A DNA stretch of 64,000 nt, taken from an uncultured Pelagibacteraceae bacterium. GTDB taxonomy: Bacteria > Pseudomonadota > Alphaproteobacteria > Pelagibacterales > Pelagibacteraceae. Within the stretch, counting starts at the first letter, position 1; each line of letters starts with the position of its first letter. A program made the position numbers and the translations under genes. The notes under the pieces were generated by a model. It was not told the DNA's origin and did not search any database. It saw only the letters and a list, made by a program, of their open reading frames with translations. Below are positions 1 through 64,000 of the stretch, piece after piece. The stretch spans positions 1 through 64,000 of the forward strand of contig CACLUK010000003.1 of the NCBI GenBank assembly GCA_902610115.1. The letters run 5' to 3'.

Positions 1-2595
1 AATCATTACCTTGATGTTCCGGAAATTGCTTATAATGGTCTCAAAGGTTTTTTCTTGAATTATCAAGAGATTAACATTGATTTGCCGTATGAGAATTTAA
101 TTATTATCGAAAAAAATAGAAAAGAAATTCTTGAAACTTCAGAGAATAATATGAGATCAGGCAGTCAAGTGTTTGATCAAGTTGAAGGTTTTATCAGTTA
201 TAAAGATCAATCAGCAAGAGTAAGGCTAAGGCTAAAAGGTGACAGGATTAGTCATTTCGAAGATAAAGAAAAGGCTTCATATAAACTTGAGATTATTGGG
301 GAGAATAAAGTAAAAGGAGTCAGAAAATTTTCTTTCATCAAACCAAGAGCAAGAAATTATATTCATGAATGGCTTTTTCATGAAATGGCTGAAGATGGAA
401 ACTTGATAAAACTTAAATATGAATTTGTAAAACTTAAAATAAATGGAGAAAGCCAGGGCCTTTATGTGTTTGAAGAAGGTTTTGATAAAGATCTTATAGA
501 AAGAAATAAAAGAAGAAATGGCCCTATATTTTCTATGTATGAGGAATTTGACAGTGATATTTTTAATTCAAAATTTGAGTTATATAATAAAAATTTTTGG
601 AATAGAAAGGAAAATATTAATCAAGCAAGTTTTGCAAGAAATAAATTACAAGGTTTTATTAAACAAAAATTTAATTTAGAGGAAGTATTTGACCAAGAAA
701 AATGGGCTTATTTATTTGCATTAGCAGACCTGACTCAAACGCACCATGGGTTGGCACCAAATAATGTTAAATTTTTTTATAATACAATAAGCGGTCTTTT
801 TGAACCAATACCTTACGACGGACACAGATTTGCAAAGAATTTTCATCCTTATTTAAAAGATTATGACAATAGAAATACTTTTGAGTTTGCAGAAATTTGT
901 AAATTTAATAATAAAGTTAGTTGTAACGAAGAGGAGAAAAAATCAAAATGGTTGTCAGCTTTCTTTTTTAACTCTGAAGGAGAGCTAAATGAGGAGTTTT
1001 ATTTACATTATCTAAATGCAATAAGAAAAATAACAAGCGAAAAATATTTAGATGCTTTTTTTCAAAAAAGAAAAAAAAATATTTCAGAAATAAATTCTGC
1101 AATTTATTCTGATTATTTTTTAATAGATAATGTCACATATGGTAAGTATGGACCAGGTTTATATTATTTTTCAAAAGATGATTTATATTTCAGAGCTAAA
1201 GTTTTGAAGAGTAAAGTTAAAGTAAAACTAAATAAAATTTCAGCTATTCAAACTATTGATCAAATTGTCGTTGAAAATAATGATTTAAATAAAAATATTT
1301 CATTAAAATTAAATGGCATCATATGTGAAAAAATTGAAAATGATTGGAGAAAGAATTTTATCCATAAAATTAAGTTGGACCAAAATTTAAACAATAAAAT
1401 CAAAATTTCAAGAAATCAAGGAGACCTTCAAAAAACAAACTGTACGCATATAAAACTAGAAGATAAATTAAATGGACAAGTATTCATAAAAAAAATTAAT
1501 TTTAATAATGAATTATTTTTTCCAGAAAAAAAAATATCAGACAGATACAAAAAATATTTTTCTCGAAGTCAAAATACTTTATATTTAAACAACTCTAAAA
1601 CAATTATCTCAGAAGACATAACTATTCCTAAAGGTTTTGTAGTAAAAATAAAACCTGGAGAAGAAATAATTTTATTAAATAATTCATTTATTATATCTGA
1701 CTCGCCCTGGATAGTTGGAGATACAGGTAAAAAAGTTTTTATAGGTGGCAATAAAGATAATTTTGGCGGGGGATTAGTAATAAAAAATTCTGGGAGAAAC
1801 TCAAAATTCTTTAACACTAATTTTAAATATTTATCTGGCGTTGAAAATAGATATTTATCAGATACAAATAATAAGAAATCACTTATCTTAACAAAATATT
1901 CTGATACTAAGAAGAATAATTATATTTACGAAAGAAAAAATACTGATAACACTCATTATACGCTTACAGACAAATTTAGTTATACTGGAGCAATAAATTT
2001 TTACAAAACAAAAGTAGTTTTAAATGACTGTCTTTTTTCAAAAATTGACTCTGAGGATGCTATTAACTTAATTTCTTCAGAGTTTTTAATGGATAAGTTA
2101 AATTTTGATGAAAATAGCTCAGATGCCATTGATGTAGATTTTGGTAATGGGACAATAATAAACTCAAATTTTTACAATATAGGCAATGATGCAATAGATT
2201 TGTCAGGTTCAAAAGTTGGGTTAGAAAATTTATTTTTTTCAAAGGTTGGAGATAAGATTATAAGCGTAGGTGAAAATTCACAAGTTGAAATTTTTAAAGT
2301 TGTTGGTGAAGAATCCTATGTAGGAATTGCAAGTAAAGATGGATCAAAAAGTATAGTTAAAAATATTTCTTTTAACCAAGTAAAAATTCCATTCGCGTCC
2401 TACAGAAAAAAAAAATCGTATGATTATGGTACATTAAAAATTTATGATCCCATAAATTTGGTAAATTATGTTTCAAGAAATGTTAAAGATAAAAATTCAT
2501 CACTATATGTGAACGATATTAAAGTGAAGGAATTTAATAAAAATGCTTTTAACACAATTTATAAAAAAAAATTAGATTTAGTATATGAGCAATAG
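1..2595 (+). CDS. CotH-kinase-like / parallel beta-helix protein (5' partial)
   Basis: The frame is open to base 1, so the true start lies upstream; the first usable start codon in the window is TTG at 55. The N-terminal half resembles the CotH protein-kinase family: an arginine-rich strand with RLKGDR near 220-250, a GLYVFEE-GFDKDLIER stretch near 460-505, and a PYDGHR motif near 811-828 resembling the family's acidic catalytic strand. The C-terminal third (about 1550-2400) has short repeats with Asn/Asp ladders (DAIDVDFGN, DAIDLSGS) typical of a right-handed beta-helix, suggesting a surface or secreted fold. It overlaps the next gene by 11 bp, so the two are probably co-translated. CotH proteins phosphorylate proteins; the target here is unknown. 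Signal peptide status cannot be judged. Confidence 0.75.
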   Translation, partial: NHYLDVPEIAYNGLKGFFLNYQEINIDLPYENLIIIEKNRKEILETSENNMRSGSQVFDQVEGFISYKDQSARVRLRLKGDRISHFEDKEKASYKLEIIGENKVKGVRKFSFIKPRARNYIHEWLFHEMAEDGNLIKLKYEFVKLKINGESQGLYVFEEGFDKDLIERNKRRNGPIFSMYEEFDSDIFNSKFELYNKNFWNRKENINQASFARNKLQGFIKQKFNLEEVFDQEKWAYLFALADLTQTHHGLAPNNVKFFYNTISGLFEPIPYDGHRFAKNFHPYLKDYDNRNTFEFAEICKFNNKVSCNEEEKKSKWLSAFFFNSEGELNEEFYLHYLNAIRKITSEKYLDAFFQKRKKNISEINSAIYSDYFLIDNVTYGKYGPGLYYFSKDDLYFRAKVLKSKVKVKLNKISAIQTIDQIVVENNDLNKNISLKLNGIICEKIENDWRKNFIHKIKLDQNLNNKIKISRNQGDLQKTNCTHIKLEDKLNGQVFIKKINFNNELFFPEKKISDRYKKYFSRSQNTLYLNNSKTIISEDITIPKGFVVKIKPGEEIILLNNSFIISDSPWIVGDTGKKVFIGGNKDNFGGGLVIKNSGRNSKFFNTNFKYLSGVENRYLSDTNNKKSLILTKYSDTKKNNYIYERKNTDNTHYTLTDKFSYTGAINFYKTKVVLNDCLFSKIDSEDAINLISSEFLMDKLNFDENSSDAIDVDFGNGTIINSNFYNIGNDAIDLSGSKVGLENLFFSKVGDKIISVGENSQVEIFKVVGEESYVGIASKDGSKSIVKNISFNQVKIPFASYRKKKSYDYGTLKIYDPINLVNYVSRNVKDKNSSLYVNDIKVKEFNKNAFNTIYKKKLDLVYEQ

Positions 2596-3274
2596 GTTAA
2601 AAACTTCTTCTTCGATTAATAGGCTTGAAAGAAAGTGGGCACTCAATGGAAATGTGGACGTAAATGCATTCTCCATCGCAATCTCTAAGAGCAATTTTTT
2701 CTTTAGAGAAATCTACTCACCAAGAAGTATTAATACAGTTTATTTTGATGACACAAGTCTTTCCTCTATTAATGAAAATTTAGACGGAGTGACATACAAA
2801 AAAAAGTTTAGAGTTCGTTGGTACGGAGACTCTAAGGTTATCTCAAAACCACAACTTGAAATTAAATCGAAAGTCGGATTTATAACTAAGAAAAAAACTT
2901 TTTTAATTGATAATTTTGATGATACGAAATTTGATTACGAAGGTATTGTAAAAATTTCTAATATTTTTCAAGAAAAACTAAAAATTAACAAAATATTAAA
3001 TCCTATTTTAAGCACACACTATCTAAGATATTATTTCTTATCACATAATAAAAATATTAGATCTACATTTGATGTAAATCTGAGAAGTCATCAGCTTTTT
3101 GGATCAAATGATTTTAGTTTTAAAAAAAATTTTAATAATCAAGTTTTTGAAATTAAGTACAATAAAATTTACGATAATTACGTAAAAAATAATCTTAAAG
3201 ATATCTCATTTAGAATGTCAAAAAGCTCTAAATATATAATCAGTGCATTAAATATACCAACAAGCTTTTCCTAG
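2585..3274 (+). CDS. VTC-domain polyphosphate polymerase-like protein
   Basis: The 229-residue protein matches the VTC catalytic fold, which in yeast Vtc4 makes polyphosphate from ATP. Visible family landmarks are ERKW (15-18), YFDD (53-56), the phosphate-binding RVR pair (76-78), LEIKSK (91-96), an RS-TFD strand (159-163) and FEIK (188-191). The order matches a triphosphate-tunnel barrel with inward basic residues. It is a soluble single domain with no membrane segment. It starts inside the end of the CotH-like gene and its stop abuts the start of the exported pyrophosphatase, so the three are probably one transcript. VTC-domain genes beside CotH genes are a known bacterial neighbourhood. 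Activity is inferred from the family. Confidence 0.8.
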   Translation: MSNRLKTSSSINRLERKWALNGNVDVNAFSIAISKSNFFFREIYSPRSINTVYFDDTSLSSINENLDGVTYKKKFRVRWYGDSKVISKPQLEIKSKVGFITKKKTFLIDNFDDTKFDYEGIVKISNIFQEKLKINKILNPILSTHYLRYYFLSHNKNIRSTFDVNLRSHQLFGSNDFSFKKNFNNQVFEIKYNKIYDNYVKNNLKDISFRMSKSSKYIISALNIPTSFS

Positions 3275-3904
3275 ATGATCAAGTTAAATTTTATACTTCA
3301 AATAATATCAATTTTACTTTTTTCTGAAATTGCTTTTTCCAATGATCAAAATCTAATTTCAGATATTAAAATTTATAACGAAGATAAAACAATTAATGCA
3401 GTAATAGAAATCCCAGCAGGGACATTGGAGAAGTGGGAAATATCTAAAGATGGAAAAAAAATAGAACAAGAAATTAACAACAGCCAAATACGAAAGATAA
3501 ATTATTTGGCATATCCTTTTAATTATGGATTTGTTCCTCAAACAGTGATCCCAGTAGAAGAGGGAGGAGATGGAGATCAATTAGATATTATAATTATTGG
3601 ACCTACAATAAAAAGAGGTTCAATTGTAAAAGTAAAACCTATAGGAGCATTAATCGCAATAGATAACAATGAAATCGATACAAAAATTGTAAGTGTAGTA
3701 GTTAGTGATTTAGAAATTTCACGAATAAATTCAATTAGTGATTTAAATAAAAATTATCTAGGTCTTTTTGACATAATTTTAACTTGGGTAGAAAACTATA
3801 AAGGTGAAGTTATAGAAATTAAGAATACAATTGGTAAAAAAGCAACTTTCAAATATATAAATAAGTATCACGAAAAATATTTAGCAAATAAAAAGGATAA
3901 TTAG
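3275..3904 (+). CDS. ppa: Exported family I inorganic pyrophosphatase
   Basis: The 209-residue protein resembles soluble family I pyrophosphatase (PPi to 2 Pi), but the first about 22 residues form a hydrophobic signal peptide ending near AFSND, so it is likely periplasmic. The catalytic set looks complete: E45, K53, E55, R73, Y84, the GDGDxxD motif with D99/D101/D104, then D130, D135, K137 and a C-terminal YK pair. The start ATG abuts the VTC stop codon. Housekeeping Ppa is cytoplasmic, so an exported copy next to a polyphosphate-polymerase-like gene suggests a role in extracytoplasmic phosphate chemistry. The enzyme call is firm; the periplasmic location is inferred from the leader. Confidence 0.85.
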   Translation: MIKLNFILQIISILLFSEIAFSNDQNLISDIKIYNEDKTINAVIEIPAGTLEKWEISKDGKKIEQEINNSQIRKINYLAYPFNYGFVPQTVIPVEEGGDGDQLDIIIIGPTIKRGSIVKVKPIGALIAIDNNEIDTKIVSVVVSDLEISRINSISDLNKNYLGLFDIILTWVENYKGEVIEIKNTIGKKATFKYINKYHEKYLANKKDN

Positions 3905-3988
3905 TGCTTAAAAAAAGTATAACAAATTTTGACTTATTAAGTTCAATATGATAACCGAGGCAAATTAGTTTATTAAAAAAAATTTAAT

Positions 3989-5047
3989 ATGAAAGCTAAC
4001 CACCTTTACTCAACAGACGGAAAAGTAAAACATCTCTCTACTGAAGAGGATATCAATGTTAAAATTGGTAAAATAATTGGTGAAAAATTCATAAATTATA
4101 GAAAGACATGGGACGCAGCAAACAGGTTTGAAATAGTTACAGATTTCCCTCTTTTTTTACATTTGGATATGACGCAAAATTGTAACTATAAATGTCCGCA
4201 TTGTATTATTGGTCATAAAGATGAAGTTGCAGGCTTTTATGAAGGAGATGCTTTAAATTTCCAAGACTATAAAAGAATTGTAGATGAGGGATCCGATTAC
4301 GGCTGCCCTTCGATTTCACCTCAAGGAAATGACGAGCCATTTTTGATGAAGAATTTACATGAATATATCAAGTATGCGAGCAAAAAAGGATTTATAGATA
4401 TAATGCTTAATAATAATGGTTCAGCAATCACCAAAAGAAGGGCGCAAGAAGTGCTCGACTCTGGATTGACAAGAATAAGATTTAGTCTAGATGCTTTTAC
4501 CCCAGACACTTATGCAAAGGTTAGAGTTGGGAGCATTCCTTTAGATAGGGTAATAAAAAATATAGAGTTATTCTTAGAGTTGAAAGAAAAAGGAAATTAT
4601 AAATTACCTGTGACTGGAGTAAGCTTCGTAAAGATGAAACAAAATGAGCATGAGATAGATAGATTTATAAATTTTTGGCAAGATAAAGTTGATATGGTTT
4701 CTATTCAAACTTTTACCCCACCTACAAAAAATTTAGAAAAATACAAAAAATTTTATTCTTCAGATCAATTGGCCGAAGGAGAGCCAATAACAGAATTTAA
4801 ATGTGTACAACCTTTTCAAAGAGTAGTAATTCATAATAAAGTCATCGCTCCTTGTTGTGTAAATTTTAATCAAGAACTAAAAATCGGTCATCTCGATACA
4901 GGCACAATATATGAAGCATGGCACTCAGAAAAAATGAACAACATTAGAAATATGCATAAAAGAGGAGAGTATTATTTGAACGAAACTTGTCGAGATTGTG
5001 TAAAATTAATTTTCCCTAATAATAAGATTAAAATTCCTCAAATATAG
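3989..5047 (+). CDS. Radical SAM/SPASM domain protein
   Basis: The 352-residue protein carries the radical SAM cluster motif CxxxCxxC (C65, C69, C72) in an N-terminal TIM-barrel region. A Cys-rich SPASM-like C-terminus follows (CVQPF, a CC pair, CRDC near residues 272-340) that would hold auxiliary iron-sulfur clusters. Such enzymes use S-adenosylmethionine to generate radicals for peptide, sugar or cofactor modification. Sitting at the head of a sugar-nucleotide cassette with an isomerase, aldolase and cytidylyltransferase, it may modify a sugar intermediate (for example deoxygenation or epimerisation), but its substrate cannot be read from sequence. An 84-bp gap separates it from the pyrophosphatase gene, so it may begin a new transcript. 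Confidence 0.85.
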   Translation: MKANHLYSTDGKVKHLSTEEDINVKIGKIIGEKFINYRKTWDAANRFEIVTDFPLFLHLDMTQNCNYKCPHCIIGHKDEVAGFYEGDALNFQDYKRIVDEGSDYGCPSISPQGNDEPFLMKNLHEYIKYASKKGFIDIMLNNNGSAITKRRAQEVLDSGLTRIRFSLDAFTPDTYAKVRVGSIPLDRVIKNIELFLELKEKGNYKLPVTGVSFVKMKQNEHEIDRFINFWQDKVDMVSIQTFTPPTKNLEKYKKFYSSDQLAEGEPITEFKCVQPFQRVVIHNKVIAPCCVNFNQELKIGHLDTGTIYEAWHSEKMNNIRNMHKRGEYYLNETCRDCVKLIFPNNKIKIPQI

Positions 5048-5060
5048 TTAAAATTTTTAA

Positions 5061-5651
5061 ATGTTCGACATTAACAATTATTTTACAAAAAGTTCCAAAG
5101 CGATTCTGTCTTTATCAAAATTTGAAAAAGAAATAAAAATTATTTGTGAGGAGATTTTAAAAGTTAAAAAAAATAATAATAAAATATTAATTGCAGGTAA
5201 TGGAGGGTCTTGCTCTGATGCAGAACACTTTGCTGGAGAACTGCAATGTACTTATAAAAAGAAAAATAGAAAAGCTATTTCTGCTATATCATTAGGAACT
5301 ATGCCAGCTGCTATGAGTGCGTGGTCAAATGATTTTGGTTATTTAACATTTTTTAAAAGACAAGTCGAAGCTCATGGAAACAAAGATGATTTACTATTTT
5401 TGATAACAACCGGCGGAGGATCAAAAGGTAATAGTACAGCAACACAATCAATGAATTTAGTAGAAGCAGCAAAAATTGCTAAAGAAAAAGGTTTAAAAGT
5501 TATAGCTTTAAATGGAAAATCGGGCGGAGAATTAAAATCACTATCGGACATAAGTATAGTCGTTGAAAGTGAAATAACATCACACATACAAGAATGTCAT
5601 ATAACGATTTTACACAGCATATGTGAGATTTTAGATGAAAAAGATTTTTAA
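5061..5651 (+). CDS. gmhA: SIS-domain phosphoheptose isomerase-like protein
   Basis: The 196-residue length and layout match sedoheptulose-7-phosphate isomerase GmhA: a SIS core with GNGGSCSDAEHF (47-58), TTGGGSKGNS phosphate loop and a C-terminal IQECH...H helix carrying the second part of the metal/catalytic site. The usual GNGGSAADA has Cys in place of the first Ala. GmhA starts ADP- or GDP-heptose synthesis. Here no hldE/hddA-type heptose kinase is adjacent; instead an aldolase and a CMP-type cytidylyltransferase follow. The product may therefore feed a different activated sugar. It starts 13 bp after the radical SAM gene. Confidence 0.82.
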   Translation: MFDINNYFTKSSKAILSLSKFEKEIKIICEEILKVKKNNNKILIAGNGGSCSDAEHFAGELQCTYKKKNRKAISAISLGTMPAAMSAWSNDFGYLTFFKRQVEAHGNKDDLLFLITTGGGSKGNSTATQSMNLVEAAKIAKEKGLKVIALNGKSGGELKSLSDISIVVESEITSHIQECHITILHSICEILDEKDF

Positions 5652-5703
5652 TGTTTTTTTTAAACTAAAATAATTATCATAATTAAATTTTCATAAAAAT
5701 ATT

Positions 5704-6489
5704 ATGAATTCAAAACTTAAAAAAAACCTTGTATCTGAAATAAAAAAATTAAAAAATTTAGGTTTGTCTGGAGTGAAGCTTTCTCTTGAAGACGAAGGAT
5801 CTACTTTTGAAGACTTAAGAATAATGTCAAAAATAACAAAATCTTTAAATATAAATTTAAACATAAAAATTGGAGGATGCGAAGCAAAAAACGATATCAA
5901 TTTTTGTAAATCTCTCAATCCAAACAGTATTGTGGCACCTATGGTCGAAAGTGAATATGCTTTAAAAAAATTCATTCAGTCTGTTGGAAAAAAAAAAAAA
6001 ATTAAGTTATTAATTAATTTAGAATCAATATCGGCAATAAAAAATATTTCAAAACTTTTAAACTCAAAATATTTCAGAAAATTAGACGGCGTGGTAATTG
6101 GCAGATCAGATTTAGCTGGTTCACTCAATTTATCAAAAAAAGACGTAAATAAGGAAGTTATCTTTAAAATTATAAAGAAAACAATCGTAAAAATAAAAAA
6201 AAGAGTAAAGTCTAATTTTCTTATTAAAATGGGAGGCTCAATAACTCCAAAGTCTAAAAATTTTATAGATAAACTTTATAAATCTAAATTAATAAATAGA
6301 ATTGAGACACGAAATATTGAGCTAAAATTAAATAATAATATAATTCAAAATACTGAAAAAATAATTCCAGAGATATTTAAATTTGAACTTGAGTGGCTCA
6401 AAATTAAATTAACTTTGGTAAAAAATAAGATTTTGTCAAAAGAATATAAGATCAGAATTAGGGAATTAGAGGAAAGGTTAAGAAGATAA
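5704..6489 (+). CDS. HpcH/HpaI-like aldolase family protein
   Basis: The 261-residue protein resembles class II HpcH/HpaI (citrate-lyase beta-like) aldolases, which reversibly join pyruvate or oxaloacetate to an aldehyde. Metal-ligand positions are visible: E107 in INLES and D136 in IGRSDLAGS (132-140). The APMVES strand (78-83) matches the family's VPMV strand. The usual active-site Arg strand (VRP) reads IKIGG here, which could shift substrate choice. The last about 40 residues form a charged helix. Neighbours are a GmhA-like isomerase and a CMP-sugar cytidylyltransferase, so a role in making a keto-sugar acid is plausible but unproven. Confidence 0.65.
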   Translation: MNSKLKKNLVSEIKKLKNLGLSGVKLSLEDEGSTFEDLRIMSKITKSLNINLNIKIGGCEAKNDINFCKSLNPNSIVAPMVESEYALKKFIQSVGKKKKIKLLINLESISAIKNISKLLNSKYFRKLDGVVIGRSDLAGSLNLSKKDVNKEVIFKIIKKTIVKIKKRVKSNFLIKMGGSITPKSKNFIDKLYKSKLINRIETRNIELKLNNNIIQNTEKIIPEIFKFELEWLKIKLTLVKNKILSKEYKIRIRELEERLRR

Positions 6490-6490
6490 A

Positions 6491-7153
6491 TTGAAAAAAA
6501 AACAAATATTTGCAGTTATACCTGTGCGAAAGGGTTCTCAAAGGGTAAAAAATAAAAGTTTAAGAAAATTTAATAAAAAAAATCTACTAATTTATAAAAT
6601 TGAAAAATTAAAAAAAATCAAAGAATTGGATAAGATAATTGTCAATACAGACTCCGATGAGGCAATAGATATTGCAAAATTTTATAAAGTCGAGTTTTGG
6701 AAAAGAGAAAAATATTTTGCTTCATCTAGATGTCTTAATAGTGAATTTTGGCAGCATATAGCTTCCAATACATCGAGCCATTATATAATGTTTACTAATT
6801 GCACTTCACCACTAGTCAAAATCGAAACATATAAAAAATTTTTACGAATTTTCTTAAAAAATAAAAATTTACATGACAGTCTTAATACTGTTTGCGACGA
6901 AAAACAGTTTCTTTATATGAATAATAAAGCATTAAATTTTAATCCCAAAAAAGCGCCCAATTCTCAAGACTTACCAAACGTTGTAAAATTGAATTTTGCC
7001 ATAAATCTAATTTTCAGAGAAAGAATGTTAAAAAAAAAAAGTGTGGTTGGTAATAAACCCAAGTTTTTCAAATTAGATGAAATCGAAGGTTTCGATATTG
7101 ACACTCAACATGATTTTGAGTTTGCAGAACATTTACATAAAAAATTATTTTAA
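6491..7153 (+). CDS. CMP-sugar cytidylyltransferase (NeuA/KdsB-like)
   Basis: The 220-residue protein has the acylneuraminate/CMP-KDO cytidylyltransferase signature at the N-terminus, IPVRKGSQRVKNKSL (10-24), followed by a Rossmann-like GT-A nucleotidyltransferase fold with a TDSDEA strand and the C-terminal FDIDTQHDFEFAE stretch common in NeuA-type enzymes. The family activates 2-keto-3-deoxy sugar acids with CTP. The start is TTG at 6491, 1 bp after the aldolase stop. No PEP-dependent synthase (NeuB or KdsA) is nearby, so the sugar acid it activates may come from the preceding aldolase. Confidence 0.78.
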   Translation: MKKKQIFAVIPVRKGSQRVKNKSLRKFNKKNLLIYKIEKLKKIKELDKIIVNTDSDEAIDIAKFYKVEFWKREKYFASSRCLNSEFWQHIASNTSSHYIMFTNCTSPLVKIETYKKFLRIFLKNKNLHDSLNTVCDEKQFLYMNNKALNFNPKKAPNSQDLPNVVKLNFAINLIFRERMLKKKSVVGNKPKFFKLDEIEGFDIDTQHDFEFAEHLHKKLF

Positions 7154-8140
7154 ATGAGAAAGATATTAGTAACTGGTGGTGCTGGATTTATAGGCGCACA
7201 CTTGGTCGACAAACTAATTAAAAGAAAATATAAAGTACTTGTAGTTGACTCACTTAAAACAATTGGTGGGATACCTTTCATTAATCCTAAATCAAAATTT
7301 CTAAAGGGAGATATCCTTGATACAAAAATTTTAAAAAAGATAAAAAAATGGAAACCACAGGTTATTTATCATTTAGCAGCACAATCAGGAGGAGAAAGTG
7401 CTTATGACGATCCAAAATATGATTATCTTTCTAATGGTTATGGAACCTTTCAGCTGGCTAAACTAGCAAAAGAATTAAATGTAAAACATTTCATTTATTC
7501 GAGTTCTGTTGCTGTTTACGGTTCTTCAAGAAAAAAAAAAATAACTGAGAATAGCAGTATAAACCCCGACTCAATTTACGGAATATCGAAATATGTAGGA
7601 GAAATGTTTATAAAACAAATCTTATATAAAACAAAAACTAAAACAACTATTTTTAGGGTATTTAACACTTTCGGCCCAGGTGAAAATTTAAATTTTCTTA
7701 AAAAAGGAATGGTTAGTATTTATTGTAGCTATGTTTGGCGAAATAAACCAATAATAGTAAAAGGATCTTTAAACAGAATTAGAAACTATCAATACATAGA
7801 CGATGTCGTTAATATCCTATTTTTATCTCTAAAAAATAAAAAACTTAAAAAAAATGAAATTTTGAATTTAACAACTGGAAAAGCTATTAAAGTAAAAGAA
7901 TTAATAAAAAAAATTTTAAGAATTGAAAAAAAAATTAGTTATAAAATAATATCTAAGGGAAATACACCTGGAGATTCCTTCGGTTTTGATGCAAGTAATA
8001 AATTATTAAAAAACAAGTTTGACAATTACAAATTTGTGACCCTTGAAGATGGTATAAAAGATTATTTTAAATGGATAAATTTAGTTCCTAAAATTAAAAA
8101 TCTAAAAAACTTTCACCCATTTAACAAAAAATTTAAATAA
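7154..8140 (+). CDS. NAD-dependent epimerase/dehydratase (extended SDR)
   Basis: The 328-residue extended short-chain dehydrogenase has the dinucleotide-binding TGGAGFIG (7-14), the catalytic SSS near 116-118 and YxxxK at Y142/K146 (YGISK). Extended SDRs of this type epimerise or dehydrate nucleotide-activated sugars. The closest look is to GalE/WbpP-like or UDP-glucuronate epimerases, but specificity cannot be assigned. The start codon abuts the cytidylyltransferase stop, so it belongs to the same operon and probably acts on the CMP-sugar pathway or a separate UDP-sugar. Confidence 0.82.
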   Translation: MRKILVTGGAGFIGAHLVDKLIKRKYKVLVVDSLKTIGGIPFINPKSKFLKGDILDTKILKKIKKWKPQVIYHLAAQSGGESAYDDPKYDYLSNGYGTFQLAKLAKELNVKHFIYSSSVAVYGSSRKKKITENSSINPDSIYGISKYVGEMFIKQILYKTKTKTTIFRVFNTFGPGENLNFLKKGMVSIYCSYVWRNKPIIVKGSLNRIRNYQYIDDVVNILFLSLKNKKLKKNEILNLTTGKAIKVKELIKKILRIEKKISYKIISKGNTPGDSFGFDASNKLLKNKFDNYKFVTLEDGIKDYFKWINLVPKIKNLKNFHPFNKKFK

Positions 8141-8144
8141 GATT

Positions 8145-9851
8145 ATGCAAACCCTTTTAAATCAAGCAAACTCTTTTTTAGATAAAGATCAAAGAATACA
8201 AGCTGTATTATTAATAGCTATCATGTTGGTTGCGGCTTTTACAGAGCTTTTAGGTTTAGGTTTATTTTTGTTATTACTTAATAATTTTTTAGGTATTTCC
8301 AATAAAGTAGATGGAGATTATTTAAACTCTTTTTTAACAAAATTTACTGACAAGATAAATTTAAATGAAATTTTACTGTTATTTTTTTTTATTTTCACAT
8401 TTAAACTATTATTGCAATTATTTGTAACATGGAATCTTAGTTCATTTGTTGCAAAGTTGAGGGAGAGAATTTCTTTAAAGTTATACACCAATTTTCTTAA
8501 GAGAGACCCCTCTAAACTATTATCAAAAAATAGCTCTGAATATTTGAGAAACTTTACAGATGAAATTGGTCAAGCTGCTCTTTTTTATCAAAGCACAATT
8601 AGCATTCTTCTTGATTTTATAATCTTTTTGACTTTTGTTAGTTTTTTATTATTTTACAATCCTTTCTATTCATCGATAGTTATTATTTTCTTTTCAATGA
8701 TTGGCCTTTGTTTTTATTTGATATTTCAAGGTAAATTAATGAAATGGGCAAAAAAAGGAATTGAGAATAGAAGAAAAAAAATTCAATTTGTTAATGAAAG
8801 CTTTTCTGCTATCAAATATATAAAAATTTTTTCGAGTGAAAATTATTTTCTTCGAAAATTCAGAATAGAAAATATTTCTATTTCGAAAATCTCTTTTAAA
8901 TACCTTTTTTTATCAGGCATACCAAGACATCTTTTTGAGTACACATTATTTTTAAGCATTTTATTAGTTCTCTTATTTCTTTTAGATTTAAAAATGCCAA
9001 ACGAAAGAATTTTACAAATGCTGGGAGTATATACTTTAGTTGCTTTTAGAATAATTCCGATTATTAATAAAATCTTAGTAAGTGCGCAGCATATTAGATT
9101 TACCCAACCGAGTTTTATAAAACTTTACTTAGAACATCAAAAACCTATTTTATCAAGGAGTTTAAATTTTAAAGATTTTTCTTTCAAAAAAAATATAGCA
9201 ATCAAAATTAAAAAATTTAAGTACGAAAGTAAGAAAAATTTTTATTTAAAAAATATAAATTTAATTATTTCAAAAGGTTCTAAAATAGGAATTATCGGAT
9301 CTAGTGGTTCGGGAAAAAGTACAATTATAGATATTATTTGCGGGTTTACTAAACTAAACGATGGTAAAATCTTAATTGACAACAAGAATATTTTTGAAAA
9401 TCTTGAGGGCTGGCAAAATAAAATTGGTTATATTCCACAAAATGTTGTAATTCTTAATCAATCTTTAAGAGATAATATTTTATTTGGTTCTAGTTCAGAA
9501 AAATATACTGATACTAAAATTAAAAAAATAATTAAACAAGTTAAATTAGATAAGTTTTTACAAAAATTACCAAATAAACTATCTCAGATAATTAAACAAG
9601 ATGGTAGTAATATTTCTGGTGGTGAAAAGCAAAGAATAGGAATTGCCAGAGCTTTATTACGTAATCCAGAATTAATATTGTTAGACGAAGCAACAAGTGG
9701 ATTAGATAGTTTTACAGAACAAAAAGTTTTAGAAACAATTAAAGATCTTCAAAAAACTGTAATCATTGTTTCTCACAGAATAAACACTTTAAAATTTTGT
9801 GACAAAGTGTATAGGATTGATAAAAGCACTACCAAATTAACGAACATTTAA
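8145..9851 (+). CDS. ABC transporter, fused permease-ATPase (PglK/MsbA-like flippase)
   Basis: The 568-residue half-transporter has about six membrane helices in residues 1-330 and an ATPase domain after about 350. Walker A GSSGSGKST is near residue 385, the signature SGGEKQR near 490, Walker B LILLDEATSGLD near 508 and the switch His in VSHR near 541. The layout matches lipid-linked oligosaccharide flippases such as PglK, or the lipid A flippase MsbA. Its position within a glycan cassette, 4 bp after the SDR gene, suggests it flips a lipid-linked sugar across the inner membrane. Confidence 0.85.
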   Translation: MQTLLNQANSFLDKDQRIQAVLLIAIMLVAAFTELLGLGLFLLLLNNFLGISNKVDGDYLNSFLTKFTDKINLNEILLLFFFIFTFKLLLQLFVTWNLSSFVAKLRERISLKLYTNFLKRDPSKLLSKNSSEYLRNFTDEIGQAALFYQSTISILLDFIIFLTFVSFLLFYNPFYSSIVIIFFSMIGLCFYLIFQGKLMKWAKKGIENRRKKIQFVNESFSAIKYIKIFSSENYFLRKFRIENISISKISFKYLFLSGIPRHLFEYTLFLSILLVLLFLLDLKMPNERILQMLGVYTLVAFRIIPIINKILVSAQHIRFTQPSFIKLYLEHQKPILSRSLNFKDFSFKKNIAIKIKKFKYESKKNFYLKNINLIISKGSKIGIIGSSGSGKSTIIDIICGFTKLNDGKILIDNKNIFENLEGWQNKIGYIPQNVVILNQSLRDNILFGSSSEKYTDTKIKKIIKQVKLDKFLQKLPNKLSQIIKQDGSNISGGEKQRIGIARALLRNPELILLDEATSGLDSFTEQKVLETIKDLQKTVIIVSHRINTLKFCDKVYRIDKSTTKLTNI

Positions 9852-9925
9852 TAAAGCTACTTATCGCCTAATAAAATATCTAACTAAATATAAAGTATCT
9901 AAAAATTTTTGGTTATCTAAATAAA

Positions 9926-11509
9926 ATGAAAAAAAGAAAAACTTCTTGGGAAAAAACAAGAAATTTATATGTGAATTGGTTGTCTAAAACAAGTTTGAGA
10001 AATTTTTTTTCAAAAAATATTGTATTTGATAATTTATCCCTATGGTGGCTCACAAATTTAATAGAAAAAGACAATTTAAACGATCCATTATGGTATAATG
10101 ATTTGCATAAAAAACTTAATAAAGAAAAAGTATTTCCAAAAAATTCATATTTTCTATTATTTTATAAAGTCTTAAAGAAATTTATTTTTCATATGATTAG
10201 CTATTCTTTTATTAAAATTTTTTATAGAAATAAATTTGACCCTCATTTAACAAAGGAAAATTGTATTCATGCTAGATTTCAAAATTTAAAAAATTATGAA
10301 AAGAGTTTTGTTGTAGATAGACAATATGGACTATATGGTTTAAGGGAGAAAAAAAAACAAATTTATTTAATTGAGTTTTTTGGAGATTTTAATTCTATAA
10401 AAAACTTTGGGAGTATTAAAAAAAAACTAGATAAAATACCTTTTGAACATTGTATTTTAGAAAAGTTCGTCACTTTAAAGGAAATAATTAAAATTTACTA
10501 CTTTACCTTAAAACAATTGACTATTCTTATAAAAATTTTGGATAAAAAAAACTTTTTTATTATTAAAGGTAATGACTGCGAAATAATTTTAAAGAAAAAA
10601 CTTTTATCATCATTTTTTGGTCCTATTCAAGATCAATTAGTAAGAGGATTGTGTTTAAAAAATTTTTTAAAAATTTCAAAAATAAAAAATTTTATTACCT
10701 ATTATGATTTTCACCCAGGGGCTAGAGTTCTTTATCACTTTGCAAAAGAGTCAAAAGTTGATAATGTTATCAATATAAATCACGCAAATTATTCAGAGAA
10801 TAATATTTTTTTCAACTTTAATATTTCTGATTTTTCAAATGGAGACGAACAAGGACGTTTATACTCTCCTAAACCAGATTACTATTTTTGCCAAGGTTTA
10901 AAATATCATAAAAAAATTAAGAAGATATTTAAAAACAAAGCACATATAATTGGTTCACTTAAAAGTGAATTGGAAAAACCGCTAAATTTTAAAAAAATTA
11001 AAAAAATTAATTTTAAAAATATATTTAATAACGAGAAAAAAATACTATTAATTCTTTGTTCACTTCATGATTATGGTCCATTCATTAAACTTTTAAATAA
11101 ATGTGAATTAAACAATTTTAATATTTTAGTACTTCCACATCCTGTAAAAAAAAAACAAACAATCAGTGACTTTAAAAAAAAGTTTAAAAAAGATTTTATT
11201 GATGGTAGCAGATTTGATAAAGCAATGTTATTAAAAACATCTGATTATATAGTTTTCGGCGACACATCTCTAGGTTTAGAGTTATCAATTTTAAAAAAAA
11301 ATATGTTTAGATTATATGACTCACAGTTTATTCCAACTTTTGATTTAGATAGTGAAATTCCAACTGCAAAAAATAAATCAAGTGTTGAATTTTTTTTAAG
11401 ACAAAAAAAGATTAGACAAAAGTCAAAAATGATAGAAAAATTTTACTTTCATAAATATGATAGAAAAGGAAGTACAAGACTAAGAAAATTATTAAGTAGA
11501 ATTTCATGA
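9926..11509 (+). CDS. Probable surface-carbohydrate glycosyltransferase (GT-B-like)
   Basis: I do not recognise a close family with certainty. The 527-residue protein is very Lys/Phe/Asn-rich. The C-terminal half has GT-B-like features: a DFHPGA segment, an ININHAN strand, YFCQG, HIIGS, an LPHPVKK strand and FGDTSLGLELSI near residues 455-470, resembling the donor-binding region of polysialyltransferase-like or surface-carbohydrate biosynthesis proteins. No signal peptide is seen. It follows the flippase by 74 bp and precedes a GT4 gene, consistent with glycan assembly. It could also be a capsule-type polymerising transferase. Confidence 0.5.
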   Translation: MKKRKTSWEKTRNLYVNWLSKTSLRNFFSKNIVFDNLSLWWLTNLIEKDNLNDPLWYNDLHKKLNKEKVFPKNSYFLLFYKVLKKFIFHMISYSFIKIFYRNKFDPHLTKENCIHARFQNLKNYEKSFVVDRQYGLYGLREKKKQIYLIEFFGDFNSIKNFGSIKKKLDKIPFEHCILEKFVTLKEIIKIYYFTLKQLTILIKILDKKNFFIIKGNDCEIILKKKLLSSFFGPIQDQLVRGLCLKNFLKISKIKNFITYYDFHPGARVLYHFAKESKVDNVININHANYSENNIFFNFNISDFSNGDEQGRLYSPKPDYYFCQGLKYHKKIKKIFKNKAHIIGSLKSELEKPLNFKKIKKINFKNIFNNEKKILLILCSLHDYGPFIKLLNKCELNNFNILVLPHPVKKKQTISDFKKKFKKDFIDGSRFDKAMLLKTSDYIVFGDTSLGLELSILKKNMFRLYDSQFIPTFDLDSEIPTAKNKSSVEFFLRQKKIRQKSKMIEKFYFHKYDRKGSTRLRKLLSRIS

Positions 11510-11561
11510 AGCGTGGAGAAACTTAAAAAGCATTTAATTCTTAAGAAACATTATTATATTC

Positions 11562-12767
11562 GTGAAAAGCAATCAAAAAATTAAAACAATTGTTATTCTA
11601 ATTGAAAATATCCTCTACGGAGGGACCACAACTCATTTAATAAATTTTTTGAACAGCAACCATTTTAAAAAGAAACAATTTATAATATTAACAAATAGAA
11701 ATAATCAAGCTATCCATCAGATTAAGAAAGATGTTAAAAGTAAAAACTTTAAATTTTTTTTTTATAATTCGTTTAATATTACTTTAAGTAAATTCTTATT
11801 TTTCCGAATAATATTCATTATTTTTAAACCTATATTATTTTTAATCTCGATATTTCAAATGTATTTTATTTTAAAAAAATTAAATTATGATTTATTATTT
11901 GCAATTTGCGGAGGATATGGTGATTTCAGAAGCGAAACCGCTGGTTTAATTGCAAGTAGATTATTAAAATTTAAAAATAATTTTCTATTGATACATCACA
12001 ATTATTCAAAACCTATTTTATGGCGTAGTATTGTTTTACTATTTGATAAAATTGCAAGTAGAGGAGTTAAATATTTAATTTTTACTAATAATGCTACAAA
12101 AAAATCAATTATAAATCATTCAAAAATTGCAGATATAAGTAAATCTAAAATAAAAATTATTAGGAATGGTCTATCTTTAAGTAAGGTAAAATACAAAAAA
12201 ATCCAAATTTTAAACTCAAATAAAAAAAAAATTAAAATTGGAATGTTGTCAAGATTAGAAAAATATAAGGGCCACGAAGATATGATCGATGGGATTTCTA
12301 TATTGCCACTTAATATAAAAAAAAATTTTTTAGTTTTCTTCATCGGCAAAGGAGAAAAAAAATTTATTGATCTTTTAAAAAAAAAAATCGTCCAAAAAGG
12401 GTTAAATAAACAAGTTGTTTTTTTAGATTATATTAATGCTGATAGCAGAGAAATACTAAAAAATTTAAATTTACTAGTTTCTTTGACTAGGGATTTCGAG
12501 AGCTTTGGATATAGTTTGGCTGAGTCGATGCTTGTAGGAACTCCTGTATTGACTACAAATGTAGGAGGTATATCAGAATACTTAAATAAAAATAATTCTT
12601 ACTTAATAAAGCCAAAAGATCCAAAACAATTGAGTAAATCTTTAGTAAACTTTTATTTTAACAGACATTTATGGAGAAAAAGAGCAAAAGTAGGAAAAAG
12701 TTTAATCAAAAAAAAGTTTAATTCAAATATTATGTCAAAAAATTTTTTATATCTTTTTAAAAAATAA
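11562..12767 (+). CDS. Glycosyltransferase family 4
   Basis: The 401-residue protein has a GT-B fold. The C-terminal domain shows an IGMLSRLEKYKGHE strand-loop (near residue 226) and the E-x7-E motif ESFGYSLAE followed by SMLVGTPVLTTNVGGISEYL-type sequence (near 309-340), diagnostic for GT4 retaining transferases. It starts with GTG at 11562. A hydrophobic stretch near residues 80-105 may associate it with the membrane. It would add a hexose to a lipid-linked glycan; donor and acceptor are unknown. It closes the first sugar cassette, followed by a 239-bp gap. Confidence 0.85.
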   Translation: MKSNQKIKTIVILIENILYGGTTTHLINFLNSNHFKKKQFIILTNRNNQAIHQIKKDVKSKNFKFFFYNSFNITLSKFLFFRIIFIIFKPILFLISIFQMYFILKKLNYDLLFAICGGYGDFRSETAGLIASRLLKFKNNFLLIHHNYSKPILWRSIVLLFDKIASRGVKYLIFTNNATKKSIINHSKIADISKSKIKIIRNGLSLSKVKYKKIQILNSNKKKIKIGMLSRLEKYKGHEDMIDGISILPLNIKKNFLVFFIGKGEKKFIDLLKKKIVQKGLNKQVVFLDYINADSREILKNLNLLVSLTRDFESFGYSLAESMLVGTPVLTTNVGGISEYLNKNNSYLIKPKDPKQLSKSLVNFYFNRHLWRKRAKVGKSLIKKKFNSNIMSKNFLYLFKK

Positions 12768-13006
12768 TAACTTTTTTTACATAAAAAAATCGTAATACTT
12801 AAAGTTTTTGTTCAAAAACACAAACTTATAAAATATTCTATTTTTCGTAAAATCTTATTAAAAAACTAATATACTTATTATATAAATATTATAATTTTTG
12901 ATATACAATGATTGTTTATTAATTAAAAATAGCTACAAGGAAAAATTATTTTTTTAAATATAATACAAAGACTCTTCATTATTCGCAGATTTCCGATTAT
13001 TAAAAA
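12768..13006. other. Intergenic gap between two glycan cassettes
   Basis: This 239-bp stretch is the longest non-coding gap in the window and is almost purely A+T. I see no gene. It holds a short perfect inverted repeat at 12804-12819 (7-bp arms, 2-base loop) that lacks a following T-run, so it is a weak terminator candidate. It also has several TATA-like runs around 12880-12915 that could serve as a promoter for the CDP-hexose genes. Confidence 0.4.
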
Positions 13007-14074
13007 ATGAAAAATTTAAAAAAACATTTTTATAAAAAAAAGGTTGTAATAACTGGACACACAGGTTTCAAAGGATCTTGGCTCACTCTGTGGCTACAAT
13101 CTTATGGTGCAAACATTTATGGAATTTCTAATGGATATCCGTCTAATCCTTCAAACTTTAAGATTTTAAAGTTGGGAAATAAGATAAATCATAACATAAT
13201 GGATTTAAGAAATTTGCCAAAATTAAAAAAAATGATAAATAAAATAAAACCTGACTATATTTTCCATCTTGCAGCACAGTCCTTAGTAAAGGAGTCTTTT
13301 GAAAATCCTATCACCACTTTTACATCTAATTCTATTGGGACATGTAATGTGCTAGAGTCGATAAGACATTTAAAAAACAAATGTGTCGTTGTAATAATTA
13401 CAAGCGATAAAAGTTATAAAAATCTTGAAATTAAAAGAGGATATAATGAAGAAGATTTAATCGGAGGAGTTGATCCATATAGTGCTTCTAAAGGTTGTGC
13501 TGAACTTATTATTAAGTCGTATTATGAGAGTTTTTTAAAAAAAAAAACAAATATTAAAATTGGTATTTCAAGAGCAGGAAATGTGATAGGTGGGGGAGAT
13601 TGGTCAAAAAATAGAATTATACCTGATTGTATTAAAGCTTGGTCAAAAGAAAACTTTTTAAAGGTTAGAAACCCTAAGTCTACTAGACCTTGGCAACACG
13701 TTCTCGAAGTTTTATATGGATATTTAAAGTTAGCAACTCGACTGAAAAAAGACAAAACTATTAATGGCCATGCTTTTAATTTTGGTCCCAATAAAACTCA
13801 AGATAAAACAGTCAACTCTCTGTTAATAGAAAGCAAAAAATATTGGATAAATGCTCGGTGGTTGCCAAAAAAAGATAAAAGTTTTAAGGAATCTTCCCTA
13901 TTAAAATTAGACTCCTCAAAAGCAAATAAAAAATTACAATGGTTTAATAGTCTATCCTTTTTTGAAACAGTCAAAATGACAATGCAATGGTATCTAAGAT
14001 ATTTAGGTAGTGAAAATATGTATGAATTTTCAATAAATCAAATAAAAAGATACGAAACAAAAATTAAAAATTAA
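13007..14074 (+). CDS. rfbG: CDP-glucose 4,6-dehydratase
   Basis: The 355-residue protein closely fits CDP-glucose 4,6-dehydratase, which makes CDP-4-keto-6-deoxyglucose from CDP-glucose using bound NAD. Visible marks are the family-typical TGHTGFKGSWL nucleotide-binding loop (16-26), HLAAQSLV (87-94), TSDKSYKN, YSASKGCAEL with catalytic Tyr/Lys near 157-161, and RAGNVIGGGDW. The partner enzyme RfbF is encoded four genes downstream. It begins the second sugar cassette after an A+T-rich gap, so it may have its own promoter. Confidence 0.92.
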   Translation: MKNLKKHFYKKKVVITGHTGFKGSWLTLWLQSYGANIYGISNGYPSNPSNFKILKLGNKINHNIMDLRNLPKLKKMINKIKPDYIFHLAAQSLVKESFENPITTFTSNSIGTCNVLESIRHLKNKCVVVIITSDKSYKNLEIKRGYNEEDLIGGVDPYSASKGCAELIIKSYYESFLKKKTNIKIGISRAGNVIGGGDWSKNRIIPDCIKAWSKENFLKVRNPKSTRPWQHVLEVLYGYLKLATRLKKDKTINGHAFNFGPNKTQDKTVNSLLIESKKYWINARWLPKKDKSFKESSLLKLDSSKANKKLQWFNSLSFFETVKMTMQWYLRYLGSENMYEFSINQIKRYETKIKN

Positions 14075-14092
14075 CATAAAAATTTAATTATA

Positions 14093-14986
14093 TTGAAAAA
14101 AAAAATTTTGATATTTGGAGGAAGTGGATTTTTAGGAAAAAATCTCTCAGTTTACCTAGCAAAGTTAAGAAGATTTAAAATTACAACTATAAGCAAGAAA
14201 ACTCTTAAAAACTCAAAAAAAATAAAAAAGATAAACTACATTTCGTGTAATATTAATAATTATCAAAAATTTAAAAAAAAATTAAAAAATGAAAAATTTG
14301 ATTTTGTTATAAATTTTTCTGGAAATATAAACCACAGTGATAAAAAAGAAACATTTAAAGCTCATTTTTATGATGTAAAAAATATCGTTAAGTACATTAA
14401 ATTAACAAAGTCAGGATTATTAATTCAAGCTGGGAGCAGTTTGGAGTATGGCGGAAGTAGAAGTCCTCAAAATGAAAAACAAGTTTGTAAACCATCGTCT
14501 GTTTATGGCAAAGCAAAACTTTTATCTTCAACATTTATTATGAAAAATTTAAATAATTATATTATTTTAAGACCCTACCAAATATATGGACCCCACCAAA
14601 AAAAAAATCGACTGATCCCGATTACAATTAATTCTTGCATAAAAAATCTTAAATTTCCTTGCACGCTAGGTAACCAAGAAAGGGATTTTCTATACGTTGA
14701 CGATTTTATAGATTTAATAATTAAAATAATTAGATCGAAAAATATTAAGTCTGGTATTTTTAATGTTGGATCGGGCAAACCAATTCAAGTAAAGAAAGCG
14801 ATCTTAACAATTGTAAAGAAGATTAAAAAAGGTACACCACTATTTGGAAAACTAAAGATGAGAAAAGATGAAAAAAAATCACTTTATCCAAATTTAAACA
14901 AAACAAAAAAAACCTTTAAATGGAGACCTAAAATAAATTTTGATATAGGGATAAGCAAAACAATCAATTTTTATAAAGAAAAATGA
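14093..14986 (+). CDS. NAD-dependent epimerase/dehydratase-type SDR
   Basis: The 297-residue extended SDR has GGSGFLGKN (9-17), a LIQAGSSLEYG catalytic Ser region, VYGKAK with the Tyr/Lys pair and the typical RPYQIYGP and DFLYVDD stretches. It starts with TTG at 14093. Placed between rfbG and rfbF, it is the likely 4-ketoreductase or epimerase that turns CDP-4-keto-6-deoxyglucose into the final CDP-6-deoxyhexose, comparable in role to abequose synthase. The specific product cannot be read. It overlaps the next gene by 4 bp. Confidence 0.8.
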   Translation: MKKKILIFGGSGFLGKNLSVYLAKLRRFKITTISKKTLKNSKKIKKINYISCNINNYQKFKKKLKNEKFDFVINFSGNINHSDKKETFKAHFYDVKNIVKYIKLTKSGLLIQAGSSLEYGGSRSPQNEKQVCKPSSVYGKAKLLSSTFIMKNLNNYIILRPYQIYGPHQKKNRLIPITINSCIKNLKFPCTLGNQERDFLYVDDFIDLIIKIIRSKNIKSGIFNVGSGKPIQVKKAILTIVKKIKKGTPLFGKLKMRKDEKKSLYPNLNKTKKTFKWRPKINFDIGISKTINFYKEK

Positions 14987-15780
14987 AACTTCAAAAAACA
15001 TTTTTACCAAAATTTAAGACATCTCTAATACGCGTTGGTAAAGAGAATGACGGAGGCTATTGTGTTCCAAAAAAGTCAGTTATGAATAGCGATCTTTTGA
15101 TTAGTTTTGGGCTTAATGATGACTGGTCTTTTGAAAAAGATTTTATAAGTATAAATTCCAAAACAAAAGTTTTTGTATTTGACAAAAACGTTTCAATTAC
15201 TTTTTGGATTAAAAATTTTCTTAAAACTATAATAGAAATAATTTCTTTCAAAAAATCTCCAATTTCAATATTCAAATTTGTACATCTTTTTTTTGATTAT
15301 TTAATTTTTTTTAGAAATTCCAATTCAAAACATTTTAAAAAAAATGTTATTCAAAAAAATCATATTATAAAAAATCAAATTAAAAGTTCTTATATAAATC
15401 TAAAAGAAATTTTATCAAAAGATAATGGAAAAAATTTTTTTCTTAAAATTGATATAGAAGGTAATGAGTACAGAATACTACAAGATATCATCGAGAATCA
15501 GAACTATCTTGAAGGTTTAGTAATTGAATTTCATAATTCGGATTTAATGGAGGACAAAATCATAGATTTTTCAGAGCAACTAAGTCTTGATCTAGTACAT
15601 GTGCATGTCAATAATTTTGGGGATACAAATAATAAAGGTTATGCTACAACTTTTGAGGCTACATATTCACCAAGAAAATATAATAATCTAAGAGAAAAAG
15701 ATGAATTTATCTTTCCAGTAAAAGGATTAGATCAACCTAATAATGAAAAAGATGCAGATGAAAAAGTCTTTTTTGAGTAA
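14983..15780 (+). CDS. FkbM-like methyltransferase
   Basis: The 265-residue protein resembles FkbM-family SAM-dependent methyltransferases. It has an ENDGGY segment (near 20), LISFGLNDDWSFE (near 36-48) and the strong LKIDIEGNEYRIL motif (near 157-169), with a late VIEFHNSD strand. Members O-methylate sugars and other small molecules. The insert of about 70 Phe/Lys-rich residues between the first and second conserved blocks is longer than in compact FkbM proteins. Placement between CDP-hexose genes suggests methylation of the hexose or the finished glycan. It overlaps the upstream SDR gene by 4 bp. Confidence 0.65.
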   Translation: MKLQKTFLPKFKTSLIRVGKENDGGYCVPKKSVMNSDLLISFGLNDDWSFEKDFISINSKTKVFVFDKNVSITFWIKNFLKTIIEIISFKKSPISIFKFVHLFFDYLIFFRNSNSKHFKKNVIQKNHIIKNQIKSSYINLKEILSKDNGKNFFLKIDIEGNEYRILQDIIENQNYLEGLVIEFHNSDLMEDKIIDFSEQLSLDLVHVHVNNFGDTNNKGYATTFEATYSPRKYNNLREKDEFIFPVKGLDQPNNEKDADEKVFFE

Positions 15781-15792
15781 AAATTTAAATAG

Positions 15793-16515
15793 ATGAAAGT
15801 AATAATTTTAGCTGGTGGCTTCGGATCTAGATTATCTGAATACACTAAATTGATACCTAAGCCTATGGTTAAGGTAAATAATTGTCCTTTATTAATTCAT
15901 ATTATGAAGATTTATATAAAATATAATATCAAAGATTTTATAATAGCTGCTGGATACAAAAGCTACGTGATTAAAAAATATTTTAAAAATTTTGCATGTA
16001 CAATAGGCGGAAAAAAATGCAATGTTGTAATCGCAGATACTGGATTAAGAAGTTTAACAGGCGGAAGAATAAAAAGAGCATCTAAATACTTAAATAAATA
16101 TGATGAGGATTTTATGTTCACATATGGAGATGGTGTTTCTGACATCAATATTTCAAAATTACGAAGATTTCATAAAAAAACAAAAAAAATTATTACTGTA
16201 ACTGCTGTGAGGCCGCCAGCTAGATTTGGTGAAATTAAATTAAAAAAAAATCTAGTTTATTCATTTAAAGAGAAACCGCAGGTTACAGATGGATGGATTA
16301 ATGGTGGTTTTTTTGTAGCTAAAAAAAGTTTTTTAAAATTAATACGTAGTGATAAAGAAATTCTCGAAAAATATCCTTTAGAGAAGTCGGCACGAAACAA
16401 ACAATTATCAGCTTATAAACACAAAGGATTTTGGAAGTGTGTTGATACAAAGAGAGATAAAGATGAGCTTAACAAAATTTTTAGAAAAAAATTAATAAAA
16501 AATATTAGTTATTAA
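15793..16515 (+). CDS. rfbF: Glucose-1-phosphate cytidylyltransferase
   Basis: The 240-residue protein matches RfbF, which makes CDP-glucose from CTP and glucose-1-phosphate. It has the nucleotidyltransferase loop LAGGFGSRLSEYT (6-18), PKPMVKV, TYGDGVSDI (near 114-122) with the metal-binding Asp, and the family-typical ARFGEI and WINGGFFV segments. It is slightly shorter than the usual about 255 residues. With rfbG it forms the first two steps of CDP-6-deoxyhexose synthesis. The order rfbG-SDR-methyltransferase-rfbF differs from the common rfbF-rfbG-rfbH order. Confidence 0.92.
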   Translation: MKVIILAGGFGSRLSEYTKLIPKPMVKVNNCPLLIHIMKIYIKYNIKDFIIAAGYKSYVIKKYFKNFACTIGGKKCNVVIADTGLRSLTGGRIKRASKYLNKYDEDFMFTYGDGVSDINISKLRRFHKKTKKIITVTAVRPPARFGEIKLKKNLVYSFKEKPQVTDGWINGGFFVAKKSFLKLIRSDKEILEKYPLEKSARNKQLSAYKHKGFWKCVDTKRDKDELNKIFRKKLIKNISY

Positions 16516-16522
16516 AATTAAA

Positions 16523-17311
16523 ATGTCCAATAGACCAGTTGTAAGTATAATTATGAATTGTCATAATGGACAAAAATTTTTAAGTGACGCAATTCAGAGT
16601 GTAATAAATCAATCATTTAAAAATTGGGAACTAGTTTTCTATGATAATTTTTCCAAAGATAAGAGTTATAATATTTTAAAAAAATTTAAGGATAAAAGAA
16701 TTAAATACTACAAATCAAAAAAATTTTTAAATCTTTATGCTGCTAGAAATCAAGCTGTAATAAAAGCAAGAGGTAAATATATTGCATTTTTAGATACTGA
16801 TGATCTTTGGGAGAAAAATAAACTTAAAATTCAACTAAACTTAATAGAAAACAGTCAATTTAGCATGATATATTGTAATTACTATACCTTAAGGAATAAT
16901 ATAAAATTAAAAAGATATAAATTTTATTTACCTTCAGGACAAATAACAGAAAAACTATTAAAAAAATATTTTATTGGTATTGGAACAGTGTTAATTGACA
17001 TAAAAGCTTTCAAAAATTTAAAATTTAATAATAATTACAATATAATTGGCGATTTTGATTTTTTCATAAAAATTAGTACAAAATATCATATAGGCGCGAT
17101 ACAAAAACCATTGGCCTTTTATAGAGATCATAGTTCAAATCTTTCAAAAAAAAAAATGAAAGACCATATTTTAGAATTAGAAAATTGGATTAAATCTAAT
17201 AAAAAAAACTTTAAAAAATATAAAGATAGCCTAAAATTCATTCAAATATTTATTTTTAAACTCAAAATAAAACATTTTTTGCAAAAATTAGGGCATGTAG
17301 TTCAGTGGTAG
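16523..17311 (+). CDS. Glycosyltransferase family 2, 3' end inside tRNA-Val
   Basis: The 262-residue GT-A protein has the GT2 start VSIIMNCHNGQKFL, an AARNQAV helix and the metal-binding FLDTDDLW (near 89-96). It would transfer a sugar from a nucleotide donor. The last seven codons and the TAG stop are read from the 5' part of the tRNA-Val gene: the frame enters the acceptor stem at 17291 and stops in the D-loop at 17309-17311. The C-terminal tail is therefore a by-product of the junction between the variable region and the tRNA. Confidence 0.85.
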   Translation: MSNRPVVSIIMNCHNGQKFLSDAIQSVINQSFKNWELVFYDNFSKDKSYNILKKFKDKRIKYYKSKKFLNLYAARNQAVIKARGKYIAFLDTDDLWEKNKLKIQLNLIENSQFSMIYCNYYTLRNNIKLKRYKFYLPSGQITEKLLKKYFIGIGTVLIDIKAFKNLKFNNNYNIIGDFDFFIKISTKYHIGAIQKPLAFYRDHSSNLSKKKMKDHILELENWIKSNKKNFKKYKDSLKFIQIFIFKLKIKHFLQKLGHVVQW

Positions 17312-17365
17312 AACGCTACGTTGACATCGTAGAGGTCATAAGTTCAATTCTTATCATGCCCACCA
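17291..17365 (+). tRNA. trnV: tRNA-Val (GAC)
   Basis: The sequence folds as a cloverleaf. The acceptor arms GGGCATG (17291-17297) and CATGCCC (17355-17361) pair perfectly. The D-arm is at 17300-17314, the anticodon stem CTACG/CGTAG encloses loop TTGACAT with anticodon GAC (17323-17325), and the T-arm is ATAAG/CTTAT. CCA is encoded at 17363-17365. It lies 65 bp before the 5S rRNA gene and marks the boundary between the variable region and the core genome. Confidence 0.97.
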
Positions 17366-17430
17366 CATTTTGCTAATATAAGCTGTTTTTAAGCTATTTA
17401 CATAATATTAGAAAAATAATATAAAACCTT

Positions 17431-17546
17431 GCCTGGTGATTATTGCGAAGGGGCCACACCCGATCCCATTCCGAACTCGGAAGTTAAGTCCTTCAGCGCC
17501 GATGGTACTTTGTCTTAAGATACGGGAGAGTAGGACGTTGCCAGGC
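17431..17546 (+). rRNA. rrf: 5S ribosomal RNA
   Basis: The 116-nt gene starts and ends with complementary GCCTGG and CCAGGC. It contains the hallmark 5S core CCCGATCCCATTCCGAACTCGGAAG at 17459-17483, given here by position, and the GCGCCGATGGTA segment of loop E/helix IV. No 16S or 23S gene is adjacent, so 5S is separated from the rest of the ribosomal operon by at least the 17 kb of variable genes seen here. Only 17 bp separate it from rpmJ. Confidence 0.95.
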
Positions 17547-17563
17547 TAAAACAATATACAATT

Positions 17564-17689
17564 ATGAAAGTAGCTAGCTCATTAAAATCGTTGAAAAAAA
17601 GAGATCTAAACTCCAAGCTAGTAAAGCGTAGAGGAAAACTTTACGTTATTAATAAGAAAAACCCAAGGTTTAAAGCTCGTCAAGGTTAG
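17564..17689 (+). CDS. rpmJ: Ribosomal protein L36
   Basis: The 41-residue protein [20 protein letters not shown]... ends [15 protein letters not shown], the alphaproteobacterial L36 form lacking the zinc-binding Cys residues. It is a small basic protein of the large ribosomal subunit. The start ATG is 17 bp after 5S rRNA with no clear Shine-Dalgarno site. Placement directly after 5S, away from the main ribosomal protein operon, is usual for alphaproteobacterial L36 genes, which are generally orphan genes. Confidence 0.95.
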
Positions 17690-17696
17690 TCATATT

Positions 17697-17807
17697 ATGA
17701 GCGAAAACGATTTTAAAAAAACATATGGTGGTTTCACTAAGTTTGTTTTGTGGAGCACTCTTGCAGTTGTAGCTTTATTAGTAATTTTAGCATTTACGTT
17801 ACTGTAA
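17697..17807 (+). CDS. Micro-ORF resembling aa3-type cytochrome c oxidase subunit IV
   Basis: The 36-residue protein starts MSENDFKKTYGGFTKFVLW and ends in one hydrophobic helix (residues 16-36). This fits the bacterial aa3-oxidase subunit IV family (COX4_pro_2 type): a short charged head with a TYxGFxKxxxW motif and a single transmembrane segment. The family is often encoded just upstream of the NAD(P) transhydrogenase genes in alphaproteobacteria, as here, 11 bp before pntAA. It would be a small inner-membrane accessory subunit. The short length limits certainty. Confidence 0.75.
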   Translation: MSENDFKKTYGGFTKFVLWSTLAVVALLVILAFTLL

Positions 17808-17818
17808 AATAAATTATT

Positions 17819-18913
17819 ATGATAGTTGGATCAACTAAAGAAAATACAACACTAGAAAAAAGAATTTCAATTACACCTGACTCAGCAAAAAATATTATTT
17901 CACTAGGATTGAAAGTATGTATCGAAAAAAATTATGCATCGCATCTTGGAATTCAAGATGATGAATTTAAAAACATTGGAGTTGAAATCAAAAATTCATC
18001 AACTGAGGTCTTTACTTCAAGTAATCTGATTACAAAGGTTAATTGTCCCTCTGAGGAAGAAATTACAATTTTAAAAGAGAACACAATTTTAGTTGGTATG
18101 CTTAACCCTTCAAAAAATAAAAATCAAATTCATAAAATTATTCATAAAAAAATAAAGCCTTTTTCTCTAGAATTATTACCAAGGATCACTAGGGCTCAGT
18201 CAATGGACGTTTTATCTTCTCAATCAAATTTAGCAGGATACAGAGCAGTAGTTGATTGTGTTGCTGAGTTTGAAAAAGCTGTACCTATGATGATGACAGC
18301 CGCCGGCACTGTCCCTGCTGCAAAAGTTTTAGTTATTGGCGCAGGAGTAGCGGGTTTGCAAGCCATCGCTACAGCAAAGAGATTAGGCGCAATTGTTTCA
18401 GCTACAGATGTTAGATCAGCATCCAAGGAGCAAGTAGAAAGTTTGGGAGGTAAGTTTTTAACTGTGGAGCAATCTGAAGATATGGAAACGGCAGGCGGAT
18501 ATGCAAAAGAGGCATCTGATGATTACAAACAAAAACAAGCTGATATGATGAAAGAGGCATTGAAAAAAAATGATATAATAATTTGTACAGCATTGATTCC
18601 TGGAAAACCTGCTCCAAGAATTCTAACAGAAGATTTAGTTAAACTTTTAAAGCCCGGATCTTTAATTTACGATTTGGCATCAGAGCAGGGAGGGAATTCT
18701 GCTTTTTCAGAGCCAGGAAAAATTAATACAATAAATGGAATAAAGGTAATAGGAGTAAAAAGTTTAATGAATAGTTTACCGCTTACAGCTTCAAGTTTGT
18801 ACGCTAAAAACTTATTTAGTTTCATAAGAAACTTGTATAGTAAAGAAAAGAAAGATTTTAATATTAATTTAGAAGACGAGATAATTGAAAAATCTTTAAT
18901 TAAAAAGGTTTAA
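17819..18913 (+). CDS. pntAA: NAD(P) transhydrogenase subunit alpha part 1
   Basis: The 364-residue protein is the NAD(H)-binding domain I of proton-translocating transhydrogenase, related to alanine dehydrogenase. It has the early EKRISITP segment, a Rossmann GxGxxG strand (VIGAGVAGLQA near 174-184) followed by ATDVR, and RSxS-like contact loops. The enzyme couples proton entry to NADPH formation from NADH. The alpha subunit is split into two genes, the usual alphaproteobacterial form. pntAB follows 2 bp later. Confidence 0.95.
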   Translation: MIVGSTKENTTLEKRISITPDSAKNIISLGLKVCIEKNYASHLGIQDDEFKNIGVEIKNSSTEVFTSSNLITKVNCPSEEEITILKENTILVGMLNPSKNKNQIHKIIHKKIKPFSLELLPRITRAQSMDVLSSQSNLAGYRAVVDCVAEFEKAVPMMMTAAGTVPAAKVLVIGAGVAGLQAIATAKRLGAIVSATDVRSASKEQVESLGGKFLTVEQSEDMETAGGYAKEASDDYKQKQADMMKEALKKNDIIICTALIPGKPAPRILTEDLVKLLKPGSLIYDLASEQGGNSAFSEPGKINTINGIKVIGVKSLMNSLPLTASSLYAKNLFSFIRNLYSKEKKDFNINLEDEIIEKSLIKKV

Positions 18914-18915
18914 TT

Positions 18916-19227
18916 ATGGAGATAGATCCGTTTATATTTAGATTAAGTATTTTTATTTTATCAATTTTTATTGGTTACTACGTAGTATGGAGTGTGACAC
19001 CATCTCTTCATACACCTCTAATGTCCGTTACAAATGCTATCTCATCAGTGATTATAGTTGGAGCAATTATTGCAGCACTTGCTGGTGTTTCTGAAAGTGT
19101 TTTTACAATTTCAAGTATATTTGGTTTTATCGCAATCGTTTTAGCCGCGATAAACATTTTTGGCGGTTTTTTAGTTACTCAAAGAATGCTCCAAATGTAT
19201 AAAAAAAAGAAAGATAAAAAGAAATGA
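18916..19227 (+). CDS. pntAB: NAD(P) transhydrogenase subunit alpha part 2
   Basis: The 103-residue membrane protein supplies the alpha-side membrane helices of transhydrogenase domain II. Residues about 8-30 form a first helix, HTPLMSVTNAIS (near 33-44) is the conserved family loop, and two more hydrophobic helices follow to the basic tail KKKDKKK. It sits between pntAA and pntB and overlaps pntB by 4 bp, so the three subunits are translated together. Confidence 0.95.
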   Translation: MEIDPFIFRLSIFILSIFIGYYVVWSVTPSLHTPLMSVTNAISSVIIVGAIIAALAGVSESVFTISSIFGFIAIVLAAINIFGGFLVTQRMLQMYKKKKDKKK

Positions 19228-20627
19228 TATCTTCAAACCTTTCAGCAATTTTTTATTTAGTATCGGGAATTCTATTCATTCTTGCGTTAAGGGGATTGTC
19301 ATCTCCAGATACATCTAGACAAGGAAACTATTTTGGAATTGCGGGAATGATAATTGCTATCGTTGTAACATTTTTATCTATTGGTAATTTTTCAATATCA
19401 TTAACCTATGTAATTATTTTTCTAGTTATTGGTGGAGCAATTGGTGCTTTTATTGCTTTTAGAATTCCAATGACCGCAATGCCAGAACTAGTAGCGGGTT
19501 TCCATAGTTTAGTTGGTTTAGCAGCTGTTTTTGTAGCTATAGCCGCTTTTTTAAATCCCGAGTCTTTTAACTTAGGAAATATAGGTGATATTAAACTGGC
19601 TAGTCTAATAGAAATGTCAATCGGTGCTGCTGTAGGAGCAATAACTTTTTCAGGATCTATAATAGCATTTTTGAAATTGAGAGGCATCATGTCTGGTGCA
19701 CCAATCACATTTAGTGGCCAACATATTTTAAATTTACTTCTTGGAATAAGTATTTTTGTTTTAATTTTTTATTTGTGTAAGACCCAGTCATCAAATATTT
19801 TTTGGACTGTTATTTCAATTTCTTTTTTAGTAGGTGTTTTATTAATTATACCTATCGGTGGAGCAGATATGCCAGTAGTAATTTCAATGCTTAATTCTTA
19901 CTCTGGCTGGGCAGCAGCTGGTATAGGTTTTACATTAGAAAATACAGCATTAATTATTACCGGCGCCCTTGTTGGATCTTCGGGAGCAATACTTTCTTAC
20001 ATTATGTGTAATGCGATGAATAGGTCATTCATAAGTGTGATACTTGGAGGTTTTGGTGCAGAAGGTTCTGTTGATGATACAAAACAAAAGAAAGATCAGA
20101 AACCAGTTAAAAGTGGTAACGCAGAGGATGCAGCTTTTTTAATGAAAAACGCTTCATCTGTTATAATTGTTCCAGGATACGGTATGGCTGTTGCTCAGGC
20201 TCAACATGCTCTTAGAGAGATGGTAGATAAATTAAAGAAAAATGATATCAAAGTTACTTACGCAATTCATCCAGTTGCTGGAAGAATGCCTGGTCACATG
20301 AATGTTTTATTAGCAGAGGCAAATGTACCCTACGATGAAGTTTTTGAACTTGAGGACATAAATAATGATTTTGCTAATTCAGATGTTGCATTTGTAATCG
20401 GAGCTAATGATGTCACTAACCCTGTAGCAAAAACAGATCCTAAAAGCCCAATATTTGGGATGCCAGTGCTTGATGTTGAAAAATGTAAATCTGTTTTGTT
20501 TGTCAAAAGAAGTTTATCACCCGGATATGCTGGAATAGATAATGAACTTTTTTATAAAGATAATACTTTAATGTTATTTGCTGATGCAAAAAAAATGACA
20601 GAAGATATTGTTAAAAATTTAGATTAA
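19224..20627 (+). CDS. pntB: NAD(P) transhydrogenase subunit beta
   Basis: The 467-residue protein has an N-terminal membrane part with about eight to nine helices and a C-terminal NADP(H)-binding domain III. The latter begins near residue 300 with IIVPGYGMAVAQAQHAL, then HPVAGRMPGHMNVLLAEA and GANDVTNPVA, all hallmarks of PntB. It completes proton-translocating transhydrogenase. Its last base is the first base of the next ORF's start codon. Confidence 0.96.
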   Translation: MISSNLSAIFYLVSGILFILALRGLSSPDTSRQGNYFGIAGMIIAIVVTFLSIGNFSISLTYVIIFLVIGGAIGAFIAFRIPMTAMPELVAGFHSLVGLAAVFVAIAAFLNPESFNLGNIGDIKLASLIEMSIGAAVGAITFSGSIIAFLKLRGIMSGAPITFSGQHILNLLLGISIFVLIFYLCKTQSSNIFWTVISISFLVGVLLIIPIGGADMPVVISMLNSYSGWAAAGIGFTLENTALIITGALVGSSGAILSYIMCNAMNRSFISVILGGFGAEGSVDDTKQKKDQKPVKSGNAEDAAFLMKNASSVIIVPGYGMAVAQAQHALREMVDKLKKNDIKVTYAIHPVAGRMPGHMNVLLAEANVPYDEVFELEDINNDFANSDVAFVIGANDVTNPVAKTDPKSPIFGMPVLDVEKCKSVLFVKRSLSPGYAGIDNELFYKDNTLMLFADAKKMTEDIVKNLD

Positions 20628-21325
20628 TGAAAACAAAAATATTCTGTGACATAGCTGATTATAAAACAATTAAATTTTTTAATAGTAAATCTTTTGTAGA
20701 TGGCTTTACTACAAATCCAAGCTTAATGAGATTGGCAGGAGCTAAGAATTATAAATTATATTCACTTAGAATATTAAAAATTTGTAAAAAAAAACCAATC
20801 TCCTTTGAAGTATTTGCTGACAATGCAAAAGATATGCTCAAGCAAGCCTACGAAATAAATTCTTGGGGGAAAAATGTCTATGTTAAAATTCCAGTTGTTA
20901 ATTCAAAGGGAACATTCATGGGGGCTGTTATTAAAGAATTAAGTGATAAAGGTATTAAACTTAATATTACTGCAGTATATACGTTTGAGCAAACTCAAAA
21001 AATTTATAAAAAACTGAACAAAAAAACTAAATCCATAATCTCAATATTTGCAGGAAGAATGGCAGACAAAGGAAAAGACCCTCTACCTATATTCAAAAAA
21101 AGTATTTCATTAACTAAAAAGAGTAAAAACGTTGATATCCTTTGGGCCAGTACGCGTGAAGCTTATAATTATTTACAAGCTAAACAATTAAAATGTAATA
21201 TTATTACTATGCCACCAAAAATTATTAATCAAATTAATTCATTTGGTAAAAGTTTTAAAGAAATGACTTTAAATACCGTAGTGGGGTTCATGAAGGATAG
21301 TAAAAAGTCAAGGTTCCGTCTTTAA
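20627..21325 (+). CDS. Transaldolase / fructose-6-phosphate aldolase-like protein
   Basis: The 232-residue protein matches the short transaldolase family (TalC/FSA). It opens KIFCDIADY, has DGFTTNPSL (near 26-34) and the Schiff-base lysine in VYVKIP (near 87-92), then FAGRMADKG. Members either swap three-carbon units in the pentose phosphate pathway or cleave fructose-6-phosphate; the subtype is not certain. It overlaps pntB by one base, linking it to the NADPH-generating operon. Transketolase is encoded in the same window on the other strand. Confidence 0.85.
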   Translation: MKTKIFCDIADYKTIKFFNSKSFVDGFTTNPSLMRLAGAKNYKLYSLRILKICKKKPISFEVFADNAKDMLKQAYEINSWGKNVYVKIPVVNSKGTFMGAVIKELSDKGIKLNITAVYTFEQTQKIYKKLNKKTKSIISIFAGRMADKGKDPLPIFKKSISLTKKSKNVDILWASTREAYNYLQAKQLKCNIITMPPKIINQINSFGKSFKEMTLNTVVGFMKDSKKSRFRL

Positions 21326-21344
21326 TTTGAAAAATTAAAATTTT

Positions 21345-21421
<77 letters not shown>

Positions 21422-21426
21422 TTAAG

Positions 21427-21630
21427 TTATTTTTTTTTAATGTTTATTGCTTGAAGCTTATCTTTTTCCTCTTTTATATCATATATAATTGTTTGCTCCT
21501 CTTTTAAAACTCTTAATTTTGAGTTTTCAAGTGCTGATACATGAAGAAAAATATCCTTTTTTGTCTTATCGTCTGTAATAAATCCATAACCTTTTTTAGC
21601 GTTGAACCATTTTACTTTACCTGATGGCAT
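21427..21630 (-). CDS. cspA: Cold-shock domain protein
   Basis: The 67-residue protein is a single CSD with both nucleic-acid-binding motifs: KGYGFI (RNP-1, near 13-18) and DIFLHVSAL (RNP-2). It binds single-stranded RNA/DNA and acts as an RNA chaperone. I take the ATG at 21630 as start because an AGAGGA Shine-Dalgarno site lies 6 bases upstream (21642-21637) and family homology begins at MPSGKVKWF. An in-frame ATG at 21645 would add five non-homologous residues. Its stop lies 5 bp from the tRNA-fMet gene. Confidence 0.93.
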   Translation of the reverse strand: MPSGKVKWFNAKKGYGFITDDKTKKDIFLHVSALENSKLRVLKEEQTIIYDIKEEKDKLQAINIKKK

Positions 21631-21665
21631 TTTTAATCCTCTCATTTAATTATTAAATATTATTT

Positions 21666-21860
21666 TTAGTATCTATTTTTTAGTTTTTGGAGTTTTTTAA
21701 TTCTCTTAAGATTTTCAGTTTGAACTCTTTTTTTCTTTTCAGAAGGTTTTTCATAAGTACTTTTCATTTTCATTACTTTGAAAAAACCTTCTTTTTGAAG
21801 CTTTCTTTTTAAAACTCTTATAGCTTGTTCTACATTATTATCTTTAACGTCTATTTTAAT
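21666..21860 (-). CDS. rpsU: Ribosomal protein S21 with apparent ATT start
   Basis: Reading the minus strand from 21860 gives a 64-residue basic protein, (M)KIDVKDNNVEQAIRVLKRKL... with TYEKPSEKKKR, unmistakably S21. No ATG, GTG or TTG is in frame at the N-terminus; the upstream in-frame stop is at 21875-21873 and only CTG GAG GTT TTT intervene. The ATT codon at 21860-21858 aligns with the family's initiator Met and has a strong GGAGG site five bases upstream. S21 is a small-subunit protein that helps mRNA base-pairing to 16S rRNA. Confidence 0.9.
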   Translation of the reverse strand: MKIDVKDNNVEQAIRVLKRKLQKEGFFKVMKMKSTYEKPSEKKKRVQTENLKRIKKLQKLKNRY

Positions 21861-21865
21861 AAAAA

Positions 21866-21870
21866 CCTCC
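21866..21870 (-). promoter_or_regulatory. Shine-Dalgarno site of rpsU
   Basis: GGAGG on the minus strand, five bases before the ATT codon at 21860. It fixes the start of rpsU at a non-standard codon. Few genes in this window have such a full ribosome-binding site. Confidence 0.8.
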
Positions 21871-21910
21871 AGTTAATTTTGTGGTTGGTAGCATCTTCAA
21901 CTTTATTTGT

Positions 21911-22495
21911 CTATAGAGAAGCAGCTTGTGCCTTTTTTTCAGCCCTAATTTTAGCTTTTTTCTCTCTTTCAACCCTTCTTTTGGCTTTATCTAAACTTTT
22001 CTGAAAAGCCTCTTGAGTGCACAAAGCTAAAATTACCGGGTCTCTTGGTTTGAGACTTGAAAAATTCCAATAACTTCTTTTTCTTATGAGTGAAACTGTA
22101 CCTTTGGTGCTTCCAACTAGCTTTGAAATTTGGCCATCAGTTAACTCAGAAGCATTTTTACATAACCATAAAATCGCATCAGGCCGATCTTGCCTTTTTG
22201 AAAGAGGTGTATATTTGGGTTTTTTTCTCTCTTTTACATCAACTTTATCAATTTTTTTTAGCAGGCTGAGTTTTTTACTAGGATCTTTAGAACAATTTTC
22301 AATTTCCTCCCTAGAAAGCTGACCAGCTAAAATTGGATTATATGCTTTAATACCTTTTGCGACATCACCGTCTGCTATACCTTTTACTTCTAATTCATGA
22401 AGATCACAAAATTCTGCAATTTGTTTAAATGTAAGCGTAGTATTTTCAACAAGCCAAACAGCTGTCGCTTTTGGCATAAATGGAGTTTCTGTCAT
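21911..22495 (-). CDS. trcR: Cell-cycle transcriptional regulator TrcR-like (DUF1013)
   Basis: The 194-residue protein matches the alphaproteobacterial DUF1013/TrcR family. It begins with the hallmark PKATAVWLVENTTLTF (near 8-23), has IADGD-IKAYNPI, then RQDRPDAILWLCKN and a helix-turn-helix-like stretch LTDGQISKLVGSTKGTV (near 118-134). The C-terminus is a long Lys/Arg/Ala-rich helix. The family regulates cell-cycle genes and binds RNA polymerase in Rhodobacter. It lies 3 bp from rpmE. Its presence is a good alphaproteobacterial marker. Confidence 0.92.
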   Translation of the reverse strand: MTETPFMPKATAVWLVENTTLTFKQIAEFCDLHELEVKGIADGDVAKGIKAYNPILAGQLSREEIENCSKDPSKKLSLLKKIDKVDVKERKKPKYTPLSKRQDRPDAILWLCKNASELTDGQISKLVGSTKGTVSLIRKRSYWNFSSLKPRDPVILALCTQEAFQKSLDKAKRRVEREKKAKIRAEKKAQAASL

Positions 22496-22498
22496 ATG

Positions 22499-22723
22499 CT
22501 ATTTTTTTGTTCTTAGATTACTAAATTTTTTATTATATTTACTTACTCGACCTTTATCTAAAACTTTTTGTGTACCACCAGTCCATGCGTAGTGTGATTT
22601 AGGATCTATATCAAGTTTTAAAACATCATTTTCTTTACCCCAAGTGGACTTTGTTTCAAATTCAGATCCATCTGTCATAACGACTTTTATTTTATGATAA
22701 TTGGGGTGAATGTTTTTTTTCAT
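22499..22723 (-). CDS. rpmE: Ribosomal protein L31
   Basis: The 74-residue protein [19 protein letters not shown] with STWGKE and [17 protein letters not shown] is L31 of the alphaproteobacterial type without the zinc-binding Cys set. It bridges the ribosomal subunits. It precedes trcR in the same direction. Confidence 0.95.
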
Positions 22724-22751
22724 GAGCGGAGTTTTATAATATTAATTGTTT

Positions 22752-23552
22752 TTACTCAATATCTTTTTTAATTATTAAATCTTGTAAATTATCAAGTATA
22801 TTTGAATTTGATGCAATAATGTTCCTTTTTAGAGGTGATTTTACATCCTCTTCAAAGAAATTTACAAATCCACCAGCCTCTTTAATAATAACTATACCTG
22901 CAGCGATATCCCAGTAATTCAATTCTCTTTGCCAATATCCATCAAATCTACCACAAGCAACAAAAGCCATATCTAAAGCGGCGCTACCGAATTTTCTTAC
23001 ATTAGAAACATTTGTCGAAACTTTTTCATACTCGGAAAAAATTTTATTTTTTATTTTACTGGACTGTTTTGGGCCACCAGTGACTATTAGTGCATCGGAA
23101 ATTTTATTTGTTCTCGAGACTCTTATTCTTGAATTATTTAAATATGCGCCGTTACCCTTTTCTGCGCAAAACATTTCATTTGTAACTGGATTGAAGATTA
23201 CTCCACATCTTATTTCATTTTTTTCTTCATAAGCTACAGAAATAGCAAATTGCGGAATTCCATTTAGAAAGTTAATTGTTCCATCGATAGGATCAATTAT
23301 CCATCTATTAGTAGTATTAGATTTATTTATTATTCCAGACTCTTCAGTGATAATACCATATTCAGGATGGGCTTTTTGTAATTCCTGAATAAGTATTTTT
23401 TCGGTTCTTTTATCTGCCGAAGAAACAAAGTCCCCTGGAGCTTTAGTTGACACTTGAAGGTTTTCAAGTTCTCCAAAATCTCTTATCAAAGATCTCGAAG
23501 CTTTCATACATGCTCTTACAATTAAGTTAATTTGTGGTGAGTCGAGCCTCAT
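22752..23552 (-). CDS. suhB: Inositol monophosphatase family protein
   Basis: The 266-residue protein carries the lithium-sensitive phosphatase motifs: EESG (near 73), WIIDPIDGTINF (near 88-99) and WDIAAGIVIIKEAGG (near 218-232), which hold the Mg-binding acidic residues. Family members hydrolyse inositol-1-phosphate or related sugar phosphates; SuhB also aids rRNA transcription antitermination in E. coli. Its start overlaps the efp stop by one base, so the two are probably co-transcribed. Confidence 0.92.
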   Translation of the reverse strand: MRLDSPQINLIVRACMKASRSLIRDFGELENLQVSTKAPGDFVSSADKRTEKILIQELQKAHPEYGIITEESGIINKSNTTNRWIIDPIDGTINFLNGIPQFAISVAYEEKNEIRCGVIFNPVTNEMFCAEKGNGAYLNNSRIRVSRTNKISDALIVTGGPKQSSKIKNKIFSEYEKVSTNVSNVRKFGSAALDMAFVACGRFDGYWQRELNYWDIAAGIVIIKEAGGFVNFFEEDVKSPLKRNIIASNSNILDNLQDLIIKKDIE

Positions 23553-24115
23553 TAATTTACTCTTTTAATATATTCAAGCGTTCTTGTGTCTAAAACAATC
23601 TTTTCACCACTTTCAACAAAAGGTGGGACATTTATTTTTACTCCACAATCTAAAATAGCAGGTTTATATGAAGAAGAGGCAGTTTGATTTTTAATAGCAA
23701 CATCTGTAGACTTAATTGTACATTCAATGTTAATAGGTAACTCAATAGATATTGGCTTTCCTTCCATAAATGAGATAGAAACTGATAAATTTTCTTTTAA
23801 AAGCTTATGTTGTTCTCCGGCAATACTTTTAGGAATTTCAACTTGCTCGAAATTTTTATTATCCATAAAGTGACAGTTTTCACCATCTATATATAAAAAA
23901 TTATATTTTTTTTCCTCTATTTCTGGCTTTTCTAAATTTTCATTTGATCTAAATCTCTCATTTAATTTCGTACCTTTAGTTACACTTTTTAATTCTACTT
24001 GGTTAAAAGCACCACCCTTTCCAGGTTTTACATGTTGAGTTTTTAAAACTGTCCAATAATCATTTTTATGTTCAATTATCATCCCAGGTTTTATTTCGTT
24101 AGCAGTAATTTTCAT
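23552..24115 (-). CDS. efp: Elongation factor P
   Basis: The 187-residue protein has the three beta-barrel domains of EF-P, with the KOW-like N-terminus and the tip loop KPGKGGAF (near 31-38), whose Lys is the residue modified by EpmA/EpmB in some bacteria. The C-terminal INVPPFVESGEKI-DTRTLEY is the domain III signature. It rescues ribosomes stalled at polyproline. No modification gene is seen nearby. It overlaps thiE by 4 bp. Confidence 0.96.
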   Translation of the reverse strand: MKITANEIKPGMIIEHKNDYWTVLKTQHVKPGKGGAFNQVELKSVTKGTKLNERFRSNENLEKPEIEEKKYNFLYIDGENCHFMDNKNFEQVEIPKSIAGEQHKLLKENLSVSISFMEGKPISIELPINIECTIKSTDVAIKNQTASSSYKPAILDCGVKINVPPFVESGEKIVLDTRTLEYIKRVN

Positions 24116-24756
24116 TTAAACTTTCTAATAGCAATTTCAGGTTTTAATTTTGGGTTATCCCAAATAAAACTTGATATTGCAATATAATTGGCACCGGAAT
24201 TAATTAATTTTTTATAATTTAAATTATTTATTCCTCCAATAACAACAATTGGCTTATTTATCTCTTTTTTTGCCCATCTTAAAATACCTAAATTTGCTTT
24301 TTTAGCTTTTGGTTTTAGCCTAGATTTAAAAAAAGATCCAAAAGCAACATAATCAGCTTTATTATTTATAGCTTTCTTCGCAAGAGTTTTAGAATTATGA
24401 CATGTAACTCCTAAAATTTTTTTTTTAAGTTTTTTTCTAGCAAATTTAAAAGATCCATCAAGCTGTCCCATGTGACACCCATCAGCCCTTATTTTAGAGG
24501 CTAGAATAAAATGATCATTCAAGATAAATTTTACTTTGTGCTTAGATGTAATTTTTTTTATCTTTTTACAGATATTTAGAATTCTGTCTTCACTTACATC
24601 TTTTAATCTTAATTGAAAAAACTTTACGTTTTTAAATGATAATACTTTATTTAAATTTACATAGAAACTTTGATTAATTTTATTGGGTGAAATTAAGTAT
24701 ACTAATCTCTTCAAAGGGGTTATGCTGCAAATTCTTTTTCTAAATTTTCCGACCAT
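24112..24756 (-). CDS. thiE: Thiamine-phosphate synthase
   Basis: The protein has ThiE barrel motifs: QLRLKD, FILNDHFILA, DGCHMGQLD, ILGVTCHNS, DYVAFGSFF and IVVIGGI. It joins HMP-pyrophosphate and THZ-phosphate into thiamine phosphate. The ATG at 24756 lies within the end of the aldolase gene. A TTG at 24714, six bases after the aldolase stop, starts just where family homology begins (KRLVYLISP) and may be the true start. The gene overlaps efp by 4 bp. thiD is also in the window, so HMP salvage to thiamine is partly encoded here. Confidence 0.85.
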   Translation of the reverse strand: MVGKFRKRICSITPLKRLVYLISPNKINQSFYVNLNKVLSFKNVKFFQLRLKDVSEDRILNICKKIKKITSKHKVKFILNDHFILASKIRADGCHMGQLDGSFKFARKKLKKKILGVTCHNSKTLAKKAINNKADYVAFGSFFKSRLKPKAKKANLGILRWAKKEINKPIVVIGGINNLNYKKLINSGANYIAISSFIWDNPKLKPEIAIRKFK

Positions 24757-25736
24757 TCTCCTTTAGAGGACAGACCATTCATTTTTGCTCTATGGTTAAA
24801 AGCTTTTTGAATATTTTCTATATTATCTTGATTTTTTCCAAACTCTTTAAGTGCTGACGCTTGTAAGCCTCTTCCGTATGAGAAAGTTATTAAAAAATTA
24901 CTATCATTGATTTTATTTATTTCGTTTAAATTTTTGCTAGACTCAATTTCAGACTGACCACCTGATAAGAATGCAATTCCGGGCACATCCACCGGCACAT
25001 TTTTTTTTAAACATTCTAAAGTTTTTTTTGCTATTTCTTCTGTGCTAGATTTTTCTTTACAATCTGAGCCAGGTATTATCATATTGGGTTTAAGTACTGT
25101 ACCTTCTAAATCAATTTTATGAATTTCAAGCTCATTATAACATTCATTTAGTACATCGGTAGTTACTTGATAACATTTATCTATATTGTGTGAACCATCC
25201 ATTAAAACTTCTGGTTCAACTATTGGTACCATTTTGGCCTCTTGTACTAAAGCGGCATATCTTGCTAAGGCGTGGGCATTAGACTTAACAGATTGGGCAG
25301 ATGGAAACTTATCTGAAATTTTATAAACCGCTCTCCATTTTGTAAATCTTGCACCTAAATCATAATATTCTTTTAATCTTTCTCTTAAACCATCTAAGCC
25401 CTCTGTAACAGTTTCATCATTAGATCCTGCTAGAGGTTTTGCTCCTTTATCAACTTTTATTCCAGGTACAGCCCCATGTTTAGCAATTAACTCTGGAATT
25501 GATGGACCCAAGGTAGTCTTTTGTCTAATAGTTTCATCAAATAAAATTACTCCCCCAATATAATCTTTCATTGCACTTGAATTAAAAAGAGTCTGTCTAA
25601 AGTTCAGCCTATTTTTTTCAACGTTCTCTACATTTATACTTTTAAATCTTTTAGCTATTGTTCCTGTACTTTCATCTGCTGCAAGAATACCTTTTCCTTT
25701 AGCACACATTTTTTTAGCAATTTCATTTAATTTCAT
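24720..25736 (-). CDS. fba: Class I fructose-bisphosphate aldolase
   Basis: The 338-residue protein is the animal/plant-like class I aldolase: KGILAADESTGTIAKRF (14-30), GGVILFDET, FTKWRAVYKI, IVEPEVL and the Schiff-base lysine in VLKPNMI (near 212-218), with SGGQSE. It cleaves fructose-1,6-bisphosphate without metal. The C-terminus lacks the terminal Tyr of muscle aldolase. It follows pgk by 9 bp in a tkt-pgk-fba cluster. Confidence 0.95.
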   Translation of the reverse strand: MKLNEIAKKMCAKGKGILAADESTGTIAKRFKSINVENVEKNRLNFRQTLFNSSAMKDYIGGVILFDETIRQKTTLGPSIPELIAKHGAVPGIKVDKGAKPLAGSNDETVTEGLDGLRERLKEYYDLGARFTKWRAVYKISDKFPSAQSVKSNAHALARYAALVQEAKMVPIVEPEVLMDGSHNIDKCYQVTTDVLNECYNELEIHKIDLEGTVLKPNMIIPGSDCKEKSSTEEIAKKTLECLKKNVPVDVPGIAFLSGGQSEIESSKNLNEINKINDSNFLITFSYGRGLQASALKEFGKNQDNIENIQKAFNHRAKMNGLSSKGEWSENLEKEFAA

Positions 25737-25745
25737 AGCAATTAT

Positions 25746-26936
25746 TTATTTTAAAACACTTATACCAGGCAAGTCTTTTCCTTCTAAGTACTCTAAAAAT
25801 GCTCCTCCTGCTGTTGATAAGTGAGAGAAAGTAAGTTTGTCATTACTTTTATTTATTGCCGCGAGAGTGTCTCCACCTCCAAGCACAGATATTAAAGATT
25901 TTTCTAAAGTATTTTTAGAAATATTTGCAGCAATCGACATAGTTCCTGCTGAAAAGTGGTCATTTTCGAAATACCCTGCGGGTCCGTTCCACAGAACAGT
26001 ATTAGAATCATTTATTTTTTTTTGAATATTTTTGATTGTATTAAAGCCAATATCTAAAATCATTTCATTTTCTTTTACTTCATCGAGATTTTTATTTTTA
26101 CCAGCTCCTTCAAAGTCTGTTCCTACCATGCAGTCTTCAGGTATTAATATTTTACAATTATTTTCCTCTGCTTTTTTATAAATATTTTCTATAATCTTTT
26201 TTGTATTTTTTTCAATTAAAGATTTACCAACTTTTAAATTTTTATAAACGAAGAAGTTATTAGCCATTGCCCCAACAATTACTAAATTATTTACTTTGTT
26301 TAAAAGATTAGTAATAACATTAATCTTTGTAGAAATTTTTGATCCGCCGATAATACAAGTAACTGGTTCCTTTTTATTTTTTATAACAAGATCTATTGCT
26401 GCTATTTCTTTTTTTAATAATGGTCCAGCATAACATTTTTTCACAAATCTAGTTATATTATGTACTGAGGCTTGTTTTCTATGAGAACACGAAAATGCAT
26501 CATTTATAAATATATCTCCAAGTTCACCTAACTTTTTAGAAAAATCTTGGTCATCTTCGTTTTCTTCTTTAAAAAATCTTATGTTCTCAATTAATATTAC
26601 CTCACCCCCCTTTAGGTGAGAAAACTTTTCTTTAGTTTTACCATCAAAGTTTCCTCTAAAAAAATAGACGTTAGTTTTAAGCGCTTCCTTGAGATATTTA
26701 TAGATTGGTATTAAAGAAAGTTCAGGAACATTAATTCCTTTTGGTCGACCTAAATGGCTAATAATTATAATTTTTGCTTTTTTCTCAATTAATTTATTTA
26801 TAAAAGGTAAGCATAAAGTTATTCTAGTATCATCTTTTATAACCTTATCTTTTATAGGAACATTTAAATCTAATCTGAGAATTATCTTTTGATCTTTAAT
26901 TTCTAAATCATCAGGAAAGTAATTTATTTCACCCAT
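25746..26936 (-). CDS. pgk: Phosphoglycerate kinase
   Basis: The 396-residue protein has RLDLNVPIKD (near 20-29), ISHLGRPKG, LIENIRFFKEEN, IIGGSKISTK and the nucleotide-binding GGGDTLAA near 349-356. It interconverts 1,3-bisphosphoglycerate and 3-phosphoglycerate with ATP formation. Length is normal for bacteria. It lies between tkt and fba; the gap gene often found beside pgk is not here. Confidence 0.96.
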   Translation of the reverse strand: MGEINYFPDDLEIKDQKIILRLDLNVPIKDKVIKDDTRITLCLPFINKLIEKKAKIIIISHLGRPKGINVPELSLIPIYKYLKEALKTNVYFFRGNFDGKTKEKFSHLKGGEVILIENIRFFKEENEDDQDFSKKLGELGDIFINDAFSCSHRKQASVHNITRFVKKCYAGPLLKKEIAAIDLVIKNKKEPVTCIIGGSKISTKINVITNLLNKVNNLVIVGAMANNFFVYKNLKVGKSLIEKNTKKIIENIYKKAEENNCKILIPEDCMVGTDFEGAGKNKNLDEVKENEMILDIGFNTIKNIQKKINDSNTVLWNGPAGYFENDHFSAGTMSIAANISKNTLEKSLISVLGGGDTLAAINKSNDKLTFSHLSTAGGAFLEYLEGKDLPGISVLK

Positions 26937-26945
26937 TAACTACTG

Positions 26946-28928
26946 TTAATCCCTCAATTTTTTTTGAATAAAGTTTGTTATATCTTCCTCTGATAATTTG
27001 AAATGTTTGTAAACTTCTTTATAAGGAGCGCTTTCACCAAATTTATCTATGCCTAAATTAGCACCTTTATTTTTAATATATTTTTGCCAAGACATTATGC
27101 TTCCAGCTTCTAACGTAATAATCAAAGAATTTTCTTCTAAAATTTCTTTTTGGTAATCCTCAGGTTGTTTATCAAAAAGTTTCATACATGGCATAGAAAC
27201 AACTTTTGAGTGGATATTATTTTCTTTAAGCTTCTCTTGGACTTTTAAAGCAAGTTCTACCTCTGTACCAGATGCAACTAGTGTTACGTTGCTTTCATGA
27301 GAAGTTAAATTAACTGTGTAAGCTCCTTTTTCACATTTATTCTCTTTTGAATTTTTAGGATTTATGTATGGAACTTTTTGTCTAGATAACGCAATTGCAC
27401 TTGGAGTGTTCTCACTTTTTAAAGCTAATTCCCAACATTCAAAAGTTTCATTTATATCCGCAGGTCTAAATAGGTTTAAATTTGGTATAGCTCTTAATCC
27501 AGCTAGTTGTTCAATTGGTTGGTGAGTGGGACCGTCTTCACCAAGACCAATCGAGTCATGAGAAAAGACATAAATAACTTTTAGACCCATCAAAGCAGAA
27601 AGTCTAATGGAAGGTTTACAATAATCAGAAAAAATTAAAAAAGTCCCCCCATAAGGAATTATTCCTCCATAAAGTGCTAAACCATTCATAACTGCAGCCA
27701 TACCGTGTTCTCTAACTCCATAATGAATGTAATTTCCATTAAAGTTTTTAGAGTTGATAATTTTAGAATTGTTAGTTTTTGTATTATTTGAACCACTTAA
27801 ATCTGCTGACCCACCAATTAATTGTGGAAGAAAAGCAGAAATTTTTTCAATCGCTGCCATTGAGCACTGTCTTGTTGCTAAACTTGGTTTATCTTCAAAA
27901 TATTTTTCCTTCTCTTTTTGGATTAAACTTTCTAAACCTGTGAGTTTTGATTTTTCTTTAAATTTATTAAGTTCATTAATAATTTTTGGATTTTTCCTAT
28001 TAATTATTTGTAACCAGTTTTTCTCTAATTGCTCACCTTTATTTCCTATTTCCCTCCATTCATCTAATATTTCTTTAGGTATTTCAAACGGCGGGCTGTT
28101 CCATTTTAATTTTTTTCTTACTAATGATATTTCATCATTACCTAAAGGGGAACCATGAGAGGAAGCCTTACCAGATTTATTAGGTGATCCAAATCCTATG
28201 ATAGTCTTACAAGATATAATCGTTGGTTTTTTTGATTTTGATGCTTTGGTAATTGCTTTTGATATTTGTTTCTCATTATGACCATTAACCTCTATAAAGC
28301 TCCAACCATAGGCCTCAAATCTTTTTTTATAATTATCTGAAACACTAAGAGACGTTGATCCATCGATTGAAATTTTATTGTTATCAAAAAAAACTATTAA
28401 ATTCTTTAGTTTAAGATGACCCGCTAAACTCATTGCCTCATGACTAACACCTTCCATTAAGTCTCCGTCACTAGCAATAACATAAGTTTTGTTATTAATT
28501 ATATTTGATCCAAATTTCTTTCTATATATCTCTTCGGCGATTGCCATACCGACTGCGTTTCCTAAACCTTGGCCCAAAGGTCCTGTTGTGGTTTCAATTC
28601 CTGTTCCACTTTTATATTCGGGATGACCAGCACAAACAGAATTCATTTGTCTAAATTTTTTTATGTCTTCAATTGAAATACTTTCGTAACCGGTCAGGTA
28701 TAACAATGAGTAAAGCAACATGGATCCATGCCCCGCTGATAAAATAAATCTGTCTCTATTGATCCAATTAGGATTTTTTGGATTAAACCTCAGGTGGTAT
28801 TTAAAAAGAACCGTCGCAACATCTGCCATGCCCATGGGCATTCCTGGATGTCCAGAGTTAGCTTTTTGGACAGCATCAATCGATAAAAATCTTATTGCAT
28901 TAGATAATTGGTTAAAATTTATACTCAC
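26946..28928 (-). CDS. tkt: Transketolase
   Basis: The enzyme moves two-carbon units in the pentose phosphate pathway using thiamine diphosphate. Visible motifs are [15 protein letters not shown], the ThDP motif [13 protein letters not shown] continuing to NN, and [10 protein letters not shown] plus [16 protein letters not shown] chose GTG at 28928 because homology starts about eight residues later and an AGG lies nine bases upstream. An in-frame ATG at 29000 would add 24 odd residues and overlap the divergent gene. Chosen length is 660 residues, normal for the family. Confidence 0.93.
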
Positions 28929-28985
28929 TTTGAATAACCTATATAGACTTAAACTAAGTATATCAATATTATGATATAATATTTT

Positions 28986-29309
28986 ATGAGTATAATTCAA
29001 AAAAAAGAAAAAAATTTAAATCAACTAATAAACAAACTTAACTCATTAGCTTTAACTTATTCACAACCAAATTACGAAATTGAAAAAATTAAATCAGAAA
29101 AAAATGAAATATTGAGACAAAAAGTTGAAATTGAAAAAAAAAACATTGATTTAATGAGAGAACACAAATATTTGAGAGAAAAAATTAAAAATCTTCAGAT
29201 AGAAGTAAAAAAAAACTCCGCTTTGGAAGACAGTTTTAACCAAGAAATAGAGGAGTTGAGCAAAGAAACTGAAAATTTAGTACACGAAATAGAGAAATGG
29301 CAAACGTAA
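28986..29309 (+). CDS. Coiled-coil protein upstream of zapA
   Basis: The 107-residue protein is almost wholly alpha-helical with heptad-like Glu/Lys/Leu/Ile spacing from about residue 35 to the end, and no membrane segment. I do not recognise a named family. Its small size, coiled coil and 13-bp overlap with zapA suggest a ZapB-like or DUF4164-like partner in Z-ring assembly. It is divergent from tkt. A TATAAT at 28975-28980 lies only 5 bp before the ATG, so the transcript could be nearly leaderless. Confidence 0.6.
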
Positions 29310-29743
29310 ATATTAAATTTAATAATAAGGACTATTTACTTTCTTGTGATGATGGTCAAGAAGAGTCATTAAAAAAACTAACAAAGTTTTTAGACAAAAA
29401 GTATTTAGAGTTAAAAGATAAACTTGGAAACATTGGGGAAAACAAGCTTTTATTGATAACTACAATCCAATTAATTGATGAATATTTTGATTTAAAGGAG
29501 AAAGTGACTAAACAAAAAATTAAAATAGATGAGATCTCAGATAAATTTAAAGAAATTAGATCTCTAGCAATTCACTATAAAAAAGACAAAGATGCCGAGA
29601 TTAATGATCTCAATAAGGAATTAGAAAATTTTAAAAAGACTATTGAGGATAATAATAATCTTTATGAGTCAATGTTAGATAAAACCACCCAATCACTTGA
29701 AAAAATAATATCAAATACAGAATCTCTATCTAAGATACAGTAG
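29297..29743 (+). CDS. zapA: Cell division protein ZapA
   Basis: The 148-residue protein has the ZapA N-terminal domain: [20 protein letters not shown], then the long helix starting LTKFLDKKYLELK with NKLLLITTIQLIDEYFDLK, followed by a coiled-coil C-terminus. ZapA bundles FtsZ filaments. It overlaps the upstream coiled-coil gene by 13 bp, and fthC starts at the next base after its stop, leaving no room for the 6S RNA gene that often lies between zapA and fthC. Confidence 0.9.
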   Translation: MANVNIKFNNKDYLLSCDDGQEESLKKLTKFLDKKYLELKDKLGNIGENKLLLITTIQLIDEYFDLKEKVTKQKIKIDEISDKFKEIRSLAIHYKKDKDAEINDLNKELENFKKTIEDNNNLYESMLDKTTQSLEKIISNTESLSKIQ

Positions 29744-30295
29744 ATGGATAAAAAAGGCTCAATTAGAAAAAGATACATCTTAAAAAGAAAAAACAATTAT
29801 TTTGAAATAAAAGAGAATTTTTTTTTTCCATTGATAAAACTCATCAAAAGCAAGTTCCAAAATAAAAAATTGTTAATTTCATTGTATTATCCCAACTCAC
29901 ATGAATTGAATATTTTAAAAATATTTAATCAAGAAAAGTTAAGAAAACACACCTTCTTGTTACCTGTGATAGAGAAAGATATTTTTATGAGTTTCCACGA
30001 ATGGAAAAAACAGGATATTTTAAATTTAAATAAATATGGAATTCCAGAACCAATTAAACATAAAAAAAGGACTCCTCACGTTATTTTAGTACCATTGGTA
30101 GCCTATGATAAATTTAAAAATAGATTAGGTTATGGCAAAGGTTTTTATGATAAGTATCTTAAAAAATACCTCAATATGCCTAATAAAATTTTAAAAGTCG
30201 GTATTGCATTTTCTTTTCAAAAATATCATAACCTGCCATCTACAAGAAATGATGTAAAACTTGATTACATAATTACAGAAAAAGGAATAATTTAA
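29744..30295 (+). CDS. fthC: 5-formyltetrahydrofolate cyclo-ligase
   Basis: The 183-residue protein has the cyclo-ligase pattern: basic N-terminal helix with RKRYILKRK, a central GIPEP segment, VPLVAYDKFKNRLGYGKGFYDKYL (from about residue 116; key part GYGKGFYD) and a C-terminal DYIITEKG. It converts 5-formyl-THF to methenyl-THF with ATP. Its stop overlaps the start of the phosphoesterase gene by one base. Confidence 0.92.
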   Translation: MDKKGSIRKRYILKRKNNYFEIKENFFFPLIKLIKSKFQNKKLLISLYYPNSHELNILKIFNQEKLRKHTFLLPVIEKDIFMSFHEWKKQDILNLNKYGIPEPIKHKKRTPHVILVPLVAYDKFKNRLGYGKGFYDKYLKKYLNMPNKILKVGIAFSFQKYHNLPSTRNDVKLDYIITEKGII

Positions 30296-31101
30296 TGAGA
30301 ATTTTAGTTTTGGGCGATGTGATGGGTTTATCAGGAAGATCGGCGCTTAAAAAAAGACTACCAAAAATATTAAATGAGAATGAAATAAATTTTTCAATTA
30401 TTAATGGTGAGAATGCATCTGATGATGGTAAAGGTATAACAAAAGATATAGCAGAGGAAATTTTTTCTTTAGGTATTGATGTAATTACTTCTGGAAATCA
30501 TATTTGGGACAAGGATGAAACAGCAAATTATATTGAAAAAGAAAAAAGGCTTCTTAGACCAGCAAATCTAGCACAAGGTTCTCCAGGACAAGGATTTGGA
30601 ATTTATCTTACAAAAGATAAAAAATATAAAATTGGAGTAATTAATTTGATGGGCAATGTATTTATGAAAAAAACAGAGGATGTTTTTAAAGTTGCAAAAG
30701 ATATTTCAAATAAGATTAAATTAAAAAAAAACGTTGATTTTTCAATAGTAGATTTTCATGGAGAGATAACAAGTGAAAAAATGGCTATGGGATATTTTTT
30801 TGATGGCTCATCAACCTGTGTAGTTGGAACCCACACTCACATTCCTACAGCTGACACAAGAATACTAGAAAAAGGGACAGGATATCAAACCGACATAGGT
30901 ATGTGTGGTGATTATAATTCAGTTATAGGAATGAACAAAGAAAATTCATTAAAAAGATTTTTCAAAGATAAAGATGCCATTAAACATTTTCCATCTGAAG
31001 GAGAAGGAACACTATCAGGTATAATTGTGGATGCAGATGAAAAAACAGGCTTAACAAAAAAAATCTCAAGAATAATCGTAGGTGGAACATTGGATAAATA
31101 A
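30295..31101 (+). CDS. YmdB-like metallophosphoesterase
   Basis: The 268-residue protein matches the TIGR00282/YmdB family: GDVMGLSGR (7-15), NGENASDDGKGI, TSGNHIWDK and DFHGEITSEKMA, GTHTHIPTADTRIL, which supply the di-metal ligands. B. subtilis YmdB is a cyclic-nucleotide phosphodiesterase with effects on RNA decay and development. The role here is inferred from the family. It lies between fthC and yebC with near-zero spacing. Confidence 0.9.
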   Translation: MRILVLGDVMGLSGRSALKKRLPKILNENEINFSIINGENASDDGKGITKDIAEEIFSLGIDVITSGNHIWDKDETANYIEKEKRLLRPANLAQGSPGQGFGIYLTKDKKYKIGVINLMGNVFMKKTEDVFKVAKDISNKIKLKKNVDFSIVDFHGEITSEKMAMGYFFDGSSTCVVGTHTHIPTADTRILEKGTGYQTDIGMCGDYNSVIGMNKENSLKRFFKDKDAIKHFPSEGEGTLSGIIVDADEKTGLTKKISRIIVGGTLDK

Positions 31102-31103
31102 AT

Positions 31104-31820
31104 ATGGCAGGACACTCACATTGGGCTGGTATCAAACACAAGAAAGGAAGAGCGGACAAAGAAAGATCAAAAATATTTTCTAAACTTTCAAGAGAAATTA
31201 CAGTTGCTGCTAAATTAGGAGATAAAGATCCTGATATTAACCCTAGATTAAGAACAGCTATCCAAGCAGCAAAGCAAGCTAACATGCCAAAAGAAAATAT
31301 ATTTAGAGCAATTAGTAAGTCAGAAACTAGTGATAACAAAAATTATGAAAATTTAAGGTATGAAGGATTTGGGCCTTTCAGTTCTGCATTAATAATTGAA
31401 ACTTTAACTGATAATAAAAACAGATCAGCTTCGAGTATACGAACTGTATTACAAAAAAATGGAGGTCGACTAGGGGAAACCGGTTCAACATCACATATGT
31501 TTAAAAATTATGGAATAATTCACATTGAGCGATCCAAAATAACTGAAGAAGAGGCTTTTGATGTAGCCATAAACTCTGGAGCAAAAGACTGCAGTTTAAA
31601 TGACGATTTTTATGAAATAATTACTGTGAAAGAGGATTTCTATAAAGTAAAGACTGAATTAGAGAAAAAAATCGATAGTTTCTCTTACTCAGCTATAGAG
31701 TGGCGAGCTTTAAATAACTTAAGTCTAGATAAAGAAAAAACAAAAAAAATTCTTGAAATTGTTAATACTTTGGAGGATTTAGATGATGTTCAAAAAATAT
31801 TCACAAACGTTAATTTATAA
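31104..31820 (+). CDS. yebC: YebC/PmpR family DNA-binding protein
   Basis: The 238-residue protein starts AGHSHWAGIKHKKGRADKERSK, the family hallmark, with NMPKENIFRAI and later GGRLGETGSTSHMF. Members act as transcription regulators or, as TACO1-like factors, ease translation of difficult stretches. In many proteobacteria the gene precedes ruvCAB; here a ruvC-like gene follows 9 bp later. Confidence 0.93.
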   Translation: MAGHSHWAGIKHKKGRADKERSKIFSKLSREITVAAKLGDKDPDINPRLRTAIQAAKQANMPKENIFRAISKSETSDNKNYENLRYEGFGPFSSALIIETLTDNKNRSASSIRTVLQKNGGRLGETGSTSHMFKNYGIIHIERSKITEEEAFDVAINSGAKDCSLNDDFYEIITVKEDFYKVKTELEKKIDSFSYSAIEWRALNNLSLDKEKTKKILEIVNTLEDLDDVQKIFTNVNL

Positions 31821-31829
31821 AATTAAAAT

Positions 31830-32318
31830 ATGAAAATTATTGGTATAGATCCTGGTTTGAGTGGAGCCATAGCAATTTTAGAGGATAAAAAAGTATTCAG
31901 TGTTTCCGATATGCCTGTAATGGCTGAAGGAAAAAAAAATAAAAGACAATTAAATAGCGCTCAATTAGTTAATATAATTAGAGAAAATACTAATCCCAAA
32001 GAAGACATTGCAGTTGTTGTTGAACAAGTAAATGCAATGCCTGGTCAAGGAGTAACTAGCATGTTTAATTTTGGCCAAACATTTGGAGCAATAAAGGGTA
32101 TCTGCGCAGCACTAGGATTACCAATTTTTTTTGTTAGACCATCTAAATGGAAAAAACATTTTAATTTAATCAATTCCTCTAAAGATTCTAGTAGGACTAA
32201 AGTAATAGAAATGTATCCATCATTATCTAGTCAGCTAGCAAAAAAAAAAGACGTCAATAAATCAGACGCCATTTTAATAGCTAGATATTATTGTGATACA
32301 AGATTTCAAGATCAATAA
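31830..32318 (+). CDS. ruvC: RuvC-like Holliday junction endonuclease (atypical)
   Basis: The 162-residue protein has the RNase H-like RuvC core: GIDPGLSGA (5-13, Asp ligand), VVVEQVNAM (Glu ligand near 69) and a C-terminal DVNKSDAILIARYY with the last Asp. The middle block GVTSMFNFGQTFGAIKG and RPSKWKKHF resembles phage-type RuvC rather than the canonical enzyme, which has MAxNxxSALKLGQARG. It resolves Holliday junctions. ruvA and ruvB, normally adjacent, are missing; tolQ follows after 58 bp. Confidence 0.82.
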   Translation: MKIIGIDPGLSGAIAILEDKKVFSVSDMPVMAEGKKNKRQLNSAQLVNIIRENTNPKEDIAVVVEQVNAMPGQGVTSMFNFGQTFGAIKGICAALGLPIFFVRPSKWKKHFNLINSSKDSSRTKVIEMYPSLSSQLAKKKDVNKSDAILIARYYCDTRFQDQ

Positions 32319-32376
32319 ATTATAATTTGATAAAAATCGCCAAATTCATGACACATTCTAAAAGTAATCAATCTTA

Positions 32377-33057
32377 ATGGAACAAGACATTGCTACTCAA
32401 ATAGTTGGTTTAGGCGGCGCCTCTGATTTCTCATTATGGAGCCTTTTTATGAGAGCAGACTTTGTAGTAAAATTTGTAATCATACTTCTAATTGCAAGCT
32501 CAATTTTTTCGTGGGCTTTAATTTTTGACAAATTAAAATTATTTAAATCAATAAATAAATCAACGGAGGATTTCGAAAAAAAATTCTGGAAAGCAAAATC
32601 AGCTGAAAATTTTAATAATAGTTTACCAGTAAATTCCAATGATCCAGCAACATTAATTTTTAAAGCAGCAATGGCAGAACTTATCAAAACAAAAAGACAA
32701 TCATCTGCAATCCAATCGGCAAGAGTTGAAAGAATTTTAGAAATCGCAACGGATGATGAAATGAAAAAAGTTGAAAAAAATTTCACTTATTTAGCTACAA
32801 TAGGGTCTACTGCTCCTTTTATAGGATTATTTGGAACTGTTTGGGGCATCATGAATTCTTTTCAATCTATAGCTATTTCAAGAAATACAAGTTTAGCAAT
32901 AGTAGCTCCGGGAATAGCCGAGGCTTTGTTTGCTACTGCTTTAGGCTTACTTGCAGCCATCCCAGCAGTTGTAGCTTACAATAAATTTAACAGTGATTCT
33001 AGACGGTACTTTTCAAAAATAGATAACTTTTCAAAAAGATTTTTATCAATAATTTAA
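32377..33057 (+). CDS. tolQ: Tol-Pal system protein TolQ
   Basis: The 226-residue inner-membrane protein belongs to the TolQ/ExbB family. A first helix covers about residues 28-47, a cytoplasmic region follows, and two C-terminal helices (about 135-155 and 170-190) include TIGSTAPFIGLFGTVWGIMNSF and GIAEALFATALGLLAAIPAV-type sequence. With TolR it uses the proton gradient to drive TolA and maintain the outer membrane at division. It heads the tol operon. YbgC, usual upstream, is absent. Confidence 0.95.
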   Translation: MEQDIATQIVGLGGASDFSLWSLFMRADFVVKFVIILLIASSIFSWALIFDKLKLFKSINKSTEDFEKKFWKAKSAENFNNSLPVNSNDPATLIFKAAMAELIKTKRQSSAIQSARVERILEIATDDEMKKVEKNFTYLATIGSTAPFIGLFGTVWGIMNSFQSIAISRNTSLAIVAPGIAEALFATALGLLAAIPAVVAYNKFNSDSRRYFSKIDNFSKRFLSII

Positions 33058-33059
33058 AG

Positions 33060-33473
33060 ATGGCTTTTAAAACAAATCACTCTAAAAATGAACCAATGAG
33101 TGAAATAAATGTTACTCCATTTGTAGATGTAATGCTTGTTCTTTTAATTATCTTTATGGTTACGGCTCCTTTGCTAACAGTTGGTGTTCAAGTAGATTTG
33201 CCAGAATCAGCAGCAGACTCTTTACCTGATGATCAGGAGCCACTCACAATAAGTATCAATTCTAAAGGAGAAATTTATATACAGGAACACCAAGTAACTT
33301 ATCAAAAAATGGTCCCTAAGTTATTAGCAATCGCAAAAAACAGAACTGATACTAGGATTTATGTAAGAGGAGATAAAAATATCAATTACGGAAGAGTTTT
33401 AGAAGTAATGGGAACACTCTCAGGCGCTGGTTTTTCAAAAGTGGCATTAATTTCTGAGCCCTATAAAAATTAG
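33060..33473 (+). CDS. tolR: Tol-Pal system protein TolR
   Basis: The 137-residue protein has one N-terminal membrane helix with the key Asp in NVTPFVDVMLVLLIIFMV (near 19-36), then a periplasmic domain ending with GAGFSKVALISE. It is the TolR/ExbD partner of TolQ and is encoded 2 bp downstream of it. Confidence 0.95.
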   Translation: MAFKTNHSKNEPMSEINVTPFVDVMLVLLIIFMVTAPLLTVGVQVDLPESAADSLPDDQEPLTISINSKGEIYIQEHQVTYQKMVPKLLAIAKNRTDTRIYVRGDKNINYGRVLEVMGTLSGAGFSKVALISEPYKN

Positions 33474-33481
33474 GATGAAAG

Positions 33482-34288
33482 ATGATCAAGAGTTTATTTT
33501 ATTCCATAACCTTTCATTCAGTAATGATATTATTAACTGTTTTGAGTTTACCGTTTATGCTTAGAGAGCCAATTGAATTACCCCCTATAGTTTCTGTTGA
33601 ATTAATACAGATATCAGATAAAACTAATATTCCTTATGCACCTAAAGCAAGAAAAATTATAGAGGAGACAAAAAAAAAGGAGGAAAGAGTTGTTTCAGAA
33701 CAAGCACCCCCAGCTGCAAAAGCTAAGGAAAAACCAGACAGAATACCTTTACCTAATGAGAAAAAAGAGGAAAAAAAAATTGAAAAAAAGAAACAGAATC
33801 CTGAAGAGGTTAAACCTGAAATTAGGCAATCCTCAGAGTTTGAAAAAAAAGAAATAATTGATACTAACCAAATAGCAGCCCTGATAGATAAAGCTAAAGA
33901 AATTGAAGCAGTTGAGGAAAAAGAAAAAAATAAAATTACCCAAAGTAATAAAAAAAATTCTTTTGCTTCTGGACTTACATTATCAGAGGAAGATGCACTT
34001 AGAGCGCAAATTTTTGGATGTTGGAGTGTTCCTTTAGGCTTACCTTACGATGAGGATTTGCTTGTTAGGATTAAGTTACAACTTAAAAAAGATGGTACAA
34101 TAATGAAATCTGAAATTTTGGATCATGAAAGAATGAATAGGCCTGGTCAAAAGTTTTACAAAGTTTTAGCTGAAAGTGCTCTAAGGGCTGTCAGACTATG
34201 TCAACCGCTCAAAGTTCCGCCTACTGGATATGAAAAATGGAAAGATCTTCAATTAAATTTTAACCCTGTTGAAATGTTAAAAGGATGA
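33482..34288 (+). CDS. tolA: TolA-like protein
   Basis: The 268-residue protein has a single N-terminal membrane anchor (about 7-27), then a Lys/Glu-rich helical linker (about 55-165), then a TolA C-terminal domain beginning near 170 with two Cys residues (CWSVP and LCQPL) and [13 protein letters not shown]. It spans the periplasm to contact Pal. The linker is much shorter than in E. coli. It overlaps tolB by 4 bp. Confidence 0.9.
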
Positions 34289-35625
34289 TAAAAAATTTAT
34301 TTTATTTAATTATATTTAACCTTTTTCTTAATAGCTTTTCCTACGCATTAATAGAGGTAGATATTACAAGAGGAAATTTAGACCCACTTCCAATCGCTGT
34401 CTCCCCTTTACATGTAGATATAAAATCGCAGGAGATTAAAGATATTAAAGTAAAACAATTAGGCGAAAATATTTCAAAAATAATAGAAAAAAATTTTAAA
34501 AGTACAGGATTATTTAATCCACTAAAAAAAGAGGCATTTGTTCAAAAACCTGATATAGCTCATCTAAAACCAAGGTTTGAAGATTGGCGACTGATAAAAG
34601 CTCAAGCTTTGGTAACCGGTAAATTATTAATTAAAGATGAAAAATTAAAAGTTGAATTTAGACTTTGGGATTTGACTGCAGCTAAAGAAATGACAGCTTT
34701 AGCGTTTACTACAACCCCTTCAAATTGGCGAAGGGTTGCTCATATAATTTCTGACAAAATCTATGAAAGACTTACAGGGGAAGAAGGATACTTTGATACA
34801 AGAATAATTTATGTTGCTGAAAGCGGACCTAAAAATCAAAGAATTAAGAAATTAGCAATAATGGATCAAGATGGAGCTAATACAAAATATTTAACTTTAG
34901 GAAATGAATTGGTTTTGACACCAAGATTTAATCCTACAAACCAAATGGTTACCTACATGTCCTATTTTAGAAATATGCCAAGAGTATATTTACTTGATAT
35001 AGAGACAGGTACTCAAGAGGTAGTTGGAAATTTTCCTGGTATGACATTTGCTCCAAGGTTTTCTCCAGATGGGAAAAAAATAATTATGAGTTTTGCTAAA
35101 GAGGGAAACTCAGATATTTACACTATGGATCTTGAATCAAGGTTAGTTGAGAGAATAACTGATCATTCTTCTATTGATACCTCTCCCTCATTTTCACCTG
35201 ACGGGAAGTTTATTGCATTTAATTCAGATAGAAGTGGTCTACAACAACTTTACGTTATGAGAAGTGATGGGAGTAATGTTAAAAGGATTACTTTTGGAAA
35301 AGGTATATATGGTACACCTGTATGGTCTCCAAGAGGTGATCTAATAGCTTTTACTAAAATGCATAAAGGAAGATTTTTCATAGGAGTTATGAGAACCGAT
35401 GGATCAGGAGAAAGACTGTTAACCGAAAACTACTACCAAGAAGCTCCTTCATGGTCACCTAATGGAAGGGTGTTAGTTTTTTATAGAGAAACTAAAGCGG
35501 GTGAAAAAGGAGAGGGTTTTAGTGCAAAATTATGGTCTATAGATATAACTGGTTATAATGAGAGAAAACTTACCACTAAAACTGATGCTTCAGACCCATC
35601 TTGGTCTTCATTATTATCTAAGTGA
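34285..35625 (+). CDS. tolB: Tol-Pal system protein TolB
   Basis: The 446-residue periplasmic protein has a signal peptide (about 1-20, ending near SYA), an N-terminal alpha/beta domain and a C-terminal six-bladed propeller of WD-like repeats. The repeats carry recurring PxxSPDGK or PSWSPNGR motifs ([37 protein letters not shown]). It cycles between Pal and TolA. Confidence 0.96.
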
Positions 35626-35690
35626 GGTTGAATCTTATGTAAAATATACTTGAATAACTGTAAATAATTTGAAATAAACACATTAAACCT

Positions 35691-35695
35691 AGGGG
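35691..35695 (+). promoter_or_regulatory. Shine-Dalgarno site of pal
   Basis: AGGGG lies five bases before the pal ATG at 35701, a strong site that stands out among the mostly weak leaders here. It fits a highly expressed lipoprotein. Confidence 0.65.
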
Positions 35696-35700
35696 AAAAA

Positions 35701-36177
35701 ATGACACTAAAAACGAATTTAAAGAACACATTATTAGTAATCTTTGCAACTTTAATACTTAGCGCTTGTTCAACTGCTAAAAAATCTGGTGATATAGAAG
35801 GTGATGTTTATACAGGTAAAGAAACAGTTGAGTTTTTAGCTGCTGGTGTTCCAGACAGAGTATTTTTTGCAACAAATAAATCTTCTTTAACAACTGCTTC
35901 AAGAGCTACTTTAAGAAAACAAGCTACATATCTTAGAAAAAATAAAAATCTTACTGTAACTATTGAGGGACACGCTGATGAAAGAGGAACTCGTGAATAT
36001 AACTTAGCTTTAGGAGAAAGAAGAGCTAATGCTGCGCGAGATTATTTAATGACTTATGGAATATCTGGTAAAAGAATTTCTGTTATAAGCTACGGAAAAG
36101 AAAAGCCGGTTAATCCAAAATCCTCACCTTTAGCTTGGTCTCAGAACAGAAGATCAGTCACAGTTAAAGTAAATTAA
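35701..36177 (+). CDS. pal: Peptidoglycan-associated lipoprotein Pal
   Basis: The 158-residue protein has a lipoprotein signal peptide with lipobox LSAC (Cys near residue 22) and a C-terminal OmpA-like domain with TIEGHADERGTREYNLALGERRA (from about 93; key part GHADERGTREYN). It anchors the outer membrane to peptidoglycan and closes the Tol-Pal chain. A 75-bp gap separates it from tolB, and a clear terminator follows it. Confidence 0.96.
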   Translation: MTLKTNLKNTLLVIFATLILSACSTAKKSGDIEGDVYTGKETVEFLAAGVPDRVFFATNKSSLTTASRATLRKQATYLRKNKNLTVTIEGHADERGTREYNLALGERRANAARDYLMTYGISGKRISVISYGKEKPVNPKSSPLAWSQNRRSVTVKVN

Positions 36178-36192
36178 TATTTTATTTATTAT

Positions 36193-36232
36193 AAAGACCC
36201 TTTGATTTATTCCATCAAGGGGTCTTTTTTTT
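36193..36232 (+). terminator. Rho-independent terminator after pal
   Basis: Two 14-base arms (36193-36206 and 36214-36227) pair with one T-G wobble around a 7-base loop, followed by a T-run to 36232. It is the clearest intrinsic terminator in the window and sits between pal and cpoB. Confidence 0.92.
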
Positions 36233-36259
36233 GCCATTTTATCAAATTAAAAATGAATC

Positions 36260-37219
36260 ATGTTGATTATCAGAAAGACTTTTTTAAGTTTAACGCTTTT
36301 GTTAACTCCATTTATTGTTTTTAGCTCTATAATTGCTGAGGAAGAGGAAATTTATTTAAAATCGATTTCTGATCAAATTCAAGTTATTACAAAGGATCTT
36401 AAAACTTTAGAAAAAGCTGTATATCAAAAATCAGATGCATCTTCACAAAACCTTATTTTAAAAAAAACTGATGGACTTAACGAAGATATTTTAACTAAAC
36501 ATCTTTTAAAGTTAAACGAAATTGAAGATCAATTCAGAGAATTAACTAATAAATTTGAAGAAGTAAATTTTAAATTAGATAAATTATCGACCAGAGTGAC
36601 AAAAATTCAATCTGATACCCAACTTCGTTTTTCTGATCTTGAAAATAATGAAACTGAGGTTATGCAAACCAAAAAAAATTTACCTGGTACAAGTAAGCCG
36701 CAGGATTTCGGAGCAAACCCAGGATATCAAACTACAAATCTTCCATCTCAACAATCAATAAACTCAGTAGAAAGCGCTCAAACTGTAATAACGGAAGAAC
36801 CTGAAAAGAAAGAGTCATTGCTACCAGATAAACCGCCAGCCGAACAATATGAATTTGCAGTAAGTTTCATGAAAATAGGAGATTATGAAACTGCTGAATT
36901 TGCATTAAAAGAATTTATAGAAAAAAATAAAGATCATGATCTAGCAGGTAGCGCTCAATACTGGTACGGAGAAACATTTAGAATAAGACAATTATATTCA
37001 GACGCTGCTACAGCGTATTTAGACGGTTATCAAAATTATCCAAAAAGTAAAAAAGCCCCAGATAATCTTTTAAAACTTGGAATTACTATGGTTCAATTAG
37101 GTGAAAAAGACCAAGGTTGTAAAATGATTTCAGGATTAAAAAAAGAATATCCAAAAGCGAGTAAGTCTGTGTTACAAAAAGCGCAGTATGAGCAAAAAAA
37201 ATTCAAATGTAAATCTTAA
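36260..37219 (+). CDS. cpoB: CpoB/YbgF-like cell division coordinator
   Basis: The 319-residue periplasmic protein has a signal peptide (about 1-27), an N-terminal coiled coil (about 30-135), a low-complexity linker, and C-terminal tetratricopeptide repeats from about 197 (EQYEFAVSFMKIGDYETAEFALKEF and later copies). CpoB links the Tol machine with peptidoglycan synthesis. It overlaps tilS by 32 bp in another frame. The start is the ATG at 36260; an earlier ATG at 36253 is out of frame. Confidence 0.9.
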   Translation: MLIIRKTFLSLTLLLTPFIVFSSIIAEEEEIYLKSISDQIQVITKDLKTLEKAVYQKSDASSQNLILKKTDGLNEDILTKHLLKLNEIEDQFRELTNKFEEVNFKLDKLSTRVTKIQSDTQLRFSDLENNETEVMQTKKNLPGTSKPQDFGANPGYQTTNLPSQQSINSVESAQTVITEEPEKKESLLPDKPPAEQYEFAVSFMKIGDYETAEFALKEFIEKNKDHDLAGSAQYWYGETFRIRQLYSDAATAYLDGYQNYPKSKKAPDNLLKLGITMVQLGEKDQGCKMISGLKKEYPKASKSVLQKAQYEQKKFKCKS

Positions 37220-38207
37220 GATTTACTTAAGAAATTCAAAAGACTTTTCTAATATTTACTCAAATTTTAAAAATAAATTTAAAAGCTACAAAAAAAAGTC
37301 TTTTGTAATCGCTGTTTCAGGTGGACCAGACAGTTTAGGATTAGTAGCTTTATCTAAAATGTATAATTTTGAAAATAAGATTAGTTTTAAATATGTTTTG
37401 GTTAATCATAATATTAGAAAAAATTCATCTAGTGAGGCAAAAAAAGTTGAAAAATTACTTAGAAGACAAAACATTAAATTAGATATTATTAATAATTACA
37501 AACTAATAAGTAAAAATATACAAGGCGAAGCGAGAAATGCAAGGTACAAGCTTCTTACAGAATATTGTAGAAAAAAAAATATTAAAAATTTAGTAACGGC
37601 GCATAATCTTGAAGATCAAGTTGAAACTTTTTTCATAAGATTATCCAGAGGTAGTGGATTAACTGGACTATCATCTATGAACGAGGTAACAAAAATTGAA
37701 AAAAGTATAAATCTTTATAGACCTTTGCTTGATGTAAAAAAAATTTCTCTTAAAAAAATCTCTGCAAACGTGTTTGGTAACTATATAAATGACCCTTCTA
37801 ATAAAAATACAAAATATCTTAGAACAAGAGTAAGACATTTACAGAAATACCTTAATAAAAGTGGAATTAGTTATGATCAAATTTTAAAATCAATTAATAA
37901 TTTAGCTTCTAGTAAAAAGGTCCTAGATGAACATTTTAAAAAGATCTATTTAAATACAACTAAAAAATTTAAAAATGAGATTAAAATTGATTTAATTAGA
38001 TTTAATGATTTAAACAATGAATTGAAAATAAGATTAATTAATAATTCTATAAAAGACTTAAAAAGAAATTATTACAACCCTAGGTCAAATAAAGTTATAA
38101 ATTTAATAAATAAAATCACTAAGAGGGATTTTAAAAGCTCTACTTTAGGCGGTTGTATTTTTTCAAAAAAAACTGATCATATTTCCTTGAAAAAAGAGAA
38201 AATATGA
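37188..38207 (+). CDS. tilS: tRNA(Ile)-lysidine synthase
   Basis: The 339-residue protein has the PP-loop SGGPDS (about 45-50) and a HNIRKNS segment, NLEDQVETFFIRLSRGSGLTGL and RPLLD, typical of TilS. The enzyme turns the CAT anticodon of a tRNA-Ile into lysidine-AT. It is shorter than E. coli TilS (about 430), with a reduced C-terminal domain. It begins within the cpoB end. Confidence 0.92.
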   Translation: MSKKNSNVNLKIYLRNSKDFSNIYSNFKNKFKSYKKKSFVIAVSGGPDSLGLVALSKMYNFENKISFKYVLVNHNIRKNSSSEAKKVEKLLRRQNIKLDIINNYKLISKNIQGEARNARYKLLTEYCRKKNIKNLVTAHNLEDQVETFFIRLSRGSGLTGLSSMNEVTKIEKSINLYRPLLDVKKISLKKISANVFGNYINDPSNKNTKYLRTRVRHLQKYLNKSGISYDQILKSINNLASSKKVLDEHFKKIYLNTTKKFKNEIKIDLIRFNDLNNELKIRLINNSIKDLKRNYYNPRSNKVINLINKITKRDFKSSTLGGCIFSKKTDHISLKKEKI

Positions 38208-38242
38208 TACTAATCGTCAAAATAATGCAATATTTTGTCTTA

Positions 38243-38272
38243 TTTACAACTAATTTAATTTTTAAGTATACT
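38243..38272 (+). promoter_or_regulatory. Candidate sigma-70 promoter before ftsH
   Basis: TTTACA at 38243-38248 and TATACT at 38267-38272, separated by 18 bases, each match five of six consensus positions. It lies 33 bp before the ftsH ATG in a 98-bp gap. In such A+T-rich DNA chance matches are common. Confidence 0.4.
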
Positions 38273-38305
38273 TGAGATTTAATAAATAATAATTATTTAA
38301 GAATT

Positions 38306-40201
38306 ATGAATGTCAAAAATTTAATAATGTGGGTCATTATAGTCTTACTTTCAGTAGGGCTATTCAACATGTTTCAAGACCCAAATAAAATTAAATCGGG
38401 AAGTAACTCTTTACCTTTTTCAAACTTTTTAAATGAAGTTGATGCCGGGCGGGTTGTTGAGGTCAAAATTCAAGGAAATAATATCTCAGGAGTTTTAGCT
38501 GACGGAAGTACTTTTTCCACGTATTCTCCAAATTACCCAGAACTCGTAGAAAAGCTCTCATCTAATGGCGTAAGTATAAATGCATCACCGCAAGAGGATA
38601 AAATGCCATCTCTGTTAGGAATATTACTATCATGGTTTCCAATGTTATTACTTATTGGAGTGTGGATATTTTTTATGCGTCAAATGCAAGGCGGTAAAGG
38701 TGGAGCAATGGGATTTGGAAGATCGAAAGCAAAATTATTAAATGAAGCCCAAGGGAAAGTTACATTTAACGATGTAGCTGGTGTAGAAGAAGCTAAAGAA
38801 GAAGTAGAAGAAATAGTTGAATTTTTAAAAGATCCTAAAAAATTTAGTAGACTAGGAGGAAAAATTCCTAAAGGCGCTTTGTTAATTGGACCGCCAGGTA
38901 CAGGAAAAACTTTACTTGCAAAAGCAATAGCTGGTGAGGCTAACGTTCCATTTTTCTCAATATCAGGTTCTGATTTTGTTGAAATGTTTGTTGGAGTTGG
39001 TGCTTCAAGAGTTAGAGACATGTTTGAACAAGGCAAAAAACATTCTCCTTGCATTATATTTATCGATGAGATTGATGCTGTTGGAAGAAGTAGAGGAGCA
39101 GGTTTAGGAGGGGGTAATGATGAGCGTGAGCAAACATTAAACCAACTTCTAGTAGAAATGGATGGATTTGATACAAACGAAGGTATAATACTTATAGCAG
39201 CAACTAACAGACCTGATGTTTTGGATCCAGCACTTTTAAGACCAGGTAGATTTGATAGACAAGTAGTTGTAGGTAATCCAGATATAATTGGAAGAGAGCA
39301 AATTCTTAAAGTTCATGTAAAAAAAATAAATACAGGTCCAGATGTTAAATTAAGAACAATAGCTAGAGGAACACCAGGTTTTTCTGGCGCTGACCTTGCA
39401 AATTTAATTAATGAGTCAGCATTGCTTGCAGCTAGAAAAAATAAAAGAGTTGTTACAATGTCAGATATTGAAGAGGCTAAAGACAAGGTAATGATGGGAG
39501 CTGAAAGAAGATCGATGGTTATGTCAGAAGACGAGAAAAAGTTAACTGCTTACCATGAAGGAGGCCATGCAATTGTTGCGCTTAATGAAAAAGCATCAGA
39601 CCCAATTCATAAAGCTACAATTATTCCAAGAGGTAGAGCATTAGGTATGGTGATGAGACTTCCTGAGAGAGATCAATTATCTGTTACAAGGGAAAAAATG
39701 CACGCAGATATAGCTGTTGCTATGGGAGGAAGAATAGCTGAAGAAATAATTTTTGGTCATGATAAAGTTACATCAGGCGCATCATCAGATATTGAAATGG
39801 TCACTAAGATGGCGAAAAATATGGTGACAAAATATGGTATGACAACAGAACTAGGTACTATAGCATACGGGGAAAACGAGGAAGAAGTATTTTTAGGTAG
39901 ATCCGTTACAAAACAACAAAATATGTCAGAAGAGACTGCAAAAAAAATCGATGCAGAAGTAAAGAAAATTGTAGATAAAGGTTATGAAAGAGCAAGAAAA
40001 GTACTTACGGAAAAAATTGATGATCTTCACAAAATAGCAAAAGCTTTATTAATTTACGAAACTTTATCAGGAGATGAAATCAGGGATTTAATTCTAAAAG
40101 ATATCAAGCCAACTAGGTCATTTAGAGAAGAGGAAAGTGATGATGGAAAATCATCTTCTGCCCTAGGTTCAATAGGATTAAAACCAAAACCTGCTATCTA
40201 A
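38306..40201 (+). CDS. ftsH: ATP-dependent zinc metalloprotease FtsH
   Basis: The 631-residue inner-membrane AAA protease has two N-terminal helices (about 4-22 and 100-120), Walker A GPPGTGKT (near 195), Walker [10 protein letters not shown], the second region of homology [19 protein letters not shown], and the zinc site HEGGH (near 417-421). It degrades misfolded membrane proteins and, in E. coli, sigma-32; rpoH is in this window too. Confidence 0.97.
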
Positions 40202-40205
40202 AGAC

Positions 40206-41267
40206 ATGATTAAATATTACACAAGGGCGTGTAATTTTTATTATGGTGCACAAGCTAAATTTCTAATAAAAAAAAAGAAAGCTTTACCTTTGTGCGGAAA
40301 AAAAAATATAGCCTTTGACACACTTGAGATTTTTTCTAAAAAACAAAAAAAAATAAAAAGTAAATTTGTAAATATAAAAGAAATTAAATATTTAAACAAA
40401 TTAGAATTAAGCAAAATACAAAAAGATCTAAAGAAAATCACTTCAAAAAGAAAAAATTTTTTGAAGAATATAAGTTTTGCTAATCCGATTATAATGGGAA
40501 TTCTAAATTTGACCCCAGATAGTTTTTCAGATGGAGGTAAATTTAATAATGATAATAAATCTTTTAAGCATATCTCAAAAATGATTAAATCAGGCGCTGA
40601 GATAATTGATATTGGCGGTGAGTCTACGCGTCCAGGATCTAAAGATATAAATTCAAAAGTAGAGTTTAAAAGAATAAAAAACGTTTTAAAAAGATTTAAG
40701 AAAAAATATAAAAAAACATGTTTATCTTTAGACACAAGAAAACCTGAAATAATGGATCAAGGGTTGAAATATGGAGTTAACTTAATAAATGATGTTTCAG
40801 GTTTTAGTTATGGAAAAGTTTCTCCTTTAATACTTAAAAAAAATAAGATCTCTAAAGTTTTGCACCATATGAAAGGAACTCCTAATACTATGCAATTAAA
40901 ACCGAGTTATAACAACGTCCTATTAGATATTTACGATTATTTTGAGAAAAATATTAATAATAAATTTTTAGATAAAAAGATTATTTTAGATCCAGGTATT
41001 GGATTTGGTAAAACCTTGAAACATAATTTGATTTTAATTTCTAAAATATCACTATTTCATAGCTTGGGATTGCCAATTTTAGTTGGTACTTCTAGAAAAA
41101 GATTTATAAATCAAATTAGTGGTGAGTTTGATAGCAAAGAGAGATTAGGAGGGACATTAGCATCTGTACTTTTTCTACTTTTACAAGGAGTACAAATGTT
41201 TAGAGTTCACAATGTTAACGAAATAAAACAAGGAATTTTAATTTTCAATAAAATTATATCAAAATAA
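40206..41267 (+). CDS. folP: Dihydropteroate synthase
   Basis: The catalytic domain begins near residue 95 with IMGILNLTPDSFSDGGKF, then GAEIIDIGGESTRPGS, DTRKPEI, NDVSGF, HMKGTP and DPGIGFGKT. It joins pABA and dihydropterin pyrophosphate in folate synthesis. The 353-residue length includes a Lys-rich N-terminal extension of about 90 residues. Similar-length extensions occur in some alphaproteobacterial enzymes. It overlaps glmM by one base. Confidence 0.93.
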   Translation: MIKYYTRACNFYYGAQAKFLIKKKKALPLCGKKNIAFDTLEIFSKKQKKIKSKFVNIKEIKYLNKLELSKIQKDLKKITSKRKNFLKNISFANPIIMGILNLTPDSFSDGGKFNNDNKSFKHISKMIKSGAEIIDIGGESTRPGSKDINSKVEFKRIKNVLKRFKKKYKKTCLSLDTRKPEIMDQGLKYGVNLINDVSGFSYGKVSPLILKKNKISKVLHHMKGTPNTMQLKPSYNNVLLDIYDYFEKNINNKFLDKKIILDPGIGFGKTLKHNLILISKISLFHSLGLPILVGTSRKRFINQISGEFDSKERLGGTLASVLFLLLQGVQMFRVHNVNEIKQGILIFNKIISK

Positions 41268-42598
41268 TGAAAAATAAATATTTTGGAACTGACGGAATAA
41301 GAGGAAAAGTTAATCAAGGTAATATTACTGGAGAAAAATTTTTTAAATTTGGTCTTGCTTCTGGAACATATTTTAAAAATCAAAAAAAAACTAAACAAAT
41401 TGCTGTAATAGCTAAGGACACAAGACTTTCAGGTTACACACTAGAGCCAGCATTAGTGTCTGGATTAGTTTCCGGCGGAATGCATGTTTTTACTTTAGGG
41501 CCATTACCAACAAATGGATTAGCAATGCTTACAAAATATATGAAAGCAAATATGGGAATTATGATTACTGCATCGCATAACCCTTACTATGATAACGGTT
41601 TAAAATTATTTGGTCCTGATGGAATGAAATTATCAGATAAAATTGAAAAAAAAATTGAAAAACTTATAGACGCAAAAAACACAAAACAATTAACAGACCC
41701 AAAATTACTTGGAAGAGTGAAAAGGTTAGAAAATGGTAATGAAAAATATATAAAAATATTAAAGAGCAATTTCCCTAAAAATTTTCATCTTAAAGGTATG
41801 AAAATTGTTCTAGATTGTGCAAATGGAGCCTCTTATAAAGCTGCACCAAAATTACTTAGAGATTTAGGAGCTAAAATAATATCGATTGGTATTAAACCCA
41901 ATGGATTAAATATTAATAAAAAATGTGGATCGACTTACCCTTCAAAACTTAAATTTGCAGTAAAAAAATATAAAGCCAATGTGGGAATTTCATTTGATGG
42001 AGACGCAGACAGAATTATAATGTGTGATGAAAATGGTAAAATTATAGACGGTGATCAAATAATAGCGATGTTAGCTAGAAGATGGAAATCCAAAAAAATT
42101 TTAAAGGGTGGTGTAATTGGAACTTTAATGTCTAACTTTGGTTTGGAAAAATTTTTAAAAAATGAAAAAATTAGATTTTATAGATCAAAAGTTGGAGACA
42201 GATATGTAAAAGAGAAAATGAAAAAATGTAATTTTAATTTAGGTGGGGAACAGTCTGGTCACATTATTTTAGGTAAATTTGCTACAACAGGTGATGGGCT
42301 GTTAGTGGCTTTAGAGGTCCTTTTTTCTCTAAGAAAAGGAATAAAAGCTAGCAAATTGTTAAGTGTATTTACGCCTGTTCCGCAAGTTTTAGAAAATGTT
42401 ACTGTTAAAGATAAGAATGTAATAAATCTTTCTAAAACTAAGAACTCAATAAAAGTTGCAACTAAACTATTAGGATCCAAAGGTAGAATATTGGTAAGAA
42501 AGTCAGGCACTGAGCCAAAAATTAGGATAATGGTAGAGTCATATGATAAACACTTGATTGTAAAATGTATAAATATAATTAAAAGATCAATTAATTAA
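41267..42598 (+). CDS. glmM: Phosphoglucosamine mutase
   Basis: The 443-residue enzyme has FGTDGIRGKVN at the N-terminus, the phosphoserine loop TASHNPYYDNGLK (near 101-113), the metal-binding DGDADR (near 245-250) and RKSGTEPKIRIM near the end. It makes glucosamine-1-phosphate for cell-wall UDP-GlcNAc. It lies in the conserved ftsH-folP-glmM order. Confidence 0.96.
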   Translation: MKNKYFGTDGIRGKVNQGNITGEKFFKFGLASGTYFKNQKKTKQIAVIAKDTRLSGYTLEPALVSGLVSGGMHVFTLGPLPTNGLAMLTKYMKANMGIMITASHNPYYDNGLKLFGPDGMKLSDKIEKKIEKLIDAKNTKQLTDPKLLGRVKRLENGNEKYIKILKSNFPKNFHLKGMKIVLDCANGASYKAAPKLLRDLGAKIISIGIKPNGLNINKKCGSTYPSKLKFAVKKYKANVGISFDGDADRIIMCDENGKIIDGDQIIAMLARRWKSKKILKGGVIGTLMSNFGLEKFLKNEKIRFYRSKVGDRYVKEKMKKCNFNLGGEQSGHIILGKFATTGDGLLVALEVLFSLRKGIKASKLLSVFTPVPQVLENVTVKDKNVINLSKTKNSIKVATKLLGSKGRILVRKSGTEPKIRIMVESYDKHLIVKCINIIKRSIN

Positions 42599-42599
42599 T

Positions 42600-43412
42600 T
42601 TGAAACCTAGATCTAAAATTTTAATAATTGCCGGCTCAGACTCATCTGGAGGAGCCGGTGTGCAGGCTGATATAAAAACTGTTACTTCTTTAGGCGGATA
42701 CGCAATGACCGCAATAACAGCCGTGACTGCTCAAAATACAAACGGTGTGCATTCTGTATTTCCAATAAAACCTAAGGAAATCGAAAAACAAATTTTATTT
42801 ACTTGTTCGGATATTAAACCAGATGCCGTCAAAATTGGAATGCTTCATTCTTCAAAAGTAATTACCGCAGTAATAAGATCATTAAAAAAAATTAGGATAA
42901 GACAAATCATTTTAGATCCAGTGATGGTTGCAAAAGGCGGAACAAGGCTGATAAATGACTCTGCGATTAAAATACTTATAGATAGTTTAATTAAAAAATC
43001 TCTTATAATAACACCCAATATTCCAGAAGCTGAAGTAATTACAAAAAGCAAAATTAGAAATTTAGACGATATGATAAAAGCTTCAAAAACTATTCTAAAA
43101 CTTGGAGCTAAAAATGTTTTACTAAAAGGAGGACACAGAAAATCTAAAAAAGTAGAGGATGTTTATTTGGGAGAATATGGTTTCAAAGTATTTAAAAATA
43201 AAAAATTTAAAACAAAAAATACCCATGGAACTGGCTGTAGTTTATCAAGTGCAATTGCATTGTTTTTATCATGTGGAAAACCTCTAAAGACATCTTGTGA
43301 GTTAGGAATTAAATATGTTAACCAATCAATTAAATCTAATCTAAATTATGGAAAAGGCAATGGTCCGGTTAATCATTTAAATTCAATAGAGGTAAATAAA
43401 GATTTCTTATAA
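42600..43412 (+). CDS. thiD: Hydroxymethylpyrimidine (phosphate) kinase
   Basis: The 270-residue ribokinase-fold protein has [17 protein letters not shown] (near 11-27), [23 protein letters not shown] and the anion-hole GTGCSLSSA. It phosphorylates HMP and HMP-phosphate for thiamine synthesis. The start is TTG at 42600, 1 bp after glmM. With thiE here it fits salvage of an imported pyrimidine; no thiC is seen in the window. Confidence 0.93.
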
Positions 43413-44704
43413 TGAAAAATGTTGTTGTTGTAGGTTCACAATGGGGAGACGAAGGCAAAGGAAAGATCGTAGACTGGTTGTCAAGTGAGGCTGATGTAGT
43501 TGTACGTTTTCAAGGCGGACACAACGCTGGACATACTTTAGTTATCGATAAAAAAGTATTCAAATTAAGACTTCTCCCGTCAGGAATAGTTAGAAAAGGA
43601 AAAATTTCTATATTAGGAAATGGAGTAGTTATAGATCCTTGGGCTTTACTAGATGAAATAAAAGAAATAAAAAAACAAGGAGTCGATGTTACACCTGATA
43701 ATTTTATGATTTCAGAAACAGCCTCTTTAATATTACCATTTCATCAAGAGATGGATGAAATCAGAGAAGATGCAGCGGGAAATGAAAAAATTGGAACGAC
43801 CAGAAGAGGAATCGGGCCATGTTATGAGGATAAAGTAGGAAGAAGATCAATAAGAGTTATGGACTTAAGATCAAAGAGTAATTTGGATAACAGATTAGAA
43901 AATGTTTTATTACATCATAACGCTATTAGAAAAGGATTAAAAAAGAAAATTTTTAAAAAAGAAGATCTTAAAAAAAAACTTTTAAAAATAGCTCCTGAAA
44001 TTTTAAAATTTGCAAAACCAGTTTGGCTTAAACTGGATGAATTTAAAAACGAAAGAAAAAAAATATTATTCGAGGGTGCCCAAGGAATACTTTTAGATGT
44101 GGATCACGGGACCTATCCATATGTGACATCATCAAATACAGTTCCAGCAACTGCAGCAACTGGATCGGGGTCAGGTCCAGATAAAATCGGTTATATTTTA
44201 GGTATAACAAAAGCTTACACAACAAGAGTTGGGAGCGGACCTTTTCCTACAGAATTAAAAGATAAAATTGGTGAAAGTTTAGGTAAAAGAGGAAATGAAT
44301 TTGGAACTGTTACTGCTAGAAAAAGAAGATGTGGGTGGTTCGACGGAGTATTAGTTCGCCAAACAATTAAAATTTCAGGAATAAATGGAATTGCTCTTAC
44401 AAAACTTGATGTGCTAGATGATCTTAATGAAATTAAAATTTGTATTGGATATGAATTAAATGGAAAAAAAATAGATTATTTGCCCGCAGCTACTGAAGAT
44501 CAATTCAATATAAAACCTATTTACCGAGTTTACAAAGGTTGGAAGACTAATACCCAAGGTATTAGAAATATGAGGGACTTGCCTGAAAATGCAAAAAAAT
44601 ATATTTATGGATTAGAAGATTTTATTGGAGCTAAAATATCTAGCATTTCTACAAGTCCAGAAAGAGACGACACTATTTTAGTAGAGGATCCTTTTAAAAC
44701 CTAA
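43412..44704 (+). CDS. purA: Adenylosuccinate synthetase
   Basis: The 430-residue enzyme has [16 protein letters not shown] (7-22), [45 protein letters not shown] and [11 protein letters not shown]. It commits IMP to AMP synthesis using GTP and aspartate. Its stop interlocks with that of convergent rpoH in the four bases 44701-44704. Confidence 0.97.
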
Positions 44705-45597
44705 TTTAAAGGCAGCAAGTTTTTTGATTTGCTAGAATTAATCATTGATTTTTGCAGTTTTTCAAAAGCTTTAGTTTCAATTTGTCTAATTCTTTCTCTA
44801 CTTATTTTATATTTTTTACTAAGTTCCTCCAATGTGTCCGGCTCATCTTTTAATCTTCTTGATATTATAATTTCTTTCTCTCTCTCATTCAGAATGTTCA
44901 TCGCTTCTTTTAATAATTTTTTTTTATCTTCATACTCCTGTTTTTGTGAAATCAAAAGCTCTTGGTCAAGACTATCATCAGGTAACCAATCTTGCCATTC
45001 TTCAGCTTCTCCAGACTTAATAGGATCATTTAATGATTTTTCTTGGCCCATCATCCTTCTATTCATATTCACAACTTCATTTGAGTCTACGTCTAATCTT
45101 TTTGAGATCTCCTTTACATGCTCATCTCTTAAATCTCCATCTTGACCTGGAGCAATTTGATTTTTAATTTTTTTAAGATTAAAAAAAAGTTTTTTTTGAG
45201 CTGTAGTTGTTCCCATTTTAACTAAACTCCATGATCTTAATACATATTCTTGAATTGCAGCCTTAATCCACCACATTGCGTATGTGGCTAATCTAAATCC
45301 TTTATCAGGATCAAATTTTTTGACAGCTTGCATAAGGCCAATGTTTCCCTCTGAAATTAGTTCATTTACCGGTAAACCGTAACCTCTATACCCCATTGCA
45401 ATCTTTGCAACTAACCTCAAATGGCTTGTTACTAATTTATGAGCAGATTGTAAATTACCATTCTCTCTCCAATTTTTTGCTAACATGTACTCTTCTTCTG
45501 CATCTAACATTGGGAATTTTTTTATTTGAGAAAGATATATTGAAAGGCTTCCAGCTGATGGAGTTGGTAAATTACTTATCTTATTATTTTCACTCAT
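44701..45597 (-). CDS. rpoH: RNA polymerase sigma-32 factor
   Basis: The 298-residue sigma factor has the region 2 core ([32 protein letters not shown]; key part [13 protein letters not shown]), the RpoH-box-like [11 protein letters not shown] (near 132-142) that separates RpoH from other sigmas, and a region 4 helix-turn-helix [13 protein letters not shown]. It drives heat-shock gene expression. It is convergent with purA. Confidence 0.95.
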
Positions 45598-45628
45598 ATC
45601 TTAAGATTTATATAATAAAAAAATTTTT

Positions 45629-46609
45629 TCAACCACTTAGATTTGTAAGCAAATTTAACATTTTTTTGAAATCTTGAGGAGGAGATGTCTTAAAATCTAT
45701 CCATTTATTTTTTGTAGGGTGAATAAACTCTAACGTTTGTGCGTGCAATGCTTGACCTGTGATATCATTTAAACTTTCCAAAAAATTTTGATTTATTTTT
45801 TTAAAATTGGGATTTTTTTTACCGTACTGTTTATCACCAATTATTGATGTACCCTTATACTTCATGTGGACTCTAATTTGGTGTGTTCTACCTGTTTTTA
45901 ATTCACACTCTATCAAACTAATTTTAGGTATTTCATTAATATCAAATATTTTAACTGTTTTGTAATTTGTTATGGCTTTTTTTCCTTTAAAATCACTTAC
46001 TGTCATTAGTTGCCTATTTTTTTTATTTCTAGAAATTAAAGTTTCAATTTTACCTTTTAATGGTCTAACAACTCCCCATATTAAACAAATATATTTTCTT
46101 TTAATTGTATGTTCACTAAATTGTTTACCAAGCTTTGAGTGAGCTAAATTGTTTTTCGCTACTACTAATAAACCGCTAGTTTCTTTATCAATTCTATGAA
46201 CTATTCCGGGGCGCATATCACCATTAATATTAGATAAGTTATTCTTATATTTATACGCTAAAGCATTAGCTAGCGTATTTTCAGGATTGCCAGCACCTGG
46301 ATGAACCACCATTCCTTTAGGTTTATTTATTACAAGTATATCTTTATCTTCATAGACAATTTCAAATTTGATTTTTTTTGGCTTTAATTTATTTTTTTCA
46401 TTCAAAAAAATTCTTATAGTTATTTTATCTTTAAATTTTACTTTAGTAGAGGGAGAAAAGTTAATAATACCATTTATCTTAACTCCCTTTGTTTCAATAA
46501 TTTTTTTTAAAAGAGAGCGAGAATATTTTTTCAATTTATTTTGCAAGTATAAATCTAGTCTTTTGTTGTCTTCTGCTTTGATTACTAATAATTTTATTGT
46601 TTTATCCAT
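45629..46609 (-). CDS. rluD: Ribosomal large subunit pseudouridine synthase (RluD family)
   Basis: The 326-residue protein has an N-terminal S4 RNA-binding domain (about 15-75), KPKGMVVHPGAGN, and the catalytic-Asp motif HRIDKETSGLLVVAK (near 138-152), followed by ELKTGRTHQIRVHM. It makes pseudouridines in 23S rRNA; RluD rather than RluC is a best guess. It is 31 bp upstream of rpoH in the same direction. Confidence 0.9.
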   Translation of the reverse strand: MDKTIKLLVIKAEDNKRLDLYLQNKLKKYSRSLLKKIIETKGVKINGIINFSPSTKVKFKDKITIRIFLNEKNKLKPKKIKFEIVYEDKDILVINKPKGMVVHPGAGNPENTLANALAYKYKNNLSNINGDMRPGIVHRIDKETSGLLVVAKNNLAHSKLGKQFSEHTIKRKYICLIWGVVRPLKGKIETLISRNKKNRQLMTVSDFKGKKAITNYKTVKIFDINEIPKISLIECELKTGRTHQIRVHMKYKGTSIIGDKQYGKKNPNFKKINQNFLESLNDITGQALHAQTLEFIHPTKNKWIDFKTSPPQDFKKMLNLLTNLSG

Positions 46610-46632
46610 AAATTAATTTAAAGTACAAATAT

Positions 46633-46710
46633 GCGCCGGTAGCTTCAACTGGATAGAGCGCCGGATTTCGGCTCCGGAGGTTATGGGTTCGACTCCTATC
46701 CGGCGCACCA
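46633..46710 (+). tRNA. tRNA-Arg (TCG)
   Basis: The acceptor arms GCGCCGG (46633-46639) and CCGGCGC (46700-46706) pair fully. The D-arm is GCTT/GAGC, the anticodon stem CCGGA/TCCGG holds loop TTTCGGC with anticodon TCG, and the T-arm is ATGGG/CCTAT. CCA is encoded. It is followed 4 bp later by the convergent end of an accessory block. Confidence 0.95.
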
Positions 46711-46714
46711 AGAA

Positions 46715-47515
46715 TTATATAATCCATTTTGAATATTTCGATTTATTTTGAATAATATAATTTGGATAGCTCTCATCTATTTCAGTTTTTTTTAATGTAA
46801 AACCCCTATTAAAAATATCCTCATTTTTTAATATCTTTTCCTCAATTTCTTTTTCACTGATTGAGCCATCATTAAATTCACCATGTGAAAATGATTTTAT
46901 CTTGTTTAAAATCTCCTCTGGAGATTGTAGATAGGAGAAATGCCATCCGCCTTCAATTATTTGTAAATCCCTTTTATCTAATCGCCAAAAAGGATAATTC
47001 TTAAATTTTAAATTTCTTAATAGTTGCATAGACTTAATATATTTTTTTTTTGTAATTTTAGATCCGATCCAGTTGCTTTCTTCAATGTTTTGAACATTGA
47101 TTTTATACATATACATTTTTTGTGAAAACGCGATATATTTTTTATCTTTATTGATTTTGTGTAATTTTCTTAGATCAGGTATTTCATCAGAGTCCGACAG
47201 AATAATTAAGTCTTCGGGTGATGCATCTTTAATTCCATTAATTAAAAAATTTCTTTGATGTTGTTCTATAGGAGATTCTCCTCCAGTATGGTGATCGAAA
47301 AGAATTTTTTTATCGTATTCAGCAACAACAAATTTTATTTTGTCTTTAAACTTCCTAAATTTGTTAACATCGAAATTAATCTTTTTACTTTTACCTTGAT
47401 GTGTTTTAGTTGATTCTGAAATTACAAAATAATCAACATACTCATTTAATATATTAAATCTTAAATCAAGAATATGATCTTCATTAAAATATTGAAAACA
47501 ATCGTAAATAGCCAT
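46715..47515 (-). CDS. Glycosyltransferase family 17-like protein
   Basis: The 266-residue protein resembles GT17 (beta-1,4-N-acetylglucosaminyltransferase III-like): MAIYDCFQYFNEDHILDLRF at the N-terminus, VDYFVISESTKTHQGK, the DSDEIPD acidic motif (near 107-113), and GWHFSYL (near 193-199). No membrane anchor is present. In bacteria such proteins sit in surface-glycan clusters. It overlaps the FkbM gene by one base. The stop lies 4 bp from tRNA-Arg. Confidence 0.85.
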   Translation of the reverse strand: MAIYDCFQYFNEDHILDLRFNILNEYVDYFVISESTKTHQGKSKKINFDVNKFRKFKDKIKFVVAEYDKKILFDHHTGGESPIEQHQRNFLINGIKDASPEDLIILSDSDEIPDLRKLHKINKDKKYIAFSQKMYMYKINVQNIEESNWIGSKITKKKYIKSMQLLRNLKFKNYPFWRLDKRDLQIIEGGWHFSYLQSPEEILNKIKSFSHGEFNDGSISEKEIEEKILKNEDIFNRGFTLKKTEIDESYPNYIIQNKSKYSKWII

Positions 47516-48462
47516 CAGTTAAAATATTTGTCCTCAAAAGGTTTTAACTTTTCATAATCAAGACCTAATCTTTGCATTATAACTTTTAATAAACTTAATT
47601 GGCCAAATATTAACATTAAACTAATAAATTTTTCCTTAGAGTTTAAAATTATTTTTTTTCCCTCATCATTATTAAAATTTTGAATGAAAATCATATCCAT
47701 CTCTGCTGGGACTCTAGTTGAATGGCTTCCAATTTCCTTCCAATCTACAGTTACATAATTGTATTTGTACAAATTATTAATCAGATTGTTCCAGCTTGGA
47801 ACATCTCTATACATGGAAAAAATGTGAGCTTCTACTTTAATTAGTAATGGCCTATATTTTCCAAGTCCTTGAAGTATTTCAAACTCTGCTCCTTGAGTAT
47901 CAATTTTAAGATAATCAAGACTTTCAATATTAAGCTCTGTAAGTACATTTTCTAAAGTATCACATTCTACTTGAATCGTTCGAGTTATCTTAAAGTCATC
48001 ATAATTTTTTTTTTTAATATTATGCAAATCAAAGTTTTTATTTTCTATTTTATACATGGAAGAACTACCTAATCTTTTGTCTAAAATATAAAGATCTTTT
48101 ACCTTTTTAGAGCTCCACAAGCCTTTACATATTGAATATTTTTTTTTTGGCATCTTTTCAAATTCTGACTTTATAGGTTCCAACAAAATATCTTCAAAAA
48201 ATGGCTCATATCTTTTATGAAAGAAATTATCAGAATTAAAACCTCCTTGCGCTCCTACATCAAGAGAGATAATTTTTTTATCTTTAAGAAGATCTTTTAT
48301 TATCATATTAAAATTGTGAATATTATTACTGAAATAGCTTTTCTCATTTAAATAATTTATTACTCTTCGGTTTATCTTAAGTTTGATCAATATTTTGAAA
48401 AGTAAAGGTAAAATTATTTTCGCTAAGCTTCTAGTAAATTTTGAAAACAGTTTTTTAGACAT
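47515..48462 (-). CDS. FkbM family methyltransferase
   Basis: The 315-residue protein has LDVGAQGGF (near 62-70, SAM-binding loop), SLDYLKIDTQGAEFEIL (near 180-196), and LIKVEAHI, typical of FkbM SAM-dependent methyltransferases. Its N-terminus is a basic, hydrophobic helix that could touch the membrane. The substrate is unknown, likely a surface sugar given the adjacent GT17 and exporter. Confidence 0.85.
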   Translation of the reverse strand: MSKKLFSKFTRSLAKIILPLLFKILIKLKINRRVINYLNEKSYFSNNIHNFNMIIKDLLKDKKIISLDVGAQGGFNSDNFFHKRYEPFFEDILLEPIKSEFEKMPKKKYSICKGLWSSKKVKDLYILDKRLGSSSMYKIENKNFDLHNIKKKNYDDFKITRTIQVECDTLENVLTELNIESLDYLKIDTQGAEFEILQGLGKYRPLLIKVEAHIFSMYRDVPSWNNLINNLYKYNYVTVDWKEIGSHSTRVPAEMDMIFIQNFNNDEGKKIILNSKEKFISLMLIFGQLSLLKVIMQRLGLDYEKLKPFEDKYFN

Positions 48463-48474
48463 ATTATAGTCAAA

Positions 48475-49194
48475 CTACTTTTTTGTAAAAGTTGTAAGAC
48501 CTATTTTCTTTCCTTCAATAACTGAAGAGGAACAATGAAGGTTTGTCCTATCGAAAATTAACATTGATCCAACTTCCCACTCATAAATAAGTTCTACTTC
48601 TAAACCCACAAGATTCTCAATTTTTTCATGATTAACATATTTTTTATGAATTTCCTTATCAAATGGCTTGTTACCATATTTTCCAATATGATCAGATGAT
48701 CTTATATTTTGGCCGTATTTTAAGTCTTTTTTTTCTAATTCGTTTTTATCTGTAGTAAAATTAGTTGACTGGCCATAATACCTATTTTTAAAAATTACAG
48801 TGCTTCCGACTGGCGTTAATGGAATTAAACTTTGTTTATAAATCAAATCGTTAAGATTAAAACCACCATCAATATGTAAACCAATTGGATTATAACTTTC
48901 TTGAAACAGTCCTAGTATATCTTTTCCATCTTCATCTTTTAAATTGTCGTATTTAAAATCTCCAATCTCATTTTTAAGTTTTTTATAGAATAATTCCTCT
49001 AATTCTTCACCATAATTTGCAAGCCACCTTTTTTTTATTACATTCTGTTTTTTGTTATGTACTGTGATTGGTAACTCATTATACAGTTTCATAAATTTTT
49101 CGATTTCATGACTATTTAGTACATTTTTTAATACAATTGGTTTACTTTCATTATTTTTAATCTTATCTATTTGTTTATGCATATATTTATTCAC
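48475..49194 (-). CDS. 2OG-Fe(II) oxygenase-like protein
   Basis: The 239-residue protein has a possible iron-binding facial triad: HID in GLHIDGGF (near 126-128) and a distal His in DRTNLHCSS (near 220), followed by a basic residue about ten positions on in EGKKIGLT. This fits a double-stranded beta-helix 2-oxoglutarate oxygenase, but overall similarity is weak. It may hydroxylate a surface or small-molecule substrate. It overlaps the ABC permease by 8 bp, so the genes are probably co-translated. Confidence 0.6.
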   Translation of the reverse strand: MNKYMHKQIDKIKNNESKPIVLKNVLNSHEIEKFMKLYNELPITVHNKKQNVIKKRWLANYGEELEELFYKKLKNEIGDFKYDNLKDEDGKDILGLFQESYNPIGLHIDGGFNLNDLIYKQSLIPLTPVGSTVIFKNRYYGQSTNFTTDKNELEKKDLKYGQNIRSSDHIGKYGNKPFDKEIHKKYVNHEKIENLVGLEVELIYEWEVGSMLIFDRTNLHCSSSVIEGKKIGLTTFTKK

Positions 49195-49978
49195 CCATAT
49201 TTATTAAAGTTCCTCTTTTTCTAGCACCAAAATATGAAATATAAAAAATTATAATACCAAAAATAAAATAAATTACTGATATAGATATTGATTTTAAAAT
49301 ATTATAGTAATTAACGGAATTATTCATTAAAATACTTCTCATTTCTTCAAAAACATGAACCAAAGGAAGGCCTTTTGCAATGATTTGTAATATATTTGGC
49401 AATATATCTATAGGGTAATATATACAACCTAACGGAGCTAGAAAAAATAGACTTGCCCAAGCAATATTTTCAAATGATGGTCCAAATCTTAAAAGTCCAG
49501 ACGTTACAAGGAGACCTAAAGTTATACCAAATAAGTAAAGAGATATTAATAAGAAAATTAATGGTATTCCAAGTTTAAGAATAGACACTCCAAACAAAGG
49601 AACGGCAATCAATACAGCTGGAACTAAACCAATTAAAGTTCTTAATATTGCTGTAAAAGTTAAAGCAGCGATTATTTCACTAATTTTGATTGGGGCAATA
49701 AATAAGTTTGTAAAATTTCTACTCCAGATCTCCTCTAAAAACATCATATTAAAACTTATACTAGCTCTGAATAAAAAATCATACAAAACAGCGGCTGTTA
49801 AAATAACTCCTACTGTATTACTGTAATAATCTGAGTTTAAGGTAAAAAATTTTGATATAAATCCCCATAAAAAGATTTGGACAGTTGGCCAATAAATCAA
49901 GTCTAAAACTCTTGGAAATGAATTCATAATTAAATAAAGATGTCTTAAACCTAGTGCATATATTTTATTAAAATTCAT
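49187..49978 (-). CDS. ABC-2 type transporter permease
   Basis: The 263-residue membrane protein has about six hydrophobic helices and the ABC-2 features of exporters: an N-terminal amphipathic helix with R-HLYLIMNS, a long second helix, and a GLPLVHVFEEMRSIL loop before the last helix. It overlaps its ATPase partner by 11 bp. The pair could export lipid or polysaccharide, but a drug-exporter-like role is equally possible. Confidence 0.88.
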   Translation of the reverse strand: MNFNKIYALGLRHLYLIMNSFPRVLDLIYWPTVQIFLWGFISKFFTLNSDYYSNTVGVILTAAVLYDFLFRASISFNMMFLEEIWSRNFTNLFIAPIKISEIIAALTFTAILRTLIGLVPAVLIAVPLFGVSILKLGIPLIFLLISLYLFGITLGLLVTSGLLRFGPSFENIAWASLFFLAPLGCIYYPIDILPNILQIIAKGLPLVHVFEEMRSILMNNSVNYYNILKSISISVIYFIFGIIIFYISYFGARKRGTLINMGE

Positions 49979-50699
49979 CTTTACTCCTTGCTAATTTTAA
50001 AAAAGTTTCTTCAAGGTTATTTCTACCATGTTTTTTTATAAGGTCATTACAAGTCCCGGTATCAATAATCTTCCCCTTTTTCATCATTATTACACTATCG
50101 CATAGTTTTTCTACTTCATTCATATTATGAGAGGCTAACAATAATGTTACTTTATTTTTAGATTTATATTCCTGAATATAACTTCTTATAAAATCACCAA
50201 CATCTGGATCTAAACTAGCTGTAGGTTCATCCAAAAGGAGAATTTCTGGTTTATTAATTAGAGATTTAGCTAGAGAGACTCTATTTTTTTGTCCAGAAGA
50301 TAACTCGCCAGTTTTTCTGTTAAAAAAATTTTTAATATCTAAGTCTTTTGAAATTTCGTTTATTCTTGTGCTTAAATCTTCTATCCCATACAATCTACCA
50401 TAAATTTCAAGGTTTTGTTTTACAGTAAGTTTTTTTGGCAACTCAACGTATGGTGATGCAAAATTAAATCTAGCTAAAACTTCATCCCTATTTAACGTAT
50501 TCATATTCCTATTTTCTATTAAAATTTCTCCATTAGTGGGTGCAATAAGACCAAGTATCATTCCAATAGTTGTAGTTTTTCCACATCCATTCGGTCCAAG
50601 TAAACCTAATGTTCTATTTTTATTTAATTGAAAATTAATTTTATCTACAGCTAAGTAATCATCATAAACTTTGGTAAGATTTTTAATTTCTATAAACAT
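49968..50699 (-). CDS. ABC transporter ATP-binding protein
   Basis: The 243-residue ATPase has Walker A GPNGCGKTT (near 35-43), signature LSSGQKNRVSLAKSL (near 138), Walker B ILLLDEPTASLD and switch His in ASHNMNEVEKLCD. It is of the DrrA/CcmA-like ABC-2 exporter type. It overlaps sua5 by one base, so the exporter may be transcribed from the sua5 promoter. Confidence 0.9.
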   Translation of the reverse strand: MFIEIKNLTKVYDDYLAVDKINFQLNKNRTLGLLGPNGCGKTTTIGMILGLIAPTNGEILIENRNMNTLNRDEVLARFNFASPYVELPKKLTVKQNLEIYGRLYGIEDLSTRINEISKDLDIKNFFNRKTGELSSGQKNRVSLAKSLINKPEILLLDEPTASLDPDVGDFIRSYIQEYKSKNKVTLLLASHNMNEVEKLCDSVIMMKKGKIIDTGTCNDLIKKHGRNNLEETFLKLARSKDEF

Positions 50700-51646
50700 T
50701 ATCTTGATGCTCTTGTTAATCGATCATTAATAGCTATTCCAGCACCAATATTGGGTATTTTTGTCACAAAAATTTTTTTGAAACCCATTTTTTTTATTTT
50801 TCTCATTGTTTTATATAAATTTGCAGCTGCTTCTTTTAGATCAGCTTTTTTGCTTAAATTAAAATAATTTTTTTTATTTTTAAATTTTTTCCCATAAACT
50901 ATAAAAGCATAATTATCACTTGAAGGTTTTTTTCCTAAAATAATAGGGATACCCGGAGAGTAATGTTTTTTGAGCATACCCGGTGATTTTATCTTTGATT
51001 TTCTTTTTGAAAAATTGATTTTTAAACAATTTTTAATTTGTTGTGGACTTATAATACCTGGTCTTAATATTTTTGGTTTTTCAGTAAGATCAATCACTGT
51101 TGACTCAATACCAACTTTTGACTTGCCACCATTTATAATAATTTTTACCCTATTTCTAAATTCTTCATATACATCATAAGCGGTAACAGGACTCAAACTA
51201 GAAGAGATATTAGCACTAGGCATAGCAAGTGGAAAATCTAATATTTTAAGTATAGCTCTTATTTTTCTATTATTAGGAAATCTGATTGCTATAGTTCTTA
51301 AATTCGCTGTAGCTGATGAAACTACTCTGGAATTTTTATTTTTCTTCAAAATAAATGTCAAAGGACCTGGACAAAATTTTTTATATAGCTTTAGAAAATG
51401 TTCATTTAATACTATGTCATTATATGTTTTTTTTAAATCGTGATAATGAATAATGAGAGGGTTATAAGAAGGTCTTTTTTTTAAATTAAAAATTTTGTTA
51501 ATAGATTTTTGTGAATAAGCGTTTCCAGCAAGACCATACACAGTTTCTGTTGGCAAACTTACTATATTGCCTTTTTTCAAGGCTTTAATAGTTTTTTTAT
51601 ATGATTTCTTGTTAAAAGAATAAATATTTGAATAGATGTTTTTCAT
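50699..51646 (-). CDS. sua5: L-threonylcarbamoyladenylate synthase, Sua5 type
   Basis: The 315-residue protein has the YrdC fold (KKGNIVSLPTETVYGLAGNAYS near 24-45; KRPSYNPLIIH; SANIS) followed by a C-terminal Sua5 domain (SPGMLKKHYSPGIPIILG near 219-236). It makes the threonylcarbamoyl-AMP used for the t6A37 tRNA modification. It is divergent from xseB with only 21 bp between starts. Confidence 0.93.
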   Translation of the reverse strand: MKNIYSNIYSFNKKSYKKTIKALKKGNIVSLPTETVYGLAGNAYSQKSINKIFNLKKRPSYNPLIIHYHDLKKTYNDIVLNEHFLKLYKKFCPGPLTFILKKNKNSRVVSSATANLRTIAIRFPNNRKIRAILKILDFPLAMPSANISSSLSPVTAYDVYEEFRNRVKIIINGGKSKVGIESTVIDLTEKPKILRPGIISPQQIKNCLKINFSKRKSKIKSPGMLKKHYSPGIPIILGKKPSSDNYAFIVYGKKFKNKKNYFNLSKKADLKEAAANLYKTMRKIKKMGFKKIFVTKIPNIGAGIAINDRLTRASR

Positions 51647-51667
51647 AATGTTATTATTATTTAGTTT

Positions 51668-51871
51668 ATGAAAATCGAAAATATTCCAGCTGACATTAAA
51701 AGTAAATCATTAAAAGAGGCTAGGGATGAAATTAATGAGATACTTGCTAATTTAGAGACTAAGAATTTAGATCTAAGCAACGCAGAAAACGCTTATAAAA
51801 GATTATTAAACTTAAATAAACATGTAGAAAATCTTTTTAAGATGAAATCAAAACAGATATCTAAATCTTAG
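51668..51871 (+). CDS. xseB: Exodeoxyribonuclease VII small subunit
   Basis: The 67-residue helical protein has the XseB pattern SLKEARDEINEILANLET followed by a second helix with LNLNKHVENLFKMK. The small subunit binds the large XseA to digest single-stranded DNA. The order xseB-ispA-dxs is conserved in proteobacteria. It sits 11 bp before ispA. Confidence 0.85.
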   Translation: MKIENIPADIKSKSLKEARDEINEILANLETKNLDLSNAENAYKRLLNLNKHVENLFKMKSKQISKS

Positions 51872-51882
51872 GATAAAAAAGT

Positions 51883-52758
51883 ATGATAAATAAAAGATTA
51901 GATAAAAACGCGAGCAAAGTAGATAAATTTCTATTATACTTTTTGAAAAATCAAAAAAAATCAACATTAGTTGCTCCTATGAAATACGGAGTTATATCAG
52001 GGGGAAAAAAAATTAGGACAACAATAATTTTTGACTCTGGAAAGTTACTTAATATTAAAGAAAAAAAATTAATTGATATTTGTGCGGCAGTAGAGTGTAT
52101 TCATTCTTACTCTCTCATTCATGATGATTTACCGTGTATGGACAATGATGCAATGAGAAGGGGAAAACCATCAACGCATAAAAAATTTGGAGAGGCTACA
52201 GCTGTATTAGCTGGAAATTCTCTATTAACATTAGCATTTGAAATTATCTCAAATAAAAAAAATTTATTATCTCTCAAACAAAAAAATGAAATTATTAAAT
52301 TACTGTGTAATTGTGCTGGGCACACAGGGATAGCAGGAGGTCAAGATCTTGATTTAAAATATGAGAAAAAAAATAAATCTTTAAATCAAATAATTAATAT
52401 GCAACGAAAAAAAACGGGTAAACTTTTTAAGTTTTGTGTTCAGTCTGCATCAATTATTGGAAATAAAAGTAAATCAGAAAATATAAGATTTGGAAAATTA
52501 GGTGAGGAGATAGGTTTATTATTTCAGTTGTCCGATGATTTTTTAGACCTAAAAGGTTCACAAAAATTAGTTGGTAAACCTATAAAAAAAGACAAAAAAA
52601 AAGGCAAATCAACTTTAATTAAATTAATGGGTTACGAAAATGCATTAAGGTATGCAGACAATTTAATGAAAAAAATATTGATAAAATTAAAAAAACATGG
52701 AAAAAATGGCAAAAACTTGATTGAAACTATAAAGTTTATAAGAGATAGAAGCTTTTAA
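51883..52758 (+). CDS. ispA: Farnesyl/geranyl diphosphate synthase
   Basis: The 291-residue prenyltransferase has the first aspartate-rich motif in [13 protein letters not shown] (near 81-93), then [30 protein letters not shown] and the second motif [10 protein letters not shown] (near 219-228). It extends DMAPP with IPP. It overlaps dxs by one base. Confidence 0.94.
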
Positions 52759-54677
52759 TGACGAGAATTATAAAAGAAATAAATTTTCCATCAGATTTAA
52801 GAAAATTTAAAAAGGAAAATTTAAAACAGATTTCAGAGGAGTTAAGAGACGAATTAATTGATGTAGTCTCTGAAACAGGTGGGCATCTAGGAGCAGGATT
52901 GGGTGTGGTTGAGTTAACTGTAGCTTTACATTATGTATTTGATACTCCAAAGGATAAATTAGTTTGGGATGTTAGCCACCAATGCTACCCACATAAAATT
53001 ATAACAGGAAGAAGAGATCGAATAAAAACGTTAAGAAAGGGTGGTGGATTATCAGGTTTTACTAAAAGAGCGGAAAGTGAGTATGATCCATTTGGAGCAG
53101 CTCATAGCTCAACTTCAATTTCCTCAACACTAGGTATGTCGGTAGCAAAAAAATTATCGAATAATAAAAATAATGTAATAGCAGTCATAGGAGATGGAGC
53201 GATGAGTGCTGGAATGGCTTATGAAGCAATGAATAATGCAGGTGCTCTAAAATCAAATTTAATTGTTGTCCTTAATGATAATGACATGTCTATTGCAAGA
53301 CCTGTTGGTGCTATGAGCAAGTATTTAGCAAATCTTTTATCCGGCAAGCTTTACTTTAGTTTTAGAGAGACAATTAAAATGATTATTTCTGCTTTTTCAA
53401 AAAGGTTTAGTCAAAAAGCAGGTAAAGCTGAAGACATGTTAAGAAATATGGTTACCGGAGGTACATTATTCAGTGAGTTAGGATTTTATTATATTGGGCC
53501 AATTGACGGACACGACGTAGAGAATTTAGTGCAAATATTTGAAAATGTTAAAAAATCTAATCATCAAGGACCAGTACTAATACATGTTAGAACTCAAAAA
53601 GGAAAAGGATACAAACCAGCAGAGGACTCGGGTGATAAGTATCATGGTGTATCAAAATTTAATATTTCGACAGGAGAACAGTCGAAATCAAAATCAAATA
53701 CTCCGTCTTATACAAAAGTTTTTGCAGAAACTTTGATTAAACATGCCGAACAAGACACTAAGATAGTAGGAATAACAGGTGCAATGCCATCAGGCACTGG
53801 ACTTAACTTATTTGAAAAAAAGTTTCCAGACAGAACATTTGACGTGGGAATAGCAGAGCAACATGCAGTAACTTTTGCAGCAGGATTAGCTACTGAGGGA
53901 TATAAACCTTATGCAGCGATTTATTCTACATTTTTACAAAGAGCCTATGATCAAGTAGTTCATGATGTTGCTTTACAATCTTTACCTGTAAGATTTGCAA
54001 TAGATAGAGCAGGACTTGTTGGCGCAGACGGACCAACACACGCAGGTTCTTTTGACATCACTTATTTATCTACTTTACCTAATTTTGTAGTAATGGCCGC
54101 AAGTGATGAGGCAGAACTTGTAAAAATGATTAATACCTCAGTTGAAATAAATGATAGACCTTCAGCTTTTAGGTATCCGAGAGGAAATGGTATAGGAGTG
54201 GAACTACCCTCTATAAAAGAAAAATTATTAATCGGAAAAGCAAGAATTATTAAAGAGGGTAAAAAAGTGGCTTTGTTAAATTTTGGCACGAGACTTGAAG
54301 AATGTAAAAAGGCATCAAAACAACTTTCTCTTAAAGGTATTGATTGCACAATAATAGATGCAAGATTTGCTAAACCTTTAGATGAAAAATTAATTATGGA
54401 AGTTGCGACTAACCATGAGGTTTTAATAACATTAGAAGAAGGCTCAGTAGGTGGCTTTGGATCACATGTAATGCAACTTTTATCTGAACGAGGCGTTTTT
54501 GATACTGGATTAAAATTTAGGTCTATGATTTTACCAGATATCTTCATTGATCAAGATACCCCTAGTAAAATGTACGAGGTAGCTGGTTTAGACAATCTTT
54601 CAATTATAAAAAAAGTGGAAGAGACTTTAAACTCTAATATAATTTTAGCTAAAAATAAAAATAAGATACCTAGTTAA
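52758..54677 (+). CDS. dxs: 1-deoxy-D-xylulose-5-phosphate synthase
   Basis: The 639-residue thiamine-diphosphate enzyme has [16 protein letters not shown] (near 38-53), [12 protein letters not shown], the ThDP motif [32 protein letters not shown] and, in the C-terminal half, [14 protein letters not shown] and [11 protein letters not shown]. It makes the first intermediate of the non-mevalonate isoprenoid pathway. The stop interlocks with convergent aroC. Confidence 0.97.
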
Positions 54678-55756
54678 CCGCATTGCGCACGGTTCATTAA
54701 AAAATGATCTAATAAAACACAATTAATCATTGCTTCACCTATTGGCACAGCTCTTATACCTACACAAGGATCGTGTCTTCCTTTAACAGAAATTTTTGTG
54801 TTTTTACCTTTTTTATCTATTGTGTTTCTACTTGTTAAAATTGATGATGTGGGTTTTACAGCAAAAGATGCAACGATACTCTGCCCTGAGGAAATTCCGC
54901 CCAAAATTCCCCCAGCTTGATTAGATTTAAATTTTACTTTACCTGAGCTTTTATTCATTTCATCGGAGTTTTCCTCTCCACTTAAAAAAGCCGCGTTCAT
55001 ACCTGCTCCAATATTGACCCCCTTAACTGCATTGATACTCATTAAAGCTGCAGCTATATCTGTATCTAATTTTGAATAAATTGGAGCGCCTAAGCCAATT
55101 GGAACACCTGTCGCTCTTAATTCAATAATCGCACCACAAGAAGAACCAGCTTTTCTTACAGCTAAAAGATATTTTTCCCACAGTTTAACAGAATTTTTAT
55201 CAGGGCAGAAAAAAGGATTTTTTCTTATCTCGCTATCTTTCCACTTTGTTTTATCGCATGACATTAACCCTAGTTGAGTAACAGCGCCAATCACATTAAA
55301 TTTTTGTCCTATTATTTTTTTTAATACAACTTTTGCTACAGCACCTGCTGCAACTCTACAAGCTGTTTCTCTTGCAGATTGTCTTCCACCTCCTCTAAAA
55401 TCTCTTATTCCATATTTTTTAAAATACGTATAATCAGCATGGCCAGGTCTGAATTTATTTTTTATTGTTTCATAGTCCCTAGATCTTTTATCTTCATTAT
55501 GTATGATGATAGATATTGGTGTACCAGTTGTTTTTCCTTCAAAAACTCCAGATAAAATTACAGCTTTATCCGACTCTTTTCTTTGTGTTGTAAATTTTGA
55601 CTGCCCGGGCCTCCTTCTATCCATATCTTTTTGAATATCTTTCTCAGATATAGGTATATTTGGAGGGCAGCCATCGATAACACAGCCAATAGCTGGCCCG
55701 TGAGACTCTCCCCATGTGGTAAACCTAAAAATTTTTCCAAAAGTATTAAAAGACAT
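54674..55756 (-). CDS. aroC: Chorismate synthase
   Basis: The 360-residue enzyme has [16 protein letters not shown] (near 16-31), [51 protein letters not shown] and [15 protein letters not shown]. It makes chorismate from EPSP with reduced FMN, the last shared step to aromatic amino acids. It is divergent from pdxH, with 34 bp between starts. Confidence 0.97.
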
Positions 55757-55790
55757 AGATATTTAATGTATAAATTATTTTAAAGAAATT

Positions 55791-56423
55791 ATGAATCAAA
55801 AAAATGGCAAAAATTCACTGGGTTTAGATATTATCTTTGAAGATGTAGATAATCCTATAGAATTGTTCAAAAAATGGTTTTCAAAGGCAGAGGAGAGCGA
55901 AATTAATGACCCGAACGCTGTTGCTATTGCAACTTCAAATAAAAATAATCAGCCAAATGTAAGGATGGTTCTTCTTAAAGGTTTAAGCGATAAAGGATTT
56001 GTTTTTTATACGAATTTTAACAGTAAAAAAGGAAATGAACTAAAAGAAAATCAAAAAGCCTCAATGTGCTTTCATTGGAAAAGTTTAAGACGCCAAGTAA
56101 GAGCTTTAGGAAAAGTAGAGGAAGTTTCAACCAAAGAGGCAGACGATTATTTTAACTCGCGACCTTATAAAAATAGAATTGGCGCATGGGCTTCTTCACA
56201 ATCAGCAATTCTAGACCAAAGAGAAACATTTACTAAAAAAATAAAAGAATTTGAAAGAAAATTTCCTGATCAAAACAATGTGCCAAGACCTCCTCACTGG
56301 TCTGGCTGGAGATTGCTACCCGAAGAAATAGAATTTTGGTTAGATGGCGAAGGTAGAATTCACGAAAGATTAAACTATAGAAAAAAAAATGGAAATTGGG
56401 AGAAAGAGCTTCTCTATCCTTAA
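55791..56423 (+). CDS. pdxH: Pyridoxamine 5'-phosphate oxidase
   Basis: The 210-residue FMN enzyme has PNVRMVLLKG (near 54-63), DKGFVFYTNFNSKKGNEL, CFHWKSLRRQVRALG, SRPYKNRIGAWASSQS and the C-terminal PPHWSGWRLLPEEIEFW and RLNYR. It makes pyridoxal phosphate. Its stop interlocks with that of convergent ispB. Confidence 0.96.
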   Translation: MNQKNGKNSLGLDIIFEDVDNPIELFKKWFSKAEESEINDPNAVAIATSNKNNQPNVRMVLLKGLSDKGFVFYTNFNSKKGNELKENQKASMCFHWKSLRRQVRALGKVEEVSTKEADDYFNSRPYKNRIGAWASSQSAILDQRETFTKKIKEFERKFPDQNNVPRPPHWSGWRLLPEEIEFWLDGEGRIHERLNYRKKNGNWEKELLYP

Positions 56424-57439
56424 AAAGATCTATTTAGACTAAAGCTAGTTAAATTTTGTAAGATTTTTTTATCTTCGTTATCAGGAAAAATTGCTAATGC
56501 ATCATAAGAAACGTTTACAAAGTATTCTGCTTTTTTAAATGTAGCTTCTACTGCTTTATATTTGTTTATAAGAGACAATGTATTACTAAAATCCTTTTCA
56601 GTTCTTTTTTCTTTTCTCATAATTTCATTTAAAAAGTTTTTTTCTTCTTTATTTCCTTTTTGAAAAATAATAATCATAGGAAGAGTTACTTTTCCTTCAA
56701 AAAAATCCTTACCAATTTCTTTACCAAACAACTTTTCTTTTGCATAAAAGTCAAGTGCATCGTCTGCAATTTGAAAAGCCAACCCTAAGTTTCTTCCGTA
56801 TGACTCTAAAGCTTTTTTTTCTTTTTCATTACTCCCTGATAAACAAGCTCCTGTTTTAGTTGCAGCAGAAAAAAGTGAAGCTGTTTTTAAATTAATTATA
56901 TCTATGTATGTTTCCTCGAGCAGGTCAGCTTCTCCTTTATGTTGAAGTTGCAGTACCTCGCCTTGAGCAATTTTTGAGGATGTAGAGGACAACAATTTTA
57001 AAACTTCTAAATCACCGTCTTCAACCATCATCTCAAAACATCTACTAAGTAAATAATCACCTACCAGAATAGATGATTGATTGCCCCAAACAGAGTTTGT
57101 AGTTTTTACACCTCTTCTTAATTCACTTTCATCAATAACGTCATCGTGTAAAAGAGTTGCAGAATGTATTAATTCAACACAAGCAGCTAAATTTATATCT
57201 CTTTTATCTTCTTTATATCCAGTTAATTTTGCAGACTCTAAAGTAAGGAGTGCTCTTAATCTTTTGCCTCCTGACCTTAAATGATGATTGCTCATCTTCT
57301 GAATTAGATTTACTTCACTTCTTAATTTTTCTTGGATAAGATTTTCAACTTTTTGTAGTTTATCACCAAGAAGGTTTTTAAGTACAATGTAAGCAGAATT
57401 TGCTGATTTTTTAAGAGGTACAACTGATCCCATAAGCAA
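56420..57439 (-). CDS. ispB: Polyprenyl (octaprenyl-type) diphosphate synthase
   Basis: The 339-residue long-chain prenyltransferase has GGKRLRALLTLESAKL (near 57-72), the first motif LLHDDVIDESELRRG (near 95-109) and the second FQIADDALDFYA. It would make the ubiquinone side chain; chain length is not certain. Two ATGs (57439, 57433) are possible starts. Confidence 0.92.
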   Translation of the reverse strand: MLMGSVVPLKKSANSAYIVLKNLLGDKLQKVENLIQEKLRSEVNLIQKMSNHHLRSGGKRLRALLTLESAKLTGYKEDKRDINLAACVELIHSATLLHDDVIDESELRRGVKTTNSVWGNQSSILVGDYLLSRCFEMMVEDGDLEVLKLLSSTSSKIAQGEVLQLQHKGEADLLEETYIDIINLKTASLFSAATKTGACLSGSNEKEKKALESYGRNLGLAFQIADDALDFYAKEKLFGKEIGKDFFEGKVTLPMIIIFQKGNKEEKNFLNEIMRKEKRTEKDFSNTLSLINKYKAVEATFKKAEYFVNVSYDALAIFPDNEDKKILQNLTSFSLNRSF

Positions 57440-57579
57440 TATTTATATTTGTTTTTAGGTAATAATAAATTTTTAAATGATCCCGTGGTGACGCACCCAC
57501 AATTCAACTATAAGTAGCGTAATTATTAATTAAAATTTAATTTTTTACTGTTATAAGAATATAATTAATCATCAAAAAT
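57440..57579. other. Intergenic region with a G+C-rich hairpin patch
   Basis: This 140-bp divergent spacer between ispB and the S49 protease is mostly A+T, except for a G+C-rich patch at about 57481-57502 that can fold into a bulged hairpin (arms GTGG and CCAC). It presumably holds promoters for both genes. I see no coding signal. Confidence 0.45.
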
Positions 57580-58392
57580 ATGTTTTCAATTTTTAAGAAA
57601 AAAAAAATAGTACCACATGTCAGACTTACAGGCATCATAGGTTCAGCCGGTAAATTTAAACAAGGCATGGAATTAGCTAATCAAAGAGATATTTTAAAAA
57701 AAGCTTTTTCAGTAAAAAAAATTTCTCACGTTGCAATATCAATCAATTCCCCTGGCGGATCGCCAGTTCAGTCACATTTAATATACAGTTATATAAGGCA
57801 GCTGGCTGAAAAGCATAAAGTAAAAGTTATTATATTTGCCGAAGACGTTGCAGCATCTGGTGGATATTTTATTGCATGCGCGGGAGATGAAATTTACGCA
57901 AACTCAAGTTCAATAATTGGTTCAATAGGAGTAATTTCTGCGTCGTTTGGTTTTAAAGACCTAATTCAAAAGATTGGAGTTGAAAGAAGAGTTTATACAG
58001 CTGGAAAAAATAAAAGTACTTTAGATCCATTTAAAGAGGAAAAAGAGGAAGACATTAAAAGATTAAAAACTATACAACTTGAATTACATGAAGACTTTAT
58101 AAAAGTTGTACAAAAAAGTAGAGGGTCAAAACTAAAGGATCCCGAAAAAAATAATATCTTTACTGGAGAATTTTGGACTGGCAAAACATCATTAAATCTT
58201 GGATTAATTGACGGTATTGGAAATGCCGACCAAATTTTAAAAGAAAAATTTGGAGAAAAAGTAATTATTAAAACATTTGAAAAACCTAAAGGTTTTATTG
58301 CAAGAAAACTTTCTTCATCTGTTTACGACCCAGTTGAAAAACTTGTTAATTTAATTGAAGAAAAATCGATGTGGCAAAAATTTGGTTTATAA
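57580..58392 (+). CDS. sohB: S49 family serine protease (SohB/SppA-like)
   Basis: The 270-residue protein has the S49 features: INSPGGSPVQSHLIYSYI (near 52-69), the nucleophile Ser in DVAASGGYFIACAGD (near 90-104) and the Lys-region SSSIIGSIGVISA. No clear signal peptide or membrane helix is seen at the N-terminus. The family cleaves signal peptides or membrane-protein fragments. glyQ starts at the next base. Confidence 0.88.
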   Translation: MFSIFKKKKIVPHVRLTGIIGSAGKFKQGMELANQRDILKKAFSVKKISHVAISINSPGGSPVQSHLIYSYIRQLAEKHKVKVIIFAEDVAASGGYFIACAGDEIYANSSSIIGSIGVISASFGFKDLIQKIGVERRVYTAGKNKSTLDPFKEEKEEDIKRLKTIQLELHEDFIKVVQKSRGSKLKDPEKNNIFTGEFWTGKTSLNLGLIDGIGNADQILKEKFGEKVIIKTFEKPKGFIARKLSSSVYDPVEKLVNLIEEKSMWQKFGL

Positions 58393-59265
58393 ATGCCAGC
58401 TAAAAAAAAAGATAACTCTCTTTCTTTTCAAGATATAATAATGAATCTTCAAAAATTTTGGGGAAGAAACGGCTGTGTAATTTTACAACCATATGATTTA
58501 GAGGTAGGGGCCGGAACTTTTCATCCTGCTACCACGTTAAGATCTCTAGGTCCTAAACCATGGAAAGCGGCTTATGTTCAGCCTTCAAGGCGACCAACGG
58601 ATGGTAGATATGGAGAAAACCCAAATCGTTTACAACACTATTATCAATATCAAGTAATTATTAAACCATCCCCGAGTAATATTAAACAAACATATTTGAA
58701 AAGTTTAGCAGCTATCGGTATTGATGTAAAAAATCATGACATCCGTTTTGTTGAAGATGATTGGGAAAGCCCAACGTTAGGGGCAGCAGGATTAGGATGG
58801 GAAGTTTGGTGTGATGGAATGGAGATTACTCAGTTTACTTATTTTCAACAAATGACCGGTATAGAATGTAAACCTGTTCCAGTTGAAATTACTTATGGTC
58901 TTGAGAGACTATGTATGTTTGTTCAAGAAAAAAATAATGTTTTTGATCTGAATTGGAATAATAATGGTGTGAAATATAAAGAAGTTTTCTATCAAGCTGA
59001 AAAAGAATTTTCTGCTTATAACTTTGAGTTTGCAAATACTGATACTTTACTTAAAAATTTTGAGAATACTGAAAATGAATGTAAATCTTTACTTGAAAAA
59101 AAACTTTCATTACCAGCTTACGATCAATGTCTAAAAGCTAGTCATATCTTTAATTTATTAGATGCTCGCGGTGTAATTGGTGTTGCAGAAAGAACTGGTT
59201 ATATTACTAGGATTAGGGAGCTCGCAAAAGGTTGCGGGGCCCTATGGCTAAGCTCACAAAGTTAG
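58393..59265 (+). CDS. glyQ: Glycyl-tRNA synthetase alpha subunit
   Basis: The 290-residue catalytic subunit has [37 protein letters not shown] at the start (key part [10 protein letters not shown]) and [25 protein letters not shown] (motif 2-like), with [13 protein letters not shown] as motif 3. It charges tRNA-Gly with the beta subunit, encoded 3 bp downstream. Confidence 0.97.
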
Positions 59266-59268
59266 ATT

Positions 59269-61323
59269 ATGGCAGAACTTTTATTGGAATTATATAGTGA
59301 GGAAATTCCACCACAATTACAAATAGCAGCAAGGTCTCAAATAAAACAATTTATTGAAAACTCTTTCGAAGAAGACAACATAAATTATAAAGAATTATTA
59401 GTTTACTCTTCGCCTACAAGATTAATGGTATTCATAAAAAGCCTTCCCGAAAAAATCAAAATAGATGCAAAAGAAATTAAAGGACCTAAGGTAGGCTCAC
59501 CTGATCAAGTGCTTCGAGGTTTTATAAAAGCTAAAAATGTCAATGAAAAAGACTTAGTTGAAAAAGATACTGATAAAGGTAAATTTTATTTTATAAAAAC
59601 AAATTCTCAATCAATTTTAGTTGAAGATTTATTAATTAAAATTATTCCAAAGGCAATAGGATCAATTAACTGGAAAAAATCAATGAAATGGTCAGACCAT
59701 AATTTAATGTGGGGGAGGCCATTAAGGTCGATTTTTGCAAAATTTAACAATAAAAAATTATCGTTCAAATTTGAACATCTTGATACTACTGATAATGTAA
59801 TTATCGAACAAGATTTAATTACAAAAACTAAAAAAATAAAAGATTTCGAAGATTACCGAAATTTTTTAAAAAGCAGCAAAATAATCGTAGATCATCAGGA
59901 AAGAGAAGAGATTATTTTGAAAAAAATCAGTTCACTTTCTCAAACCAAACAATACAAAGAGACACTAAACCCAAAGCTTTTAGAAGAAGTCGTTAATATT
60001 GTAGAGGATCCAAATTTACTTCATGTTAGTTTCAGTAAAGATTATTTAGAAATACCCAAAGAAATTGTAATCTCTACTTTGGAAAAACATCAAAGATATT
60101 TCCCGATTTTTGATAATAGAGATCGGTTAACAAATTATTTTTTTGTTGTAGCTAATAAAAAAGACGAAAAAAAATTGATCACCCAAGGAAACAAAAGAGT
60201 TGTCGAAGCTAGACTGGCAGATGCCAAATTTTTCTGGGATAAAGATCGATCTAAAAATTTGATTAAACAAATAGCCAATCTTAAATCAGTAACTTTCTAC
60301 GAAAAACTAGGAACTATTTATGATAAAACACAAAGACTTAGACAGTTGGCTGGCTTATTATCTGATGATTTAAATATCAATAAAGAAAAAGTTCAAGTTG
60401 CAGCCTCTATTTCTAAATCCGACTTATGCTCAGACTTAGTTGGAGAATATCCAGAACTTCAAGGCGTAATGGGCAAATATTTTGCATTAGCACAAGGATT
60501 TGATGAAGATGTGGCAAACTCGGTAAGCGATCATTACTTACCAACTGGTCTTACATCCGTATTACCTAAGAAGCCTTTCAGTTATTCTATTTCAATAGTA
60601 GATAAAATAGATACGTTAGTTGGTTTTTTTATAATTAATGAAAAACCAACAAGTTCAAAAGATCCTTTTGCTTTAAGACGAGCCGCTATTGGATTACTTA
60701 GAATAATTATTGAAAATAAATTATCATTGAAACTACGAGATTTAATTAGCTATGCTTTAAGACTTTATCAAGATCAAGGTGTTGAAATTAAAAATGAGAA
60801 TACAGTGCAAGAAGTTCTAGAATTTATAAAAGAAAGAATGCGAAACGTTTTAAAGTTAAAAAATATTAAAACTGATATCATCGAAGCATCAATTAGTTCA
60901 CATGCCGGAGATAATTTTTTAGCTCTTTATGTAAAAACAATTTTAATGAGTAAATACAAAAATAAAGGAATTGGTCTTAATGCAATCAGTTCTTATAAAA
61001 GAGCCTCAAACATTTTAGATAAAGCTGGAAAGGAAATTATTGGTAGACCCGATGCTGTATTATTTAGAAAAGATGAAGAAAAAATACTTCACGAAAAAAT
61101 AAACGAGATACGAAAAGCTTTCACAGTTAAAGATGACAATAAAGATTATGAGGGCTTGTTGATAAAGCTTTCTGATACTAAAGAGTCTACAGATAATTTT
61201 TTTGACAATGTTGTTGTAAATGACGAAAATCAAGATATTAAAAATAATCGACTAGAGTTGTTAAAAATGTTCTGTAATACGTTTGACAACTTTATTGATT
61301 TTTCAAAATTAGAGGGTCAATAA
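59269..61323 (+). CDS. glyS: Glycyl-tRNA synthetase beta subunit
   Basis: The 684-residue beta subunit begins LLLELYSEEIPP, has PTRLMVFI, GPKVGSPDQ, MKWSDHNLMWGRPLRSI, EKHQRYFP and KDPFALRRAAIGLLRI, and ends with an anticodon-binding region. It binds tRNA-Gly. Its final base overlaps the ppdK start by one. Confidence 0.97.
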   Translation: MAELLLELYSEEIPPQLQIAARSQIKQFIENSFEEDNINYKELLVYSSPTRLMVFIKSLPEKIKIDAKEIKGPKVGSPDQVLRGFIKAKNVNEKDLVEKDTDKGKFYFIKTNSQSILVEDLLIKIIPKAIGSINWKKSMKWSDHNLMWGRPLRSIFAKFNNKKLSFKFEHLDTTDNVIIEQDLITKTKKIKDFEDYRNFLKSSKIIVDHQEREEIILKKISSLSQTKQYKETLNPKLLEEVVNIVEDPNLLHVSFSKDYLEIPKEIVISTLEKHQRYFPIFDNRDRLTNYFFVVANKKDEKKLITQGNKRVVEARLADAKFFWDKDRSKNLIKQIANLKSVTFYEKLGTIYDKTQRLRQLAGLLSDDLNINKEKVQVAASISKSDLCSDLVGEYPELQGVMGKYFALAQGFDEDVANSVSDHYLPTGLTSVLPKKPFSYSISIVDKIDTLVGFFIINEKPTSSKDPFALRRAAIGLLRIIIENKLSLKLRDLISYALRLYQDQGVEIKNENTVQEVLEFIKERMRNVLKLKNIKTDIIEASISSHAGDNFLALYVKTILMSKYKNKGIGLNAISSYKRASNILDKAGKEIIGRPDAVLFRKDEEKILHEKINEIRKAFTVKDDNKDYEGLLIKLSDTKESTDNFFDNVVVNDENQDIKNNRLELLKMFCNTFDNFIDFSKLEGQ

Positions 61324-63983
61324 TGGTGAAAATTATATTTAGTTTTGATGATAAATCCGCCAGAAAATTAAAAAATAAAAGAAATGTTTTAGGCGGTAAA
61401 GGAGCAAACCTAGGAGAGATGGGTAGATTGGGCCTACCTGTTCCTCCCGGATTTACTATTACAACAAATGTTTGTGATCTTTTTTACAAAAATAAAAAAA
61501 AGTTACCCAAAAAAGTAATTAAAAATATTGAGTTAGAGCTTAAAAATATTGAAAAGAAAACTAAAAAGAAATTCGGTGATCTTAAAAATCCATTATTAGT
61601 ATCAGTCAGATCTGGGGCCAGAATTTCAATGCCCGGTATGATGGATACAATTTTAAATCTTGGTCTTAACGACAAAACTGTTGAGTCATTAAAAAAGAAA
61701 ACATCTAACGGAAGATTTGCTAAAGATAGCTATAGAAGATTTATACAAATGTATAGCAATGTAGTTTTGGGGGTAGAAGGACATTTGTTTGAAGAATTAA
61801 TTGATAATTACAAGTTAACTAAAGGAGTTTTATTAGACACAGATTTAGATGAAAACGATTGGGATGGTTTAATTATAAATTTTAAAGAATTAGTAAAAAA
61901 AGAAAAAAAAATTAATTTTCCTCAAGATGTCAAAGAACAATTATTAGGAGCAATTAATGCTGTATTTTTATCTTGGAATAGTCAAAGAGCAAAAACTTAT
62001 AGAAAATTAAATCAAATTCCAGACCATTGGGGAACAGCTGTAAACGTTCAAGCTATGGTTTTTGGAAATATGGGTGATGAGTGTTCAACAGGTGTTGCCT
62101 TTACTAGAAATCCTTCAACAGGAGAAAATTCTTTTTTTGGAGAATTTTTAATTAATGCACAAGGTGAGGATGTTGTAGCAGGTACTAGAACTCCTCAATA
62201 CATAACTAAAAAAGCAAAAAAAGACTCAGGATCTAAACATCCTTCAATGGAAGAGGCTATGCCTAAAGTCTATAAAGAACTTACAAAAGTATTTCTAAAG
62301 TTAGAAAGGCATTATAAAGATATGCAGGACATCGAGTTCACAGTTGAAAATAATAAACTTTGGATGTTACAAACAAGATCTGGAAAAAGAACAGCTAAAG
62401 CTGCAATTAAAATTGCAGTTGATATGGTTAAAGAGAAATTAATTTCAAAAAAAGAAGCAATCAAAAGAATTGATCCAAATACATTAGATACTTTACTACA
62501 TCCTACTTTAGACGAAAAAGTTGAGAAAGAGATAATTGCCTCGGGATTACCGGCATCACCAGGAGCTGCAAGTGGTAAAGTTGTTTTCACTGCTGATGAA
62601 GCAGAGAAATTAAACGTGATGATGCAAGATACAATATTAGTGAGGTTAGAAACTTCACCAGAAGATATACACGGAATGCATGCAGCTAAAGGAATTCTAA
62701 CAGCAAGAGGAGGAATGACAAGTCATGCTGCAGTAGTAGCAAGAGGAATGGGAAGACCATGTGTTTCTGGATCAAGTGAAATATCAATCGATTATGAGTT
62801 AAAACAATTCAAAGCTGGGGACATAATTATTAAAGAGGGAGATATTATTACTATAGATGGTGGAAGTGGAAAAGTAATGAAAGGACTAGTTCCTACTGTT
62901 CAACCTGAAATTTCTGGATACTTCTCTACAATAATGAAATGGGCTGATGAATTTAGAAAATTGAAAGTAAGAACTAACGCAGAAACAGAAGCGGATAGCA
63001 AAACAGCACGAGAGTTTGGCGCTGAAGGAATAGGCTTATGCAGAACTGAGCACATGTTCTTTGATGAAGAGAGAATTCTTTCTGTCAGGCAAATGATTTT
63101 GTCTAAATCAAAAGAGGATAGAAATAGCGCGTTAGATAAGCTTCTACCTTATCAAAAAGAAGACTTTAAAAAAATATTTAAAATTATGTCAGGATTACCA
63201 GTTACAGTAAGATTATTAGATCCACCACTTCATGAGTTTTTACCAAAAGCTGAAAAAGACATACAAGAGGTAGCAAGATCTTTAAATTTATCAGCGAAAG
63301 AGGTTAAAGATAGAATAGCTGAACTGCATGAGGAAAATCCTATGCTTGGGCATAGAGGATGTAGGCTTGGTATTTCTTTCCCAGAGATTTATGAAATGCA
63401 ATGTAGAGCAATATTTGAAGCTATAGTCGAGTTAAAAAAACAAAAAGTAAAAGCTGCTTTTGTAGAAATAATGATACCGTTGGTTTCAACTGAGTCTGAA
63501 TTAAAAATTTTAAGAGCTTTAGTAAATAAAATAGCTAGCGAAATAGAAAAAGAAAATAAATTAAAACTTGAGTATATGGTTGGCACCATGATTGAATTGC
63601 CGCGTGCCGCTTTACAAGCTAAATCTATCTCAAAACATGCTGATTTTTTTAGCTTTGGAACGAATGATTTAACTCAAACAACATTTGGAATAAGCAGAGA
63701 TGACTCAGGTAAATTCTTAAACGATTATATTGATAATAAAATTTTTGATGTAGATCCATTTGTAAGTATTGATCAAAATGGAGTAGGTGAGCTAGTGGAA
63801 ATAGCTTCTTCAAGAGGAAGAAAGACAAATAAGAATATTAAGTTAGGTATTTGCGGTGAACACGGTGGCGATCCAAAGAGTATTGAGTTTTGTTCTAGAA
63901 CAGGATTAAACTATGTTTCTTGCTCTCCATTCAGAGTTCCAGTGGCAAGATTAGCTGCTGCTCAAGCAGAATTATCTAAATAA
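61323..63983 (+). CDS. ppdK: Pyruvate, phosphate dikinase
   Basis: The 886-residue enzyme has the N-terminal ATP-grasp part (LGGKGANLGEMGRLGLPVPPGFT near 23-45; SVRSGARISMPGMMDTILNLG), the phospho-His swivel loop GGMTSHAAVVARGMG (near 460-474) and the PEP-binding barrel with LCRTEHMFF, GHRGCRLG, FSFGTNDLTQTTFG and CGEHGGDP. It interconverts pyruvate and PEP using ATP and Pi, releasing PPi. Confidence 0.97.
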   Translation: MVKIIFSFDDKSARKLKNKRNVLGGKGANLGEMGRLGLPVPPGFTITTNVCDLFYKNKKKLPKKVIKNIELELKNIEKKTKKKFGDLKNPLLVSVRSGARISMPGMMDTILNLGLNDKTVESLKKKTSNGRFAKDSYRRFIQMYSNVVLGVEGHLFEELIDNYKLTKGVLLDTDLDENDWDGLIINFKELVKKEKKINFPQDVKEQLLGAINAVFLSWNSQRAKTYRKLNQIPDHWGTAVNVQAMVFGNMGDECSTGVAFTRNPSTGENSFFGEFLINAQGEDVVAGTRTPQYITKKAKKDSGSKHPSMEEAMPKVYKELTKVFLKLERHYKDMQDIEFTVENNKLWMLQTRSGKRTAKAAIKIAVDMVKEKLISKKEAIKRIDPNTLDTLLHPTLDEKVEKEIIASGLPASPGAASGKVVFTADEAEKLNVMMQDTILVRLETSPEDIHGMHAAKGILTARGGMTSHAAVVARGMGRPCVSGSSEISIDYELKQFKAGDIIIKEGDIITIDGGSGKVMKGLVPTVQPEISGYFSTIMKWADEFRKLKVRTNAETEADSKTAREFGAEGIGLCRTEHMFFDEERILSVRQMILSKSKEDRNSALDKLLPYQKEDFKKIFKIMSGLPVTVRLLDPPLHEFLPKAEKDIQEVARSLNLSAKEVKDRIAELHEENPMLGHRGCRLGISFPEIYEMQCRAIFEAIVELKKQKVKAAFVEIMIPLVSTESELKILRALVNKIASEIEKENKLKLEYMVGTMIELPRAALQAKSISKHADFFSFGTNDLTQTTFGISRDDSGKFLNDYIDNKIFDVDPFVSIDQNGVGELVEIASSRGRKTNKNIKLGICGEHGGDPKSIEFCSRTGLNYVSCSPFRVPVARLAAAQAELSK

Positions 63984-64000
63984 TAAAGTCGTATCAAATG

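Follow-up and report, generated by a model that had tools for sequence, protein, structure and literature searches.

A SAR11 gene set for probable polyphosphate synthesis and action at the cell surface, joined by a secreted pyrophosphatase

Described relatives and the locus in the window

Genes encoding DUF4956, VTC and CotH proteins have previously been described, without a mechanism, as accessory to the Pel clusters of Gram-positive bacteria (PMC7112168). In S. intermedius, deletion of two genes of this set (DUF4956, CotH) changes Pel, and the authors of that study found the DUF4956-VTC-CotH set only at Pel loci (PMC12345266). The Pel accessory group and the set that we describe here from SAR11 both combine the three families, with an exported CotH protein and with VTC and DUF4956 proteins that are alike in the two. 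They differ in that (i) the SAR11 CotH protein carries a beta-helix where the Pel-cluster CotH carries FN3, (ii) an exported inorganic pyrophosphatase (PPase) has been added or fused to the SAR11 set, and (iii) the set considered here occurs also in SAR11 and in other phyla. No mention of a PPase in a DUF4956-VTC-CotH set was found in the open-access literature.

Yeast VTC synthesises polyphosphate at the cytosolic face of the membrane and passes the chain across it (PMC9911596). The eukaryotic VTC complex (Vtc4) shares with the SAR11 protein the VTC domain, the conserved tunnel residues and the cytosolic location, which for SAR11 is predicted (PMC9911596), and acidocalcisomes, for which a soluble PPase has been reported (PMC4263762), resemble the predicted SAR11 arrangement of a soluble family-I PPase across the membrane from VTC. 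In SAR11, however, VTC and the membrane part are separate proteins without an SPX domain, a channel role of DUF4956 is a candidate only, and the CotH/beta-helix protein has no counterpart in the eukaryotic system. Compared with the Bacillus CotH kinase (5jd9/5jda), the protein described here has the same fold and metal Asp, but a His in place of the catalytic Asp, a large C-terminal beta-helix and a membrane anchor in a Gram-negative cell. The PPase in turn shares family and catalytic residues with soluble family-I PPases, but is exported, is fused to the CotH/beta-helix protein in one genome, and is the sole PF00719 gene of its genome.

In the window (the whole stretch of 64,000 nucleotides that was analysed), the genes for CotH, VTC and PPase stand head to tail within positions 1-3904: the CotH frame and the VTC gene overlap by 11 bp, and the start codon of the PPase gene directly follows the VTC stop. 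The coordinates (1-3904) and the spacing (overlapping by 11 bp, then abutting) given in an earlier, sequence-only reading of this DNA are correct. The features are the following.

1-2595, + strand: CotH-like/beta-helix gene; open frame of 864 aa without a start, 5' end cut at the contig edge
58-1230 (residues 20-410), + strand: CotH-fold domain (5jd9 profile match, structure Z, residue columns)
1531-2544 (residues 511-848), + strand: right-handed beta-helix (AlphaFold model, structural matches, invariant residues)
D686, D708, D711, D713, D730, D733, D751, K752, E758, K779, D780, K803: invariant Asp/Lys/Glu face of the beta-helix
2585-3274, + strand: VTC-domain polyphosphate-polymerase-like protein without a leader (Pfam, Vtc4 residues)
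3275-3904, + strand: exported family-I inorganic pyrophosphatase (Pfam, catalytic residues)
3275-3340, + strand: predicted PPase signal peptide of 22 residues (judged from the sequence; nearly all relatives have hydrophobic leaders)

The Pfam scores in the window are 29.6 bits for CotH (PF08757; cut-off 23.8), 73.5 bits for VTC (PF09359; cut-off 23) and 100.6 bits for Pyrophosphatase (PF00719; cut-off 23.5). Base 1 of contig C3 is the first base of the window, so that the CotH gene is truncated at its 5' end, and about 59 residues including the membrane anchor are missing when it is compared with the closest relative, L048 (genome G198), whose CotH and PPase are, respectively, 89% and 90% identical to those of the window. 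In L048 the gene order DUF4956-CotH-VTC-PPase is intact, CotH has its membrane anchor, and the first downstream genes are those also found in the window. The fourth gene, DUF4956, lies upstream of CotH in L048 and off the contig in the window; DUF4956, VTC and CotH stand side by side in L048 and other relatives. The sequence-only reading was right in regarding CotH-VTC adjacency as known (PMC7112168), but had omitted DUF4956 as the third constant partner.

On the 3' side of the module, positions 3989-9851 encode a radical SAM/SPASM protein, a SIS isomerase and a HpcH/HpaI-like aldolase, all three of which are also kept in L048, as well as a pseudaminic-acid-type cytidylyltransferase, an epimerase and a PglK-like ABC flippase. 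No Pel family was recognised among these window genes or among the commonest neighbour families (the upstream side lies off the contig).

The earlier assignment of a VTC-like domain agrees with the alignment. The family profile ranks yeast Vtc4 first (4.5e-16), and the columns matching the Vtc4 tunnel (R264, R266, E426 and neighbours, the three named residues being among those mutated in PMC9911596) are invariant in 29 sequences, with R76, R78, E189 and others as their equivalents in the window. A leader was found in none of 31 VTC proteins, and VTC is predicted to be located inside the inner membrane. DUF4956 is predicted to span the membrane with several helices, and its C-terminal domain is ACT/PII-like; a structural search gave no convincing PDB match that would make it a known polyphosphate channel. 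The PPase had been read as exported and catalytically complete, and indeed the full set of catalytic residues is present in the window (E45, K53, E55, R73, Y84, D99, D101, D104, D130, D135, K137, Y175, K176), while its leader, MIKLNFILQIISILLFSEIAFS, fits a signal peptide by eye and by hydrophobicity scan. Its predicted location is outside the inner membrane.

Linkage of the pyrophosphatase to the gene set

Our survey of the order (SAR11) comprised 247 genomes, 29 of which have VTC, and the genes around the VTC hits are nearly always DUF4956, CotH and VTC. Soluble family-I PPase (PF00719) was found in six of the 247 genomes, in one copy each, and all six copies sit at the module locus; the module-PPase profile and the Pfam PPase model recover the same six genomes. 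The PPase gene comes after VTC in the window and L048, between CotH and VTC in L042, and before DUF4956 in L038 and L043, and in L055 (on the same contig as L134) the enzyme is fused to the C-terminus of the CotH/beta-helix protein. In this fusion, which was revealed by single-sequence phmmer, the PPase occupies residues 717-893 of 901, and its E31 is replaced by Gln, so that the fused enzyme may have weak activity. The five free module PPases all have hydrophobic leaders. The sequence-only reading had claimed that the three genes belong together, and had proposed a search of SAR11 genomes for VTC-CotH-exported PPase adjacency; co-occurrence was found in 6 of the 29 VTC genomes (the other 23 lack the soluble PPase), and the claim is borne out by the location of all six soluble PPases of the 247 genomes at the locus, by the CotH fusion and by recurrence of the cluster in other phyla.

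Chance neighbourhood of a house-keeping PPase is ruled out, PF00719 being absent from 241 of the 247 genomes and all of its copies being at the module. H+-PPase was found in five of the six PPase-bearing genomes (the sixth genome is 89% complete), which provides another cytosolic enzyme for pyrophosphate (PPi), so that the exported PPase need not be house-keeping. Among the 29 VTC-bearing genomes, PPK1 is present in nine, and PPK2, likewise sought, was found in none; VTC is thus the sole polyphosphate-polymerase candidate detected in several genomes, including the complete G026. A general replacement of PPK by VTC is no rule, given the nine genomes with PPK1.

A PPase scan covered 84,980 species, and the best 80 relatives, nearly all of which have a leader or lipobox, were taken. 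Three of these are Pelagibacteraceae at the module, and at least four of the other 77 listed lie within a few kilobases of a complete DUF4956-CotH-VTC set, namely L083 (Flavobacteriales), L101 (Gammaproteobacteria), L113 (Bacteroidales, all four genes pointing the same way) and L147 (uncultured). As many contigs are short, four is a minimum. VTC occurs in 8 of 329 genomes of the phylum, and given this rate, which does not cover Bacteroidota, the four extra co-localisations are well above chance. Full DUF4956-CotH-VTC modules without PPase are also present in the phylum sample (L167, L170, L172, L173), which makes the PPase an optional part.

It might be argued that the exported PPase scavenges external pyrophosphate in general and stands beside the module by happenstance. 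Scarce phosphate would favour scavenging, and most exported PPase relatives in other phyla are, among the matches listed, away from the module. However, the location of all six PPases of the order at the module, one of them fused, speaks strongly against this explanation, as do the further co-localisations in other lineages in view of the rarity of VTC, and no other family recurs beside exported PPases among the matches listed. We therefore consider happenstance very improbable.

The CotH-like/beta-helix protein and the possible chemistry

The sequence-only reading described the first gene as encoding a CotH-like kinase with a beta-helix tail. The fold stands, being supported by the Pfam score, by a 5jd9 profile match (7.9e-21) and by comparison of the AlphaFold model with 5jd9 (Z 25.8). 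However, H249 of the window stands at the position of the catalytic D228 of Bacillus subtilis CotH, and this column is His in 26 of 30 CotH relatives, the window included. Since the Asp is essential in Bacillus CotH (D228Q is inactive; PMC7821199), the reading as a working kinase is weakened. The metal Asp (D251 of Bacillus) is kept as D273 in the window and is Asp in 26 of 30. A signal check on full CotH proteins, as had been suggested, revealed an N-terminal anchor or leader in 24 of 26 complete ones, including the anchor in L048, and the protein is predicted to lie outside the inner membrane.

Loss of the one Asp and retention of the other bear on the idea that the CotH-like domain is a pseudokinase turned transferase, which would modify a surface glycan or protein by transfer of a nucleotidyl group or the like, with direct release of PPi, the PPase driving this step and VTC/DUF4956 supplying or sensing phosphate. 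SelO is a pseudokinase that became an AMP-transferase. Besides the residue pattern and the inactive Bacillus mutant, it would fit that the PPase could directly pull a PPi-releasing step, and that one PPase is fused to the CotH protein itself. However, it is not known that ATP is available beyond the inner membrane, some relatives have lost the metal Asp, and the most conserved part of the protein is the beta-helix and not the CotH domain, so that we regard a transferase as unlikely.

The beta-helix is confirmed by the AlphaFold model (residues 511-848, with residues ∼515-840 mostly at pLDDT 85-97), but it is not a mere tail, since the strongest conservation lies there. Across 30 relatives from several phyla (alignment A3), 15 residues are invariant in the beta-helix versus 2 in the kinase-like half. 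They are mostly Asp, Lys, Ser and Glu, with an Asp every ∼22 residues, that is, one per coil, and Lys/Glu alongside, and this conserved face points to the beta-helix as the carrier of the working surface.

Among known structures the beta-helix is best matched by AlgG, a periplasmic alginate epimerase (Z 27.0, r.m.s.d. 2.4, 274 aligned). Such a match would suit a polysaccharide-modifying module, in which the beta-helix binds or modifies a glycan, CotH and VTC regulate the beta-helix or adjust the supply of phosphate, and the PPase does no more than recycle phosphate. The same can be said of the Pel-cluster accessory group (PMC7112168), of the altered Pel levels after deletion of the S. intermedius DUF4956 or CotH gene (PMC12345266), and of the glycan genes downstream in the window. 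Yet beta-helices look alike, many unrelated ones also scoring Z 22-27, and none of the SAR11 CotH/beta-helix proteins has the AlgG motif DPH[DE], on which ground AlgG-type catalysis was rejected; furthermore, the SAR11 module neighbours are mixed, with many house-keeping genes, and the tight link to the PPase would be left unexplained. A polysaccharide-modifying module appears rather unlikely to us.

The SAR11 gene set, then, probably makes polyphosphate and acts at the cell surface, and the repeated gain of a secreted PPase, once fused, suggests that a phosphate reaction not yet described takes place beyond the cell membrane. Our best explanation, which we put forward tentatively as a good possibility short of being probable, is a self-contained envelope module of DUF4956, CotH/beta-helix and VTC with an added exported PPase, in which VTC makes polyphosphate inside and the PPase removes PPi outside. 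Judging from Vtc4 homology and the conserved tunnel residues, we infer that VTC would make polyphosphate from ATP in the cytosol. DUF4956 would couple this synthesis to the membrane and possibly pass the chain outward, where the membrane-anchored CotH-like/beta-helix protein would act beyond the inner membrane; its substrate would be polyphosphate or a surface glycan, and the face of the beta-helix would be the likely binding or catalytic surface. The exported PPase would hydrolyse the resulting PPi, be it the final unit left when a polyphosphate chain has been consumed or the by-product of a transfer, and hydrolysis would pull the reaction and return phosphate for uptake. Of the surface polyphosphate module proposed in the sequence-only reading, the gene linkage, the predicted compartments and the Vtc4 residues are supported, whereas CotH as a working kinase, with His for Asp, is weakened. 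It counts against our best explanation that VTC deletion in S. intermedius left aggregation unchanged (PMC12345266), that DUF4956 gave no structural match to a polyphosphate channel, that the PPase is missing from 23 of the 29 VTC genomes, and that the fused copy has Gln for E31.

In a wider and rather doubtful version, several phyla would perform (pyro)phosphoryl transfer outside the inner membrane with exported polyphosphate instead of ATP as the donor, VTC/DUF4956 delivering it, CotH/beta-helix transferring to surface polymers, and a dedicated PPase, exported or fused, pulling the reaction. The repeated joining of the PPase, once by fusion, suggests pyrophosphate or short polyphosphate as a product and the space outside the inner membrane as a compartment, so that the module chemistry can be tested. 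With these findings the module is also located in free-living ocean bacteria, for which phosphate can be in short supply.

Evolutionary history and exported pyrophosphatases elsewhere

On the CotH tree the presence of the PPase changes at least six times, and the starred branches force all six (by a quick method). The PPase tree unites the SAR11 copies with modest support (89) and places the other four elsewhere, which corresponds to five changes; a single origin is also compatible with this tree. The history is most simply read as repeated gain or loss at a single locus.

Family-I PPases that are exported or lipoproteins (L077-L156) occur widely in marine Bacteroidota, Vibrionaceae, Planctomycetota and other groups; among the matches listed, most lie off the module. 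An exported PPase domain is fused to a ParB-like nuclease domain in Vibrio (L120:8987-10546) and to an ASCH domain in Winogradskyella (L098:9434-10540). A Marinimicrobia contig (L119; genes noted at 6336-6980 and 12698-13303) encodes an exported PPase that lies near those of SAR11 in the tree, and has a DUF4956 gene ∼6 kb away at the contig end.
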